Of a stretch of 64,000 nucleotides of DNA, positions 1 to 64,000 are shown one piece after another (positions within the stretch are counted from its first letter, which is position 1; every line of letters starts with the position of its first letter). The DNA lies in assembly GCA_015056625.1 (NCBI GenBank), contig SVFY01000002.1:1-64000 (forward strand). Direction: 5' to 3'. Both the position numbers and the translations under genes were made by a program. The DNA is from Butyrivibrio sp. (GTDB lineage: Bacteria; Bacillota; Clostridia; Lachnospirales; Lachnospiraceae). The notes beneath the pieces are model-generated. The model searched no databases and was not told where the DNA came from. It saw only the letters and a program-made list of their open reading frames with translations.

Positions 1-96
1 GGATACATTATTTTGAGTCATAAGTGACTGAATTTTCAATGAGCCATCTGACCTATATTTAGATTAGCAGATACAGTTGCTGATGGAGCTGTAAAA

Positions 97-450
97 GTGG
101 AAAGCGCCGGTAAGAAACTTGCAAACAGTGAAATTTATGAAGAAAAGAACACAGATCAGCTGCTTAAAACTGTAAAGAATTTTGTAGATGGTTACAATGA
201 TGTCAACAGTGGAGCAAGAAACACTACAAGCACCACAGTTAGAAACAGAGCCGGATCATTCGGACAAAGGCTTAGAAACAATGCATCTTTAACATCGCAA
301 GCAGCCATCACATCAAGCAGATATTCAATGAATACGGGCATTTATGGATCTAATGGCAGATACAATACCGGAAACTTTTTGGGTGGTTATAGTAGTTTTG
401 GAGGATATGGTAATTCATTCTTGTCATCAATGTTTTCAAGATGGTTTTAG
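97..450 (+). pseudogene. Possible FliD-like C-terminal remnant or small low-complexity protein; the frame is open upstream of the GTG
   Basis: The open frame reads LADTVADGAVKVESAGKKLANSEIYEEKNTDQLLKTVKNFVDGYNDV, resembling a flagellar cap/hook-associated motif, then a Gly/Ser/Asn-rich tail; in-frame stops lie just upstream. Confidence 0.35.
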
Positions 451-485
451 AACTTAAATGCGCAAATTTATGAGGTGAACAGCAT

Positions 486-1469
486 ATGAAGATAGCAAGT
501 AGTGATGTTTATTCTAATTCAAATTACAGCTATCAAAAGGATTTGAGTAGTGGCGGCGCAGGGACAGGCGGATTTTTTGCCGGAATAGTAGAAAAACATG
601 TAGAAAAGGAAAAAACTGATTATCAGGCAACAGGTAATATCAAAACAGAAGATGGAAGAGAAATAAATGTTGATGTGGACGTAAGCATGTCTCGCAAAAA
701 GGAACATGAGACATTCATACCGATATCGTCACCACTTGATAATCTTTTTGATCCATTGATAATCAATACTGGAAGTCAGACAGCTTCTTTAAGTGATACG
801 AAATTTAAATTTGATCTTGATGCGGACGGCATGCAGGACGAAATATCCATGACAAAATCAGGGAGTGGATTCCTTGTTCTTGATAAGAATGGAGACGGCA
901 AGGTAAATGACGGCACTGAATTGTTTGGAGTAAAGAGCGGTGATGGATTTAAGGATCTTGCCAATTACGACTCAGATGGTAATGGCTGGATTGATGAAAA
1001 TGATGAAGTCTTTGATAAGCTCAAAGTTTGGAGTAAATCTGATGATGGAAAAGATGATCTTAGGACACTAAAGGAATCTGGTGTTGGAGCTATCTTCCTT
1101 GGATCAGAAAACACAGAATTTACTCTTGATGGTGCTGATGGGGCTTTAGATGGGAAAGTGAGAAAGACGGGAATCTTTCTAAAGGAGGATGGGACTGCAG
1201 GGACCATCCAGCACGTTGATTTAGCCATTAAAGGCCGTGAATCAGAACTTATGAGTGCTGCTGAAAAGCTGGATGAAGTCCTTGAGAAAATACGCAGTGA
1301 GAGCTCTCAAAGGAGCAGGCGAAATAACAATAATGATAAAGCAAGACGCCGGGCTCAGAGAGCAGCGAGACAGAAGAAACAGCTTGAGGATTATCAGAAA
1401 AGGCAGGATCTTAATAAAGAGCTGACAGAAAAGGCTATCGAGCATAGAAAAATGCTATATGGCACTTAA
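486..1469 (+). CDS. EF-hand-type Ca-binding repeat protein (DLDADGMQDE / DKNGDGKVNDGTELFG / DSDGNGWIDENDEVF)
   Basis: Long ORF with RBS gaggtg; several Dx[DN]xDG loops; basic coiled C-terminus; no signal peptide. Confidence 0.75.
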   Translation: MKIASSDVYSNSNYSYQKDLSSGGAGTGGFFAGIVEKHVEKEKTDYQATGNIKTEDGREINVDVDVSMSRKKEHETFIPISSPLDNLFDPLIINTGSQTASLSDTKFKFDLDADGMQDEISMTKSGSGFLVLDKNGDGKVNDGTELFGVKSGDGFKDLANYDSDGNGWIDENDEVFDKLKVWSKSDDGKDDLRTLKESGVGAIFLGSENTEFTLDGADGALDGKVRKTGIFLKEDGTAGTIQHVDLAIKGRESELMSAAEKLDEVLEKIRSESSQRSRRNNNNDKARRRAQRAARQKKQLEDYQKRQDLNKELTEKAIEHRKMLYGT

Positions 1470-1621
1470 GGAGCAAAGCACTTATTCCGATAATATATAG
1501 AGAGGTTAGGATGGAACTGCCGGATATCAATGGATTGATAAATCTAATGATATTCGGCTTTTTTATGTTAAGAAGGAAGGTGAAAGTAAAGAGCAAAGCG
1601 CCGCAACTGATAATCAATTAG

Positions 1622-1673
1622 CCACTCGGTCCTTTCAGGAGAGTGGAACAGCTCTGAACGACAGATGAGCTGT
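1622..1673 (+). promoter_or_regulatory. Two adjacent hairpins in the leader of the 1688 ORF
   Basis: CCACTC-gg-TCCT-ttc-AGGA-GAGTGG (1622-1646) and ACAGCTC-tgaacgacagat-GAGCTGT (1648-1673), just upstream of the RBS and ATG at 1688. Confidence 0.5.
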
Positions 1674-1687
1674 AGAAAGGAACACTT

Positions 1688-2563
1688 ATGTCCAATACAA
1701 TAACAAACGGAAACTATTATTACTCACAGAGTTCATTTGTACAGAGTGCCCACTATTATTCGAATCAGACTTTCGGAAACAATGATTTCCAGAGTACTGT
1801 CATCAAAAAAGATGAAGATTCCTCTGAAGTAGTAGATGCCCTGGCAAAAGAAGAGCCTGCAAAGAAAGGATATACACGAGTTATAACAGCAAATGTGTGG
1901 AACTCAGGAATGACATCAACGAAACTTGCTGATGGCAAAACAGCCTATTCTTATCAAGGCGTGATGCAGAAGTTTGAGATAAGGATTGATGTGATGGGAG
2001 ACAGCAGGAAATATACTGCAACCGGAACAGATGAAAACGGCAATGAGTTCTCAAAAGAGATCGATCCTTATAAAGTGAATCCGACAGATTCGGATTTTAC
2101 AGAATTTGCCGCATTGTGCTCGTATATCCGTGACACTGAGGGTATTGCTGATGAAGCTATGCAGGTAGTAGATGGAGTAGCCCCTTATGATATCTTTGAG
2201 AAAAAGAATTATCTGTCAGAGCTGAATGGCTCCATAAACAACTTTCAGATGATGGGAGTAAGTACACTTGGAGCAGAGCAGCTTCTTTCTCACATAAACA
2301 GGCTGATGGAAGTTATGATGACATCAGGTGTGGGTAATGGTATTTCTCCTGAGCCGGTAGAGAATGCAACAACATTTGCAGGTGCAAAGTTTTGGGAAGA
2401 TACCGGAAGTTTTGGCACATTTTCAGGAATCCGCTTCCAGGCTATAAGTTACTATGGCACCAGAGAAATCGGCGGAGCTGATTCGGCAACTGCAGAGAAG
2501 CCTGTCGAGATAAGTGATAAGGAAGATGATCAGAAAGAGATAGGGCTGCTTTTAATTTGTTGA
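1688..2563 (+). CDS. Hypothetical protein with a Tyr/Ser/Asn-rich N-terminus
   Basis: Long ORF with RBS gaaagg; no recognised domain. Confidence 0.7.
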   Translation: MSNTITNGNYYYSQSSFVQSAHYYSNQTFGNNDFQSTVIKKDEDSSEVVDALAKEEPAKKGYTRVITANVWNSGMTSTKLADGKTAYSYQGVMQKFEIRIDVMGDSRKYTATGTDENGNEFSKEIDPYKVNPTDSDFTEFAALCSYIRDTEGIADEAMQVVDGVAPYDIFEKKNYLSELNGSINNFQMMGVSTLGAEQLLSHINRLMEVMMTSGVGNGISPEPVENATTFAGAKFWEDTGSFGTFSGIRFQAISYYGTREIGGADSATAEKPVEISDKEDDQKEIGLLLIC

Positions 2564-2610
2564 AAAGATGTTATAATAATATTACAGGGTGGGGCCTGAA
2601 AGGAGATTTT

Positions 2611-2811
2611 ATGAGTACAGCGAAAGAACTCATAATAGACAGAGTTAATAACATGTCAGATGACATGGATGAAAATCAGATGATTGATAGGCTTTACATG
2701 CTTTCAAGATTGGAGCATAGCCGTAAGAGATGTCAAGAAGAAGGAACAATAAAAGATTCCGAGTTGGACGAGCATTTTAAGGAGAAGAGAAGGCAGTATG
2801 CAGGAGTATGA
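2611..2811 (+). CDS. Putative antitoxin of a ParE-type module (start trimmed to MSTAKELI)
   Basis: RBS aaaggag before the ATG at 2611; overlaps the downstream ParE-like toxin by 14 nt. Confidence 0.65.
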   Translation: MSTAKELIIDRVNNMSDDMDENQMIDRLYMLSRLEHSRKRCQEEGTIKDSELDEHFKEKRRQYAGV

Positions 2812-3115
2812 GCTTGAATGGTCTCCTGATGCACTTGATGACTTGGATGAAATCTGGGATACAATAGCCTGGGAAGGTGACCCGGATGATGCAGATTCTT
2901 TTATTGATCAGTTAAGGAGTGTTGCCAGAGATTTATGTGGCAATGCTAGGAAAGGAAGGATAATACCTGAACTTGGGCTTGAGAACTTCAGAGAAGCTTA
3001 TTATAAGGGTTATACATTGGTGTACGAGATAACCAAAGATTCAATTTTAATTCATGAAGTGTTTAACCAGAAGAGGATTTATATTAGATCCTATCCTAGA
3101 AGAAAAAGGCATTAA
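2798..3115 (+). CDS. ParE/RelE superfamily toxin
   Basis: MQEYELEWSPDALDDLDEIWDTIAWE...Y.KGYTLVYEITKDSILIHEVFNQKR, typical ParE/RelE fold pattern. Confidence 0.8.
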   Translation: MQEYELEWSPDALDDLDEIWDTIAWEGDPDDADSFIDQLRSVARDLCGNARKGRIIPELGLENFREAYYKGYTLVYEITKDSILIHEVFNQKRIYIRSYPRRKRH

Positions 3116-3157
3116 CGAGATATTCTGATAAAGTAAAAACTTGATAATTACAGTGAG

Positions 3158-3200
3158 CACCTGTTTTACTCCGTGTGAGAGTAAGACAGGTGTTTTATTT
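3158..3200 (+). terminator. Rho-independent terminator after the toxin-antitoxin pair
   Basis: CACCTGTTTTACTC...GAGTAAGACAGGTG followed by TTTTATTT. Confidence 0.8.
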
Positions 3201-3307
3201 GTTCGTTTTTTAATCTACGGACAACTTCGGCAATCTCTCTAAAATATCAAATACATCTCCTTGCGGTATTGCCACTGTCAAAACAATTTCCCAGCGTTTT
3301 AATATAG

Positions 3308-3919
3308 GTTGAGGATATCAGAAAGAGGCATGAAGAAATTGGGGATTTGACTGGAGATGAGAAACTATCAGGTTTTTCAAAAGAAGATCATATCATTCCA
3401 ATAATAACTCTTTGCATCTGTTTTGATAAGAAAAAATGGGTTGCACCAAGATCTCTTTTCGATATGTTTGGGAAAGTTCATCCAGGGATAGCGGAGTACG
3501 TTGATGACTATAGACTCAATCTGATAACTCCCGATGAAATAGAAGATTTTGAAAAGTTTTCCTCGGAACTTGGTGCAGTAATGGAGTTCATACACATTTC
3601 AGATGACAAGGAAAAGCTTCGTGATATAATTAAGGCAAGAGGAAACGAAAGTATTCACGTTAACACAGTGGATATGATCAATACCTATATTGGTACGAAG
3701 ATTTCTACAAAAAATGCGAAAGGAGGGCAAGTAAAAGTGTGTCAGGCATTACAGGAATTAATTGAAGATGAAAGAGCAGAAGGACGTGCTGAAGGAGCAG
3801 ACTTGCTTGCTAAACTCCTCAAGGCAATACAGCCAGGAAGTAAGGATCTTGATAAGGCTTTGAACGCTACAGATGCCGAAAGGAAAAAACTCTATAAGAA
3901 ATATGGCATTGTAGATTGA
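3308..3919 (+). pseudogene. Rpn family nuclease/putative transposase, N-terminally truncated
   Basis: Frame opens after a stop at 3305 with VEDIRKRHEEIGDLTGDEKLSGFSKEDHIIPIITLCICFDKKKWVAPRSLFDMF, the middle to C-terminal part of Rpn/PD-(D/E)XK family proteins; the catalytic N-terminus is absent. Confidence 0.65.
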
Positions 3920-3936
3920 TATGTAATTGCGACATC

Positions 3937-3970
3937 AATCCGGACAGGAAATAATCCTGTCCGGATTTTT
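3937..3970 (+). terminator. Rho-independent terminator
   Basis: AATCCGGACAGGA-aataa-TCCTGTCCGGATT then TTTT. Confidence 0.85.
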
Positions 3971-3989
3971 AAAAAGGAGATAAACAGCT

Positions 3990-4442
3990 ATGTTGGAAGT
4001 TGGAACAAAGGCACCTGCATTTGAACTGCCTGATCAGAACGGAGTAATGCACTCTTTGGAAGAGTACAAGGGCAAGAAGGTAATACTGTACTTTTATCCA
4101 AAGGATAACACATCAGGATGCACCAAGCAGGCTTGCGGTTTTTCTGAGAGATATCCCCAATTTACAGAGAAGGGTGCAGTGGTACTTGGAGTAAGTAAAG
4201 ATACTGTTGCTTCCCACAAGAAGTTTGAAGAAAAATATGGCCTGGCATTTACCCTGCTTGCTGATCCGGAGCGCAAGGTAATAGAGGCGTACGATGTTTG
4301 GAAAGAAAAGAAGAACTATGGGAAAGTATCCATGGGTGTTGTCAGGACAACATACCTTATAGATGAGGATGGTATTATCATAAGAGCAAATGATAAGGTT
4401 AAGGCAGCTGACGATCCTGAAAAGATGCTGGGAGAACTTTAA
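3990..4442 (+). CDS. bcp: Thioredoxin-dependent thiol peroxidase (peroxiredoxin)
   Basis: YFYPKDNTSGCTKQACGF motif; BCP-like length. Confidence 0.93.
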   Translation: MLEVGTKAPAFELPDQNGVMHSLEEYKGKKVILYFYPKDNTSGCTKQACGFSERYPQFTEKGAVVLGVSKDTVASHKKFEEKYGLAFTLLADPERKVIEAYDVWKEKKNYGKVSMGVVRTTYLIDEDGIIIRANDKVKAADDPEKMLGEL

Positions 4443-5188
4443 TGAGGATAATACTTTCCCCTGCCAAGAAGATGAATGTTGACACTGATACGCTTGAATA
4501 CCAGGGGCTTCCGGTTTTTCTTGATGAGACACAGGAGATTCTTGACTGGTTAAGAAAACAGTCTGCTACTGATTTGCAGAAACTCTGGGGATGTAATGAC
4601 AAGATTGCGGAGCAGAATATTAAGCGCATAAAAGAAATGGATATCCGCAAAAGACTTACTCCTGCGATACTGTCGTATGAAGGCATTGCATATCAGTACA
4701 TGGCACCGGCTGTTTTTGAAGACAGCTGTTTTGATTATGTTCAGGAACATCTGCGCATATTGTCAGGCTTTTATGGTGTACTAAGGCCTATGGATGGAGT
4801 AACGCCTTATAGACTTGAAATGCAGGCAAAAGCGGCTATTAGTGGATGCAGGGATCTCTATGAACTCTGGGGGTCAAAGCTATATAATGAAGTAAAAGAT
4901 GACTCCAAAGTGATCATTAATCTTGCCTCGAAGGAATACTCAAAGTGTATTGAAAAGTATTTAAGTTCAGATGACTGCTACATTACAGTTACATTTGGAG
5001 AAATGGTAAATGGAAAGCTTGTGACCAAAGGGACTTATGCCAAGATGGCAAGAGGAGAAATGGTCAGATACATGGCTGAGAATAAGATCACAGATCCAAA
5101 AGAAATAAGAAAGTTTGACAGACTTGGCTATATATACAGGGAAGATCTTTCAGATGATACAGAAATTGTATTTGAAAGACGGGGATGA
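4442..5188 (+). CDS. yaaA: Peroxide stress protein YaaA (DUF328)
   Basis: MRIILSPAKKMN start, YRLEMQAK, SKEYSK motifs. Confidence 0.92.
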   Translation: MRIILSPAKKMNVDTDTLEYQGLPVFLDETQEILDWLRKQSATDLQKLWGCNDKIAEQNIKRIKEMDIRKRLTPAILSYEGIAYQYMAPAVFEDSCFDYVQEHLRILSGFYGVLRPMDGVTPYRLEMQAKAAISGCRDLYELWGSKLYNEVKDDSKVIINLASKEYSKCIEKYLSSDDCYITVTFGEMVNGKLVTKGTYAKMARGEMVRYMAENKITDPKEIRKFDRLGYIYREDLSDDTEIVFERRG

Positions 5189-5194
5189 GGTGCA

Positions 5195-6661
5195 ATGAGT
5201 AAGTGGTTTGAAAAGATAATGCAGCGCATTGGTAAAAGGGAGATGATCATCATTTCATCTGCCATTTTTGCGACTGCTTTTGTAATCATCCTGGTCATGG
5301 CGCTCATAAAAGGTTCCAACGGGGGTGTAAGTGAGAAAACAGCTATTGGCGAAGAAGCGCAAAACGCCACTGCGGCCGAGGAGGATATGCCCGTTATCGA
5401 GACAGCAACTGAGGGGATGAAGACAGAGTCAACTCCGGATACAACTGTACTTGCCAAAAAAGAAGGTGCGAAGGACGGATACCTTAACAGGTGCGTATTT
5501 CTTGGCGATTCAAGAACAGTTGCAATGGTCAACTATGGCTTTTTCAATGATGATGCCGCTTTGGCGCAGATTGGCATATCACATCCGGCATTTGCATCCA
5601 ATACATTCATTAACAATGCCGGTAAAGAATATACTTTAAAAACTTATCTGGCATCTCACCAGGCTCCTGTTATTTATATTCTTTTGGGAGTAAACGGTAT
5701 CAATGATCCCAGTGAGACCCATTATCGTGATACTTTTGTTTCGCTAATAGACAAAGTGGCTGAGATGGCACCTAATTCTAATCTTGTACTTGTGGCTATA
5801 GGTCCAGTGGATGATAACGGGATCTATAAAAATAGTGTCCAGAATGCATGGATAGACAAGTACAATGATTTTCTGCTTGAAACTGCAAAGGAGAAGCATA
5901 TTTTCTATCTCGATATCGCAGAAATTCTTAAAGGCTCTGATGGACAGGTTAAGTCTGAGTACAACGGCGGTGACGGACTTCATTATTCCGGAAAGGGATG
6001 TGAGGCCATATTCAGGTACATAGTAGAGCATCCTGTACCTCAAATATCTGATGAGGGCAAATATGTAGTTAAGTATATCAAGCCTGATCCAAACAGGATC
6101 AAGGTTACTATGGGTGATGAATCGGGAATTGACGAAGACAAGCTACAGGATCTTATGGATATGATGATTGGAACTCCAGAAAGTCAGGCTGTCTCAGATT
6201 CAAGTACTGAATCAAGTGAGTTGACAGAAGAGGAACTGCGTCTAATAGAAGAGGAAGAAGAGAGAAAGAAAGCAGAAGAGGAAGAAAAGAAGAAAGCCGA
6301 AGAGGAAGCCCAAAAGAAGGCCGAGGAAGAGGAGGCCAGAAAGAAGGCAGAAGAAGAGGAAGCCAAAAAGAAGGCAGAAGAAGAGGAAGCAAAAAAGAAG
6401 GCAGAAGAAGAGGAAGCTAAAAAGAAGGCTGAGGAAGAGGAAGCAAAAAGGAAGGCTGAGGAAGAGGAAGCAAAAAGGAAGGCTGAAGAAGAGGAAAGAA
6501 AGAAGGCTGAAGAAGAAAAAGAAAAGTCCGAAACAGAGGAAGATGAATCCAAAGAGGAAGACAAGGATAAAAGCGGACAGGGCAGCAGTGAGGAAACTGA
6601 AAAAGAAGAATCATCTGGTCAGTCTGAGGGCGATACCGGAAATCAGCCGGAAGGAGAATAA
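5195..6661 (+). CDS. Membrane-anchored SGNH/GDSL-type hydrolase with a long charged E/K-rich C-terminal tail
   Basis: N-terminal TM; FLGDSRTV block, GVNGIND, DGLHYSGKG; followed by AEEEEAKKK repeats. Confidence 0.85.
   Translation: MSKWFEKIMQRIGKREMIIISSAIFATAFVIILVMALIKGSNGGVSEKTAIGEEAQNATAAEEDMPVIETATEGMKTESTPDTTVLAKKEGAKDGYLNRCVFLGDSRTVAMVNYGFFNDDAALAQIGISHPAFASNTFINNAGKEYTLKTYLASHQAPVIYILLGVNGINDPSETHYRDTFVSLIDKVAEMAPNSNLVLVAIGPVDDNGIYKNSVQNAWIDKYNDFLLETAKEKHIFYLDIAEILKGSDGQVKSEYNGGDGLHYSGKGCEAIFRYIVEHPVPQISDEGKYVVKYIKPDPNRIKVTMGDESGIDEDKLQDLMDMMIGTPESQAVSDSSTESSELTEEELRLIEEEEERKKAEEEEKKKAEEEAQKKAEEEEARKKAEEEEAKKKAEEEEAKKKAEEEEAKKKAEEEEAKRKAEEEEAKRKAEEEERKKAEEEKEKSETEEDESKEEDKDKSGQGSSEETEKEESSGQSEGDTGNQPEGE
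6250..6530 (+). repeat. In-gene 27-nt tandem repeat encoding AEEEEAKKK/AEEEEAKRK
   Basis: Directly visible repetition of gaggaagcaaaaaagaaggcagaagaa units. Confidence 0.85.
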
Positions 6662-6671
6662 GAAGATAACT

Positions 6672-6705
6672 AAAAAAGGAAAGCTCAAAAAAGCTTTCCT
6701 TTTTT
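6672..6705. terminator. Bidirectional rho-independent terminator between the SGNH hydrolase and the tRNA
   Basis: AAAAAAGGAAAGCT-caaaa-AAGCTTTCCTTTTTT. Confidence 0.85.
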
Positions 6706-6709
6706 GTAG

Positions 6710-6783
6710 TAGCGAGAGGGGGACTTGAACCCTCGACACCGCGGGTATGAACCGCGTGCTCTAGCCAGCTGAGCTACCTCGCC
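6710..6783 (-). tRNA. tRNA with CAT anticodon (Met, or Ile2)
   Basis: Reverse complement GGCGAGGTAGCTCAGCTGGCTAGAGCACGCGGTTCATACCCGCGGTGTCGAGGGTTCAAGTCCCCCTCTCGCTA folds as a cloverleaf; anticodon loop TTCATAC; CCA not encoded. Confidence 0.93.
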
Positions 6784-6931
6784 ATAAGTGCCTGCTCATT
6801 GGAGCCGACTAAGATAATATAACGCGAAACCACCCATATTGTCAACAACTAATTTACGATTTTAATTCCTTTTCATTTCGACAACATCATGTGATAGTAT
6901 TATCTATAAGAATCACTGGTGGGAGTTGAGT

Positions 6932-8794
6932 ATGAAAGAGAAACAATTGACCTTGTCACAGCTGTGCAAAGAGCTGTCCATATCTTATGCAACAGGCAGA
7001 AATTGGCTAAGACTTGGTAAGATCATTCCCACTTATAGCGACTCTGGAGTACCACAGTTTAGCATTTCATATGTAACTAATTTAAAAAAGGATTTAGGGG
7101 CCTGCAACAATTCATCACTTAAGAGCCGCAGGAACAAGAAATATAAATCCGGCTTTGGCTTATACGAATCCTACGTCTCAAAATCTTCTCCAAACATCAG
7201 GGCGGTATCAGATATTGTTAATTATATAAAAGATAATGAAGTTGAAGTGACAGAAGATATACTTTTAGCACTTCTTTCTGACTGTGCGGGTAAACTTATA
7301 AAAGATAAGTACAAAGGAGAAAAGGGCGCCCGTTGCCAAATGAATTACATTGATGGAGATAAAGATTGCGTAGCCCAAATCTCAACGGCTCACCCGGATC
7401 TTTTTTGCGCAGATTACACGTACATTTCCACAGAGGATACCCTGGGGCTTCTCTACATCTCTCTAAGGAGCCTGAAAAACAGAAAAGAAAAAGGCGCATA
7501 TTACACACCTACAGAGGTTGTGAACAGCCTTATCAGTAATCTCTTTTCCGGAAAAGACATTACATCAAAAGAGATAATCGATCCCTGCTGCGGTACAGGT
7601 AACTTTATTCTGCAGCTCCCAGAGACTGTAAAAAGTGAAAATGTTTATGCCAATGATATCGATGATATAAGCGTAAAGTTGGCAAGGATAAACTATGCTC
7701 TTAAGTACGATATCAGTGACAGAGATGTGGTCATAAGTCACATTACTCAGTCTGATTTTCTCATTGATAATGGTGAAAAGAAATATGACATTATCCTGGG
7801 GAATCCCCCCTGGGGGAGCGAAGTTCCCTACGACGATTTCGTTGAAAGAGCATTAAAAAACCTTAAGGAAAATGGACATCTGTCCTTTGTGCTTCCTGAG
7901 TCCATACTTGGTGTAAAATCCCATAAGAAGATCAGGGAGTTCATGATGTCATCCTGCAGACCTAAGTATGTGGAGTTCCTTGGAGAAGCCTTCCATGGGG
8001 TTCAGTGTCCGTCTATAATTCTGCACGTGGAACTTACAAAGGGATCATTTACAACAAAAGGCCTTGTAGTTAATGACGGCGGAAGAGTGTTTACTATAGA
8101 CACTGATCGCGACGCTTCCGCAGATTCATTAAGCATTAAGATGACCGACAAAGAGTACGCTCTGATCCAAAAGCTAAGTGATGGTAAAAACAAGGCTACA
8201 CTTAAGGGTAACGCGCTTTTTGGTCTTGGAATCGTGACAGGAGACAACAAAAGATATATATCGCAGGTCAAGACGTCTGATAATGAGCCCGTGTTTAAGG
8301 GGGCTGATATAGAAAAATACAGGTATAATGCAGCGGAGAACTTTATCTCTTTTACCCCAGAAAAGTTCCAGCAAGTGGCGCCAGAGCACATCTACAGGGC
8401 AAAAGAAAAACTCCTGTATAAATTTATCAGCAGTGACCTGGCATTTGCCTATGACGATAAGGGAACGCTGTCATTAAACAGTTGCAACATCCTGATTCCG
8501 CAGATCCCGGGACTTTCAATAAAGTATGTGATGGCAGTCCTCAATTCCAGTGCTGCACAGTTTGTTTATTCCAAGCTGTTTGGCTCTGTCAAGGTACTTC
8601 GTTCGCACCTTGAGCAGATTCCAATACCCATTGCAGATGACAGGAAACAAAAAGAGATCATAGCTTATGTTGAAAAGATCATTAAAGCTAAAAAACCTCA
8701 GAAGGAAATAGAAAAGACCCTGGATAAAAAGATAGCTGAACTATACGGCTTGACAGGCGATGAGTACCAGATGATAAAGGCTTCTTTAAAGTGA
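6932..8794 (+). CDS. Solitary N6-adenine DNA methyltransferase (Eco57I/TaqI-like) with N-terminal HTH
   Basis: Motif I region IIDPCCGTGNF, motif IV NPPW, GAYYTP upstream motif; N-terminus LSQLCKELSISYATGRNWLRLGKI resembles a MerR/excisionase HTH; C-terminal target-recognition-like region. Confidence 0.85.
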   Translation: MKEKQLTLSQLCKELSISYATGRNWLRLGKIIPTYSDSGVPQFSISYVTNLKKDLGACNNSSLKSRRNKKYKSGFGLYESYVSKSSPNIRAVSDIVNYIKDNEVEVTEDILLALLSDCAGKLIKDKYKGEKGARCQMNYIDGDKDCVAQISTAHPDLFCADYTYISTEDTLGLLYISLRSLKNRKEKGAYYTPTEVVNSLISNLFSGKDITSKEIIDPCCGTGNFILQLPETVKSENVYANDIDDISVKLARINYALKYDISDRDVVISHITQSDFLIDNGEKKYDIILGNPPWGSEVPYDDFVERALKNLKENGHLSFVLPESILGVKSHKKIREFMMSSCRPKYVEFLGEAFHGVQCPSIILHVELTKGSFTTKGLVVNDGGRVFTIDTDRDASADSLSIKMTDKEYALIQKLSDGKNKATLKGNALFGLGIVTGDNKRYISQVKTSDNEPVFKGADIEKYRYNAAENFISFTPEKFQQVAPEHIYRAKEKLLYKFISSDLAFAYDDKGTLSLNSCNILIPQIPGLSIKYVMAVLNSSAAQFVYSKLFGSVKVLRSHLEQIPIPIADDRKQKEIIAYVEKIIKAKKPQKEIEKTLDKKIAELYGLTGDEYQMIKASLK

Positions 8795-8888
8795 GAAGTT
8801 TGGTGCAATATCTGGGCAGAAACGCTCCACTGAATGAGATATAATCCGAGAATAGAGGAATTAAATCTCATCCATTGGAGCGTATTTC

Positions 8889-10391
8889 ATGAAAACAGAA
8901 AAGATCATAGTAGATCAAAACACAAACGTACCATTCAATAACAATGTGGATTACTGCGTAGGCACAGGGCGTCTTGGCCTTGCACTGACAGAGGAATATT
9001 TAAAAGAGCTTGAGTTTGTTCAGGACATGATCGGCTTTTCTTATATAAGAGGTCATGGACTTTTTTGCGATGATGTTTCAATCTATCACGAGTATGAGGA
9101 AGATGGAGTAACAAAAGTAGAGTACAACTACACTTACATTGACAGGATCATTGACAGCTTCTTAAGGCTCAATATCCGCCCATACTTAGAGCTTGGTTTT
9201 ATGCCGGAAGAGCTTGCAAGTGGCACCCAGACTGTATTTTACTGGAAGGGCAACACAACACCTCCCAAGGACTACAAAAAATGGACAGATATGGTGATAG
9301 CTCTTTTGTCCCACTTAATGACAAGGTACGGCGAAGAAGTGGTGACCTGGCCCATAGAAGTCTGGAATGAGCCTAATCTTCCAGAATTTTGGTATGAAGC
9401 TGACATGGAGGAGTACTTTAAGCTGTTTAAAGAAACCTTCACTGCCATCAAAGCATTTGACGAGCGCTTTAAGATTGGTGGACCTGCCATTTGCGGAGTG
9501 AAAGATGCTGAGTGGATCAAGGTATTTCTTGATTTTTGCAAAAGAGAAGGAATCTGCCCTGACAGGATTACAAGGCACCACTACACTGTAGATTTTCCTG
9601 AGAGGGTAGGACACTATGACTACTCAAGGCTTCAGGATCCCGACGAGCGCTTTGACAGTCTCAAGGTAACAAGGGACATCGTTGATTCCTACGAGGAATT
9701 TAAAGACCTTCCGATCCACCTTACGGAGTTTAGTACTTCCTATACTCCCAAGGGTGTTATCCATGACACCAACATAAATGCAGCTTACCTTGCAGGCCAG
9801 CTTTCAAGGCTTGGGGATGTGAATGAAGCATACTCCTACTGGACCTTTGGAGATGTGTTTGAGGAGCAGGGAGTTCCAACATCTCTTTTCCATGGAGGTT
9901 TTGGTCTTGTGGCTGCAGGAAATATCCCAAAGCCAACCTTCTGGACCTTCTACTTTTACAAGCAGCTGAAGCTCTTTGGAGATCAGTGTATCTACAGGGA
10001 TGACAACGCTGTGATCATAAAGGGTGAAAAGGGCTATGCAGGAATCCTGTGGAACATAGATGAAGAGGATATGGAAAAAGAGATATCGCTAATGGTACCT
10101 GTTGGGACAGAGCAGACTCTTGTTGTAAAGACTGTGGATGAAGAAACCACCAATCCATTAAAGCTCTGGCATGACCTGGGAGAGCCTGCTTATCCAACCA
10201 AAGAGGAAACAGAGCTGATAAAAAGCGCTGCCTACCCACTTGTTAAAAGCAGCATAGTAGCGCCTGTAGATGGAAGAGCAGCCATAACCCTCACTGTAAG
10301 AAGAAACGGAGTAGTTTACTTTACCATCAGAAAAAGAAATCTCACAGCGGACAGGGGATATGACTACGACAGAGTAGTTTCTTTTCACTGA
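8889..10391 (+). CDS. GH39 family glycosyl hydrolase (beta-xylosidase-like)
   Basis: IEVWNEPNLPEFW acid/base motif and LTEFSTSY nucleophile region. Confidence 0.88.
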   Translation: MKTEKIIVDQNTNVPFNNNVDYCVGTGRLGLALTEEYLKELEFVQDMIGFSYIRGHGLFCDDVSIYHEYEEDGVTKVEYNYTYIDRIIDSFLRLNIRPYLELGFMPEELASGTQTVFYWKGNTTPPKDYKKWTDMVIALLSHLMTRYGEEVVTWPIEVWNEPNLPEFWYEADMEEYFKLFKETFTAIKAFDERFKIGGPAICGVKDAEWIKVFLDFCKREGICPDRITRHHYTVDFPERVGHYDYSRLQDPDERFDSLKVTRDIVDSYEEFKDLPIHLTEFSTSYTPKGVIHDTNINAAYLAGQLSRLGDVNEAYSYWTFGDVFEEQGVPTSLFHGGFGLVAAGNIPKPTFWTFYFYKQLKLFGDQCIYRDDNAVIIKGEKGYAGILWNIDEEDMEKEISLMVPVGTEQTLVVKTVDEETTNPLKLWHDLGEPAYPTKEETELIKSAAYPLVKSSIVAPVDGRAAITLTVRRNGVVYFTIRKRNLTADRGYDYDRVVSFH

Positions 10392-10405
10392 CCATCATAA
10401 GTAGA

Positions 10406-11710
10406 TCAGACTTTACGAAGAAGCAGCTCCACAACAAAACCATTGTCATTGTAGTATTCCATTCCGCCGCCCTGCTTGTTCATGTAGGTCTTACACAAAA
10501 ACAGTCCAAGTCCGTATCCGGACTTGTTTAATGAATTCTTACCACGGTAGTATTTTTCTGAGATGAGAGGAAGGTCATCTGGCAAAACACCAGGGCCTTC
10601 GTCTCGGATCTTGATCCTTATAAAGCTTCCACTTTTGCCATCTTCCATAAGTATGTTTTCGGTTTCTGAAAAAGACACGGTGATATCTGTACCGGCGTAT
10701 TTTCTGGAATTACTGATCACGTTGTCGATGACCTGATCCATTCGTTGTCTGTCCATGTAGACAAGGCAGGGATGAATGTGGTTTTCCAGGATGATATTTC
10801 CAAAGGAAGAAAGGCTATTTATCCTCTCTTCGATCATAAGTGAGCTTTCTTCACTGACTGTAACTTCTATCTTTTCAATGTCTTCAAGACTTGCGTGCAT
10901 GACATCGCTCATAAGTGCGCTTACGCTGTCAGCCTTGGAAGCAATGGTCTTAACCTTATCCAAAGTGTCAGAGCAATCTTTAGCTGCTTCCTCGCTTACC
11001 TCTTTAAGTTTCCTTGAATACTTGAGATCTAAAACCTCACAGGTCGCGTTTATTACAGCCAGGGGAGTTTTGATGTCGTGGCTAAGACCCTGGATCAGCT
11101 CTTTTCTTGCGATTTCTCCCTGGCGCTCTCTGTCAATCGATAGCTTTATCTGTTCGCGCATCATGTCAAAGGCTTCTACAAAGCTGCCAAACATGTTGGT
11201 TTTTCTGATGGGAAGGGGCTTGTCCAGATCACCCTTTGCAATATCAGTTGCAAAATCCTTAAGTTCTTTTATAGGTTTTAAAAAGACTCTGTACATGTAA
11301 AAGAGCAGAAGATAGCCGCCAAATAGAACTGCTGCCCACAGAAAAATGGCAGTTTTAAGGAATATGAGCCTGGTATTTTCAAAGTTTTCCTCCTTATCGT
11401 TCCAGGCAATCTTACCTACGTAATCGCCATTCAGCGTAAGGTCCATAACAAGAGCACCATTGGAATAAAGATAGGCCAGCTCCTCGTTTTCTATCTGTTT
11501 TGAAAAGATGATCTGACAGGAGTATTTTTCTTCTGCAAAGGTTTCGGGCATTCCGTTTTCAAGGTCTTTTTCCGCCTGATAAAGAAGGTCATTATAATAG
11601 ACGATATCTCTTTTGGCATAGGAGGTAACGCGGCTCATATGCCAGAAGGATACCAGAATGATCAGCATGAATATGGTAAAAGAAATAAGGATCCGTCTTA
11701 AACTTTTCAT
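10406..11710 (-). CDS. Sensor histidine kinase (HAMP, HisKA, HATPase)
   Basis: LIQGLSHDIKTPLAVI H-box; GYGLGLFLCK G2-box. Confidence 0.93.
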   Translation of the reverse strand: MKSLRRILISFTIFMLIILVSFWHMSRVTSYAKRDIVYYNDLLYQAEKDLENGMPETFAEEKYSCQIIFSKQIENEELAYLYSNGALVMDLTLNGDYVGKIAWNDKEENFENTRLIFLKTAIFLWAAVLFGGYLLLFYMYRVFLKPIKELKDFATDIAKGDLDKPLPIRKTNMFGSFVEAFDMMREQIKLSIDRERQGEIARKELIQGLSHDIKTPLAVINATCEVLDLKYSRKLKEVSEEAAKDCSDTLDKVKTIASKADSVSALMSDVMHASLEDIEKIEVTVSEESSLMIEERINSLSSFGNIILENHIHPCLVYMDRQRMDQVIDNVISNSRKYAGTDITVSFSETENILMEDGKSGSFIRIKIRDEGPGVLPDDLPLISEKYYRGKNSLNKSGYGLGLFLCKTYMNKQGGGMEYYNDNGFVVELLLRKV

Positions 11711-12420
11711 GATAGCTCTAGAATATATCCTGTTCCCCAGACTGTTTTGATAAGCTTTGGCTCATTGGGATTTTCCTCGATCTTTTCCCTAAGCTTCCTG
11801 ATGTGTACGTTCAGGGTACTGTCACTGAAAAATGTATCGCCCCACACTTCATCAAAAAGTACTTCTTTTTTGACGATGGTATCGTGGTGTTTGTACAGGC
11901 AGTCAAGAAGAGCATATTCCTTGGCTTTAAGAGGAATATTGTTTCCTTTTATCACCACGGACATGGTGGGATAGTCCATGTAGAAATTCTTTCCTTCGTT
12001 TTCAGATTCCTCAGAAGGGGATACAGAGCCGGAGTTTCCAGCGTCCTGCATCTGTTTGATACGCTTAAGGTTTACCTTTACCTTGGCCAGAAGGACAGAG
12101 AGACTGTATGGTTTTTTGACATAGTCATCGCCTCCTATGGAAAGAGCTATGAGTACATCGTCATCGCTCTGCCTTGCGCTGATAAAAAGAATAGGAAGCT
12201 GCATTTCTTCCCTGAGCTTTTTACATACATCAAACCCTGAGCCGTCACCTAAGTTGATATCAAGAAGGACAAGGTCAGCGGTATTTCCCTCTTTGAAAAA
12301 ATCAAGACAGGCCTGGGCGCTGTCGACGTACTGGGTTGATACGTCAAACATCCTGAAATACTCCGCCGTCATTTTTGCAAGTTCAATTTCATCATCCACA
12401 ATAAGACAGTTATAATGCAT
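11707..12420 (-). CDS. OmpR-family response regulator
   Basis: Receiver LVLLDINLGDGSGF and winged-helix C-terminus. Confidence 0.93.
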   Translation of the reverse strand: MHYNCLIVDDEIELAKMTAEYFRMFDVSTQYVDSAQACLDFFKEGNTADLVLLDINLGDGSGFDVCKKLREEMQLPILFISARQSDDDVLIALSIGGDDYVKKPYSLSVLLAKVKVNLKRIKQMQDAGNSGSVSPSEESENEGKNFYMDYPTMSVVIKGNNIPLKAKEYALLDCLYKHHDTIVKKEVLFDEVWGDTFFSDSTLNVHIRKLREKIEENPNEPKLIKTVWGTGYILELS

Positions 12421-12457
12421 AGGTTATCTCCGTATGGATTATTGTAACATAAATAGT

Positions 12458-14836
12458 CTATTCTTCGGTGATCATCTTAACGGGCTCAAGTTTTTTTATC
12501 CTGCGGCTAATAAGCCCGGAAGTTATGAGAGCAACTCCAAGAATGATCATAGCTGTAAGAATGTATGATACTGGGGCAATTTTGAAATCAATCTGTTTAA
12601 AGCCAAATATGATAAAGGTGCTGACCATGAGATTGCTTCCAAGGGTGGGAGAGAGCAAAAGCCCTAAAGCTACGCCTATAAGTACAGAAGGCATGTTGGA
12701 CAGCATCACCTGAAGGGAAAGGTCTTTTGATGTAAATCCAAGAGCTTTGCTGACACCAAGGTTTCTCCACTGCTTGTTGATGTTGGTGCGAACTATCAGC
12801 GATTCAACAAAGGCCACGATCAGGATCGTAAGGAGGCTGACAAAGTATGCAAAGGTCTTGATCCCGGTGGTGATAAGACCTACAGTCTGATGGGCTGCCA
12901 CTGAATAATCAGTTACGGTCACTTCTGGATAAATATCCTTAAACTCCTTTTCAAATTCTGCGAAAGTCGCGCCATTTTTGAGATGTACACAGATCTGCAT
13001 TGTGTCAGGAACAGCAGATACTTTTTCAAGGCCCTCGAGTGTCATAAAGGCCATCATTCCCATGTTGTTCATGGTTTGGCTGATACCGCAGACGATAAAG
13101 GACTCATCAGCCATGTCATTTCTTACTGTCACCACATCCCCAAGGGAAACTCCGAGCCTGCTGGCAGCGTTAGTTGCAAGCATAACCTCGTTAGGGTGCT
13201 TGGGCCACCTGCCTTCTACTATGGAACCTCCAATAATGTTTGATGTGTCGGAAAAGCATCTGGTGGTTATGGACTGTTTGTTCTTTTTGTGGTAATAGTT
13301 TACGCCCATCCAGATCTCGCGCCTGGTGTCCGTAACAGTTTTCATGGATGCTACAGTTTCTTCCATGCTGGCATCTCCAGAAAAAAACGCGTCATACACA
13401 TCAAAACCGCCGATATTAAGAACTCCTTCGTCATTGCCAAAGGTATCAGTCATTCCGAAGGCAACAACCGATGAAAGAGCAAGGATCATCATGATAAAGA
13501 TGATTCCAAGCTGATTTCTGAACCTTCCGAAGGTATCCTTAAGGGACAGAGTAATGGCAATTGGGAAATTAGTCTTGTCAAAAGAAAAGAGATTTTTCTT
13601 GTAGTTATGGGTGTTAACGCCGCCTCTAAGGGCAGAAAGTACACTGACCTTACTGTATTCCCGTCCAAGAAGGAGAGTAAGGATTGCTACAACAAGACCA
13701 AAGCCAAGGAAAACTGCAAATATTACAGAAGTATTTACCGGCTGATTCCACATAAGTCCAAGTGTGATAAGGATTATTATGCCGATCTTATCAAGAAGAA
13801 GTGTTCCGATAACAATTCCAACTACAGCACCAAGTCCAGATATCATAAGAAGCTGGAACAAAAGGATCAGCACAAGTTCCCTGACTGTATAGCCTGAAGC
13901 CTCCATAATGGCTGTGTTTTTCATGTTGGTCATGATAAAGTTCTTTACGCTGAAGTTGATGATGACAATGGCTATTGTCAGGATGATCAAAGCGAAAAGA
14001 AATATCAGCGCTACAAATGTAAGTGGAAGTATCATGGAGCCTGTCTTCATAAGCTCAGCAGGAAGAACATTGGTACTTGGCATTGAAAAGTCAGGATTTT
14101 TTCTTGAGTAGTCGTTGTACCAGGTCATGAGCTCATCTCCGATGGAATCAGAGAGCTTATTTGTATCTATGTGCTTCTTTTTTGCAGTGTTCGTAAGCTG
14201 GGTCTTAACATATCTGCTGTCGAAAGCGCCTTTTGGGTTTTCAAAGCGGATAGTTTCATACATCCTGTCAGATACATAGAGCTTGTAGGTTCCCATGTTC
14301 ATGGGGGAACAAAAGAGATTATCCTCGTTGTAGCCTGCTACCTTAAAGTCATAGACGTTGTCGCCGATCTTGAGTTCAAAGGTTGATCCGATCTTAAAGG
14401 TTGTACATAAGGATATAGGGATCACTACGTCGTTTTCGTTAAATGAAGATGCATCGATACTCATAGTCTGGATTGTCTGGGGCTTTTCATAGCTGCTGAC
14501 AAAGAAAGGATATTCAATATAATCCTTATTTCCCTTTAATCTGTATTTAGAGCTGCAATCAAGATACTCCTCAACTTCGAAGTTTTTAAAATAAACATTG
14601 CCCTTTATGATCTCTTCTAATTTCTCGATCGCAGGCTCAGAGTAGCCTGTAATGATAAAAATGTCAGCGGCATTTATCTTTTCCATGTTTGTGTCGATAA
14701 CTTTTCCTGTGTCTGCAAGAAATGACGCGCTGATAAAGATAAAGAGCGAAGAGAGGATAGACAGTATAAAGAAAGTGATCATGTCACTTTTTTGCTTTTT
14801 TATATTGTTTTTTGCGATAAAGAAAAATCTGTACAT
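12458..14836 (-). CDS. FtsX-like ABC transporter permease
   Basis: Multiple TM segments with two FtsX-type blocks; operon with an ATPase. Confidence 0.88.
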   Translation of the reverse strand: MYRFFFIAKNNIKKQKSDMITFFILSILSSLFIFISASFLADTGKVIDTNMEKINAADIFIITGYSEPAIEKLEEIIKGNVYFKNFEVEEYLDCSSKYRLKGNKDYIEYPFFVSSYEKPQTIQTMSIDASSFNENDVVIPISLCTTFKIGSTFELKIGDNVYDFKVAGYNEDNLFCSPMNMGTYKLYVSDRMYETIRFENPKGAFDSRYVKTQLTNTAKKKHIDTNKLSDSIGDELMTWYNDYSRKNPDFSMPSTNVLPAELMKTGSMILPLTFVALIFLFALIILTIAIVIINFSVKNFIMTNMKNTAIMEASGYTVRELVLILLFQLLMISGLGAVVGIVIGTLLLDKIGIIILITLGLMWNQPVNTSVIFAVFLGFGLVVAILTLLLGREYSKVSVLSALRGGVNTHNYKKNLFSFDKTNFPIAITLSLKDTFGRFRNQLGIIFIMMILALSSVVAFGMTDTFGNDEGVLNIGGFDVYDAFFSGDASMEETVASMKTVTDTRREIWMGVNYYHKKNKQSITTRCFSDTSNIIGGSIVEGRWPKHPNEVMLATNAASRLGVSLGDVVTVRNDMADESFIVCGISQTMNNMGMMAFMTLEGLEKVSAVPDTMQICVHLKNGATFAEFEKEFKDIYPEVTVTDYSVAAHQTVGLITTGIKTFAYFVSLLTILIVAFVESLIVRTNINKQWRNLGVSKALGFTSKDLSLQVMLSNMPSVLIGVALGLLLSPTLGSNLMVSTFIIFGFKQIDFKIAPVSYILTAMIILGVALITSGLISRRIKKLEPVKMITEE

Positions 14837-14867
14837 TTTTCTTTTCCTTTCAAGTGATAGATAAGGA

Positions 14868-15683
14868 TTACCAGCCCATATCCTGAAGGAAATTTTTTAG
14901 GTTCTGGTGGCGCTTTTTTGCTGTTTCAAGTTCAGGATTTGACTCATCCTTGTAGTCGCCTGCATAGGGGCCAAGATCGATCTCATCGCTTATCACTCCG
15001 TCAGATAAGTAGATGATCCTGTTACCTCTCTCAGCGGCTTTGATGGTGTGGGTTACCATTACTATGCTCTGACCTTCGTTATTTAGGTCAGAGAGTATGT
15101 TAAGGACGTTTTCGGTGTTCTGGGAGTTGAGAGCTCCAGTTGGCTCATCGGCGAAAAGAACTTCTGGTGAGTTTATGACGCCTCTTACAACGGCTACACG
15201 TTGTTGCTGACCTCCAGACATCTGGGTTGGGAATTTTCTAAAATCGTTTTCTCCGATCTCAACGTTGTTTAATAGCTTTTTTGCCTTTTCTGCAAGAGCT
15301 TTTCTGTCAGTGGTCTTTAAAAGTCCGCAGACCATTACGTTATCAAGTGCGCTCATGCTGTCATTTAAATAGTTTTGCTGAAATACGAATCCCACGTGGT
15401 TGCGCCTGAACATAGCAAGCTTATCGTTATTGTATGTGGAGATCTCGGTTTCTTTTTCGCCCTCTGTGAAATATGTGATCGTGCCCATGCTGGGTCTGTC
15501 CATTCCGGAGAGAGCGTACAAAAGAGTACTCTTTCCGGAGCCGGAATTACCCATTATTACTGTAAAATCACCCTTGTAGATAGAGAGGTTTAAGTTCTTT
15601 AAAACGTGCTGCTGCACTGAGCCGTTTGAAAATGTCTTGGACAGATCACTTGCAATTAGTATTTTCTCTTTTTGAAGATTCAT
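14868..15683 (-). CDS. ABC transporter ATP-binding protein (MacB/LolD-like)
   Basis: Walker A GNSGSGKST, signature MSGGQQQRV, Walker B VLFADEPTGAL. Confidence 0.95.
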   Translation of the reverse strand: MNLQKEKILIASDLSKTFSNGSVQQHVLKNLNLSIYKGDFTVIMGNSGSGKSTLLYALSGMDRPSMGTITYFTEGEKETEISTYNNDKLAMFRRNHVGFVFQQNYLNDSMSALDNVMVCGLLKTTDRKALAEKAKKLLNNVEIGENDFRKFPTQMSGGQQQRVAVVRGVINSPEVLFADEPTGALNSQNTENVLNILSDLNNEGQSIVMVTHTIKAAERGNRIIYLSDGVISDEIDLGPYAGDYKDESNPELETAKKRHQNLKNFLQDMGW

Positions 15684-17068
15684 TATTTGTTCACCTTTAC
15701 GCCCATTCCGTCAGTTATTTCTTCGGTGTCTCTCCATACAACGAGACTGCCTTCCGAAAGGCCATCTTTGATCTCTACCATGTCGTCGTTTCTTACGCCG
15801 CACTCAACAAACTTCTTGGTGGCTTTCCCGTTATTTGCAACAAAGACGTAGCTTCCTTCCTCGTCTTCGCTGAGAGCTTCCAAAGGAATGCGGATAACTT
15901 CATCAAGGCTTGCTGTGTTTATCTTTGCCTTGGCTTCAAGTCCAAGAATGATGGCATCATCTGGGGCATCCAAGGTGATCTCAATACCAATCCCTGAGCC
16001 TGTTCCAGAATCTTTGGTCATTCTCTCTATCCTTGAAACTTTTCCGGTGTAGTCCTTGTTTTTTATGTTGACAGTAGCAGTCTGGCCTTCTTCAATATTC
16101 ACTATATCATACTTATTCACACTGCTTTTGATAACAACATCAGATATAGACTTAAGGGTGAGAAGTTTGGAGCCTCTCTGAATGTCGCTCCCTTTAGTGG
16201 CGCCAATCTCGGTGACGATCCCGTCAAATTCAGCCCTTACGCCGTCTTTGGCAGCAGCAAGATAGGAGAGCTTTTCGCTGCTTGTAAGTTCGTTTGCCTC
16301 TTTTACAGCCTGGAGTCTTTCTTTTTCGCCCTTTGTCATGATCCCGTTTACTGTGCTGGCTTTTTGGCTTGTCATTTCTGCCTTGTACTCCTTAAGGTCT
16401 GCAAGCTGAAGGTTTAAGGAGTTAAGGTCCTGCTGCATTTTTACGATCTCAGGAGCGTATTGCTGTTCATAGGCGTTGGTCTGGATCAGCATCCTTAAGT
16501 TTTCATATTCGTCTGAATCCGGTTCATCTTCCCATTCTATAAGGGAAATCTGGAGCTTTGCACCAAAGTCAGCAAGGGAAGCTTTCTTTTGTGCAAGACT
16601 GGTCTGGGTTTTAGTGATCTGAGCCTCTGTTTCAGCTATCTGCTGATTCAGTACTTCAAGATTTGTCTTTGCTTCGTTATATAAGCCAGCAGTTCTTCCT
16701 GATGCCTGCATGGAACCCTCGAAACTGCCAAGGTCAGCCTTTGCAGTGAGGTTTGCCATCGCCTCTAGTCTTTCAAGCTCCTCTGGGTCATAGGAGATAA
16801 GAAGATCTCCCTTTTTTACAAAGTCACCTTCCTTGACAAGGATATCGCCAACCCTTGCATCGATATCGCAGTAGTAGATCTTGTCGGTGTTGCTTTCAAC
16901 AGTTCCGTTTACTTCGATCTCGCTTTCAAGGGCACCTCTGTCGACCTGATATGCACTTACTGACATGGCAGCCTTGGAGCTTATTGACATACCTCCTACA
17001 GCAATAACTGCGACTATAGCGGAAGATATAAGTATTATTTTCTTTTTACCTTTTATCATTTCAATCAT
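15683..17068 (-). CDS. HlyD/MacA-like efflux periplasmic-adaptor-type subunit
   Basis: N-terminal TM, biotinyl-lipoyl-like halves, coiled coil, beta-barrel domain. Confidence 0.88.
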   Translation of the reverse strand: MIEMIKGKKKIILISSAIVAVIAVGGMSISSKAAMSVSAYQVDRGALESEIEVNGTVESNTDKIYYCDIDARVGDILVKEGDFVKKGDLLISYDPEELERLEAMANLTAKADLGSFEGSMQASGRTAGLYNEAKTNLEVLNQQIAETEAQITKTQTSLAQKKASLADFGAKLQISLIEWEDEPDSDEYENLRMLIQTNAYEQQYAPEIVKMQQDLNSLNLQLADLKEYKAEMTSQKASTVNGIMTKGEKERLQAVKEANELTSSEKLSYLAAAKDGVRAEFDGIVTEIGATKGSDIQRGSKLLTLKSISDVVIKSSVNKYDIVNIEEGQTATVNIKNKDYTGKVSRIERMTKDSGTGSGIGIEITLDAPDDAIILGLEAKAKINTASLDEVIRIPLEALSEDEEGSYVFVANNGKATKKFVECGVRNDDMVEIKDGLSEGSLVVWRDTEEITDGMGVKVNK

Positions 17069-17197
17069 TTTCTTTCCCCTTTACTTAATCGTTTACGTTT
17101 GCCTTGACCATACTTTACTTCAAAGCCAGCTGCTAAGTCTTAAGCTGTCTCTTGTGTAATTATTAATTGATTCTTAACTGGCCCTTTAAGAAAGTTG

Positions 17198-17226
17198 TTG
17201 AATTCTTAAAAAAAGTATTGTACAAT
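17198..17226 (+). promoter_or_regulatory. Sigma-A type promoter for the nucleoside hydrolase operon
   Basis: TTGAAT (17198-17203), 17 nt, TACAAT (17221-17226). Confidence 0.65.
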
Positions 17227-17242
17227 CCATAAGCGCATTAAA

Positions 17243-17285
17243 CGACAGTTCATTTGTACCTTCCTGTCGCTAAACAAAACCAGGA
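17243..17285 (+). ncRNA. preQ1-class-I-like riboswitch aptamer candidate
   Basis: P1 CGACAG/CTGTCG (17243-17248/17264-17269), loop beginning GTTC, then A-rich tail CTAAACAAAACCAGG resembling the tail of known preQ1-I aptamers (UUAACAAAACAAGG). Confidence 0.5.
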
Positions 17286-17316
17286 CTACATGGAATACTT
17301 TTGTCTTTTTATGTAG

Positions 17317-17340
17317 CTCTGCGATCCGCAGAGTTTTTTT
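17317..17340 (+). terminator. Intrinsic terminator in the leader of the nucleoside hydrolase operon
   Basis: CTCTGCG-atc-CGCAGAG-TTTTTTT, 24 nt before the ATG. Confidence 0.88.
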
Positions 17341-17364
17341 GTTGCCTTTTTTGGAGATGAACTG

Positions 17365-18318
17365 ATGGAGAAGATCATTATTGACTGTGATCCCGGGATA
17401 GACGACAGCCTCGCTATAATGCTGGCTTTAAACAGTCCGGAGGTGGAGGTCGTTGGCATTACCATTGTGGCTGGCAATTCGCCTTCCGAACTTGGATTTA
17501 AGAACACCAAGAGAGTCCTTAAATTCCTTGGAAGGTTGGATATCCCAGTATATGTTGGGGCAGACAGGCCAAGAGTTAGAGAATACGTAAATGCCCTTGA
17601 TACCCATGGAGAGGACGGGCTGGGAGAGAGCTTTTTGCCGGAAGTTCCTGGTCAGATGATCCCAGAGATATCTGCTTCAGAGTTTATGGCAGACGCCCTT
17701 AGAGGGGGAGATGTATCAGTTATAGCTCTGGGACCTCTCACGAACCTGGCTGACCTTATTGACAGGGACAGAGAAGCTTTTTTATCCATCAAAAGACTCG
17801 TGTCCATGGGCGGAAACTTCAGAAGCCATGGGAACTGCTCCCCGGTTGCGGAGTACAACTATTGGGAAGATCCTGACAGCGCCAAGGTGGTATTTAATGC
17901 CATGTATGAGGCAGGGCGGGAGATAGAGATGGTTGGTCTCGACGTCACCAGGAAGATCGTGCTTACCTACGACATCCTTGATGAGATGAAGAAAAAGAAC
18001 CCGCTGGTTGGGGATTTCGTAGAGAAGATCACGAACTTCTATTTTAAGTTCCACTGGGAGTGGGAGCATATAAGAGGCTGTGTTATCAACGATCCTCTGG
18101 CTGTTGCCCAGTTTATCGATCCGTCTATTCTCTCAGGCTTTTGTGCATTTACGGATGTGGAGACCGGCGGAATATCCATTGGCCAGACAGTTGTGGACTC
18201 AATGGGATTCTACCGAAAAGAAAGTAATGCTCTTATTTACACCAAGGTCAATGAAAAAGCATTTTGGGATTTGTTTTTGCCAAGAATTCTAGGAATAAAA
18301 GGAGAAAGTAATGAGTAA
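17365..18318 (+). CDS. IUNH-family nucleoside hydrolase (QueK-like by context)
   Basis: IIDCDPGIDDSLAIMLAL Ca-binding motif at the N-terminus. Confidence 0.92.
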   Translation: MEKIIIDCDPGIDDSLAIMLALNSPEVEVVGITIVAGNSPSELGFKNTKRVLKFLGRLDIPVYVGADRPRVREYVNALDTHGEDGLGESFLPEVPGQMIPEISASEFMADALRGGDVSVIALGPLTNLADLIDRDREAFLSIKRLVSMGGNFRSHGNCSPVAEYNYWEDPDSAKVVFNAMYEAGREIEMVGLDVTRKIVLTYDILDEMKKKNPLVGDFVEKITNFYFKFHWEWEHIRGCVINDPLAVAQFIDPSILSGFCAFTDVETGGISIGQTVVDSMGFYRKESNALIYTKVNEKAFWDLFLPRILGIKGESNE

Positions 18319-18892
18319 CAACGTAAAGAAACTGACATTTATAGCTCTTTCTGTAGCTATTAACATTGTAGGAAGCAAGATAGCTCTGCTTCTTAGCCTG
18401 CCTATCTTTTTAGACAGCATAGGAACAATGCTTGCAGGTATTGCACTTGGACCAGTAGCAGGAGGACTTACAGCACTTGTAGGCGGACTTATAAACGGAG
18501 CTTTAGGTGATATTTACGCCATCTATTTCTCCATAAGCGGCGTTTTGATGGGAGTGATCGCAGGACTTGTTTTCCACGAAAAGAAAAATACTATTCCTTC
18601 TCTTTTCTGGAAGTGCCTTATAGTTACACTGCCTGCATCAGCTCTTTCAGCCTGCATTGAGACCTTCCTTTTTGGAGGTATCACATCAGCAGTTGTGACA
18701 ACCTTTATCATCCAGGCTCTTTCACAGACTGCACTTAAGCTTTTTGGCGGAGCATTCCTTACTCAGGCTGTTACAGACTATGTAGATAAGCTCATCGCCA
18801 TTGTGCTTGTTGTAGTGAGCATGAGAAGCCTTCCTTATGAACTTACTCATTTTGAGAAAAGTAAAAAGCAGGAAGCAGCTGTTACCAGATAA
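18311..18892 (+). CDS. ECF transporter S component (QrtT-like by context)
   Basis: Small 5-6 TM protein, LDSIGTMLAGIALGPVAGGLTALVGGLINGALG; overlaps the upstream hydrolase stop. Confidence 0.8.
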   Translation: MSNNVKKLTFIALSVAINIVGSKIALLLSLPIFLDSIGTMLAGIALGPVAGGLTALVGGLINGALGDIYAIYFSISGVLMGVIAGLVFHEKKNTIPSLFWKCLIVTLPASALSACIETFLFGGITSAVVTTFIIQALSQTALKLFGGAFLTQAVTDYVDKLIAIVLVVVSMRSLPYELTHFEKSKKQEAAVTR

Positions 18893-19526
18893 AGTTGGAT
18901 TTAAGCTGCTCACCATTGTCGATCAGAACATCCTGACCGGTCATGCTCTTATTGATGTTTGTAAGATAATAGCAAAGATCAGCGATTTCTTCTGCCGATG
19001 CCCACTTACCAAGAAGCGTCTCGTCGTGACATTTCTTCATGAGCTCAGGATCATCCATGATATGGGCATTGAGTGGTGTATACACGCCGCCTGCGGAAAT
19101 GCTGTTAGATGTAGCACCGTACTTCGCAAGACGAAGTGCGGTGTTTTTCATATATGTAACTACGCCGCCTTTACTTGCTGCGTACTCTGGAAACTCGGCG
19201 CCATTAGATGCGCTGGAAGAGGCCATAAATAGTACAGACTTTATCTCATCCTTAAAAGCGTATTTTTCTGTAACTCTGATAGTAGCTTTTAAATTTACAT
19301 CAATAACTAAAGGACCTTCCTGGATCCCTGCATTATTGATGAGCACATTGATATTTCCAATTTCTGGAAGTTCTCCATTAATATCAACAATCTCATGTCT
19401 ATAAGAGGCTGCACTAAAACCAGCCTCTTTGACATCAAAGCCAATGACCTCATGGCCCATCTCTACATATTTTTTTGCGCATGCAAGCCCGATTCCCTGA
19501 CTTGCTCCAGTTATCAGTATTTTCAT
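18882..19526 (-). CDS. SDR family oxidoreductase
   Basis: ITGASQGIGLACAKK, NNAG, YAASKGG. Confidence 0.92.
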   Translation of the reverse strand: MKILITGASQGIGLACAKKYVEMGHEVIGFDVKEAGFSAASYRHEIVDINGELPEIGNINVLINNAGIQEGPLVIDVNLKATIRVTEKYAFKDEIKSVLFMASSSASNGAEFPEYAASKGGVVTYMKNTALRLAKYGATSNSISAGGVYTPLNAHIMDDPELMKKCHDETLLGKWASAEEIADLCYYLTNINKSMTGQDVLIDNGEQLKSNFIW

Positions 19527-19607
19527 GTCCTAAGTATACCACAGTTTTAAGCCTCCATAATATGTTGTAGAATAGATATATACGGTTTTTAGATAGGAGG
19601 AAATACT

Positions 19608-20915
19608 ATGTGGGCTTATGAAACGAGCTTTTATCAGATTTATACTTTGGGATTTTGCGGAGCACCCTTTGAGAATGATGGAAAGTTAGAGCATAGGATA
19701 CTTAAGGTTATAGATTGGATCCCTCATCTTAAGAAGCTGGGTGTAGGTGCGGTTTTGTTCAACCCCGTCTTTGAGTCGGATACCCATGGGTATAATACCA
19801 GGGATTACAGGAAAATCGATGTAAGGCTTGGAACTAACGATGACTTTAAGAAGGTGTGCGATGCTCTGCACAAGGAGGGCATAAAGGTTGTCATTGATGG
19901 AGTGTTCAACCATGCTGGAAGAGGCTTCTTTGGATTTAAGGATGTTTTGGAGAAAAAGTGGGATTCACCCTATAAGGACTGGTTCAATATAAGCTTTGAT
20001 GGAAACAGTAACTACAATGACGGATTGTGGTACGAGGGCTGGGAAGGCAACTACGATCTGGTAAAGCTCAACCTTAGAAATCCTGCTGTTACAGACTACC
20101 TTATGGAGAGTGTTAAGTTCTGGATCGACGAGTTTGGTATTGACGGACTGAGGCTTGATGTTGCTTATTGTGTGGATACAGACTTCCTTAAGAGACTAAG
20201 GTATGAGACAGGAACCTGGAAGGATGAGTTCTTCCTTATGGGTGAGATGATCGGTGGAGATTACAACAGGATCATGGGAGATGAGACCTGCCATTCTGCC
20301 ACAAATTATGAGTGCTATAAGGGAATGTTCTCAGCACTTAACAGCATGAATCTGTTTGAAATCATTCATTCCCTGCTTCGTCAGTTTGGTCCTGAAAACT
20401 GGACTCTCTACAAAGGAAAGCACCTGTTATCTTTTGTTGACAATCATGATGTATCAAGGATTGCAAGCATTTTAAACAATCCAGCACATCTTAAGCTCAT
20501 CTATACTCTCATGTTTGGAATGCCTGGAATTCCAACGGTATACTATGGCAGCGAGTGGGGAGAAAAAGCAGACAAATCCCAGGGGGATCCTGCACTAAGA
20601 CCCTGCTTTGATGAGCCACAGTGGAATGAGCTTACTGACCACATAGCAGCTTTGTGCAAGGCCCAGAACGGGGCACAGGCACTTAACTATGGCGGCTTTA
20701 AGTCCCTTGTACTTACTAACAGACAGTGCATTTTTGAAAGAGAGAGTGCTGATGACAGGGTCATGGTGGTGATAAACGCAGATGAAAATCCCTATCATGC
20801 CCACTTTGATGCCAGGGCCGGAAGGGCAAAAGACCTGATAACCGGCACAGAAGTTGATTTTGGCGGAGGTCTTGAGATACCTGGATATACTTCATATATT
20901 CTGAGGCCATTTTAA
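19608..20915 (+). CDS. GH13 alpha-amylase family protein
   Basis: VVIDGVFNHAG, GLRLDVAYCVD, FVDNHDVSR motifs. Confidence 0.93.
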   Translation: MWAYETSFYQIYTLGFCGAPFENDGKLEHRILKVIDWIPHLKKLGVGAVLFNPVFESDTHGYNTRDYRKIDVRLGTNDDFKKVCDALHKEGIKVVIDGVFNHAGRGFFGFKDVLEKKWDSPYKDWFNISFDGNSNYNDGLWYEGWEGNYDLVKLNLRNPAVTDYLMESVKFWIDEFGIDGLRLDVAYCVDTDFLKRLRYETGTWKDEFFLMGEMIGGDYNRIMGDETCHSATNYECYKGMFSALNSMNLFEIIHSLLRQFGPENWTLYKGKHLLSFVDNHDVSRIASILNNPAHLKLIYTLMFGMPGIPTVYYGSEWGEKADKSQGDPALRPCFDEPQWNELTDHIAALCKAQNGAQALNYGGFKSLVLTNRQCIFERESADDRVMVVINADENPYHAHFDARAGRAKDLITGTEVDFGGGLEIPGYTSYILRPF

Positions 20916-21045
20916 ATAAGAGCGTAAGCAATTCTGGCCCATAGCAAATATTCATTATTTTTATCTGACAAACCACATTATTCTATTAGTTTCTAATGAC
21001 TTGATGACATAGAATATAGTTATCAGGATCATGGAGGGATATAGA

Positions 21046-23505
21046 ATGAAGATCTATTTTGACAAGCTCTACAAGGATAACAGACAAAAAGAATTATGTG
21101 GTATATGTGTTCCTTTCAGCAAAGGGGCACTTAATGTGAATGACCTTGATTCAGTGACGATCCTTGATGTTGACAGGAAAGTCCCTTCCCAGACACACCT
21201 TACTTCCACTTGGGACGACGGGTCTGTTCGTTATATCTACACGCACTTTTTGGCAGACCTTCCGGGGAATGACAAAAAAGAGTTTTTGATGACCTACAAG
21301 GGTGATGCAGATTTTGAGCTTGCAAAAAGCGCTAAAGAAAGCAGCCTGCAGGACGCTGTCTGTGCAAAAAATGAGGATGCCAGGATATTCATCGAAAACG
21401 GACCACTTAAACTGTCTGTAAAGGATGGTTCTGAGCATCTTTTTGAGACTTTTTCTTTTGAAGAGAAGGTCTTTGATAAGAGCCAGTTTGTAGGACCATT
21501 TGTGACAATAGGCGGTGAAAGATTAAAGACTGTCTTTGATGAGTGGAAGCTTGTTAAGGAAGGAGCTGTATTTTCAGTCCTTCAGGGCAAAGGAAGATGC
21601 ATTGGCAGCAAAAATTCATTTTCTGGAGAAGGAATAAGGTTCGAAATGCGAATTTCCATTACCGCAGGAAAACCCTGGATGGATATGGGATTTCGTTTCA
21701 TAAATGCAACTGAAGGTGATATAAAACCAGATGATATTGTATTTGCAGTAAAGGCATCTGCAAACGGAGACATCTTACTGGATAGCCCTGAGTATATCAG
21801 CGAGAAGGTAGATTCTACCGGCTGTGGAGATACAAAAAAGACAGACGTATCAGGTGGTATTGTAAGAACAACAGGTATTAAAGACCTTCACAGATACGAT
21901 TTTTCAAAGGAGACCAGATCAGGCTCACCAAGGACTATTGTTGCAAGCTCCAACTACAGGACTGATTTTGTGATAAGTCAAAGTGGCAGCATGCTTGACA
22001 GCACTATCACAGCTGAAAAAGTAAGTAAGATAGCCAATGAGCATTTTGCAGAAGTTTTCTTTGGCACTTATTTTGCTGATCATACAGATCCTTCAGAGAA
22101 TATTGGAGTCTGCGCCACGGTATTTCAGGCTTTTCAGAATTTCCCCAAGGCAGTAAGAAGCGATAAAAACGGTGTTGTGGTATTTCTTTTACCCGACCAG
22201 TACAAAAATGCTGATAAAACAAGTGCTTCTCCTGTGGTATTTGCATCTGGAATGGCAAGAGAACAGAGATTTTTGCTGCATTTTCATGAGGCCAGCACGC
22301 CGATATATGAGCTTGATAACAGGAGCATCATCTATCAGATGCCTGATGAACCCTATATTTTGCCGGAAGTATTTAAAAAAGCAGATGTTATGCCAGACAT
22401 CTTCCTGGATCGTGACCAAGCAGATGACGATGTAGAGATCTCAATTATTGAAAAAGCAGACGGTCATGCAAGATGCTACGGAATGCTGAATTTTGGCGAT
22501 GCACCTGATCCTGGATACACTGAACAGGGCAGGGGAAACGGAAACCTTGTCTGGACAAACAACGAGTATGATTATCCTCATGCCATGTATATGATGTATG
22601 CAAGAAGCGGCGTAAGGCGCTTTTTCGACTATGCCAACGTGGCTGCCTGGCACTGGATGGATGTTGATGTGTGCCACTACTCAAGTGACCCGTTAAGGAT
22701 AGGAGGCCAGTGGGAGCACACAAGGCGCCATACAGGAGGCTCTGAAGCAGGAGCGGGCTCTCAGGGCGAGATGGTCTGCAGCCATGAGTGGGTTGAAGGC
22801 CTTATTGACCTGTATCACTTTACTGGAGATAAAAGAGCCCTTGATACCGCTATTGGCATAGGAGAAAACGTTCTTAGACTTTTGGAGACGCCTATGTATC
22901 AGGTTGCAGGAGAGAGCAGCGCCAGAGAGACCGGATGGGCGCTCAGGACTTTGACAGCTCTTTTTGTGGAGACCCATGACACTAAGTGGCTTTCAAAGTG
23001 TGAATGGATAGTTTCTCAGTTCGAGGCATGGAATGAGAGATACGGAGGGTGGCTTGCGCCCTATACAGACAACACTACCATAAGAGTTGGTTTTATGATC
23101 TCTGTGGCAGTGGGTTCACTTATGCGCTATTACAGGGTATTCCCCTCTGAAAAGTTAAGAGAAATGATGATAAGGGCCATTGATGATCTTACTGAAAACT
23201 TTATGACACCCCAGGGGATATTTGTTTATAAAGAGCTTCCCAGCCTTTCAAGAAATGGCACAAATACTCTTTTGCTGGAAGCTATGGCTATTGGTTATGA
23301 GCTTACAGGTGATGAGAAGTATCTTGATCATGGCAAAAAAACATTTAGAAGATCCTATGGCGAATCCCACTCATTATCAGGAAGTAAGCGCATTGTAGAG
23401 GACTCTGTCCTGGTTGGACAGGGAGCTACCAAGAACTTTGCCCAGAGCTTTTTGCCCATAACCAGTTTTTATGTGAAACTAGCCAGAGCAAATAAGTTGT
23501 TGTGA
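21046..23505 (+). CDS. PcRGLX/YetA-like protein (putative exo-rhamnogalacturonan lyase or polysaccharide-degrading enzyme)
   Basis: RIFT-barrel-like start (GICVPFSKGALNVNDLDSVTILDVDRKVPSQTHLTSTWDDGSVRYI) plus alpha/alpha-barrel-like C-terminus; SD ggaggga before ATG 21046. Confidence 0.65.
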   Translation: MKIYFDKLYKDNRQKELCGICVPFSKGALNVNDLDSVTILDVDRKVPSQTHLTSTWDDGSVRYIYTHFLADLPGNDKKEFLMTYKGDADFELAKSAKESSLQDAVCAKNEDARIFIENGPLKLSVKDGSEHLFETFSFEEKVFDKSQFVGPFVTIGGERLKTVFDEWKLVKEGAVFSVLQGKGRCIGSKNSFSGEGIRFEMRISITAGKPWMDMGFRFINATEGDIKPDDIVFAVKASANGDILLDSPEYISEKVDSTGCGDTKKTDVSGGIVRTTGIKDLHRYDFSKETRSGSPRTIVASSNYRTDFVISQSGSMLDSTITAEKVSKIANEHFAEVFFGTYFADHTDPSENIGVCATVFQAFQNFPKAVRSDKNGVVVFLLPDQYKNADKTSASPVVFASGMAREQRFLLHFHEASTPIYELDNRSIIYQMPDEPYILPEVFKKADVMPDIFLDRDQADDDVEISIIEKADGHARCYGMLNFGDAPDPGYTEQGRGNGNLVWTNNEYDYPHAMYMMYARSGVRRFFDYANVAAWHWMDVDVCHYSSDPLRIGGQWEHTRRHTGGSEAGAGSQGEMVCSHEWVEGLIDLYHFTGDKRALDTAIGIGENVLRLLETPMYQVAGESSARETGWALRTLTALFVETHDTKWLSKCEWIVSQFEAWNERYGGWLAPYTDNTTIRVGFMISVAVGSLMRYYRVFPSEKLREMMIRAIDDLTENFMTPQGIFVYKELPSLSRNGTNTLLLEAMAIGYELTGDEKYLDHGKKTFRRSYGESHSLSGSKRIVEDSVLVGQGATKNFAQSFLPITSFYVKLARANKLL

Positions 23506-23525
23506 CAGAATAATTGTTATATAAT
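23497..23525 (+). promoter_or_regulatory. Promoter TTGTTG-17-TATAAT six nt before the EAL gene ATG
   Basis: -35 at 23497-23502, -10 at 23520-23525, ATG at 23532. Confidence 0.65.
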
Positions 23526-23531
23526 CAATTT

Positions 23532-25433
23532 ATGGAAATACGTACACCTATTATTGCAATTTTAGTACTGACCATTCTTATGGTGATCTACCTGAGGAAA
23601 AACATCCCTCAGGTCTTTTCAACGCGCGTGTTTTTTTGTTTTCTTATCTCAGTTTGTCTGTGCCTTGTGAGCGAGATCATCGAATGTGCAGTATTTACTC
23701 ATCTTGATTCATCCTTCAGAGTACTTAGAAGAACTACTCAGGGTTTTTATGTTGGAACGCTTATCCTATGCGTCAACATGATGACACTGTATGTCTATGC
23801 TAAGGTGACTCTCGGAAGGATGATCTCAAAGCTTGTCATTGGGCTTATGACAGTACCAGGAATAGTGGCGATCATAGCAATAGTTTTTGGCGAGATATAC
23901 TACACCAGAAGCGCTTCAGGCCAGTATTACAGCTATGGACCAGCAATCCTTATCTGCTATATTGTCGGATTTTTCTATATTGTTACCACTTTGATCTATG
24001 TTATAGCCAACAGAAAGAGAATACGCATAGAAGAGTTCAGAGCGATCACAGTTGGACTTCTTGTATGGCTGGTACTTACTCTTTTTCAGTTCACAGTCCA
24101 TGGGTTCCAGGTTTCTGCAGTTGGAATCATGCTGATGGCTCTTATCCTGTTTTTGGCCATGGAAAACCCCAAGGAATTTTATGAAAAGAATATGTTCAAT
24201 GTCAGGAACAAAGAGGCATTTACCCAGACATTGGTCGAGAAATTTGGCTTTAAACAGAATTTTTTCATCACTTCAGTTATCTTTACTGGAAGAACTTCAG
24301 TGTTATCTGGCGAAGACAGACAGCACCTTATTGATCTGCAGACTGTAGTGGCAGGCAAGGCTTCCTTAGAGCTTGGAATAGATGCTTATCTTTCCGACTG
24401 GAATGCTCTTTCATTTGTGATAAAAGAGCCCAAGAAGGTTGAGGCTTTAATGTCCATGATAGGTAATTACAAGGACAACACCAATAATTACAAGCTGACA
24501 TATTCAGTTCTTGAAGTTCCAAAGTGCACTGAAAATGTCGATGAAGCGCTTCAGATACTTTCTTATGTTGCAGGTGAATATGTCTATACCCAGTCAGCTC
24601 CTAACCTTGTTATCAACAAGGCAATCGTTGACAGGATGGTATACAGGAACAGCGTAGAAGATGTGGTGAGACAGGCAGTCATCGACAAGGCCTTTGATGT
24701 GTACTATCAGCCGATCCTTAGCGTCAAGGAAGGCAGATTTACATCAACTGAAGCTCTTGTAAGACTTAGACGCCCCAAGTCAGAGAACTACATTTCCCCT
24801 GAAGACTTTATTCCTATCGCTGAAAAATGCGGCCTTATCAAGGATATCGACGACTTGGTATTTGAAAAAGTATGTTCCTTCATCGCAAGGGAAAACCTTT
24901 CAAGCTACGGTGTAAAGACAGTAGAAGTCAATCTTTCAGGCCATGAAGTTGTAGATAAACAGACCTATGCAAGGCTCCTTGGAAAGATGGAGAAATACCA
25001 TATTCCTCCTAAGTTCATCAACTTTGAGATCACTGAGACAGCGTATATCAATAACGATGACACATTTAAGGAAAATGTCCAAAAGCTAAAAGATATGGGA
25101 AGTACCTTCTCAATGGACGATTTTGGATCAGGCTACTCCAACCTTCTTGAGCTTCTTAAGATGGACTATAAGCTTGTTAAGATGGACAAGGAATTTGTAT
25201 GGAACTGTCTTGATAAGAGCAAACCTGAGAATCAGCGCATGCTTGAGTACTCTATAAGCTTCCTTAAAGATTATGGACTCCATATTCTTGCAGAGGGTGT
25301 AGAAACTGTAGAACAGGCTGAAACTTTGGTGGAAAAAGGTGTAGAATACTTACAGGGATTTTATTATTCAAGACCGATACCAGAAAACGAATATATTGAG
25401 TTTCTTAAGGCACAGAAAGGAGAAAGACAATGA
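23532..25433 (+). CDS. Multi-TM protein with degenerate GGDEF and intact EAL domain (c-di-GMP phosphodiesterase)
   Basis: TEALVRLRRP, MDDFGSGYSNL, LAEGVET, QGFYYSRP motifs. Confidence 0.92.
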   Translation: MEIRTPIIAILVLTILMVIYLRKNIPQVFSTRVFFCFLISVCLCLVSEIIECAVFTHLDSSFRVLRRTTQGFYVGTLILCVNMMTLYVYAKVTLGRMISKLVIGLMTVPGIVAIIAIVFGEIYYTRSASGQYYSYGPAILICYIVGFFYIVTTLIYVIANRKRIRIEEFRAITVGLLVWLVLTLFQFTVHGFQVSAVGIMLMALILFLAMENPKEFYEKNMFNVRNKEAFTQTLVEKFGFKQNFFITSVIFTGRTSVLSGEDRQHLIDLQTVVAGKASLELGIDAYLSDWNALSFVIKEPKKVEALMSMIGNYKDNTNNYKLTYSVLEVPKCTENVDEALQILSYVAGEYVYTQSAPNLVINKAIVDRMVYRNSVEDVVRQAVIDKAFDVYYQPILSVKEGRFTSTEALVRLRRPKSENYISPEDFIPIAEKCGLIKDIDDLVFEKVCSFIARENLSSYGVKTVEVNLSGHEVVDKQTYARLLGKMEKYHIPPKFINFEITETAYINNDDTFKENVQKLKDMGSTFSMDDFGSGYSNLLELLKMDYKLVKMDKEFVWNCLDKSKPENQRMLEYSISFLKDYGLHILAEGVETVEQAETLVEKGVEYLQGFYYSRPIPENEYIEFLKAQKGERQ

Positions 25434-25867
25434 ACGAGGCTCTATATGATGCAGTATTCTCTTACGGAGAAAATAAGATCGACCCATTTGCACAGTGCTG
25501 CGTAGATTTTGACAGGATCATTTCTGACATGAGGCTGGTAGGGTATGAGATCAACTCATTAAACATCGTTCAGCAGATAATGCTTGAACAGCTTGATACA
25601 CTTCTTAAGTTTAAGGGGAAGATCATTGAACAGGCTATGGATCTTGATAATAGAGACGACTTCTGCAGGGAAAAGTATGGCCTTTCTTTCAAAGATATTG
25701 ACGCTCTTGACCCAATCCACGACATTGAGTATGACATAAAGAGCGGTCAGGTTATCTATTATCTGACTCATGAGGCAAAACATAAAGAAGAAGCCTATTT
25801 CATTCTCTTCAAAAAATCCTTTGATGCCTTCACAAGTAAGACCGGCTTTAATTACATCAGTAACTGA
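25430..25867 (+). CDS. Hypothetical protein translationally coupled to the EAL protein
   Basis: ATGA overlap; SD aaaggag. Confidence 0.7.
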   Translation: MNEALYDAVFSYGENKIDPFAQCCVDFDRIISDMRLVGYEINSLNIVQQIMLEQLDTLLKFKGKIIEQAMDLDNRDDFCREKYGLSFKDIDALDPIHDIEYDIKSGQVIYYLTHEAKHKEEAYFILFKKSFDAFTSKTGFNYISN

Positions 25868-25880
25868 TAAGGATAAGAAA

Positions 25881-26447
25881 ATGATCTTAGAGACAGCAAG
25901 ACTAATACTAAGAGGCTGGAAAGATGAAGATGCTTCCAGCCTCTTTAAATATGCCTCGGATAAGAGGGTGGGACCATCTGCAGGCTGGCCTCCTCATAGG
26001 GATGAGAACTACTCAAGGGCGGTAATAAGGACTATTTTTTCAAACCCCGAGACCTATGCTATATGTCTTAAGGGAATGGAAGAGGAGCCAATAGGCAGTA
26101 TTGGCCTTACTCTTAAAGGAAGTCCCGAAAGACCATTAGAACATAATGAAGCTGAGCTTGGGTACTGGGTTGGAGTTCCTTTTTGGAACCAGGGAATTGC
26201 AACTGAGGCGGCAAAAGAGATGATCCGCCATGGCTTTGAGGATCTTAATCTTAAAAGTATCTACTGTGCTTATTTTCAAGGAAACGACAGGAGTAAAAAA
26301 GTTCAAGAAAAATGCGGCTTTAAATACCACCACACTAATGACTCCTGCAAGGTTCTGATGCTGAAAGAAACAAGGGTTGAGCACATGAATCTGCTTACTG
26401 CTCAGGAGTGGGAGAACATAAAAAAGTCACACTTTTTTCAAGATTAA
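25881..26447 (+). CDS. GNAT (RimJ/RimL-type) acetyltransferase
   Basis: ETARLILRGWKDEDASSLF, ELGYWVGVPFWNQGIATEA. Confidence 0.92.
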   Translation: MILETARLILRGWKDEDASSLFKYASDKRVGPSAGWPPHRDENYSRAVIRTIFSNPETYAICLKGMEEEPIGSIGLTLKGSPERPLEHNEAELGYWVGVPFWNQGIATEAAKEMIRHGFEDLNLKSIYCAYFQGNDRSKKVQEKCGFKYHHTNDSCKVLMLKETRVEHMNLLTAQEWENIKKSHFFQD

Positions 26448-26542
26448 ATATTACAAAAAAAGTAATATTATGTTATAATCTATACACTGAAAGCGCTTCC
26501 AATAGGTTGTTTTTTGTTGTGTAAATATATAAGGAGGAACAT

Positions 26543-27061
26543 ATGTTAAAAATTGGAGAATGCGTAATTTACGGCAGTCACGGTCTGTGTAGTGTTCGTG
26601 ATATACTGGTTCCGTCTTTCCTTGAGAGGGGAAAAGAAAAACAGTATTATCAGATGGTTTCCGCGGTAGATGCAGGAAGTGTTCTCTATGTTCCGGTTGA
26701 TGGTGCAGAAGACAAGATACGTCAGGTTATCAGCAAGGCTGATGCGGAAGGGCTCATCGATGAAATAGAATTTACACCAGAGCTTGATCTGCCTGAAGGC
26801 AAGAAGGCTGAGCCTGCTATCATGGAAGTTATCAAGAGGAATGTTGCAGACGAGATGATGAGTCTGGTTAAATCTCTTCGCAAGATCAAGGCAACAAGGG
26901 AGGCTGAAGGCAAGAAGTTTGCATCCTTAAGTGAGAAGCATCTTCTTATGGCTGAGAAGCTCCTATACACAGAGCTTGCATTTGCACTTAAAACCGAGAA
27001 GGATGACATAAAATCCAGAGTTCTTTCGGAACTTTCACAGTTACCACTTGAGACTGCTTGA
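26543..27061 (+). CDS. CarD family transcriptional regulator
   Basis: IGECVIYGSHGLCSVRDI...YYQMV. Confidence 0.9.
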   Translation: MLKIGECVIYGSHGLCSVRDILVPSFLERGKEKQYYQMVSAVDAGSVLYVPVDGAEDKIRQVISKADAEGLIDEIEFTPELDLPEGKKAEPAIMEVIKRNVADEMMSLVKSLRKIKATREAEGKKFASLSEKHLLMAEKLLYTELAFALKTEKDDIKSRVLSELSQLPLETA

Positions 27062-27077
27062 TGCAGTCTCTTTTTTT
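27050..27077 (+). terminator. Terminator overlapping the carD 3' end
   Basis: GAGACTGC-ttgat-GCAGTCTC-TTTTTTT. Confidence 0.88.
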
Positions 27078-27111
27078 ATGCTCATAAGTACCGCAAACAC
27101 GCTCTTTTTGG

Positions 27112-27140
27112 TTGCAATAAAGAACTGTCTTTTGTAAAAT
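27112..27140 (+). promoter_or_regulatory. Promoter TTGCAA-17-TAAAAT seven nt before the AlaX-like ATG
   Basis: -35 at 27112-27117, -10 at 27135-27140, ATG at 27148. Confidence 0.6.
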
Positions 27141-27147
27141 GTAATCT

Positions 27148-28335
27148 ATGGCGAATACTTTAGAACTATACTACGAAAGTGCATATTTAAAGGAATTTGA
27201 TGCCACTGTCATATCCTGCAGTAAGGGCGGCGATGGCTCTTTTTTTGTGTGCCTTGATAAGACTGCTTTTTTCCCTGAACAGGGAGGGCAGAGTTGTGAC
27301 AAGGGCGTTATAATTGACAGTAGCGGAAAAAAGCATGCCGTTGCACATGTATCTATTCAGAATGGAGTTATCACCCATGTTCTGGACAGTGCCATTGAAG
27401 CAGGTGATAATGTGCATGGCGTAATAGATTTTCCACACAGATTCAGCAATATGCAGCAGCATACCGGAGAGCATATTTTTTCGGGGATAGTAAACAGCCG
27501 TTTTGGTTATGACAATGTGGGATTTCATCTAAGCGACAGTGAAGTGACCATGGATTACAATGGCCAGCTGACAGATGATGAGATCGGTAAGGTGGAAGCA
27601 TTAGTTAATGAAGCTATCTGGGCAAATGTAGAAGTTATCTGTTCATTTCCCTCAGATGAAGAGCTTTCTGAGATAGACTACAGGAGTAAAAAAGAGTTGA
27701 CAGGGGCTATCAGGATAGTAACTATCCCGGGGTTCGATGTCTGCGCATGCTGCGCTCCCCATGTTCTAAGGACAGGTGAGATTGGCCTTTTGAAGGTAGT
27801 GAAGGCTCAGAACTATAAAGGCGGTACCAGGGTCAGCATTCTGTGCGGTAAGAGAGCCCTTGAATATCTTTCTATGGAACATGGCATTGTGGATGATCTT
27901 GTAAGGATATTTACCACCAGTCAGGACAATATCATAGCATCTGTGGAAAAGCTAAAAAGTGATCTGTCAGATTGTAAGGGGCAGATGGCAGAGCTTCAAA
28001 ACAGGCTCCTTGAATATGAGATAAGGGAAATAGATGAGGATCTTAAGAATGTCTTTTTGGTAAAAGAGGCTTCTTTAGACCAGAATGTAATGAGAAAAAC
28101 TGTTAACCTGCTTGCTGCATCGCACCAGGGCTTTTGCGGAGTTTTTTCAGGTGATGACAAAAAAGGATACAGATATATCATAGCTTCTGGTACAGATAAC
28201 AGGGATGCCAGAGATGTGCAGAAGATGCTTTCTAATGAATTTGGAGCAAAGGGCGGCGGAAACAGTCCTATGATCCAGGGAAGCATAAGCTGCAATGATA
28301 TCAATGCAGTAATTAACAGGTGTCAGGAGTTTTAA
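27148..28335 (+). CDS. Alanyl-tRNA editing protein (AlaX-like, with DHHA1 domain)
   Basis: FFPEQGGQ, MQQHTGEHIFSG, CACCAPHV, and GGGNSPMIQG (DHHA1). Confidence 0.93.
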   Translation: MANTLELYYESAYLKEFDATVISCSKGGDGSFFVCLDKTAFFPEQGGQSCDKGVIIDSSGKKHAVAHVSIQNGVITHVLDSAIEAGDNVHGVIDFPHRFSNMQQHTGEHIFSGIVNSRFGYDNVGFHLSDSEVTMDYNGQLTDDEIGKVEALVNEAIWANVEVICSFPSDEELSEIDYRSKKELTGAIRIVTIPGFDVCACCAPHVLRTGEIGLLKVVKAQNYKGGTRVSILCGKRALEYLSMEHGIVDDLVRIFTTSQDNIIASVEKLKSDLSDCKGQMAELQNRLLEYEIREIDEDLKNVFLVKEASLDQNVMRKTVNLLAASHQGFCGVFSGDDKKGYRYIIASGTDNRDARDVQKMLSNEFGAKGGGNSPMIQGSISCNDINAVINRCQEF

Positions 28336-28336
28336 T

Positions 28337-29065
28337 ATGAGCAGCACTACTAAAAATGAATTTATGGAGGGGTGCCATAATGCTATCCCAATCTGTCTTG
28401 GATATATAGCAGTATCCTTTGCTTTTGGAATAGAGGCCTCCAAGATTGGCATGACAACTTTTCAGGCAGCGATGACTTCACTTCTTAATGTCACAAGTGC
28501 AGGACAGTTCTCAGCCCTTGACGTTATAGCAAGAAATGGAAGTTTTATAGAACTTGCTATATTACAGTTTATTATCAACTTAAGATATATGCTTATGAGC
28601 ACAGCTCTCTCACAAAAGCTCTCACCTAAGGTGGGAACCCTTCAAAGACTGGGTATCAGTTATGGAGTAACAGATGAGATTTTTGCTCTTAGCTTTTTTA
28701 GAAAAGGAAGTCTGGATCCGCTCTATTCCTACGGACTAATAATAACTTCTGTTTTTGGATGGGTGTTTGGGACAGTACTTGGTGCTTTTTCCGGCCAGAT
28801 ACTTCCGGAGAGACTGATAAGCTGTCTGGGACTGGCTATCTATGGAATGTTCATCGCTATCATAATCCCGGATACCAGGACAAACAAAGCGGTTTTATGG
28901 ACAGTCATTTCTGCAATGGCTCTCTCTAGCATATTTACATATGTTCCTGTGATCGCAGGCTTTATTTCATCAGGGTTCAGGATCATTATAATAACAGTTG
29001 TTGTGGCTGCTTTTGCAGCATACTTTGCACCTGTCTGGGAAGAAAAGGAGGAGATAGAGAAGTGA
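28337..29065 (+). CDS. azlC: AzlC family branched-chain amino acid exporter subunit
   Basis: AzlC-like TM pattern; paired with AzlD. Confidence 0.92.
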   Translation: MSSTTKNEFMEGCHNAIPICLGYIAVSFAFGIEASKIGMTTFQAAMTSLLNVTSAGQFSALDVIARNGSFIELAILQFIINLRYMLMSTALSQKLSPKVGTLQRLGISYGVTDEIFALSFFRKGSLDPLYSYGLIITSVFGWVFGTVLGAFSGQILPERLISCLGLAIYGMFIAIIIPDTRTNKAVLWTVISAMALSSIFTYVPVIAGFISSGFRIIIITVVVAAFAAYFAPVWEEKEEIEK

Positions 29066-29367
29066 GCAGAGTTTATCTTTATATCCTTTTAATGGCAGGT
29101 GTTACATATCTCATAAGGGCACTTCCTCTTACACTTATAAGGAAAGAGATAAATAGCAGGTTTATTAGATCTTTTTTGCATTATGTGCCATATGCCACTC
29201 TTGCAGCAATGACATTTCCTGCTATACTAAATGCCACAGATTATCTTATTTCATCACTGATAGGATTTTTGGTAGCACTTGTACTTGCTTTTAATAAAAA
29301 GAGTCTTCTGACAGTGGCAGGCTTTGCTTGTCTTGCTGCGTTTGTGGTAGAACTGTTTTTACACTGA
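29062..29367 (+). CDS. azlD: AzlD domain protein
   Basis: TYLIRALPLTLIRK...YVPYATLAAMTFP. Confidence 0.92.
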   Translation: MSRVYLYILLMAGVTYLIRALPLTLIRKEINSRFIRSFLHYVPYATLAAMTFPAILNATDYLISSLIGFLVALVLAFNKKSLLTVAGFACLAAFVVELFLH

Positions 29368-29404
29368 TGCGTGATGATCATAATTTAGAAATGAGGAAAA
29401 TGAT

Positions 29405-29950
29405 ATGCGTATAGGAATGGGATACGATGTTCATAAGCTCGTTGAGGGCAGAAATCTTATTATTGGAGGTGTGAAGATCCCCTATGAAAAGGGACTTCTT
29501 GGGCACTCTGATGCGGATGTCCTCCTTCATGCTATAATGGATGCAATTTTAGGAGCAGCTGCTCTTGGGGACATTGGTAAGCATTTCCCGGATACCGATC
29601 CTAAATACAAGGGAGCTGACTCCATAATGCTTCTTAAGGAAGTTGCGGATCTTGTAGACAAGGAGCATTATGTTATTGAGAATATTGATGCTACAATAAT
29701 TGCCCAGGCACCTAAGATGAGACCTTTTATTGATGAGATGAGGATCAATATAGCTCAGGCACTTCGGATCTCTTTATCTCAGGTCAATGTCAAGGCCACT
29801 ACTGAGGAGGGACTCGGATTTACCGGATCAGGAGAGGGTATTTCCTCTCAGGCGATATGTCTTTTGACAAGTCCAATGGATGCCTTCAGTGCAGTTTACG
29901 GGGATAATGAACCAGGCTGTAGCAGGTGTCAGGGCTGTGATAGAGGATGA
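29405..29950 (+). CDS. ispF: 2-C-methyl-D-erythritol 2,4-cyclodiphosphate synthase
   Basis: [44 protein letters not shown]. Confidence 0.96.
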
Positions 29951-29983
29951 TAGTAGGAAAAAAGATTGCAAGGAGTAATATAA

Positions 29984-31411
29984 ATGGCTGAGAGATTTAG
30001 TTTTTACAATTCACTTACAAGAAATGTTGACGAGTTTGTACCTCATATACCAGGCAAGGTTTCCATGTACACTTGCGGACCAACTGTTTATCACTACGCT
30101 CATATCGGTAATATCAGAACTTACATCATGCAGGATGTCCTTGTGAAGGCCCTTGGCTATGCAGGATATGATGTAAAGAGAGTCATGAACATAACTGATG
30201 TTGGACATCTTTCATCTGATGCGGATACTGGTGAAGACAAGATGCTTGCCGGAGCAAAGAGAGAACACAAGTCTGTTATGGAGATCGCGAAGTTTTACAC
30301 AGATGCTTTCTTTAAGGATTTTGCGGCTGTCGGCAATAAAAAACCAGACGTTATAGAACCTGCAACCAACTGTATTCCTGAGTTTATCCATATGATCGAG
30401 GTGCTGCTGGATAAAGGCTATGCTTACCAGGCAGGTGGAAATATCTATTTTGATACTAGTAAACTTGATGATTACTATGTTTTTTCCTCTGCGATAGAGA
30501 AGGAACAGCTTGAAATTGGTGTCAGGGATGATGTAGAAGAGGATACCAATAAAAAGAATAAGACTGACTTTGTACTTTGGTTTACCAAGTCAAAGTTTGA
30601 AGATCAGGCTCTTAAGTGGGACAGCCCATGGGGAGTTGGCTATCCTGGATGGCACATTGAGTGCTCATGTATCTCCATGAAGCACCTTGGGGAATACATC
30701 GATATCCACTGTGGTGGCGTAGATAATATGTTCCCGCATCATACCAACGAGATAGCTCAGTCCGAGAGCTACCTCGGACATAAGTGGTGCAGCTACTGGT
30801 TCCATTCAAACCACTTAAATGACAGAGCAGGTAAGATGAGTAAGTCAAAGGGCGCTGTTCTTACAGTGTCAGTTCTTCAGGAGAAGGGCTATGACCCTTT
30901 AGTTTACAGATTCTTCTGCCTGCAGTCCCACTACAGAAAGCCACTTGAGTTCTCATTTGAGGCTCTTGATCAGGCAGCTACAGTATTTGATAAGCTTGTT
31001 AAGCGCGTAGCTGAGCTTAAGGATGGCGGTGAAGTTGATGAAGCTGTGAAGAAGAGCTTAGAAGATAAGTTCCTTGACGCTGTTTCTAACGATCTTAACA
31101 CTTCAATGGCAATAACTGTCCTTTATGATGCTCTCAAGGCTGATACCAATGATGCAACAAAGCTTGCACTTGTGGAGAGCTTTGATAAAGTTCTTTCACT
31201 AGACCTTATAGATCATGCTAAAAAGCTTAAAGAAGGCGCTTCTGATGTAGATGCTGAGCTTCTTAAATATATCGAAGAGCAGATTGCGAAAAGAACTGAG
31301 GCCAAGAAGAACAAGGACTTTGCAACTGCTGATGCCATAAGAGATGAGCTTATGCAAAAAGGTATTGAGATCAAGGATACCCGCGAAGGAGTTAAATGGC
31401 AGATAGTTTAA
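29984..31411 (+). CDS. cysS: Cysteinyl-tRNA synthetase
   Basis: MYTCGPTVYHYAHIGN, GWHIECS, KMSKSKGA. Confidence 0.97.
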   Translation: MAERFSFYNSLTRNVDEFVPHIPGKVSMYTCGPTVYHYAHIGNIRTYIMQDVLVKALGYAGYDVKRVMNITDVGHLSSDADTGEDKMLAGAKREHKSVMEIAKFYTDAFFKDFAAVGNKKPDVIEPATNCIPEFIHMIEVLLDKGYAYQAGGNIYFDTSKLDDYYVFSSAIEKEQLEIGVRDDVEEDTNKKNKTDFVLWFTKSKFEDQALKWDSPWGVGYPGWHIECSCISMKHLGEYIDIHCGGVDNMFPHHTNEIAQSESYLGHKWCSYWFHSNHLNDRAGKMSKSKGAVLTVSVLQEKGYDPLVYRFFCLQSHYRKPLEFSFEALDQAATVFDKLVKRVAELKDGGEVDEAVKKSLEDKFLDAVSNDLNTSMAITVLYDALKADTNDATKLALVESFDKVLSLDLIDHAKKLKEGASDVDAELLKYIEEQIAKRTEAKKNKDFATADAIRDELMQKGIEIKDTREGVKWQIV

Positions 31412-31836
31412 ATGAGTATATCAATTTAAGGTTTGGTATTGAGTCCAAGGATATAAGAACCTATTCACCTCTGACGCTGGCGTATATTGGAGATGCGGTT
31501 TTTGACCTTATTATCAGGTCCGTTCTAGTGAACAAGGGCAATACTGCGGTGAACAATCTGCATAAAAAAGCAAGCGCTATTGTTAAAGCACCCACTCAGT
31601 CAAAGATTGCAGCAGCTATAATGGATGACATGACCGAGGAGGAAAGAGATATTTTCAGAAGGGGCAGGAACTCCAAGCCTCACACCAAGGCAAAGAATGC
31701 ATCTGCTATAGAGTATCTTGAAGCTACCGGATTTGAGGCGGTTTTGGGATTTTTGTATCTCAGGGGCGACATGGACCGGATAATGGAACTAATAGTTCTT
31801 GGAGTAGAAAGAGCGGATCTGTCAGATAGTTTGTAA
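31396..31836 (+). CDS. mrnC: Mini-ribonuclease 3
   Basis: LAYIGDAVFDLIIR; position after cysS. Confidence 0.93.
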   Translation: MADSLNEYINLRFGIESKDIRTYSPLTLAYIGDAVFDLIIRSVLVNKGNTAVNNLHKKASAIVKAPTQSKIAAAIMDDMTEEERDIFRRGRNSKPHTKAKNASAIEYLEATGFEAVLGFLYLRGDMDRIMELIVLGVERADLSDSL

Positions 31837-31850
31837 ATTGAGGTTATCCT

Positions 31851-32609
31851 ATGGAAAAAGAAATGAACATTCAGGGGAACGAAGAGAAGATTGAGGGCAG
31901 AAATGCCGTTATCGAGGCTTATCGTTCCGGAAAAACAATAGATAAGATATATATACTTGATGGATGTCAGGACGGTCCTGTTTCAACCATCAGAAGAGAG
32001 GCCAAGAAAAACGGGACTCTCATAAAGTTTGTAAGCAGGGAGCGCCTTGATCAGATGTCAGAAACTGGCAAGCATCAGGGAGTCATCGCTATAGCCGCAG
32101 CCTACAAGTATTCAGAGATGGAAGATATTTTCAACCTGGCAAAACTGCGGAACGAGGATCCATTTGTGTTTATTCTGGACAATATTGAAGATCCCCACAA
32201 TCTCGGTGCTATCATTAGAACAGCCAATCTTTCAGGTGCTCACGGAGTTATCATTCCAAAGAACAGGGCAGTAGGACTTACAGCAACCGTTGCCAAGGCT
32301 TCTGCTGGAGCGCTAAACTACACTCCTGTTGTGAAGGTTACCAATATTGCCAGCACTATAGAAGCTTTGAAAGATAAGGGCCTTTGGTTTGCCTGCGCGG
32401 ATATGGGCGGCACAAGAATGTATGACCTTAACCTTAAGGGACCTATTGGACTTGTTATTGGCAATGAGGGCAGTGGAGTATCAAGACTTGTCAGGGAAAA
32501 GTGTGATATGATCGCATCCATCCCCATGAAGGGTGATATCGATTCACTGAACGCGTCAGTAGCTGCAGGAGTTCTTGCTTTTGAGGTGGTAAGACAAAGG
32601 AGCCTTTGA
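31851..32609 (+). CDS. rlmB: 23S rRNA (guanosine-2'-O-)-methyltransferase RlmB (SpoU family)
   Basis: ILDNIEDPHNLGAIIRTA, VIGNEGSGV, SLNASVAAGV. Confidence 0.94.
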   Translation: MEKEMNIQGNEEKIEGRNAVIEAYRSGKTIDKIYILDGCQDGPVSTIRREAKKNGTLIKFVSRERLDQMSETGKHQGVIAIAAAYKYSEMEDIFNLAKLRNEDPFVFILDNIEDPHNLGAIIRTANLSGAHGVIIPKNRAVGLTATVAKASAGALNYTPVVKVTNIASTIEALKDKGLWFACADMGGTRMYDLNLKGPIGLVIGNEGSGVSRLVREKCDMIASIPMKGDIDSLNASVAAGVLAFEVVRQRSL

Positions 32610-33229
32610 TGAGTGATTTAAGGTTTGACAGCATGGATGATGAACAGCTGATCATTCAGATACATGATGGAGGAAGCAATGAAACTGTTGACTTTATCAT
32701 GAACAAGTACAAGGATCTTGTGAGAAAAAAAGCTGCATCTATGTACATCCTTGGAGCAGACAGAGATGATCTTATCCAGGAGGGGATGATAGGGCTTTTT
32801 AAAGCGGTACGAGATTATGATGCTGGCAGGGATGCCAGCTTTTCAACCTTCGCCGATCTTTGTATATCCAGACAGATGTATTCTGCTATTAAGTCTCTTT
32901 CAAGAAAAAAGCATATGCCCCTTAACAGCTATATTTCAATATATGCCAGTAGAGAGGATTCTGACCAGGGAGGTGATGTATCTCTTGAAGAGATACTTGA
33001 ATCAGATTCAAACCTTATCCCTGAGCAGTACGTACTTGACCAGGAAAACCTAAAGATCCTTGAAGAAAACATCGATAAGGACCTAAGCGAACTGGAGAGG
33101 CAGGTTCTTGACCTTTATATAACCGGTATGAGCATAAAAAAGATAGCTGGAGTTTTAGGCAGAGACGAGAAATCTACGGACAATGCCATGCAGAGAGTAA
33201 GGGCAAAACTCAAGAAGTATCTCAAATAA
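32606..33229 (+). CDS. sigH: RNA polymerase sigma factor SigH-like
   Basis: GADRDDLIQEGMIGLFKAVRDYD, sigma region 4 C-terminus. Confidence 0.9.
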   Translation: MMSDLRFDSMDDEQLIIQIHDGGSNETVDFIMNKYKDLVRKKAASMYILGADRDDLIQEGMIGLFKAVRDYDAGRDASFSTFADLCISRQMYSAIKSLSRKKHMPLNSYISIYASREDSDQGGDVSLEEILESDSNLIPEQYVLDQENLKILEENIDKDLSELERQVLDLYITGMSIKKIAGVLGRDEKSTDNAMQRVRAKLKKYLK

Positions 33230-33320
33230 AAAATGCTTGCTTTGCAGGTGATTGTATGCTATATTTATATAGCTGTTGTAAAACAGTGGTAACTATTGTT
33301 GATTTTTGCAAATCACAGCG

Positions 33321-33366
33321 TCAGGTACTTAAGTGTACTGATGAGATATCTGTCGGAAACAGATAT
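33321..33366 (+). promoter_or_regulatory. Structured rpmE leader with two hairpins
   Basis: TCAGGTAC-ttaa-GTGTACTGA and ATATCTGT-cggaa-ACAGATAT upstream of the L31 RBS. Confidence 0.5.
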
Positions 33367-33396
33367 GATAATTTAGATATAGTGAGGTGAGAAGAT

Positions 33397-33603
33397 ATGA
33401 GACAGGACATCCAGCCAGAATTCCATCAGGCAACAGTTACTTGCAACTGCGGTAACACATTCACTGTTGGATCAACTAAGAGCGAGATCCACGTAGAAAT
33501 TTGCTCAAAGTGCCATCCTTTCTACACAGGAACTCAGAAGGCTACAGCTGCTCGTGGACGTATTGATAAGTTCAACAAGAAATACGGCATGGACAACAAG
33601 TAA
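33397..33603 (+). CDS. rpmE: 50S ribosomal protein L31 (zinc-type)
   Basis: Cys motifs TCNCGNTF and [10 protein letters not shown]. Confidence 0.97.
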
Positions 33604-33632
33604 TTCAAGGTTCATAAGTTTAGTAGAAACTT

Positions 33633-33668
33633 TAGAGGTTGAGGCAATAGCCTCGACCTCTTTTTTTA
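33633..33668 (+). terminator. Terminator after rpmE
   Basis: AGAGGTTGAGGC-aata-GCCTCGACCTCTTTTTTT. Confidence 0.9.
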
Positions 33669-33677
33669 CAATTCAAG

Positions 33678-34682
33678 TTGAGGAAAGCTATGAAGAAACG
33701 TAAGTTAAGACACTATTCCGGAATCGGCGGACAGGCGGTTTTAGAAGGTGTTATGATGAAAAATAAGGACATGTATGCTGTAGCTGTAAGAAAGCCAAAT
33801 GGCGACGTGGCTGTTGAGGTTGATGAGTATCATGGCATCGCCTATGGCAGTAAGCTTCTTAATATACCTTTTGTAAGGGGAGTATTTGTATTTATTGATT
33901 CCCTTATCCTGGGACTTAAGTCTCTTAACTATTCATCATCCTTCTATGAGGAAACTGATGAAAAGCCAAGCAAACTGGATGAAGAGATAGATAAGGTCTC
34001 AAGTGGCCATGAGGACACATTCCTTATGGTAGTTACAACACTTATCTCATTTATATTTGCAATAGCTCTTTTCATGGTACTTCCATATGTTCTTTCAGAA
34101 TTTATTTCGAAGTATGCAAGGAACGAGTCTATTGTGGCCATCATTGAAGGCGTGTTCAGGATCCTGATTTTTATTGTATATATACTTCTGATATCAAGGA
34201 TCAAGGATATCAAGAGGCTCTTTATGTATCATGGTGCTGAGCACAAGTGCATCAACTGCATTGAAAAGGGCAGACCACTTACTGTACACAACGTTAAGCG
34301 CAGCTCAAGACTTCATAAGAGATGCGGAAGCAGCTTTATCTTATTTGTAATGCTAATCAGTATAGTACTGTTCTTCTTTATCAGAGTAGATTCCTACATC
34401 TGGAGAGTTGCAATAAGGATACTTTTGATACCAGTAATATCAGGTATCTCTTACGAGATCATAAGACTTGCAGGTAAGACAGATTTCTTTTTGGTAAGGA
34501 TCATATCAGCTCCAGGGCTGTGGCTTCAGAGACTTACTACCAAGGAACCAGATGAGGACATGATCCGTGTTGCCATCAAATCAGTTGAGGCTGTCTTTGA
34601 CTGGAAGGAGTTCTTACAGGACTCCTTTGGCTACGAGGTAGATGACAGCTGGCTTGAGGACGGAGAAGAGGTTAAGGAGTGA
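33678..34682 (+). CDS. DUF1385 membrane protein
   Basis: GIGGQAVLEGVMMKN, YHGAEHKCINCIE. Confidence 0.93.
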   Translation: MRKAMKKRKLRHYSGIGGQAVLEGVMMKNKDMYAVAVRKPNGDVAVEVDEYHGIAYGSKLLNIPFVRGVFVFIDSLILGLKSLNYSSSFYEETDEKPSKLDEEIDKVSSGHEDTFLMVVTTLISFIFAIALFMVLPYVLSEFISKYARNESIVAIIEGVFRILIFIVYILLISRIKDIKRLFMYHGAEHKCINCIEKGRPLTVHNVKRSSRLHKRCGSSFILFVMLISIVLFFFIRVDSYIWRVAIRILLIPVISGISYEIIRLAGKTDFFLVRIISAPGLWLQRLTTKEPDEDMIRVAIKSVEAVFDWKEFLQDSFGYEVDDSWLEDGEEVKE

Positions 34683-34694
34683 AAAAGGCCACTT

Positions 34695-35534
34695 ATGAAT
34701 TATAAATGTGCCTATGAATTTGGAATAAATGAACTTGAGAAAGCCGGGATTGTTGAAGCTAAGCTTGATGCCCGGCTTCTTTTAGAGCGCATTTGTGGTA
34801 CTGATCACAGCGATCTCTTTGCACACCCGGACAAGGAACTTACGGATAAAGAGCTTTCAGAGTACGAGAAGTTTGTTTCAAGACGAGCAGGGAGAGAGCC
34901 TGTTGCTTACATCCTTGGCCAGTGGGAGTTTATGGGACTTTCCTTTGACGTGTCAGGAGATGTGCTGATCCCTGAGCAGGACAGCGAATTTCTTGTGGAA
35001 GAGGCGCTAAGGCACTGTGAGGATGGTATGAATATTTTAGACCTTTGTACCGGCTCAGGATGTATAGCCCTTAGTATCCTTAAGTTTACCAATGATACCA
35101 GGGCAACCTGTACTGATATTTCGGATAAAGCTCTTTTGATCGCTGAAAAAAATGCAGAAAAGCTTGGGATATCTGAGAGAGCAAGCTTTTTAGAGACAGA
35201 TCTTTTCCCACAAGAGGTTCAGAAGTTCGATCTTATTGTCTCAAATCCGCCCTATATAGCAAGTGATGTCATTGAGACTCTCGCCCCGGAAGTTAAGGAC
35301 TACGAGCCAAGGCTTGCCCTTGATGGGGATGAGGACGGGCTAAGTTTTTATAAAAGGATAGTAGCCAAAGCTCCATCATACCTTTATTCCAGCGGCTATC
35401 TCATTATGGAGATAGGGTTCGATCAGGCGGAAGCTGTAAGGAGGCTCTTAGAAGAAAACGGAAGCTATCATGAAATTGAAGTGGTCAAGGATTTTTCAGG
35501 CAATGACAGAGTGATCAAGGCTTGTTTCTATTAG
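34695..35534 (+). CDS. prmC: Peptide chain release factor N5-glutamine methyltransferase
   Basis: LCTGSGCIALS, VSNPPYI. Confidence 0.96.
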   Translation: MNYKCAYEFGINELEKAGIVEAKLDARLLLERICGTDHSDLFAHPDKELTDKELSEYEKFVSRRAGREPVAYILGQWEFMGLSFDVSGDVLIPEQDSEFLVEEALRHCEDGMNILDLCTGSGCIALSILKFTNDTRATCTDISDKALLIAEKNAEKLGISERASFLETDLFPQEVQKFDLIVSNPPYIASDVIETLAPEVKDYEPRLALDGDEDGLSFYKRIVAKAPSYLYSSGYLIMEIGFDQAEAVRRLLEENGSYHEIEVVKDFSGNDRVIKACFY

Positions 35535-35582
35535 CGGCACAAGGCAAAAACAGCAGGCGATGATCATTTTGGAGGAAAAGAG

Positions 35583-36653
35583 ATGTTTGACAGACTAGAA
35601 GGAATTATCAGAAGATACGAAGATATAAATATGATGCTTGTGGACCCGTCAGTGGTCTCAGATCAGGAAAAATTCAGGAATCTTATGAAGGAGCAGAAGA
35701 ACCTTGAACCAATTGTCAGCTCTTTTACAGAATACAAAAAGTGCAAGCAGACAATAGACGAGAGCCTGTCTCTTCTTGACGAGGAATCCGATCCTGAGAT
35801 GAAGGAAATGTTAAGGCAGGAACTGTCTGACGCCAAGGAGATGCTCCCAAAAATGGAAGAAAAGCTTAAGATACTGCTTCTTCCCAAGGATCCCAACGAC
35901 GAAAAGAACGTTATTGTAGAGATCAGAGCAGGAGTAGGCGGTGATGAAGCCGCACTCTTTGCTGCAGATATGTACAGGCTCTATACAAGATATGCCGAGA
36001 GACAGGGCTGGAAGATCGAGACCATGAGCCTTGAGGATATTGGAATAGGCGGAATCAAGGATGTGAGCTTTATGATCAAGGGTAATGGAGCTTATTCAAG
36101 GCTTAAATTTGAGAGTGGAGTTCACAGAGTACAGAGGATCCCAGCGACAGAATCTGGCGGAAGGATCCATACTTCAGCCATAACAGTTGCTATTATGCCT
36201 GAAGTTGAGGATGTGGCTGTAGAGATAGACTTAAACGATTGTAAATTTGATGTGTTCAGAGCATCTGGAAATGGTGGACAGTGTGTAAATACCACAGACT
36301 CAGCAGTAAGGCTTACTCATATTCCAACGGGTATCGTAATATCCTGTCAGGATGAAAAGAGCCAGCAGCAGAACAAGGCCAAGGCATTAAAGGTATTAAG
36401 AGCCAAGCTTTATGAGATGGAGCAGGAGAGGCAGCACGGGGAAGAGGCAGAGCTAAGAAGGAGCCAGGTAGGTTCAGGCGACAGGTCAGAAAAAATAAGG
36501 ACCTACAACTTCCATCAGGGAAGAGTTACTGACCATCGCATTGGTCTTACGCTTTATAAGATAGATCAGATAATGGACGGGGATATCGATGAAATAATCG
36601 ATGGACTCATCGCTGCAGATCAGGCAGAGAAACTGCTGCAGATGGCGGATTGA
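35583..36653 (+). CDS. prfA: Peptide chain release factor 1
   Basis: [25 protein letters not shown] (GGQ). Confidence 0.97.
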
Positions 36654-36748
36654 TTAAAATTATTTGTTGAAGCGTATTTTTATATGGTGTACAATCAATA
36701 TATAACATGTGATTTATGCGCTGAACTGCGTGATCTTAATGGAGGCTT

Positions 36749-37108
36749 ATGGACGCTGGTTTTAAGTCAGAATTAATTGCATGGGGGGTTGACTGGGATG
36801 AGATTCTGGACAGATTCATGGGCAACGAGGATCTTATCGCCAAGTTTATGTTCAAGTTCCTGGCAGATCAGAACATGAATGACCTGACTAAGTACCTGGC
36901 TGAGGGCAATGTTTCAGAAGCTTTCAAGGCAGTTCATACCCTTAAGGGTGTTGGAGCAAATCTTGGCCTTAAGGGATTTCTTACTCCTGTCTGTGAGCTT
37001 ACGGAGATACTACGAGCTGGCTCCATGGAGGGCTACAAGGAAAAATATGATCAGATAAAGCCAAAATATGATGAACTAATCACTATTTTGACCAAATACA
37101 GCGGCTGA
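36749..37108 (+). CDS. HPt domain protein
   Basis: AVHTLKGVGANLGL phosphotransfer motif. Confidence 0.88.
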   Translation: MDAGFKSELIAWGVDWDEILDRFMGNEDLIAKFMFKFLADQNMNDLTKYLAEGNVSEAFKAVHTLKGVGANLGLKGFLTPVCELTEILRAGSMEGYKEKYDQIKPKYDELITILTKYSG

Positions 37109-37609
37109 TCATAATATATCTGTTTCTATACCATTTGATTCAAGGAAGCTTGGGACATAGTTGTCCCAGGCTTTTTCTGCTTCTTTATCCAGAGTAAAGA
37201 TACTGTAGTTTACACCGGTCGTGATCACTACTTCGCCCGATGAAAACTTAATATTTATTCCAAAAGACACCTGATCCATGGAAATATCGCTGTCAATTGT
37301 CTCAAAAAGAGAAGCTTTTTGCTGGTCGCTAAGACGAAGGATGAATTTGAATCCAAGGGGAGTTTGTCTGCCTTTTATGAGTTCTAAGCAGATAGGACGA
37401 AGTTTTTCCCATTTTGAAAATTCCTCTATGGGACATGCATTATCCTCTTCGTTTGTATTTTTATAAAACTCCTTATGGACCCGTCCATCTATGGTGAATG
37501 TATTATAGGTATCGATGACAACCTCCTCTGTAAGATAATTGTCGAAAAGCTCGCTGGTAAGCAGTTTTGCCATGAAATTCCTTTGCTTTGATACTCTTAT
37601 TGCTATCAT
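37109..37609 (-). CDS. DUF5721-like hypothetical protein
   Basis: MIAIRVSKQRNFMAKLLTSELFDNYLTEEVVIDTYNTFTIDGRVHKEF. Confidence 0.7.
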   Translation of the reverse strand: MIAIRVSKQRNFMAKLLTSELFDNYLTEEVVIDTYNTFTIDGRVHKEFYKNTNEEDNACPIEEFSKWEKLRPICLELIKGRQTPLGFKFILRLSDQQKASLFETIDSDISMDQVSFGINIKFSSGEVVITTGVNYSIFTLDKEAEKAWDNYVPSFLESNGIETDIL

Positions 37610-37766
37610 TATTTCTCCTTGATCTTTTATATCCTGTTCATATGGTAAAAAATCTATTTTTATCCTAAAAAAGTTGTATTTTTATTCAAATTAATAGGCT
37701 ATAATTTAATTGTGCTTTTTTATATTTTAAGCTACAACGAATAAGTTTACTACAAGAGGGCTGTTT

Positions 37767-38786
37767 ATGGCAAAAAGCGTAAGATTAAGAGACATTGCTG
37801 AGAGAGTTGGTGTAAGTACAGTTACTGTTTCCAAGGCTCTTTCAGGCCAAAAGGGAATGAGCGATGCATTAAGAGAGAAGATACATTCCCTTGCCAGTGA
37901 GATGGGATATGTTCCTTCAATATCTCGAAAAACTGACAGTTCCAAGGTGAGTTACACTATTGGTGTGATCATTGCTGAGAAGTACATGAGTGAATTTAGC
38001 GGCTTTTATAATAAACTCCATCAGCAGGTTTCACAGCTGGCTATGGATAGGGGCTGCTTTACCATGCTGGAAGTTGTTTCAGATTCAGCTCAGGAAAGCA
38101 GGCAGATTCCAAGGATCATTTTGGACAAAAAGGTTGAGGGTATTCTGGTCATTGGAAGACTTAAGGAAGAGTACCTTAGGGAAATCAAAAGCCAGAGCGG
38201 TATACCAATGGTTTATCTGGATTTCTGTAACCACACTGGAGATGAGGATGCAGTTGTTTCCGACAGTTATAATGGTTCATACTGCCTGACCAATTATCTG
38301 TTTGAAAAGGGCCACAAAAAGATTGCCTTTGTTGGAACAGTAATGGCATCTGGCGCCATCACCGACAAATATTTTGGCTATAGAAAATCGCTTTTAGAGC
38401 ATGGTGTGGAGTTTAGACAGGATTGGATCATTGATGACAGGGATACTGATAATGGTCCTATGGATTCTTCCAGATTCTTAAGGCTCCCCGATGAGATGCC
38501 CACGGCATTTGTGTGCAACTGCGATCTTACTGCCAGTGTTCTGATCAAGAAGCTTACCGATAAAGGCTATAAGGTTCCAGATGATATATCAGTTGTCGGT
38601 TTTGATAACTTTGTTTATCCAGGAATGTGTGATCTTAAGATCACCACCTATGGAATAGATACCTATGAGATGGGCAGAAATGCAGTCCTTAATCTGATCC
38701 GCAAGATCAGTAAGGAGCGCTATCGCCAGGGCATTATGATCCTGGAAGGACATCTTATTGAGGGTGAGAGCGTAAAAGAGATCTAG
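37767..38786 (+). CDS. LacI family transcriptional regulator
   Basis: VRLRDIAERVGVSTVTVSKALSGQKG HTH and periplasmic-binding-like domain. Confidence 0.94.
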   Translation: MAKSVRLRDIAERVGVSTVTVSKALSGQKGMSDALREKIHSLASEMGYVPSISRKTDSSKVSYTIGVIIAEKYMSEFSGFYNKLHQQVSQLAMDRGCFTMLEVVSDSAQESRQIPRIILDKKVEGILVIGRLKEEYLREIKSQSGIPMVYLDFCNHTGDEDAVVSDSYNGSYCLTNYLFEKGHKKIAFVGTVMASGAITDKYFGYRKSLLEHGVEFRQDWIIDDRDTDNGPMDSSRFLRLPDEMPTAFVCNCDLTASVLIKKLTDKGYKVPDDISVVGFDNFVYPGMCDLKITTYGIDTYEMGRNAVLNLIRKISKERYRQGIMILEGHLIEGESVKEI

Positions 38787-39495
38787 TCTGTTCAATAGAA
38801 TTTCTATAAGTAAAAGAGACTTTCAGGGTAACGTTATTATCAAGAGTAACTTTGCCAAAGGAAGTCTTTTTTACGTGGTTAACATTTACTATTCCGTAAT
38901 CGTTGACAGGACACATCTGTGGAAAGTCGACGCATTGGTCATAGAAGTTTACGATATCCTCGATTATAGAGATCTTACGGCCTTCTGTAAGATAGACGTC
39001 AAGCTCTGACTTTGAAGTCTGGGTTCTGGTGACGCAGATAATATCATCGCCCCTTGCATAGATGGTTTCTTTTTGACCCCTTAGCTCTATTGTTGGGATG
39101 ACTACACCTGTTTTTTCCTTGATGGTGTCGATCATGGCTGTGAGCTCTGCTACCTTAAGGGGCTTATCAAGATAGTAGACGTTTGAGTTTGTGATGCCTG
39201 CCTCTTTGGCGAGCTCTTTGTAGTCTATTGAAGAAGAGCACATGATTATGGGGCGCACAATTCCCACTGCCAGAAGCTTTTTTAACACCTCAAAACCATT
39301 GAAGGCTTCATCAGTCATATCTATAAACAGACCGTGGTACATCTGAGGACGCTGCATAAAAGCCTCTACATTGCCATAGGAATCAATGTAGATGCGTTCA
39401 CCAGTTTCTTTGAAGATGCGGTCGGACTGACGGCCAAGAAGTCTCTCTGTCTGCTTTCTGTCAGCAATGTTGTCATCACAAACTGCTAAATGCAT
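38755..39495 (-). CDS. LytTR response regulator (start trimmed to MHLAVCDDN)
   Basis: Receiver domain plus LytTR C-terminus (NDYGIVNVNHVKK); 3' ends overlap convergently with the lacI-type gene. Confidence 0.88.
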   Translation of the reverse strand: MHLAVCDDNIADRKQTERLLGRQSDRIFKETGERIYIDSYGNVEAFMQRPQMYHGLFIDMTDEAFNGFEVLKKLLAVGIVRPIIMCSSSIDYKELAKEAGITNSNVYYLDKPLKVAELTAMIDTIKEKTGVVIPTIELRGQKETIYARGDDIICVTRTQTSKSELDVYLTEGRKISIIEDIVNFYDQCVDFPQMCPVNDYGIVNVNHVKKTSFGKVTLDNNVTLKVSFTYRNSIEQTRSLLRSHPQ

Positions 39496-39508
39496 AGATA
39501 TCTCCCTT

Positions 39509-39802
39509 TTACATGAATTTGAATTCCAAAGGACTGAAGTGGAGTAGTACAGCGGCAAGGATCTGAAGGATCAGGATGAGAGGCATTCCGAATTTAAAGT
39601 ACCAGTGTTTAGTCTTGTGATGGAAAACTCTCATTCCAAGGATGGATCCTAAGCTTCCGCCGATAAGAGCAATAGCAAAAAGGGTTGCCTCGGGGATACG
39701 AAAAGCGCTGCGCTGAGCTCTTTTCTTATCGATCCCCATGGAGGCAAACCCTATGATATTCATTACTATTAAAAATCCTGCAAGATAGAAGATGGATTTC
39801 AT
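39509..39802 (-). CDS. DUF1294 family membrane protein
   Basis: GFASMGIDKKRAQRSAFRIPEATLFAIALIGGSLGSILGMRVFHHKTKHWYF. Confidence 0.92.
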   Translation of the reverse strand: MKSIFYLAGFLIVMNIIGFASMGIDKKRAQRSAFRIPEATLFAIALIGGSLGSILGMRVFHHKTKHWYFKFGMPLILILQILAAVLLHFSPLEFKFM

Positions 39803-39805
39803 TTA

Positions 39806-41029
39806 TTATTTGTTTTTGGCTACTTCCTGCATCTTCATTGCACGAACTTTTGATGAAAGGCCAAACAGATTGATGAAGCCTTCTGCATCATGGTGGTCAT
39901 AGAGATCTCCAGTCTTGAAAGAAGCGATGCTCTCATTGTAGAGAGAATATGGAGACTTGGTACCAGCCTTGATGATATTGCCCTTGTAAAGCTTGAAGGT
40001 TACTTCACCTGTAACATATTTCTGAGTGGACTCGATAAATGCCTGCTCGGCTTCGCGAAGAGGAGTGAACCATTTTCCTTCATAAACTAGATCAGCAAAC
40101 TTGTTGCCCATATCCTTTTTCATTGTATAGGTATCGCGGTCCAAAATCAACTCTTCAAGCTGCTGATGTGCCTCGTAGAGAATGGTTCCACCAGGGGTCT
40201 CATAAACGCCGCGGCTCTTCATTCCAACTACACGGTTTTCAACGATATCAACGATACCGATTCCGTTTTCACCGCCAAGCTTGTTGAGGGTGCGGATAAT
40301 ATCGGAAACCTTCATCTCTTTTCCGTTTACAGACTTAGGAATACCGCCTTCAAATGTCATAGTAACAGTGGTTGGTGTATCAGGAGCATCCTCAGGTGTC
40401 TTGCCAAGAACAAGCAGGTGCTTGTAGTTAGGTTCAAGAGATGGATCTTCAAGTTCAAGACCTTCGTGGGAGATATGCCAGAGGTTCCTGTCACGGCTGT
40501 AGCTTGAATCTGCTGAGAATGGAAGATTGATGCCATGCTGCCTGCAGTATTCAATCTCTGACTCACGGGAATCCATTGTCCACTTGTCATTCCTCCATGC
40601 AGCGATGATCTTAATGTCAGGAGCAAGGGCCTTGATACCAAGCTCGAAACGGATCTGGTCATTACCCTTACCTGTAGCACCGTGGCAGATTGCAACAGCG
40701 CCTTCTTTTCTAGCGATCTCTACAAGCTTCTTGGCAATAAGTGGACGAGCCATTGAGGTTCCAAGCAGATACTTGTTTTCATAAACAGCGTGAGCCATTA
40801 CGCAGGGAACAACGTATTCATCGCAGAACTCATCAACAACATCAAGGATGTAGAGCTTGCTTGCACCACAGCTTATTGCTCTTTCATTAAGCCCATCAAG
40901 CTCCTCTTCCTGTCCGCAGTCAATGCAGACGCAAACAACTTCATAATCGAAGTTTTCTTTGAGCCATGGAATGATAGCAGTAGTATCAAGTCCACCAGAG
41001 TACGCAAGGATTACTTTTTCTTTAGCCAT
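39806..41029 (-). CDS. argG: Argininosuccinate synthase
   Basis: KVILAYSGGLDTTAIIPWL, GATGKGNDQIRFE. Confidence 0.98.
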   Translation of the reverse strand: MAKEKVILAYSGGLDTTAIIPWLKENFDYEVVCVCIDCGQEEELDGLNERAISCGASKLYILDVVDEFCDEYVVPCVMAHAVYENKYLLGTSMARPLIAKKLVEIARKEGAVAICHGATGKGNDQIRFELGIKALAPDIKIIAAWRNDKWTMDSRESEIEYCRQHGINLPFSADSSYSRDRNLWHISHEGLELEDPSLEPNYKHLLVLGKTPEDAPDTPTTVTMTFEGGIPKSVNGKEMKVSDIIRTLNKLGGENGIGIVDIVENRVVGMKSRGVYETPGGTILYEAHQQLEELILDRDTYTMKKDMGNKFADLVYEGKWFTPLREAEQAFIESTQKYVTGEVTFKLYKGNIIKAGTKSPYSLYNESIASFKTGDLYDHHDAEGFINLFGLSSKVRAMKMQEVAKNK

Positions 41030-41172
41030 GTTAAGGTTCCTCTTCTTTCTTTTATAAATTGATTTTTAATAAATGAATTATGGTATACTTTTGTTTGTGG
41101 CAGATTAAAATATATCAATCGCCGCTCTGAAAGATAATATAAACCCAAAATGTATAAAATGCAATAGGAATT

Positions 41173-41242
41173 TGCATAAATATTTAAAATGCAATCTTTT
41201 TATGCATAAATATTTATGTTTTCTATTGCAATATTCATTTTT
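41173..41242. promoter_or_regulatory. Putative ArgR (ARG-box) operator between argG and argC
   Basis: Direct repeat tGCATAAATATTTA at 41173-41186 and 41203-41216 (30 bp apart), plus a GCAATATTCAT element around 41227-41237. Confidence 0.6.
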
Positions 41243-41290
41243 TGGACTTATACTGAAACAAGTTATTAGTTCGAAAGAAGGGCAGAAAGT

Positions 41291-42343
41291 ATGATAAAGG
41301 TTGGAATTATTGGTTCTACAGGATACGCTGGAGCTGAGATTGTGAGGCTTATTCAGGGGCATCCAGAGGCTGAAGTTGTTTGGCTTGGGTCCAGAAGCTA
41401 CATTGATGAAAATTATAGTCGTATATATGGAAATCTTTTTGAACTTGTAGATGGTAAATGCATGGATGACAACATGGATGAGCTTTCCAAAAAGGCAGAT
41501 GTGATATTTACCGCAACACCTCAAGGGCTTTGCGCATCACTTGTTAATGAAGATATCCTTAAGAATACCAAGATCATTGATCTTTCAGCAGACTTTAGAT
41601 TAAAGGATGTTTCCGTTTACGAAAAGTGGTACAAGATCGAGCACAAGGCACCACAGTATATAGAAGAAGCTGTTTATGGCCTCTGTGAGATAAACAGGGA
41701 CAAGATAAAGAATGCCAGGATCGTTGCAAACCCAGGCTGCTATACAACCTGTTCGATCCTTACTGCATACCCACTGGTAAAAGAGGGACTCATAGATCCG
41801 GATACACTTATTGTAGATGCACTTTCCGGAGTTTCAGGGGCAGGAAGAGGAGCAAAGGTTGCAAATCTTTACTGTGAAGTCAATGAATCTGCTAAGCCCT
41901 ACGGAGTGGCAGATCACAGACATACTCCTGAAATAGAAGAGCAGCTGTCTTACGCAGCAGGGAAGCAGATGGTGATAAACTTTACTCCCCATCTTGTTCC
42001 AATGAACAGAGGAATCCTTGCTACTGAGTATGCATCTCTTGTAAAAAAGAACGGATCTCTTCCTACTAAGGAAGATATAAGAGCTGCATATGAAAAGTAT
42101 TACAAGAATGAGAAATTCATAAGGATACTTCCAGACGGCGTATATCCAGAGACCAGATGGGTTGAGGGCAGTAACTACGTTGATATCGGATTTAAGATCG
42201 ATGAAAGAACAAACAGAGTCATTATGATGGGCACCATCGATAATCTTGTAAAAGGTGCTGCTGGACAGGCTGTTCAGAATATGAACATCTTATTTGGCCT
42301 TGATGAAGCTACAGGACTTTCACTGGTTCCACTTTTCCCGTGA
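41291..42343 (+). CDS. argC: N-acetyl-gamma-glutamyl-phosphate reductase
   Basis: IIGSTGYAGAEIVRL, VANPGCYTT. Confidence 0.97.
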   Translation: MIKVGIIGSTGYAGAEIVRLIQGHPEAEVVWLGSRSYIDENYSRIYGNLFELVDGKCMDDNMDELSKKADVIFTATPQGLCASLVNEDILKNTKIIDLSADFRLKDVSVYEKWYKIEHKAPQYIEEAVYGLCEINRDKIKNARIVANPGCYTTCSILTAYPLVKEGLIDPDTLIVDALSGVSGAGRGAKVANLYCEVNESAKPYGVADHRHTPEIEEQLSYAAGKQMVINFTPHLVPMNRGILATEYASLVKKNGSLPTKEDIRAAYEKYYKNEKFIRILPDGVYPETRWVEGSNYVDIGFKIDERTNRVIMMGTIDNLVKGAAGQAVQNMNILFGLDEATGLSLVPLFP

Positions 42344-42379
42344 TGAGGAAATGATCTTATTATATGAAGAGGATTAGTT

Positions 42380-42823
42380 ATGGTTCGGGTAATGACATGT
42401 GAAGACTATGATGAAGTATATAAACTATGGATGTCCATCCATGGATTTGGCATCAGGTCTATGGACGATTCAAGAGAAGGAATCGAGAGATTTTTAAAGA
42501 GAAATCCAACCACAAGTGCTGTATATGAGCAGGATGGAAAGATAGTAGGTGCTATTTTATGTGGCCATGACGGCAGAAGAGCCTGTCTGTATCACGTATG
42601 CGTAAGCGAAGAGTACAGAATGCATGGCATAGGCAAGAAAATGGTAAATTTCTGCTGCGAGCAGCTTAAAAAGGAAAAGATCAATAAGGTATGTCTTAAC
42701 GCCTTTGTTACCAATACTGTAGGTAACAAGTTCTGGCAAAAGATGGACTGGACTCTCAGAGATGATATGAACTATTACGACTACGTATTAAATACTGAAA
42801 ATCTGACTATTTTTAACAAATAA
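42380..42823 (+). CDS. GNAT acetyltransferase inside the arg operon
   Basis: LYHVCVSEEYRMHGIGKKMV acetyl-CoA motif. Confidence 0.9.
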   Translation: MVRVMTCEDYDEVYKLWMSIHGFGIRSMDDSREGIERFLKRNPTTSAVYEQDGKIVGAILCGHDGRRACLYHVCVSEEYRMHGIGKKMVNFCCEQLKKEKINKVCLNAFVTNTVGNKFWQKMDWTLRDDMNYYDYVLNTENLTIFNK

Positions 42824-42846
42824 TCCTAAATAAACAGGAGGCTTAC

Positions 42847-44070
42847 ATGAAGATCATAGAAGGTGGTGTTACAGCTGCAAAAGGCTTTGAAGCTGCATGC
42901 TGCGAAGCTGGTATCAAATATAAAGACAGGACAGATATGGCCCTGGTTTTTTCAAAGAAGCCCTGCGTATCAGCAGGAACCTTTACATCAAATGTGGTTA
43001 AGGCTGCGTGTGTACAGTGGGATCAGAAAATAGTTGCATCAGGGGGACCCATTCATGCTGTTGTTGTCAATTCTGGAATTGCCAATGCCTGCACAGGAAA
43101 AGAAGGGTTTGACGCATGTGAAAAGACTGCAAAAGCTGTTGAGAAGTGTCTCAATGTTCCTTTTTCTTCAGTGGCTGTTGCATCTACAGGTGTTATAGGA
43201 ATGCAGCTTCCAGTTGAAAAACTTACAGTTGGAGTTGAAAAAATGAGCAGTACACTTGCTGGCAGCATCCAGGCAGGAACAGATGCGTCCAAGGCAATAA
43301 TGACTACTGATACGGTCAACAAGGAAGTTGCTGTTACCTTTGAAGCTGGCGGAACCCATGTTACTTTGGGAGGAATGAGCAAGGGTTCTGGAATGATACA
43401 CCCCAATATGTGCACTATGCTTGCCTTCCTTACAACAGACCTTGCTATAAGTAAAGCTCTTTTACAGGAGGCTGTTTCTGATGTGGTCATGGACTCTTTT
43501 AACATGATAACCGTAGATGGCGATACATCCACCAATGACACACTTCTGGTCATGGCTAATGGAGAGGCTTTAAATAAAGAGATCACAGAAAAGGGACAGG
43601 ACTACGAAAACTTTAAGGAAGCCCTTATGTATGTGTGCACTTTCCTTGCAAAGAAAATGGCAGCTGACGGAGAGGGCGCAAGCAAGCTTTTTGAAGCGAA
43701 GGTTGTAAATGCCAAGACCAAGGAAGATGCAAGAACTCTTTCAAGGGCTATTGTTGGCTCAAACCTTTCAAAGGCTGCTATTTTTGGATGCGACGCCAAC
43801 TTTGGAAGATTCCTTTGCGCCATGGGCTACTCTGGAGCAGATTTTGACCAGAATGACGTTGAGCTTTTCTTCGAAAGTCAAAATGGAAAGCTTAAGGTTT
43901 TTGATAAGGGAACACCTATTGTATTTGATGAGGATAAGGCACTTGAGATCATGAAGGCTGATGCGGTCACTGTTTTTGTGGACATGCATGAAGGCAGTAA
44001 AGAGGCTACAGCCTGGGGATGTGACCTTACTTATGACTACGTTAAGATAAATGCAGATTACAGGAGCTAA
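42847..44070 (+). CDS. argJ: Glutamate N-acetyltransferase/ornithine acetyltransferase
   Basis: ArgJ pattern, [11 protein letters not shown] cleavage site region. Confidence 0.97.
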
Positions 44071-44080
44071 GGAGACTATC

Positions 44081-44980
44081 ATGGACAAGGATATGCAGGA
44101 TGTACTTAAAAAAGCTGAAGTATTAGTTGAGGCTCTGCCTTATATTCAGAAATTTAACAGAAAGATAATTGTTGTTAAGTATGGCGGAAGCGCTATGAGC
44201 AATGAGGAACTTCAAAAGAATGTGATAACAGATGTTACTCTTTTGAAGCTGGTAGGCTTTAAGCCGATTATCGTGCATGGCGGAGGAAAGGCCATAAGCT
44301 CCTGGGTTTCCAAGGTTGGCAAAGAGGCTGAATTTGTAAATGGCCTCAGGGTTACTGACTCAGAGACCATGGAAATTGCTGAGATGGTGCTTGGAAGAGT
44401 TAACAAGCAGCTGGTTACCATGGTTCAGGAGCTGGGTGTTAAGGCAATAGGTATCAGCGGCAAGGACAGCGGACTTCTCCATGTCACAAAGAAATTGTCT
44501 GGGGGCCAGGATATAGGCTATGTTGGTGAAGTAGATAAGGTCGATCCCAAGGTTCTATACGATCTTTTAGACAACGACTACCTTCCAATCATTGCTCCGA
44601 TAGGACTTGATGACAAGTTTGATACCTATAACATCAATGCAGATGACGCTGCATGTGCCATAGCAAAGGCTGTTGGTGCTGACAAGCTTGCATTCCTCAC
44701 AGATATCGAGGGAGTCTACAAAGATATCAAGGATCCATCAACATTCATTTCAAGACTTACCTGCTCAGAGGCAGATGCCCTTATAGCAAGCGGCAATATT
44801 GGCGGAGGAATGCTTCCAAAGCTTGCTAATTGTACAGATGCTGTAAGAGGTGGCGTAAACAGAGTCCATATTCTTGATGGAAGGATCGCACATTGCCTGC
44901 TTCTTGAGATCTTTACTAACAAAGGTATCGGAACAATGTTCATGGCTGACAATGATGACCTGGCAAGTGCCGGGGCTTAA
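44081..44980 (+). CDS. argB: Acetylglutamate kinase
   Basis: [19 protein letters not shown]. Confidence 0.97.
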
Positions 44981-44995
44981 GAGGAGATTACTGTA

Positions 44996-46195
44996 ATGAG
45001 TGAAATGATGCAGAATTATATTGATGAAGCGGAAAAGGATCTTTTGCACACATATAACAGGTACCAGATAGTTTTAGACCATGGAGATGGGGTATATCTC
45101 TATGATATTGATGGTAAAAAGTATCTTGATTTTGTGTCAGGAATCGCTGTTTTTGCGCTTGGATACAATAACAAGAGTTATAATGACGCTCTTAAGGCAC
45201 AGATCGATAAGCTACTTCACACATCCAATTACTACTACAATGTCCCTGCAATTGAGGCAGCCAGAAAGATAAAAGAAGCTTCAGGAATGGACAGGGTATT
45301 CTTTACAAACAGCGGAGCAGAGGCAGTTGAAGGAGCATTAAAGGCCGCAAGGAAGTATGCATTTTTAAAGGATGGAAAAAATGATCATGAGATAATTGCC
45401 ATGAATCATTCCTTCCACGGAAGGACCTTCGGAGCCCTGTCTGTAACAGGCAATCCACACTACAGAGAAGCCTTTGAGCCAATGATCGGTAATATTAAAT
45501 TTGCTGACCTTAATGACTTTGACAGCGTACTTAGCTGTGTTACTGATAAGACATGTGCCATCATCATGGAGACAGTGCAGGGTGAGGGCGGAATTCATCC
45601 GGTTACTGAAGACTTCCTTAAAAAAGTAAGAAAGCTTTGCGATGAAAAAGATATTCTGCTTATCCTTGATGAGATTCAGTGCGGAATGGGCAGATGCGGA
45701 TATATGTATGCATGGCAGAAATATGGCATTAAGCCAGATATCATGACCACTGCCAAGGCTCTCGGATGCGGAGTCCCTGTGGGAGCATTCCTTATGACAG
45801 AAAAAGTCGGGTCAGCTTCTTTAGTTGCAGGTGATCATGGTACTACTTATGGAGGAAATCCCTTTGTTTGTGCAGCAGTATCCAAAGTTCTTGATTTATT
45901 CAAAGAGGACAATATAATAGATAATGTGAATCAGGTGGCTCCATATTTGGAGAAGCGCCTTGACGAGCTTAAGGACAAATATGAATTTATCGTAGACAGA
46001 CGTGGTATGGGATTTATGCAGGGACTTGTTTTTAACAGACATGTTTCTGATGTGATTGGTAAAGCACTTGAAAAAGGACTTATCCTTATTAACGCAGGCT
46101 CTGATATAATAAGATTTGTTCCACCGCTTGTAATTACTAAGGAGAATGTTGATGACATGATATCCATACTGGATTCATGTTTGGAGTCTTTATGA
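44996..46195 (+). CDS. argD: Acetylornithine aminotransferase
   Basis: Class III aminotransferase; FHGRTFGALSVTGN, LDEIQCGMGR. Confidence 0.96.
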   Translation: MSEMMQNYIDEAEKDLLHTYNRYQIVLDHGDGVYLYDIDGKKYLDFVSGIAVFALGYNNKSYNDALKAQIDKLLHTSNYYYNVPAIEAARKIKEASGMDRVFFTNSGAEAVEGALKAARKYAFLKDGKNDHEIIAMNHSFHGRTFGALSVTGNPHYREAFEPMIGNIKFADLNDFDSVLSCVTDKTCAIIMETVQGEGGIHPVTEDFLKKVRKLCDEKDILLILDEIQCGMGRCGYMYAWQKYGIKPDIMTTAKALGCGVPVGAFLMTEKVGSASLVAGDHGTTYGGNPFVCAAVSKVLDLFKEDNIIDNVNQVAPYLEKRLDELKDKYEFIVDRRGMGFMQGLVFNRHVSDVIGKALEKGLILINAGSDIIRFVPPLVITKENVDDMISILDSCLESL

Positions 46196-47688
46196 AACTG
46201 CGTGTTCGTATCATTTCTATAATTTTTGTTGCACTGGCCCTGGCGGGCACTTATGTTTATGCCCGCTCAGACAGGAGCATTTTTGAGGATTATTCTTTCT
46301 TTTCCCGCAATAAGACTACAGTCAGACTGTGGTATACTGATGATTCTTTGACGCCTTACCTTCAGAGTAAGGCGGTAGCTTATTCTGAGTTAAACAGCAA
46401 GGTTCGAATAGAGCCTGTCCTTGTTTCCGGCCTCGAGTATCTGGAGGCAGTTGGCAAGGCTTCTGCAAACGAAGATAACTTCCCTGATCTATATATAATA
46501 ACAAACGATTCTCTTGAAAAAGCCTATCTTGCCGGTCTTGCAAAAGAGATAGAAGACGATGGATTTTTGCTGAAGGGAGATTTCCCTGCTGCAGCACTTA
46601 ATTCTGTGACCTACAAAAACAAGAAAGTGGCTTATCCATTTTACTTTGAGACCAGCACACTGATCTACAACAAGACCTATCTTGAAAACATGGCCACTGA
46701 GAACCTTCAGTCAGAGATCGATATCCAGGAAGGCGAGGCTGCACAGGCAGAAATTGATGCTGTTGAAAGTGAAGAACCTTCTGAAGAAGAGGCTTTGGAA
46801 GTGGAGGATACAAGCTCAGAGATCACCCAGGGTATGATCGATGAGGCAGTGGCAGAGAGTCTTCCTCTCAACATTTCTGATATTCTTAAATTTGCCGAGA
46901 ACTACAACGCTCCAGAGCAGGTTGAGGCTGTCTTTGAGTGGGATGTAACGGATATTTTCTACAACTATTTCTTTGTAGGCAATTATATGAATGTAGGCGG
47001 AGACGCCGGTGATGACCTGGAACTTTTTGATATTTACAACACTGATACCATCAGCTGCATGAAGATTTATCAGCAGCTCAATCAGTTCTTTGCCATAGAT
47101 CCCAAGCAGATCGACTACGACACTATTGTTCAGGACTTCATTGATGGCAAGGCTGTATTTACAATAGCAACCACAGATATCATGAAAAAGATTGAAGATG
47201 CCAAGGCTTTAGGAGAGTGCGACTTTGAATTTGAGGTTGCAGATATGCCTGGACTTACTGATGACTTTGGCTCAAGGACAATGTCTGTTACTGAGTGCCT
47301 GGTAGTCAATGGATATTCTGAAAACTCCAGTGAAGCTGAGGAGGTTGCAAGGTATCTTTGCGGTGACAATTCAGGAGATATCTATAAGCTCAGCAATAAG
47401 CTTGCAGCTCATGATGGTGTTAACTACGAGGATCCAAGGCTCAACACTTTTGTTTCAGTTTATGCAGATTCAGTTCCAATGCCCAAGACTATAGAGACCA
47501 GCAATCTCTGGATGGAACTTGAGATCGCATTTACCAATATCTGGAATGGTGCTGACTGTAATTCTACCCTTAAGGCAGTCTCTGAGAGTATCAAGACTCA
47601 GATCACCGGAACAGAGTATACAGAGACTACGATCCCGGATCCTGATGATGAGGCTATCACCGCGGGACTTGTAGAAGATGATGATTAA
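46192..47688 (+). CDS. Extracellular solute-binding-protein-like exported protein
   Basis: N-terminal TM/signal; SBP family 1-like fold pattern; ATGA overlap with argD. Confidence 0.75.
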   Translation: MKLRVRIISIIFVALALAGTYVYARSDRSIFEDYSFFSRNKTTVRLWYTDDSLTPYLQSKAVAYSELNSKVRIEPVLVSGLEYLEAVGKASANEDNFPDLYIITNDSLEKAYLAGLAKEIEDDGFLLKGDFPAAALNSVTYKNKKVAYPFYFETSTLIYNKTYLENMATENLQSEIDIQEGEAAQAEIDAVESEEPSEEEALEVEDTSSEITQGMIDEAVAESLPLNISDILKFAENYNAPEQVEAVFEWDVTDIFYNYFFVGNYMNVGGDAGDDLELFDIYNTDTISCMKIYQQLNQFFAIDPKQIDYDTIVQDFIDGKAVFTIATTDIMKKIEDAKALGECDFEFEVADMPGLTDDFGSRTMSVTECLVVNGYSENSSEAEEVARYLCGDNSGDIYKLSNKLAAHDGVNYEDPRLNTFVSVYADSVPMPKTIETSNLWMELEIAFTNIWNGADCNSTLKAVSESIKTQITGTEYTETTIPDPDDEAITAGLVEDDD

Positions 47689-47759
47689 TCATTGAATTAT
47701 TCTTTTTAATTTAATAGAATAGATAAGCATGGATGGGGCCCTCCGATTTAGGAGGAATC

Positions 47760-48428
47760 ATGCAAAAGAAAGTATTTTTAGTTATAATTCTGGCGCTTAT
47801 ATTAACTGGATGTGCGCCATCAGGAAAAGAGATCATTCTGACAGATGCGGCAGAGGGTACATCTGTTTTGGATGAAGCAGGTTATTTAGGAACTGCCAAT
47901 GAAAGTGAGGAAGGATCCGTGGTTGATGATCCTGCTCCTTCTTTAGAAATTCATAAGGAGCCAGAAAACATATTTGTATATGTCTGCGGGGCTGTTGCAA
48001 AGCCTGGAGTTTATGAACTGCCTTCAGGCAGCCGCATTGTGGATGCAGTTGATGTCAGTGGCGGATTTACAGACGAGGCAGATAGGACTTATGTGAATCT
48101 GGCAGCCAGGCTTGATGATGGGATTAAGCTCTTTATTCCCACAGTTGAGGAAACCAGTAAGGATGCTACCGGGAAGATAGAAAGCTTTGATAAAGGCGGC
48201 AGCTCTTTTGACGAAGGCACTGGTAAAGACAGTAACGGACTTATAAACATAAATCTCGCTACTAAAGATGAACTTACACTTCTTCCGGGAATTGGCAATA
48301 GTACTGCTGAAAAGATAGTAAGTTATAGAGAGCAGCACGGATCATTTAAGTCGATAGAGGATATCATGAACGTTTCCGGGATCAAGGATAAGCTTTTTTC
48401 CAAGATCAAGGATCATATAACGGTTTGA
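47760..48428 (+). CDS. comEA: ComEA-family DNA-binding lipoprotein (SLBB plus helix-hairpin-helix)
   Basis: ILTGC lipobox, VAKPGVYELPSGSRI, INLATKDELTLLPGIGNSTAEKIVSYR. Confidence 0.9.
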   Translation: MQKKVFLVIILALILTGCAPSGKEIILTDAAEGTSVLDEAGYLGTANESEEGSVVDDPAPSLEIHKEPENIFVYVCGAVAKPGVYELPSGSRIVDAVDVSGGFTDEADRTYVNLAARLDDGIKLFIPTVEETSKDATGKIESFDKGGSSFDEGTGKDSNGLININLATKDELTLLPGIGNSTAEKIVSYREQHGSFKSIEDIMNVSGIKDKLFSKIKDHITV

Positions 48429-48448
48429 TTAGATGGAATGGTGATGTT

Positions 48449-49129
48449 ATGAGTAAAAAAGCGCTGGTTGTTGATGATGAGAAGGCAATTGTAAAAGGGA
48501 TCAAGTTCAGTCTGGAACAGGATGACATAGTTGTTGACTGTGCATATGACGGACAGGAAGCGCTTGATATGGCCAGGGCCACAGAATATGACATTATTCT
48601 TTTGGATGTTATGCTGCCTAAGCTTACAGGCTTTGAGGTATGTCAGCAGATCAGGGAGTTTTCAAATGTTCCTATCATAATGCTCACAGCCAAGGGCGAT
48701 GATATGGACAAGATCCTTGGCCTTGAGTATGGCGCTGATGACTATATAACCAAGCCCTTTAACATCCTAGAAGTAAAGGCAAGGATCAAGGCAATCATCA
48801 GAAGAACAGTGAGAACTACTGATACAGCCAAGGTCATGACCTTTGGTGATCTTAAACTCAACGAAGAGTATAGAAGAGTATTTGTTAAGGATAAAGAGAT
48901 CAACGTTACAAGCAGAGAGTATGAGCTGCTTGAACTTTTGGCGTCCACACCAGGTAAAACCTATTCCAGAGAGGAACTGCTTGAGACCATCTGGGGCAGT
49001 GATTATCCCGGTGATGAGAGAACCGTTGATGTTCACATCAGGAGACTTAGAGAGAAACTTGAGAATAATCCAAGCGAACCAAGATACGTTCGTACCAAGT
49101 GGGGCGCTGGATACTATTTCCAGGCGTGA
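48449..49129 (+). CDS. OmpR-family response regulator
   Basis: KKALVVDDEKAIVKGI, LLDVMLPKLTGFEV, winged-helix. Confidence 0.95.
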   Translation: MSKKALVVDDEKAIVKGIKFSLEQDDIVVDCAYDGQEALDMARATEYDIILLDVMLPKLTGFEVCQQIREFSNVPIIMLTAKGDDMDKILGLEYGADDYITKPFNILEVKARIKAIIRRTVRTTDTAKVMTFGDLKLNEEYRRVFVKDKEINVTSREYELLELLASTPGKTYSREELLETIWGSDYPGDERTVDVHIRRLREKLENNPSEPRYVRTKWGAGYYFQA

Positions 49130-49131
49130 TT

Positions 49132-50628
49132 ATGGACAAAACTAGTGGTTTTAAGATAAGTGGTATATATAAAAGTCTTAGAGTGCGATTCTTTGTGATA
49201 GTTTTCCTGACAGGGCTGATATCCTGTCTTGTTATGCATTCTGTCATTCTTGACAGCTATGAGAATCGTGCTGTCAATGTCAAATCAACTGAGGCACAGA
49301 CGCAGCTGCGTATTCTTGCCAATCACCTCATTGTTTCCAATTACCTTCAGGACACTTCTTCTGAGGTTATTAATGCTGAGCTTGATATGCTGGCCAATCT
49401 TTATGATGGGCGTGTGATCGTTATAAATGACGACCTTAAGGTTGTTAAGGACACCTACAACATAAGCCAGGGCAAGACCATCATTTCAGAAGAGGTGGTA
49501 AACTGCTTAAAAACAGGCTCCAAGGGAACAGTATCCAAGTACGACCAGGCAAATGGCTATATTGAGATTGTTACTCCCATCATAGAGAGTGAAGATATCG
49601 AGGAAGAGGACGTATCAGTTTCCGGAAAGGTCAGCGAGGTGGTAAGAGGTGTACTTCTCACCAGCGTTTCAACTGAGACCATTGCTGTGACTTTGGAAAT
49701 CCTTAGCAGAAGAGCGCAGATACTGGAAGTAGTTATTATTCTAATAATCCTTTTGTTTGCAGCCTGGGTTTCAATCATGCTCCTTAGGCCCTTCGACAGG
49801 ATCACAACTGCCATCAATGATGTTAAGGCTGGTTATACAGATGAACCTATTGTGGGACCTAACTATCTTGAGACTGAACAGATCATCAATGCTTTCAACG
49901 CTCTGCTCAGACGAATGAAGGTTTTGGATGACTCAAGGCAGGAATTTGTTTCAAATGTCTCTCATGAGCTGAAAACTCCCATCACTTCAATGAAAGTCCT
50001 TGCGGATTCTCTTTTGGCGCAGGAGGATGTTCCTAATGAAGTCTACAGAGAGTTTATGACTGACATAGGAGCTGAGATCGACAGAGAAGACAAGATCATC
50101 AATGACCTTCTTGCGCTTGTTAAGATGGACAAAAAAGCTTCTGGCCTTACTATAACTTCTGTGGATGTGGTCAACCTTACTGAGATCGTGCTCAAGAGAC
50201 TTCGTCCTATCGCAAGGAAGCACAATATTGAGCTGACCCTTGAGAGCAAAAGAGCTATAACAGCAGAGATAGATGAGGTCAAGATCTCTTTAGTCATTAT
50301 GAACCTTGTTGAGAATGCCATTAAGTACAACAGGGACGAGGGATGGGTCAAGGTTGAACTTGATGCAGACCACCAGTTTTTCTATGTTAAGGTGATCGAT
50401 TCAGGCTACGGAATTCCTGAGGAGTCCCTTGATCATATCTATGAGAGATTCTACAGAGTAGATAAATCAAGAAGCAGAGAGATCGGCGGAACAGGCCTTG
50501 GTCTTTCCATTGCAAGAAATGCTGTGCTCATGCACAGAGGAACCATTGATGTATCAAGTGTAGTTGACGAAGGTACTACCTTTACAGTTAAGATCCCGCT
50601 TACAAGTACACTGGCTCTTGCCAAGTGA
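49132..50628 (+). CDS. Sensor histidine kinase
   Basis: FVSNVSHELKTPITS, GTGLGLSIARN. Confidence 0.95.
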   Translation: MDKTSGFKISGIYKSLRVRFFVIVFLTGLISCLVMHSVILDSYENRAVNVKSTEAQTQLRILANHLIVSNYLQDTSSEVINAELDMLANLYDGRVIVINDDLKVVKDTYNISQGKTIISEEVVNCLKTGSKGTVSKYDQANGYIEIVTPIIESEDIEEEDVSVSGKVSEVVRGVLLTSVSTETIAVTLEILSRRAQILEVVIILIILLFAAWVSIMLLRPFDRITTAINDVKAGYTDEPIVGPNYLETEQIINAFNALLRRMKVLDDSRQEFVSNVSHELKTPITSMKVLADSLLAQEDVPNEVYREFMTDIGAEIDREDKIINDLLALVKMDKKASGLTITSVDVVNLTEIVLKRLRPIARKHNIELTLESKRAITAEIDEVKISLVIMNLVENAIKYNRDEGWVKVELDADHQFFYVKVIDSGYGIPEESLDHIYERFYRVDKSRSREIGGTGLGLSIARNAVLMHRGTIDVSSVVDEGTTFTVKIPLTSTLALAK

Positions 50629-50648
50629 TGATTTAGAACGGAAGAATT

Positions 50649-51596
50649 ATGAGATTTGCAAATGGTATTAAAAACAGAATAATCTCTTTTGCCATGGCAC
50701 TTACTTTGCTATGCCTTGTGCTTACAGGCTGTCAGAAAAAGGAAGTAGAAGATCCTGACGCGTTTAAGATCTTCTATGTCAACAATTCTGAGACTGGTAT
50801 CATGGCTGTTGATTATGAGATAAAAAGTGACAAGTCTGATATCGATGAGGTTATTTCAGAGCTGATCGAGCAGCTTGGTACCATGAGTGAGAGAAGGCAG
50901 TACGAGGCTCCTCTTACTGGTGAGGTTAATCTTATTGGGTATACGATTGCCGACAAGCTCCTTACTCTTAACTTTGATACAAGATACCTGGACATAGGAA
51001 GGACTGTGGAGGTCCTTGACAGGGCAGCTATAGTAAGGACTTTTACGCAGCTTGATGACATTGAATATGTCAGCTTCCAGGTTGAGGGGGCTCCCCTTAC
51101 GGATCACTATGGAAATATCATTGGCAATATGTCAGCTGATACATTTATCTTCAACGTCGGTAATGAGATAAATACCTATGAGAAGGTTGAGCTTAAGCTG
51201 TACTTTGCCAATGAAACAGGAGATAAGCTTGTCCCTGTGTACAGATCTGTTGTATATAACAGTAATATCTCTATGGAGAGACTGGCAGTAGAGCAGATAA
51301 TAAACGGACCTAACACAGATATATGCTTTCCGACTATTTCAAAGGACAGCAAAATAAACAGCATAAGCGTCAAGGATGGAGTCTGCTACATAGACTTTGA
51401 CGCAGCTTTTTTAAGTGAGCCTTATAATGTCACTGCGCAGGTGGCTCTTTATTCCCTTGTAAATACAATCGCAGAGTTCTCTGATGTCAATAAAGTGGCG
51501 TTTTCAGTAAATGGAAATTCCGCCTTTACCTTTATGGATTTCTCAATCTCAGGGCCTTATGAGAGAAATCTGGATATAATTGAGGACTCTAATTGA
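50649..51596 (+). CDS. GerMN domain lipoprotein
   Basis: CLVLTGCQKK lipobox; two GerMN-like repeats. Confidence 0.85.
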   Translation: MRFANGIKNRIISFAMALTLLCLVLTGCQKKEVEDPDAFKIFYVNNSETGIMAVDYEIKSDKSDIDEVISELIEQLGTMSERRQYEAPLTGEVNLIGYTIADKLLTLNFDTRYLDIGRTVEVLDRAAIVRTFTQLDDIEYVSFQVEGAPLTDHYGNIIGNMSADTFIFNVGNEINTYEKVELKLYFANETGDKLVPVYRSVVYNSNISMERLAVEQIINGPNTDICFPTISKDSKINSISVKDGVCYIDFDAAFLSEPYNVTAQVALYSLVNTIAEFSDVNKVAFSVNGNSAFTFMDFSISGPYERNLDIIEDSN

Positions 51597-51612
51597 TATA
51601 GGAGTTATTTTT

Positions 51613-54021
51613 TTGAAACGACCGTTGTGCTTTCTGGCAATTCTAGTGACGGTAGCTGCTTTTTTTCTAAATATCTTTAAACAAAGTAATGTCTATGAGC
51701 AAAGTCCTGTGGCCGACAAGAGCCATGTGGAGCTTGTTGGAAAAGTCCATAACAAGGAATGCAAAAAGGACTTTAACGGCGATGACATTTTTGTAATCTA
51801 TCTTATTCCAATTGGACTGGAAAATAGGGATTTTGAGATGGTCCAGTGTTATCTGGATCCATCTAAAACTCTGATCCCATCTATAGGAGAGTATGTGAAA
51901 GTCAAAGGCAAGGTAAAGACATTCTCTCATCCAACCAATCCTGGGGAATTCGACAGCTACCTGTATTATTCCACTTTAAAAATTTCATACAGGATAACAG
52001 AGGCTTTTGTCCTTGAAACTGGAGGAAAGAAAAGCCTGTATAAGGAGAGCCTTTTTCAGGTGAAGCTCTTTTTGGAAAGTGTGCTGGATATGATATTGCC
52101 CTCCCAGGATGCCTCTATCATGAAAGCGATGCTATTAGGTGACAGGGCCTTTATCGACGAAGAGACCAGGGATATGTATAAAAACAGCGGCATAATGCAC
52201 ACGCTGGCAGTTTCCGGACTTCATATTTCTATCATCGGTATGGGACTATACAGGCTTCTAATGGCACTTATGGAGGCAGCATCGGATTTTTTCCATGATA
52301 AACTGCCAGGAAGGAAAAGGGTGATAAGCCCTTATATCCTCTGGAAAACCTTGCCAACAGTAATAGCAATCCTTGTAATGTATTCCTATGGCATAATGTG
52401 CGGAATGGGTTCTTCTTCATTCAGGGCGATCTGTATGTTTGTAATAAGGCTGCTTGCGCCCATAGCAGGAAGGACCTATGATGTTCTAAGTGCACTTTCA
52501 GTGGCGGCGATACTGCTTCTTATAGATCAGCCCCTTTATCTGTATAATAGCGGCTTTTTGTTTTCCTTTGGAGCAGTAGTAGGAATTTCAGTGATAAAGC
52601 CAGCTCTTTTGCCAATTGCCAGTTACACAAAAGACAGGATAAGGTTTGTGGATGACAGGGAAAGGAATATGGGCATTGCCTTGGCTACGGATTATGCCTT
52701 AAAGCTGCTTGATGCTCTTTGCACTGGAATAGCTATAATGCTGGCAACGCTGCCTGTCTACGCTATGTTTTACTACACTTATCCGCTGCATTCTATCTTT
52801 TTAAACCTCTTGGTAATACCTCTTATGACGATCCTTATGCTTGCTGGGATTCTGGCAATGCTTCTTGGGGCTATCATTCCTTTTCTTGGTTATTTTCCAG
52901 GCTTTTTTGTATCTGGGATACTGTACTTTTTTAAGGTAATAAGCTCTGTAGAGACTGTAAATGGGAGTTTTACCTGGTATATGGGACACTCAGAAAACTA
53001 CCAGGTTGTTTTGTACATTGTGATGATAGTGGGATTTCTGGTCATTTCAAACGTGATTTTATGTGAGAAAGAGATCAGGATCGGAGGTAAAGCTTTTAAG
53101 CTTTCCTTGAAAAAACTGGACGCATTAAGACTTATCATTGTTGCAGCTGGCATTTTTGTACTGACCTTTAGGACTTCTCCTGAACTTGAGATAAATATGA
53201 TAGATGTTGGCCAGGGGGATGGAATAGTGATCTCCTGTCAGGGAAAGCATATGCTCATTGACGGAGGCAGTACTTCCAAAAAGAATGTTGGGAAATACCA
53301 GATCATTCCTTTTCTTAAGTACAAGGGCATTGGAAGGCTTGATGCTGTGGTACTCACCCATGAGGATCTGGATCACTTAAGCGGAATACTGGAAGTTATG
53401 GACGATATGGAAAAAGGAGGAATGAAGATCGAAAAACTGATCCTTCCAGAAGTATCTGAGGACTCAAGGAAAGAAGCCTATAGGCAGTTAGAGGACAGGG
53501 CAAAAAATCTGTCCATTCCGGTACTGTATATCAATAAAGGCGAGGGCTTTACACTTGGGAATGCGCATTTTACCTGCCTTAACCCCAAAATTGGGATGAG
53601 TACACAAAGCGCTAATGCCTATTCAACAGTACTATTTATGGAGTATCAAAAAAAGATATTAGATAAAAAGGATAGCAGAAGCCGATTTACGGCACTTTTT
53701 ACTGGAGATGTAGAAGAAAATGGTCTTGAATATGTAAAACATGTTATGGCTGCAGACCCTGAGAAATATAAGGATTTGTCCCTTCTTAAAGTTGCCCATC
53801 ACGGATCACAGTACACTACAGATGAAGAGTTCTTAAAGATGACTTCTCCAGACGCTGCGCTGATATCCTGTGGAAAAGACAATTCCTATGGCCATCCCCA
53901 CAAAGAGCTTTTAGACAGGTTAAAGCGCTACGGCGTAAACATATATAGAACTGACATAGGAGGGGAGATAAGTGTCGCTATAGATAAAAATAAGATTACC
54001 ATAGAGCAGTATTTGAAATAG
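51613..54021 (+). CDS. comEC: ComEC/Rec2 family DNA internalization protein
   Basis: Competence domain HTLAVSGLHISIIG and C-terminal MBL domain DVGQGDGIVIS / VLTHEDLDHLSG; TTG at 51613 has SD aggag (ORF open from 51580). Confidence 0.94.
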   Translation: MKRPLCFLAILVTVAAFFLNIFKQSNVYEQSPVADKSHVELVGKVHNKECKKDFNGDDIFVIYLIPIGLENRDFEMVQCYLDPSKTLIPSIGEYVKVKGKVKTFSHPTNPGEFDSYLYYSTLKISYRITEAFVLETGGKKSLYKESLFQVKLFLESVLDMILPSQDASIMKAMLLGDRAFIDEETRDMYKNSGIMHTLAVSGLHISIIGMGLYRLLMALMEAASDFFHDKLPGRKRVISPYILWKTLPTVIAILVMYSYGIMCGMGSSSFRAICMFVIRLLAPIAGRTYDVLSALSVAAILLLIDQPLYLYNSGFLFSFGAVVGISVIKPALLPIASYTKDRIRFVDDRERNMGIALATDYALKLLDALCTGIAIMLATLPVYAMFYYTYPLHSIFLNLLVIPLMTILMLAGILAMLLGAIIPFLGYFPGFFVSGILYFFKVISSVETVNGSFTWYMGHSENYQVVLYIVMIVGFLVISNVILCEKEIRIGGKAFKLSLKKLDALRLIIVAAGIFVLTFRTSPELEINMIDVGQGDGIVISCQGKHMLIDGGSTSKKNVGKYQIIPFLKYKGIGRLDAVVLTHEDLDHLSGILEVMDDMEKGGMKIEKLILPEVSEDSRKEAYRQLEDRAKNLSIPVLYINKGEGFTLGNAHFTCLNPKIGMSTQSANAYSTVLFMEYQKKILDKKDSRSRFTALFTGDVEENGLEYVKHVMAADPEKYKDLSLLKVAHHGSQYTTDEEFLKMTSPDAALISCGKDNSYGHPHKELLDRLKRYGVNIYRTDIGGEISVAIDKNKITIEQYLK

Positions 54022-54022
54022 A

Positions 54023-54058
54023 AAAAATGGACTATGAAGGTCATTCATAGTCCATTTT
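54023..54058. terminator. Bidirectional terminator between convergent comEC and nrdD
   Basis: AAAATGGACTATGAA-ggtc-ATTCATAGTCCATTTT. Confidence 0.85.
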
Positions 54059-54066
54059 GGTTTAGT

Positions 54067-56475
54067 TTATGATACCTGACTGTTCTGGATCCAGGACTTG
54101 ATGTCTGATACACCAAGAATCTTCTGGAAGGCATCTCCTTCCTGGATTACAAGAGTAGGAGCCTGCATGATACCAAACTTTTCAACCAGTTCAGGATGCT
54201 CGTTGGCATCAAGTGTCTTGTAGATCACTCCGGCTTTATCAAGGAGAGATCCAGCGATCTTGCAGTTAGGACAGGTAGTTGTCTTAAAGAGCATTACTGT
54301 GCTGCCTGTAACATTTGCACCGCTATTGCTGGACTCGGTGTTTGATTTCTTAACAGCTGCCTCTACGAAGCTGATCTTTTTTGGACCTTCGTGAGTAAGG
54401 TGAGAATGACCAATGTTATAAACTCGTCTGTCCTTGTACTCCTGGGCTTTTCCATCATTCCAGTTGGCAACAGGGCGGTAGTAGCCAGTGATTCGGCTGT
54501 AAACTTCTGTCTTTGCACCGCAGTGAGGGCAGACAGCCTGTTCTCCGGAGAGATATCCGTGTTCCTTACATACTGAATATGTAGGAGACATGGTGTAGTA
54601 AGGAAGCTTGTAGTTTTCAGCAATCTTCCTAACGAGACTTGCAGCAGCCTTCCAATCAGGAAGTTTCTCTCCAAGGAATGCATGGAATACAGTTCCTGAT
54701 GTATAAAGGGTCTGGAGCTCATCCTGAATATCAAGGGCAGAGAAGATGTCCTCTGTATAGCCAACAGGAAGGTGTGAAGAGTTGGTGTAATAAGGAGTTC
54801 CATTCATATTGGCTGTTATGATATCTGGATACATCTCTTTGTCGTGCTTAGCAAAGCGGTAAGTAGTGGACTCAGCAGGTGTTGCCTCCAGGTTAAAGAG
54901 CTCGCCTTCATACATAGTCTGGTAGTCAGACAGACGTTCTCTCATGTGGTTAAGTACCTGCTTTGAGAACTCTACTGTCTTAGGGTTAGTCATATCAACG
55001 CCAAGCCAGTTAGCATTAAGACCAACTTCGTTCATACCAATAAGTCCGATAGTAGAGAAGTGGTTGTCAAATCCGCCAAGATATCTCTTGGTATACGGGT
55101 ACAGACCCTGCTCAAGGAGCTTGTTGATTACCTGCCTCTTGGTGTGAAGACTTCTTGCAGCAACATCCATAAGGTGATCAAGTCTCTTATAGAAATCTTC
55201 CTCGTCCTTGGCAAGGTAAGCAATCCTTGGCATGTTGATGGTTACAACTCCGATAGAACCAGTAGATTCGCCTGATCCAAAGAAACCACCTGATTTTTTA
55301 CGAAGCTCTCTCAGGTCAAGACGAAGTCTGCAGCACATACTTCTTACATCTGAAGGCTCCATGTCAGAGTTGATGTAATTTGAGAAGTATGGAGTGCCAT
55401 ACTTGGCTGTCATTTCAAACAGGAGCTTGTTGTTCTCAGTTTCGCTCCAATCAAAATCACGTGTTATAGAATATGTTGGAATAGGATACTGGAAGCCACG
55501 TCCGTTGGCATCACCCTCGATCATGATCTCGATGAATGCCTTGTTGACCATATCCATTTCCTTCTGACAATCGCCATAGGTGAAATCAAGCTCTTTTCCG
55601 CCGACGATGCAGTTTAAGTTCTTTAAATCGTTAGGTACAGTCCAGTCAAGGGTAATGTTAGAGAATGGAGCCTGAGTTCCCCAACGGCTTGGGGTGTTGA
55701 CGCCATAAACAAAGGACTGGATGCACTGCTTGACCTCTTTATAGGAGAGGTTATCAACCTTGACAAAAGGTGCAAGGTAGGTATCGAAAGAAGAGAATGC
55801 CTGAGCACCAGCCCATTCATTCTGCATAATGCCAAGGAAGTTTACCATCTGGTTGCAGAGAGTGGAGAGATGTCCTGCAGGTGAAGATGTGATCTTACCT
55901 GGAACTCCGCCAAGACCTTCCTGGATAAGCTGTTTGAGACTCCAGCCTGCGCAGTAGCCTGTAAGCATGGAAAGGTCATGAATATGGATAGCAGCACTTC
56001 TGTGAGCGTTTGCTATTTCGTCGTCATAAACCTCTGAAAGCCAGTAATTGGCTGTGATGGCGCCAGAATTAGAAAGAATAAGTCCACCTACTGAATAAGT
56101 AACTGTGGAGTTCTCCTTAACACGCCAGTCGTTGATCTTAAGATAGTCGTCAACGATATCTTTGTAGTTTAAAAGCGCAGAGTTAACGTTACGCACCTTC
56201 TCACGCTGTTTACGATATAGGATATAAGCCTTGGAAACATCAGAATATCCAGACTCGGAAAGGACCTTCTCAACACTGTCCTGGATCTCCTCGACAGTGA
56301 TCTTGCCATCCTTAACCTTAGATTCGAAGTCTGAAGCTACCCTAAGAGAGATAAGATCTATCACGCTTGAGTGATAATCCTTTTCAAGAGCGACAAATGC
56401 TTTTGTGATGGCTGCAGAAATTTTTGCGATATTAAATTCCGCAATAGTGCCATCTCTTTTGACAACCTGGTACAT
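54067..56475 (-). CDS. nrdD: Anaerobic ribonucleoside-triphosphate reductase with fused C-terminal redoxin domain
   Basis: ATP-cone N-terminus, CPHCGA zinc site, RITGYYRPVANWNDGKAQEYKDR; then VMLFKTTTCPNCKIAGSLLDKAGVIYKTLDANEHPELVEKFGIMQAPTLVI. Confidence 0.96.
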   Translation of the reverse strand: MYQVVKRDGTIAEFNIAKISAAITKAFVALEKDYHSSVIDLISLRVASDFESKVKDGKITVEEIQDSVEKVLSESGYSDVSKAYILYRKQREKVRNVNSALLNYKDIVDDYLKINDWRVKENSTVTYSVGGLILSNSGAITANYWLSEVYDDEIANAHRSAAIHIHDLSMLTGYCAGWSLKQLIQEGLGGVPGKITSSPAGHLSTLCNQMVNFLGIMQNEWAGAQAFSSFDTYLAPFVKVDNLSYKEVKQCIQSFVYGVNTPSRWGTQAPFSNITLDWTVPNDLKNLNCIVGGKELDFTYGDCQKEMDMVNKAFIEIMIEGDANGRGFQYPIPTYSITRDFDWSETENNKLLFEMTAKYGTPYFSNYINSDMEPSDVRSMCCRLRLDLRELRKKSGGFFGSGESTGSIGVVTINMPRIAYLAKDEEDFYKRLDHLMDVAARSLHTKRQVINKLLEQGLYPYTKRYLGGFDNHFSTIGLIGMNEVGLNANWLGVDMTNPKTVEFSKQVLNHMRERLSDYQTMYEGELFNLEATPAESTTYRFAKHDKEMYPDIITANMNGTPYYTNSSHLPVGYTEDIFSALDIQDELQTLYTSGTVFHAFLGEKLPDWKAAASLVRKIAENYKLPYYTMSPTYSVCKEHGYLSGEQAVCPHCGAKTEVYSRITGYYRPVANWNDGKAQEYKDRRVYNIGHSHLTHEGPKKISFVEAAVKKSNTESSNSGANVTGSTVMLFKTTTCPNCKIAGSLLDKAGVIYKTLDANEHPELVEKFGIMQAPTLVIQEGDAFQKILGVSDIKSWIQNSQVS

Positions 56476-56514
56476 AAAAACCCCCCTTACAATACATACG
56501 ATGAATATAAATAT

Positions 56515-56543
56515 AAGATATCACAAGAGGGGTTACTCGTCAA
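56515..56543 (-). promoter_or_regulatory. nrdD promoter TTGACG-17-TATCTT
   Basis: Minus strand -35 at 56543-56538, -10 at 56520-56515. Confidence 0.65.
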
Positions 56544-56584
56544 TATATAGATGGTGATATTTAATCAGACACAAGATATAGTGG
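56538..56584. promoter_or_regulatory. Tandem NrdR boxes
   Basis: CGTCAATATATAGATG (56538-56553) and ACACAAGATATAGTGG (56569-56584), 15 bp apart, versus consensus acaCwAtATaTwGtgt. Confidence 0.75.
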
Positions 56585-56677
56585 TATGAAAATATTAAGA
56601 CCATAGCTTATCATTATAGCGTACGTTATTCCTCGGGAAAAAACCATGGCTTAAAAGCAGTAAAACAGCGGGCCTTA

Positions 56678-57373
56678 TCAGTCGGATACACCTCTAAGTA
56701 GCGCCGTATCAACATACTGCTTTGCTGTGGCCAGAAAGGCCGCCATATCTTCATTACTGGGGGAATAGAGCTCTCTGTCAGGAACTGTATCCCTCATGGT
56801 AAACTGCTGCAGATAGTAGGCCTTGGCCCCATGTATCATTTTGCCGATCTGCTCAAAATCTTCCTTGTTGTGCATTCCGCCAACAACAGTTGTCCTGAAC
56901 TCATAGTCTACGCCACTATTCATAATGACTGATATGCTTTTTTTGATAATACTGGTATCTATGGCGCCAAACCCCGTAGTTACCTGATATTTGCCAAAAG
57001 AGTTTTTGATATCCATTGCTATGTAATCAATAAGGCCCTGATCTATAAGGCTTTTGAGAAGATCCGGATGGTAGCCATTGGTATCCAGCTTTACTTTGTA
57101 GCCCATATCTCTGATCTTCCTTATAAAAATATCAATGTCCTTATGAAGCAGAGGCTCTCCACCTGTTATACATACGCCGTCAAGGAGACCTTTTCTTTTG
57201 CCAAGGAATGAAAAAAATTCTTCATCATCCATTAAAGGCAGAGCGGTACCATTTACCAGCTCATAGTTGTGACAGTACGGGCACTTAAAGTCGCAGCCAT
57301 TTAAGAATACAGTACAGGCAACAAGTCCTGGATAATCAAGAAGAGTCATTTTTTGCAGACCATGTATCAACAT
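56678..57373 (-). CDS. nrdG: Anaerobic ribonucleoside-triphosphate reductase activating protein (radical SAM)
   Basis: FLNGCDFKCPYCHN CxxxCxxC motif; ITGGEPLL. Confidence 0.92.
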   Translation of the reverse strand: MLIHGLQKMTLLDYPGLVACTVFLNGCDFKCPYCHNYELVNGTALPLMDDEEFFSFLGKRKGLLDGVCITGGEPLLHKDIDIFIRKIRDMGYKVKLDTNGYHPDLLKSLIDQGLIDYIAMDIKNSFGKYQVTTGFGAIDTSIIKKSISVIMNSGVDYEFRTTVVGGMHNKEDFEQIGKMIHGAKAYYLQQFTMRDTVPDRELYSPSNEDMAAFLATAKQYVDTALLRGVSD

Positions 57374-57471
57374 TTTGTGTCTCCCTTCGAAATGCTCATA
57401 ACTTTTTGGGCAGATATAGTATATCAAAAAACATCATTTATATGTTAACATATAAGTCGAGGTGCTTTTGT

Positions 57472-58497
57472 ATGGCTGTTAAGACATCGGATTTTCCTGC
57501 TAAGCAGAAACAATTTAATGAAGATTTATCATCAGGCTCTTTTAAGAGCTGTTACCTTATATATGGAGATGAAGCTTACCTTCGTCATCAGAACAGGGAC
57601 AAATTGGTGAAGGCCCTGGGAGGAACAGAATCCTCCATGAATTTTAACAGGTATGAGGGAGATAATATAAATCCTCTTGAGATAATCGATATGGCTGAGA
57701 CAATGCCGTTTCTTTCGGACAAGAGGACCATTCTCGTGGAAAACAGCGGCTTTTTTAAAAATGGATGCCCTGAACTTGCAGAGTACCTGAAGGCATCATC
57801 AGAGACCACGATCCTCATATTTGTAGAAAAGGATGTAGATAAGAGAAAGGACATATTCAAGGCTCTTTCCAAGTCTGGCTTTGAGATAGACTGCAGCACT
57901 CAGGACGACGAGATGCTAAAGCGCTGGATAGCATCAAGGTTTATGGGAGAGGGGAAAAAGATATCTCCAAGAGCCCAGGCAGTTCTTCTTGACCGGGTAG
58001 GAACCGATATGTCCAATCTGGCAACGGAGATAGAAAAGCTCATATGCTATTGCATAGACAGAAGCGAGATCACAGAAGAAGATATAAATGCAGTCTGTGC
58101 CAATTATCTTACCAGCAGGATATTCGATATGACAGATGCTATATCTTCCCAGAACCAGAGGCGGGCAATTGAGCTGTACTATGATCTTTTAGCTTTAAAA
58201 GAACCCCCGGCCAAGATCCTTGCTCTTATTACAAGACAGTTCAACATCATGCTCCAGATCAAGGAGATGACAGATAACAGGCGGGACAAGGCTCAGATGG
58301 CATCAGCTGTAAAGATAGCGCCATTTCTTGTGGGCAAATATCAGGCCTGGGCAAGAAGCTTTTCTTTTCAGCAGCTAAGAGAGGCTCTGGAGCTGTGCGC
58401 CTCCAATGACGAGGCAGTTAAAAGCGGCAAACTTGACTATGTCATCAGCGTCGAGATGGTGATAATAAAGTGCACATCCATCGGCAAAGCGGTATGA
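57472..58497 (+). CDS. holA: DNA polymerase III subunit delta
   Basis: CYLIYGDEAYLRHQNRDKL; HolA-like length and layout. Confidence 0.93.
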   Translation: MAVKTSDFPAKQKQFNEDLSSGSFKSCYLIYGDEAYLRHQNRDKLVKALGGTESSMNFNRYEGDNINPLEIIDMAETMPFLSDKRTILVENSGFFKNGCPELAEYLKASSETTILIFVEKDVDKRKDIFKALSKSGFEIDCSTQDDEMLKRWIASRFMGEGKKISPRAQAVLLDRVGTDMSNLATEIEKLICYCIDRSEITEEDINAVCANYLTSRIFDMTDAISSQNQRRAIELYYDLLALKEPPAKILALITRQFNIMLQIKEMTDNRRDKAQMASAVKIAPFLVGKYQAWARSFSFQQLREALELCASNDEAVKSGKLDYVISVEMVIIKCTSIGKAV

Positions 58498-58565
58498 CAT
58501 ATTTGAAATAATGTATCTGTTGACTTATACTATACAGATGTTAAAAGCTTTGAAAAGGGGAAAAT

Positions 58566-59192
58566 ATGGGAGAAAGACCAAGACCACAAGAGATTTACAG
58601 ACATTTTAAGGGCAATATGTATCAGGTACTGACCATTGCCATCCATTCTGAGACAAGAGAAGAGATGGTGGTATATCAGGCTCTTTATGGAGATTACAAG
58701 GTCTATGTAAGACCACTTGATATGTTCATGTCAGAGGTCGACAGAGACAAATATCCGGATGTATCCCAGAAGATGAGATTTGAAAAGGTTGATCTTAAGG
58801 ATACAGATAGTGAAGAGAAGGTGGTAAGACCTTCATCAAAAGTAGAAAGCAGCGCTTCAGTCTCAAAACCAGTCAGACTTGAGCTTGATGAAAAGAGCCT
58901 TAAAAAAGACTACTCATCCTCATCTGAGGTCATGAGCAAAACTGTGGATGAGGAAGCCTCAGAGCTTAACCTTGATCCGCTGGTCATCCAGTTTATGGAC
59001 GCGGATCTGGCTGTGGAAAAAGGCGAGATATTATCCAAACTTCGTCCTACAATAACAAATGATATGATTGATATCATGGCTCTTTCAGTGGGAGTTGTCA
59101 TCAATGAAGGCGATGTTTATGACAGATACAACGACCTTAGAAACTGCCTTGCTACAATGGAAAAATATGAAAGTACCAGATTAAGGAGTTAA
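58566..59192 (+). CDS. DUF1653 domain protein with C-terminal extension
   Basis: YRHFKGNMYQVLTIAIHSETREEMVVYQALYGDYKVYVRPLDMF. Confidence 0.9.
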   Translation: MGERPRPQEIYRHFKGNMYQVLTIAIHSETREEMVVYQALYGDYKVYVRPLDMFMSEVDRDKYPDVSQKMRFEKVDLKDTDSEEKVVRPSSKVESSASVSKPVRLELDEKSLKKDYSSSSEVMSKTVDEEASELNLDPLVIQFMDADLAVEKGEILSKLRPTITNDMIDIMALSVGVVINEGDVYDRYNDLRNCLATMEKYESTRLRS

Positions 59193-59196
59193 TATA

Positions 59197-60222
59197 ATGA
59201 AACTATTATCAATTGCAGTACCTTGCTACAATTCACAGGATTATATGAGTAAGTGCATCGATTCTCTGCTTGTGGGCGGAGAAGAGGTGGAGATCCTTAT
59301 TGTCGATGACGGCTCTAAGGACAGGACAGCTGAGATTGCAGATGAGTATGCAAAAAAATATCCAACGATCTGTAAGGCTATCCACAAACCAAACGGAGGG
59401 CATGGTTCAGCTGTTAATGCTGGAATAGAGAATGCCACAGGACTGTATTTTAAGGTTGTTGACTCAGATGACTGGGTAAAAGAGATCGCATACAGGAAGA
59501 TCCTCAGTACACTGGCTGAACTTGCTGGCGGAGATGTACAGCTTGATCTTCTTATAAGTAACTTTGTTTATAACAAGGTTGGCGAAAAGCGCCATAAGGT
59601 TATGCGCTATAACACAATGTTCCCTATCGAGCAGATCTTTACATGGAAAGATGTAAAGAGAACACCAAAGGGACATTACCTTTTGATGCATTCAGTTATC
59701 TACAGAACCAAGCTCCTTAGGCAGTGCGGACTCAAGCTTCCTGAGCATACCTTCTATGTAGATAATATCTATGTATTTAACCCACTTCCTTTTGTTAAGA
59801 ACATGTATTATCTGGATGTTAACTTCTATTACTACTACATTGGAAGAGAAGACCAGTCTGTAAACCAGAAGATCATGCTCTCAAGGATCGATCAGCAGCT
59901 TCGCGTCAACAAGATCATGGTTGATTACTATGTAGAGAACTATGGCATGATCAGATCCCAGAAGGAGAGACATAAGTACATGTTCAACTATCTGGAGATC
60001 ATTACAGCAATATCATCTGTTCTTTTAATTACTGAGGACACCAAGGAGAACCTGAGAAAACGCCAGGAGCTTCTTGAGTACATCAAGGAAAAGAACTTCC
60101 TGTTATACTGCAAGATCAGATACAGCATAGAGGGAACATATATATATCTTCCTGGAAAGGGAGGACGTAAGATCACCCTGGCTGGCTACAAGCTTCTCCA
60201 GAAGATATTCCATTTTAACTGA
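59197..60222 (+). CDS. Family 2 glycosyltransferase
   Basis: IAVPCYNSQDYMSKCIDSL...ILIVDDGSKDRT. Confidence 0.94.
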   Translation: MKLLSIAVPCYNSQDYMSKCIDSLLVGGEEVEILIVDDGSKDRTAEIADEYAKKYPTICKAIHKPNGGHGSAVNAGIENATGLYFKVVDSDDWVKEIAYRKILSTLAELAGGDVQLDLLISNFVYNKVGEKRHKVMRYNTMFPIEQIFTWKDVKRTPKGHYLLMHSVIYRTKLLRQCGLKLPEHTFYVDNIYVFNPLPFVKNMYYLDVNFYYYYIGREDQSVNQKIMLSRIDQQLRVNKIMVDYYVENYGMIRSQKERHKYMFNYLEIITAISSVLLITEDTKENLRKRQELLEYIKEKNFLLYCKIRYSIEGTYIYLPGKGGRKITLAGYKLLQKIFHFN

Positions 60223-60356
60223 TGATTTTGGATGGTTTTATCAAAATTTGCGTAAAATCGATAATTTTATTGTCAGAATTGTCATTTACTTTATTTTTTT
60301 GAGTGTTACAATATTTTTCAACGTGAAGTTCTTTTGCTTGAAAAATGAGGAAGATT

Positions 60357-61067
60357 ATGAAAAAGAAATATGAAAATTGGATAGGAAGGGCAGTGGACAA
60401 GAGCCTTGGGAGAGATCTTTTATGGCTTTCTATGCCAATCCTGATTTATGCACCGATCTACATGATCTGGTTCATATTTTTAGAGAAGCACACATTTTCT
60501 CACTATTCTGTTATCCACACAGCAATAGATGATATGATCCCATTTCAGGAGGTCTTTGTAATACCTTATTACACTTGGTTTTTGTACGTATCGGTTACGC
60601 TTTTGTTTTTCCTGTTTTCACTTGATATTGAGAGCTACTACAAAAACTTTATATTCCTGGCAACAGGTATGACAGTGTTCCTTGTAATATCAACCCTGTT
60701 CCCTAACATGCACATGCTTAGACCTGCAGTGCTTCCAAGGGACAATTTCTTTACAGGACTTGTACAGATCATTTATAGCCATGATACAGCAGCCAACCTC
60801 TGGCCAAGCATACATGTATATAATTCTGTAGGAACCATGATAGCAGTTCATCATTCCAAAAAGATTGGAAGAGCTGGAGAGATCGTAAGTGATCTTATTG
60901 GAATCTCCATCATCCTCTCAACAATGTTCATCAAGCAGCATTCAGTTTACGATGTGGTTACAGCCCTTATAATGGCGATAGTTCTTTACATCATGTTCTA
61001 TCACACATCCATGCTTGAGAATTTCTGCAGAGGTCAGGAAGAGAAGCTTGCTCTTAGATACAACTAA
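60357..61067 (+). CDS. PAP2 superfamily phosphatase
   Basis: WPSIHVYNSVG and KQHSVYDVV motifs in a multi-TM protein. Confidence 0.85.
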   Translation: MKKKYENWIGRAVDKSLGRDLLWLSMPILIYAPIYMIWFIFLEKHTFSHYSVIHTAIDDMIPFQEVFVIPYYTWFLYVSVTLLFFLFSLDIESYYKNFIFLATGMTVFLVISTLFPNMHMLRPAVLPRDNFFTGLVQIIYSHDTAANLWPSIHVYNSVGTMIAVHHSKKIGRAGEIVSDLIGISIILSTMFIKQHSVYDVVTALIMAIVLYIMFYHTSMLENFCRGQEEKLALRYN

Positions 61068-61090
61068 ATACTTATGTGATATAATATAAG

Positions 61091-61123
61091 AACCTCAATT
61101 ACTATTAAGTAATTGAGGTTTTT
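61091..61123 (+). terminator. Terminator between the PAP2 and lipid kinase genes
   Basis: AACCTCAATTACT-atta-AGTAATTGAGGTTTTT. Confidence 0.88.
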
Positions 61124-61135
61124 GTGAGGTTACGT

Positions 61136-62107
61136 ATGTATTATTGTATTGTTAACCCCTCCGCAAGGTCGGGTAAGGGAAAAGACATTTGGAACAGGCT
61201 TGAGTACAAGCTTTTGGAGAAAAACCTTGAATACGAGGTTCATCTCACCAAGGGACCGGGGCATGCCACAAGAATTGCGAAAAAGCTTACAGAGAATCCA
61301 GGGACTGATAGCGATCATCCTGTAAAGCTTGTTGTTATGGGCGGTGATGGCACTTTAAATGAAGTCATGAATGGTATCATGGACTTTGAAAGGACCCTTG
61401 TTGGGTATATCCCAATAGGATCATCCAATGATTTTGCAAGGGATCTGGCTTACCCTGGGAATATTGATGTGCTCATTGACAGGATAGTAGAGGGCAAAAA
61501 GGTCAGGGCTTTGGACCTTGGAAAGGTTACTTTTAACTCAATGACAGGTCCTATGTCCAGGCTCCATGATGAAAGCGCTTCGCCCTCAAGGATCTTTGAT
61601 GTCAGCTCAGGGATCGGGTTTGATGCAGCTGTCTGTGAAGAGGCTCTGGCATCAGGAACCAAGAACTTTCTTAACAAGATCGGTCTTGGCAAGCTAACCT
61701 ATGGCATGATAGCAATAAGACAGCTTTTAAAGGCCCAGAAGGTACCCTGTGATATAGAACTTGATGATGGCAGGACTATTCATCTTAACAGGTTTATATT
61801 TATTGCAGCCATGATACATCACTATGAGGGCGGTGGATTTAACTTTGCCCCTAAGGCTGACCTTACAGATGGCAAGTTTGACCTGTGCTTTGCGGGAGAT
61901 ATGCCTCCTGCAAGAATGATGTTCGCGCTTCCTTTTTCCTTTTTTGGAAACTATTACTGGATCAAGGGGATTGGCCATTATGTCACTGCCAAGGCAACAG
62001 TAAGATGCGAAGAACCCATGTGGGTACACACTGACGGAGAGGTATCTGTTAAGTCGGATAACATCACCTTTGAGTGCCTGAAAGAAAAACTTAAGCTTAT
62101 GAATTAG
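61136..62107 (+). CDS. Diacylglycerol kinase/YegS-like lipid kinase
   Basis: YYCIVNPSARSGKG, VVMGGDGTLNEVMNG. Confidence 0.94.
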   Translation: MYYCIVNPSARSGKGKDIWNRLEYKLLEKNLEYEVHLTKGPGHATRIAKKLTENPGTDSDHPVKLVVMGGDGTLNEVMNGIMDFERTLVGYIPIGSSNDFARDLAYPGNIDVLIDRIVEGKKVRALDLGKVTFNSMTGPMSRLHDESASPSRIFDVSSGIGFDAAVCEEALASGTKNFLNKIGLGKLTYGMIAIRQLLKAQKVPCDIELDDGRTIHLNRFIFIAAMIHHYEGGGFNFAPKADLTDGKFDLCFAGDMPPARMMFALPFSFFGNYYWIKGIGHYVTAKATVRCEEPMWVHTDGEVSVKSDNITFECLKEKLKLMN

Positions 62108-62118
62108 ATAACAATTAA

Positions 62119-62154
62119 GGACAATATCATATTGATGGTATTGTCCATTTTTTT
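62119..62154 (+). terminator. Rho-independent terminator
   Basis: GGACAATAtcatattgatggTATTGTCC then ATTTTTTT. Confidence 0.8.
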
Positions 62155-62257
62155 ATCTAGATTTTTTTAAGGGATTATGTTACGATATGCGAAGTGTGTT
62201 GCTTTAATACATTAAACTGTAAATGTGTTTTATAACTATTTTTCAGGAGGATAGGGT

Positions 62258-63496
62258 ATGTATTCATTGGAAGAAGTAAGAAAGGTTGATCCAGAGATCG
62301 CTTCTCTCATCGAGGAGGAAGTTGAGCGTCAGAACAATCACATTGAGCTGATCGCATCAGAGAACTGGACAAGTAAGGCAGTTATGTCTGCCATGGGCAG
62401 TCCTCTCACCAACAAGTACGCTGAGGGTCTTCCGGGGAAAAGATACTACGGCGGATGCTATGTTGTAGACAAGGTTGAGAACATTGCAAGAGACAGGGCA
62501 AAAGAGCTGTTTCACTGCGATTATGCAAATGTTCAGCCACACTCAGGAGCTCAGGCCAATCTTGCAGTTCAGTTTGCACTTCTTAAGCCAGGAGATACCA
62601 TTATGGGTATGGACCTTGAGCAGGGTGGACACCTTACTCACGGTAGCAGTGCTAACATCTCAGGAACATACTTCAATATTGTTCCTTACGGAGTTGATGA
62701 CAACGGCATTCTAGACTATGACAATATGTACAAGCTTGCAGTAGAACACAAGCCTAAGCTTATCATCGCAGGTGCTTCTGCATACTGCAGAACTATTGAC
62801 TTTAAGAAATTCAGAGAAGCTGCTGATGCATGTGGCGCAGTTCTCATGGTAGATATGGCACACATAGCAGGTCTTGTAGCTGCAGGACTTCATCCAAGTC
62901 CATTTCCTTATGCGGATGTTGTTACAACAACAACTCACAAGACTCTTCGTGGACCAAGAGGCGGACTGATCCTCTGGAATCAGGAAGCTCAGGATAAGTT
63001 CAAGTTCAACAAGGCAGTATTCCCTGGTATCCAGGGCGGACCACTTGAGCATGTTGTTGCTGCCAAGGCTATCTGCTTTAAAGAGGCTCTTTCACCTGAG
63101 TTTAAGGTATATGCCCAGAACATCATTGACAATGCAAAGGCTCTTTGCGAAGGCCTGATGAAGAGAGGCATCAAGATCGTATCAGGCGGTACAGACAACC
63201 ACCTTATGCTTGTGGATCTGACCAATTTTGGACTTACAGGAAAAGAAGTAGAAGCATGGCTTGACGATGCACACATTACTGCAAACAAGAATACAATACC
63301 TAATGAAAAACAGTCTCCATTTGTTACCAGTGGTATAAGACTTGGAACACCTGCTGTAACAACAAGAGGCATGAACACTGAAGATATGGATCAGATTGCT
63401 GAGGCTATCGCAATTGTTATCAAGAACAAGGGCGAAAAGAACGATGAAGCCAGAGCGATCATCAAGAAGCTCACAGACAAATATCCTCTTGATTAA
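62258..63496 (+). CDS. glyA: Serine hydroxymethyltransferase
   Basis: [34 protein letters not shown]. Confidence 0.98.
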
Positions 63497-63517
63497 GCTG
63501 ATATATTATGATGATCT

Positions 63518-63553
63518 AAGGAACCGGAAAGCAGATTTCCGGTTCCTTTTTTA
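63518..63553 (+). terminator. Terminator after glyA
   Basis: AAGGAACCGGAAA-gcaga-TTTCCGGTTCCTTTTTT. Confidence 0.9.
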
Positions 63554-63780
63554 TTGGTTCAAAGAGAAAATTCTGTCAATTTTGAAGGAACTTTTTTGAC
63601 CCCAAAATGAAATGTGTCAAAATTTGTAACATTTATAATACAGGTGTTATGTGGAGTTGGTGCAGTGCAAAATAAATATACAGAATTGTTCATAATGAAT
63701 AAACAATTAGAATAAATAACAGAATATAAGATAATTTAAGTGCCATATTCAAAATAAATAAAAGATTTATTGAAAATGTA

Positions 63781-63809
63781 TTGACAAATTACTTGCGGAT
63801 AAATATAAT
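63781..63809 (+). promoter_or_regulatory. Perfect consensus sigma-A promoter
   Basis: TTGACA (63781-63786), 17 nt, TATAAT (63804-63809). Confidence 0.85.
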
Positions 63810-63815
63810 AAAACC

Positions 63816-64000
63816 ATCAAGAGATACTTATAAGATATCCAATTACTTCTCCACTTGGTATATAGAGCAAACAGAGCCGGGGGAGAAAGAAAGGCAGGTA
63901 CACTCCAAAGGGATAGGTAATTAAAATATTCAGAGAAAGGATGGTACGGTCCACCAAACTAAGTAGATCAGTTTTATAAAAGAGTTTTAAAGTAATACCA
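63816..64000 (+). ncRNA. Unidentified leader or noncoding transcript running off the window
   Basis: No long ORF; GC-rich structured segment (TTCTCC...GGAGAA stem; TGGTACGGTCCACCA) downstream of the perfect promoter. Confidence 0.4.

Follow-up and report, generated by a model that had tools for sequence, protein, structure and literature searches.

A solitary N6-adenine DNA methyltransferase of Butyrivibrio, probably of Type II restriction-modification descent and kept for its mark

The 64,000-nucleotide stretch of Butyrivibrio sp. DNA analysed here (the window) carries a DNA methyltransferase (MTase) gene between a tRNA gene and a glycoside hydrolase gene. The question raised by this locus is why a bacterium should keep such an enzyme with no restriction endonuclease (REase) beside it. 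The original prediction proposed a solitary MTase with an N-terminal helix-turn-helix (HTH) domain, possibly with a housekeeping epigenetic role. The features concerned are the following.

6709-6783, minus strand: tRNA-Met(CAT), flanking gene, in the same arrangement in two sister species
6784-6931, no strand: intergenic region between tRNA-Met and the MTase gene, about 95% identical in three species, with a ribosome binding site at 6918-6925
6932-8794, plus strand: solitary N6-adenine DNA MTase of the gamma class, 620 aa, comprising HTH, MTase and TaqI-type recognition domains
6947-7030, plus strand: N-terminal HTH, HTH_17/MerR-like, residues 6-33
7466-7969, plus strand: catalytic domain, residues 179-346, from Pfam N6_Mtase/Eco57I and conserved columns
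7580-7606, plus strand: motif I, DPCCGTGNF, residues 217-225, within the catalytic domain
7802-7813, plus strand: motif IV, NPPW, residues 291-294, within the catalytic domain
8207-8656, plus strand: target-recognition region, residues 426-575, from Pfam TaqI_C and regional identities
8889-10391, plus strand: GH39 glycoside hydrolase, a neighbour only, present in 26 of 79 genomes of the genus

The MTase reading frame runs from an ATG at 6932 to 8794 on the plus strand (620 codons), with GGTGGGAG lying 6 nt before the ATG, and is present as a single copy in its genome. The protein is matched by Pfam N6_Mtase (1.5e-18), Eco57I (2.8e-11) and TaqI_C (4.7e-27, residues 453-565). In an alignment of 20 diverse homologues, from Lachnospiraceae to Patescibacteria, NPPW and most positions of DPCCGTGNF are invariant, which bears out the MTase motifs and C-terminal recognition region on which the original prediction was built. 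The dN/dS ratio against two sister species is 0.15-0.18, and the gene is therefore under purifying selection. Judged from its sequence, the frame encodes an intact gamma-class N6-adenine MTase that is expected to be catalytically active. The window's clade and L033/L034 have a loop after NPPW (7814-7831) that is about 20 residues shorter than that of other homologues. Synonymous divergence over 6932-10391 forms a mosaic: in its C-terminal part the MTase hardly differs from that of locus L031, and its HTH part is nearest to that of L032, a pattern suggestive of interspecies recombination.

The relatives of this enzyme indicate its descent. PADLOC assigns the window MTase to the type II MTase family PDLC03348 (5.3e-110), and in distant relatives the next gene encodes a conserved protein of 246 aa, carrying an E-x-K motif and identified by PADLOC as the type II REase PDLC03414 (8.5e-72), a PD-(D/E)XK enzyme. 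Among 19 loci from Lachnospiraceae other than Butyrivibrio, 6 (L057, L060, L061, L063, L067 and L073) have a relative of this REase beside the MTase, and the same holds for most Patescibacteria homologues; REase-linked relatives occur in Treponema as well. The window protein belongs to the same family across its HTH, catalytic and recognition domains, and differs from the complete systems in having no REase adjoining it or elsewhere in its genome assembly, which is 85% complete. In genome G232 a solitary MTase is followed, after 110 bp, by a 38-aa REase stump of 71% identity. The linked REases and this stump indicate a restriction-modification (R-M) family from which the nuclease is often missing and has once been visibly lost. 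The comparison with Type IIG enzymes made earlier is not sustained, since the protein has 620 aa and no nuclease domain; it belongs to a Type II R-M family in which REase linkage is seen in other genera. The REase fossil of G232, together with the sporadic distribution of the family in Lachnospiraceae, could be taken to mean that the window gene is a decaying R-M remnant without present function. This is very unlikely in view of its low dN/dS, its intact motifs and the near-universal presence of the MTase in the genus.

Domain and family profile searches, including Pfam and PADLOC, gave no nuclease match in the 620-aa protein. A hidden PD-(D/E)XK nuclease at the N-terminus, for which a check had been proposed, was ruled out: the AlphaFold2 model (mean pLDDT 85.7) contains only helices in residues 56-160, which leaves no room for such a core. 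The flanks are a tRNA and a GH39 enzyme without a nuclease, as first described; a six-frame REase profile search of the MTase flanks was negative, and no nuclease candidate was found among the genes adjoining the MTase. A profile search for this REase family gave no match in the window's own genome either, so that the predicted lack of a restriction partner agrees with both searches at the stated assembly completeness. Among the 79 genomes of the genus, the REase-family profile found a clear match only in G426, and a marginal fragment (E=0.003) in G398 lies in another, 670-codon frame. As a control, the REase was recovered where it was already known; a single REase query was insufficient, having missed the G426 REase, and a second query and the profile were added. 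Besides a solitary copy, genome G426 holds a second MTase accompanied by two REase genes, of which one is broken. At this second locus (L096, G426:C34:1-11500) the MTase carries two N-terminal HTHs, and a transposase-like gene lies between the two REase genes. A functioning R-M system with an REase that is unlinked or belongs to another family would be compatible with the 85% completeness of the assembly and with the unlinked partners known from other R-M systems (PMC3874152), but it is highly improbable, as the REase-family profile is negative in the window's genome, the genus provides one clear exception, and the genes adjoining the MTase hold no nuclease candidate.

The distribution of the MTase differs with the taxonomic level. 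A homologue occurs in 21 of 397 genomes (20 of 334 genera) in a broad draw of Lachnospiraceae, and in 66 of 79 Butyrivibrio species genomes, or 42 of the 47 of good quality, both genus counts taking homologues of any lineage. The near-universal presence in the genus agrees with a housekeeping role, whereas the sporadic occurrence across the family is a pattern that the original prediction had itself named as adverse. The presence of the MTase thus extends to over half of the Butyrivibrio species, the measure applied to orphan MTases in an earlier survey (PMC4752239), in which 57% of orphan MTases were conserved at genus level against 9% of R-M MTases. Because nearly every Butyrivibrio species has the MTase without a cutting partner, the mark probably benefits the cell. 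The five good Butyrivibrio genomes without the MTase were all sampled at 54-57% G+C, and the flanks of nearly all carriers in the genus have 33-47% G+C.

This conservation is not that of a single orthologue at a stable locus, as at least three clades are found at different loci in the genus. Thirty-four copies lie upstream of DAHP synthase, either immediately or with one gene between; a further 12 precede a PAS-domain gene, four are at the window's locus and the rest are elsewhere. Nearly every carrier genome has one copy. At the DAHP locus (34 Butyrivibrio genomes, for example L075 and L105) a XerC/D-like recombinase gene is usually nearby. The order of tRNA-Met, MTase and GH39 is identical in three species, with intergenic DNA about 95% identical, and a fourth species has the MTase in the same region. 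A clean empty site was not found, the GH39 gene of other genomes lying elsewhere. In the MTase tree, a quick tree in which some branches are long, the DAHP, PAS and window locus types form separate clades with sequences from other genera interposed, and genus membership switches at least seven times. A single clade uniting the DAHP and window types is rejected by the AU test (p=0.0008). The idea of a housekeeping epigenetic MTase therefore stands as regards near-universal presence and falls as regards one ancestral gene. The genus has either captured the family several times or sorted old paralogues; the second possibility applies to the DAHP and PAS clades, which need not have arisen by separate captures.

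Taken together, the most probable explanation, to which a probability of roughly seven in ten is given, is that the gene encodes an m6A MTase of Type II R-M descent that is kept for its mark without an endonuclease. In such an enzyme, the TaqI-type C-terminal domain would read a short motif, and the gamma-class domain would flip the adenine and move a methyl group to it from AdoMet, while no cognate enzyme would cut unmethylated sites. Selection would act to keep the mark itself, presumably as a regulatory or protective methyl mark. Nearly every species has one MTase, and these MTases occupy different loci and belong to three or more lineages; more than one capture or replacement of the MTase in the genus is therefore probable. 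A bolder form, which is unlikely as a whole, would have Butyrivibrio depend on one m6A mark whose writer gene was replaced more than once, each time by a member of the same R-M-derived family that was captured independently and lost its nuclease, so that the mark and not the gene is conserved.

The recognition domain bears on what this mark may be. Residues 426-575 are the best conserved region of the MTase in nearly every comparison, including those with REase-linked members from other phyla, and show 44-62% identity to the window protein outside its own clade, from which a common target across the MTase family may reasonably be inferred. The conservation of this domain between solitary and REase-linked members is one of the observations expected if the solitary MTase were a shield, guarding the cell, or DNA entering it, against R-M systems of its own family in the way that solitary Dcm attenuates host killing by its cognate EcoRII system (PMC3874152). 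Complete systems of the family circulate in Lachnospiraceae, and the coexistence in G426 of a solitary copy with a second, REase-linked MTase fits the same role. For the same enzyme in Butyrivibrio today this role is doubtful, as hardly any genome of the genus now has the REase (a single clear case among 79), and close plasmid or phage copies of the MTase were looked for and none were found, the best plasmid match being 31%.

GTCGAC was considered as the target motif. It is the most depleted six-base palindrome in samples of five REase-positive genomes, with 3 sites seen against 51 expected (controls, 36 of 61). Whole-genome GTCGAC counts are low in G272, G169 and G059; the GTCGAC/GACGTC ratios in G171 and G386 resemble those of controls, and values just as low occur in several genomes that lack the MTase. 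Within the genus, raw GTCGAC density differs between MTase carriers and non-carriers (p=1.4e-5), a difference that arises because G+C content differs (about 41-43% against 54-57% in five of six sampled) and that is gone after G+C correction (rank 9 of 64). The whole-genome counts and the G+C correction failed to uphold the motif cleanly, and GTCGAC is therefore only a weak lead. Published Butyrivibrio methylomes were not found in a literature search.

The predicted MerR/excisionase-like HTH is weak in the window protein alone (HTH_17, E=0.09). HTH_17 is matched by 12 of 20 family members, with a best value of 2e-6, and T21, N24 and W25 (T-x-x-N-W in the HTH) are invariant across 20 homologues; at the family level the sequences thus mark the HTH as real. 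It is common to solitary and REase-linked members, several of the latter having two, so the HTH is an inherited feature, neither an epigenetic novelty nor tied to an epigenetic function. Its likeliest part in the ancestral R-M system was to repress the MTase's own gene or to provide an extra DNA contact. The N-terminal domain of the m5C enzyme M.SsoII represses its own gene (PMC3978073); M.SsoII, M.Ecl18kI and M.EcoRII share with the window MTase an N-terminal regulatory domain, but as m5C enzymes they belong to a different catalytic family. A search of 6784-6960 for an operator turned up no close inverted repeat that was convincing, despite conservation of about 95% in this region.

Among solved structures, CamA of Clostridioides difficile (PDB 7LNI, 7LT5), which the original prediction had named for comparison, is closest to the window MTase. 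It is the top profile match to the family (4.5e-33), and a Foldseek search with the window MTase model ranks it first (E 1.6e-25; TM-score over the query 0.53-0.58); in both respects M.BseCI and M.TaqI come after it. CamA, whose recognition sequence is CAAAAA, is likewise solitary and conserved in its own taxon, and the MTase and recognition folds are alike. It differs in lacking the N-terminal HTH region of about 160 aa (CamA residue 18 aligns with profile position 182), in having about 18% identity, and in being strictly conserved within one species, whereas the window family comprises several lineages in a genus. M.BseCI and M.TaqI are also gamma-class N6-adenine MTases with a TaqI-type recognition domain, but they have no N-terminal HTH region and possess REase partners. 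A more specific version of the preferred explanation would make the window enzyme a regulatory epigenetic MTase of the Dam, CcrM or CamA kind, with a mark that alters promoter activity or replication as part of Butyrivibrio housekeeping. With CamA as its nearest fold, 42 of 47 good genomes carrying the MTase, and the genus-level conservation typical of orphan MTases (57% against 9%; PMC4752239), this version is put at slightly under even odds, given that the MTase belongs to several unrelated lineages and loci in the genus.

Genus-conserved solitary MTases are already known as a pattern; what is notable here is that several lineages are involved, nearly always with one MTase per genome. The change of an R-M enzyme into a solitary MTase is a seldom visible transition, and here complete R-M systems, an REase fossil and many nuclease-free copies are comparable within one bacterial family. 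If the Butyrivibrio lineages share one motif, a major rumen genus could serve to test selection on the mark itself, and the motif would be relevant to transforming these hard-to-engineer fibre degraders.

A hairpin of about 18 pairs (8822-8883) lies between the MTase stop and the GH39 start and covers the GH39 ribosome binding site. It has no Rfam match, and it is conserved, with z values of -6.2 to -6.9 in three species and pair-preserving changes in L032; a role in GH39 translation control or as an operator is possible. On the side of tRNA-Met away from the MTase there is an insertion hotspot (window 6661-6709; L031 5596-7779; L032 1705-7779). Named by eye, its contents include, in L032, some 6 kb in which an integrase-like fragment lies at the tRNA, and, in L031, a nucleotidyltransferase-like gene pair. 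Elsewhere in the window, the truncated ORF at 3347-3919 resembles a PD-(D/E)XK transposase/Rpn protein (Transposase_31, E=0.053), and the gene next upstream (2798-3115) is, by eye only, RelE/ParE toxin-like.
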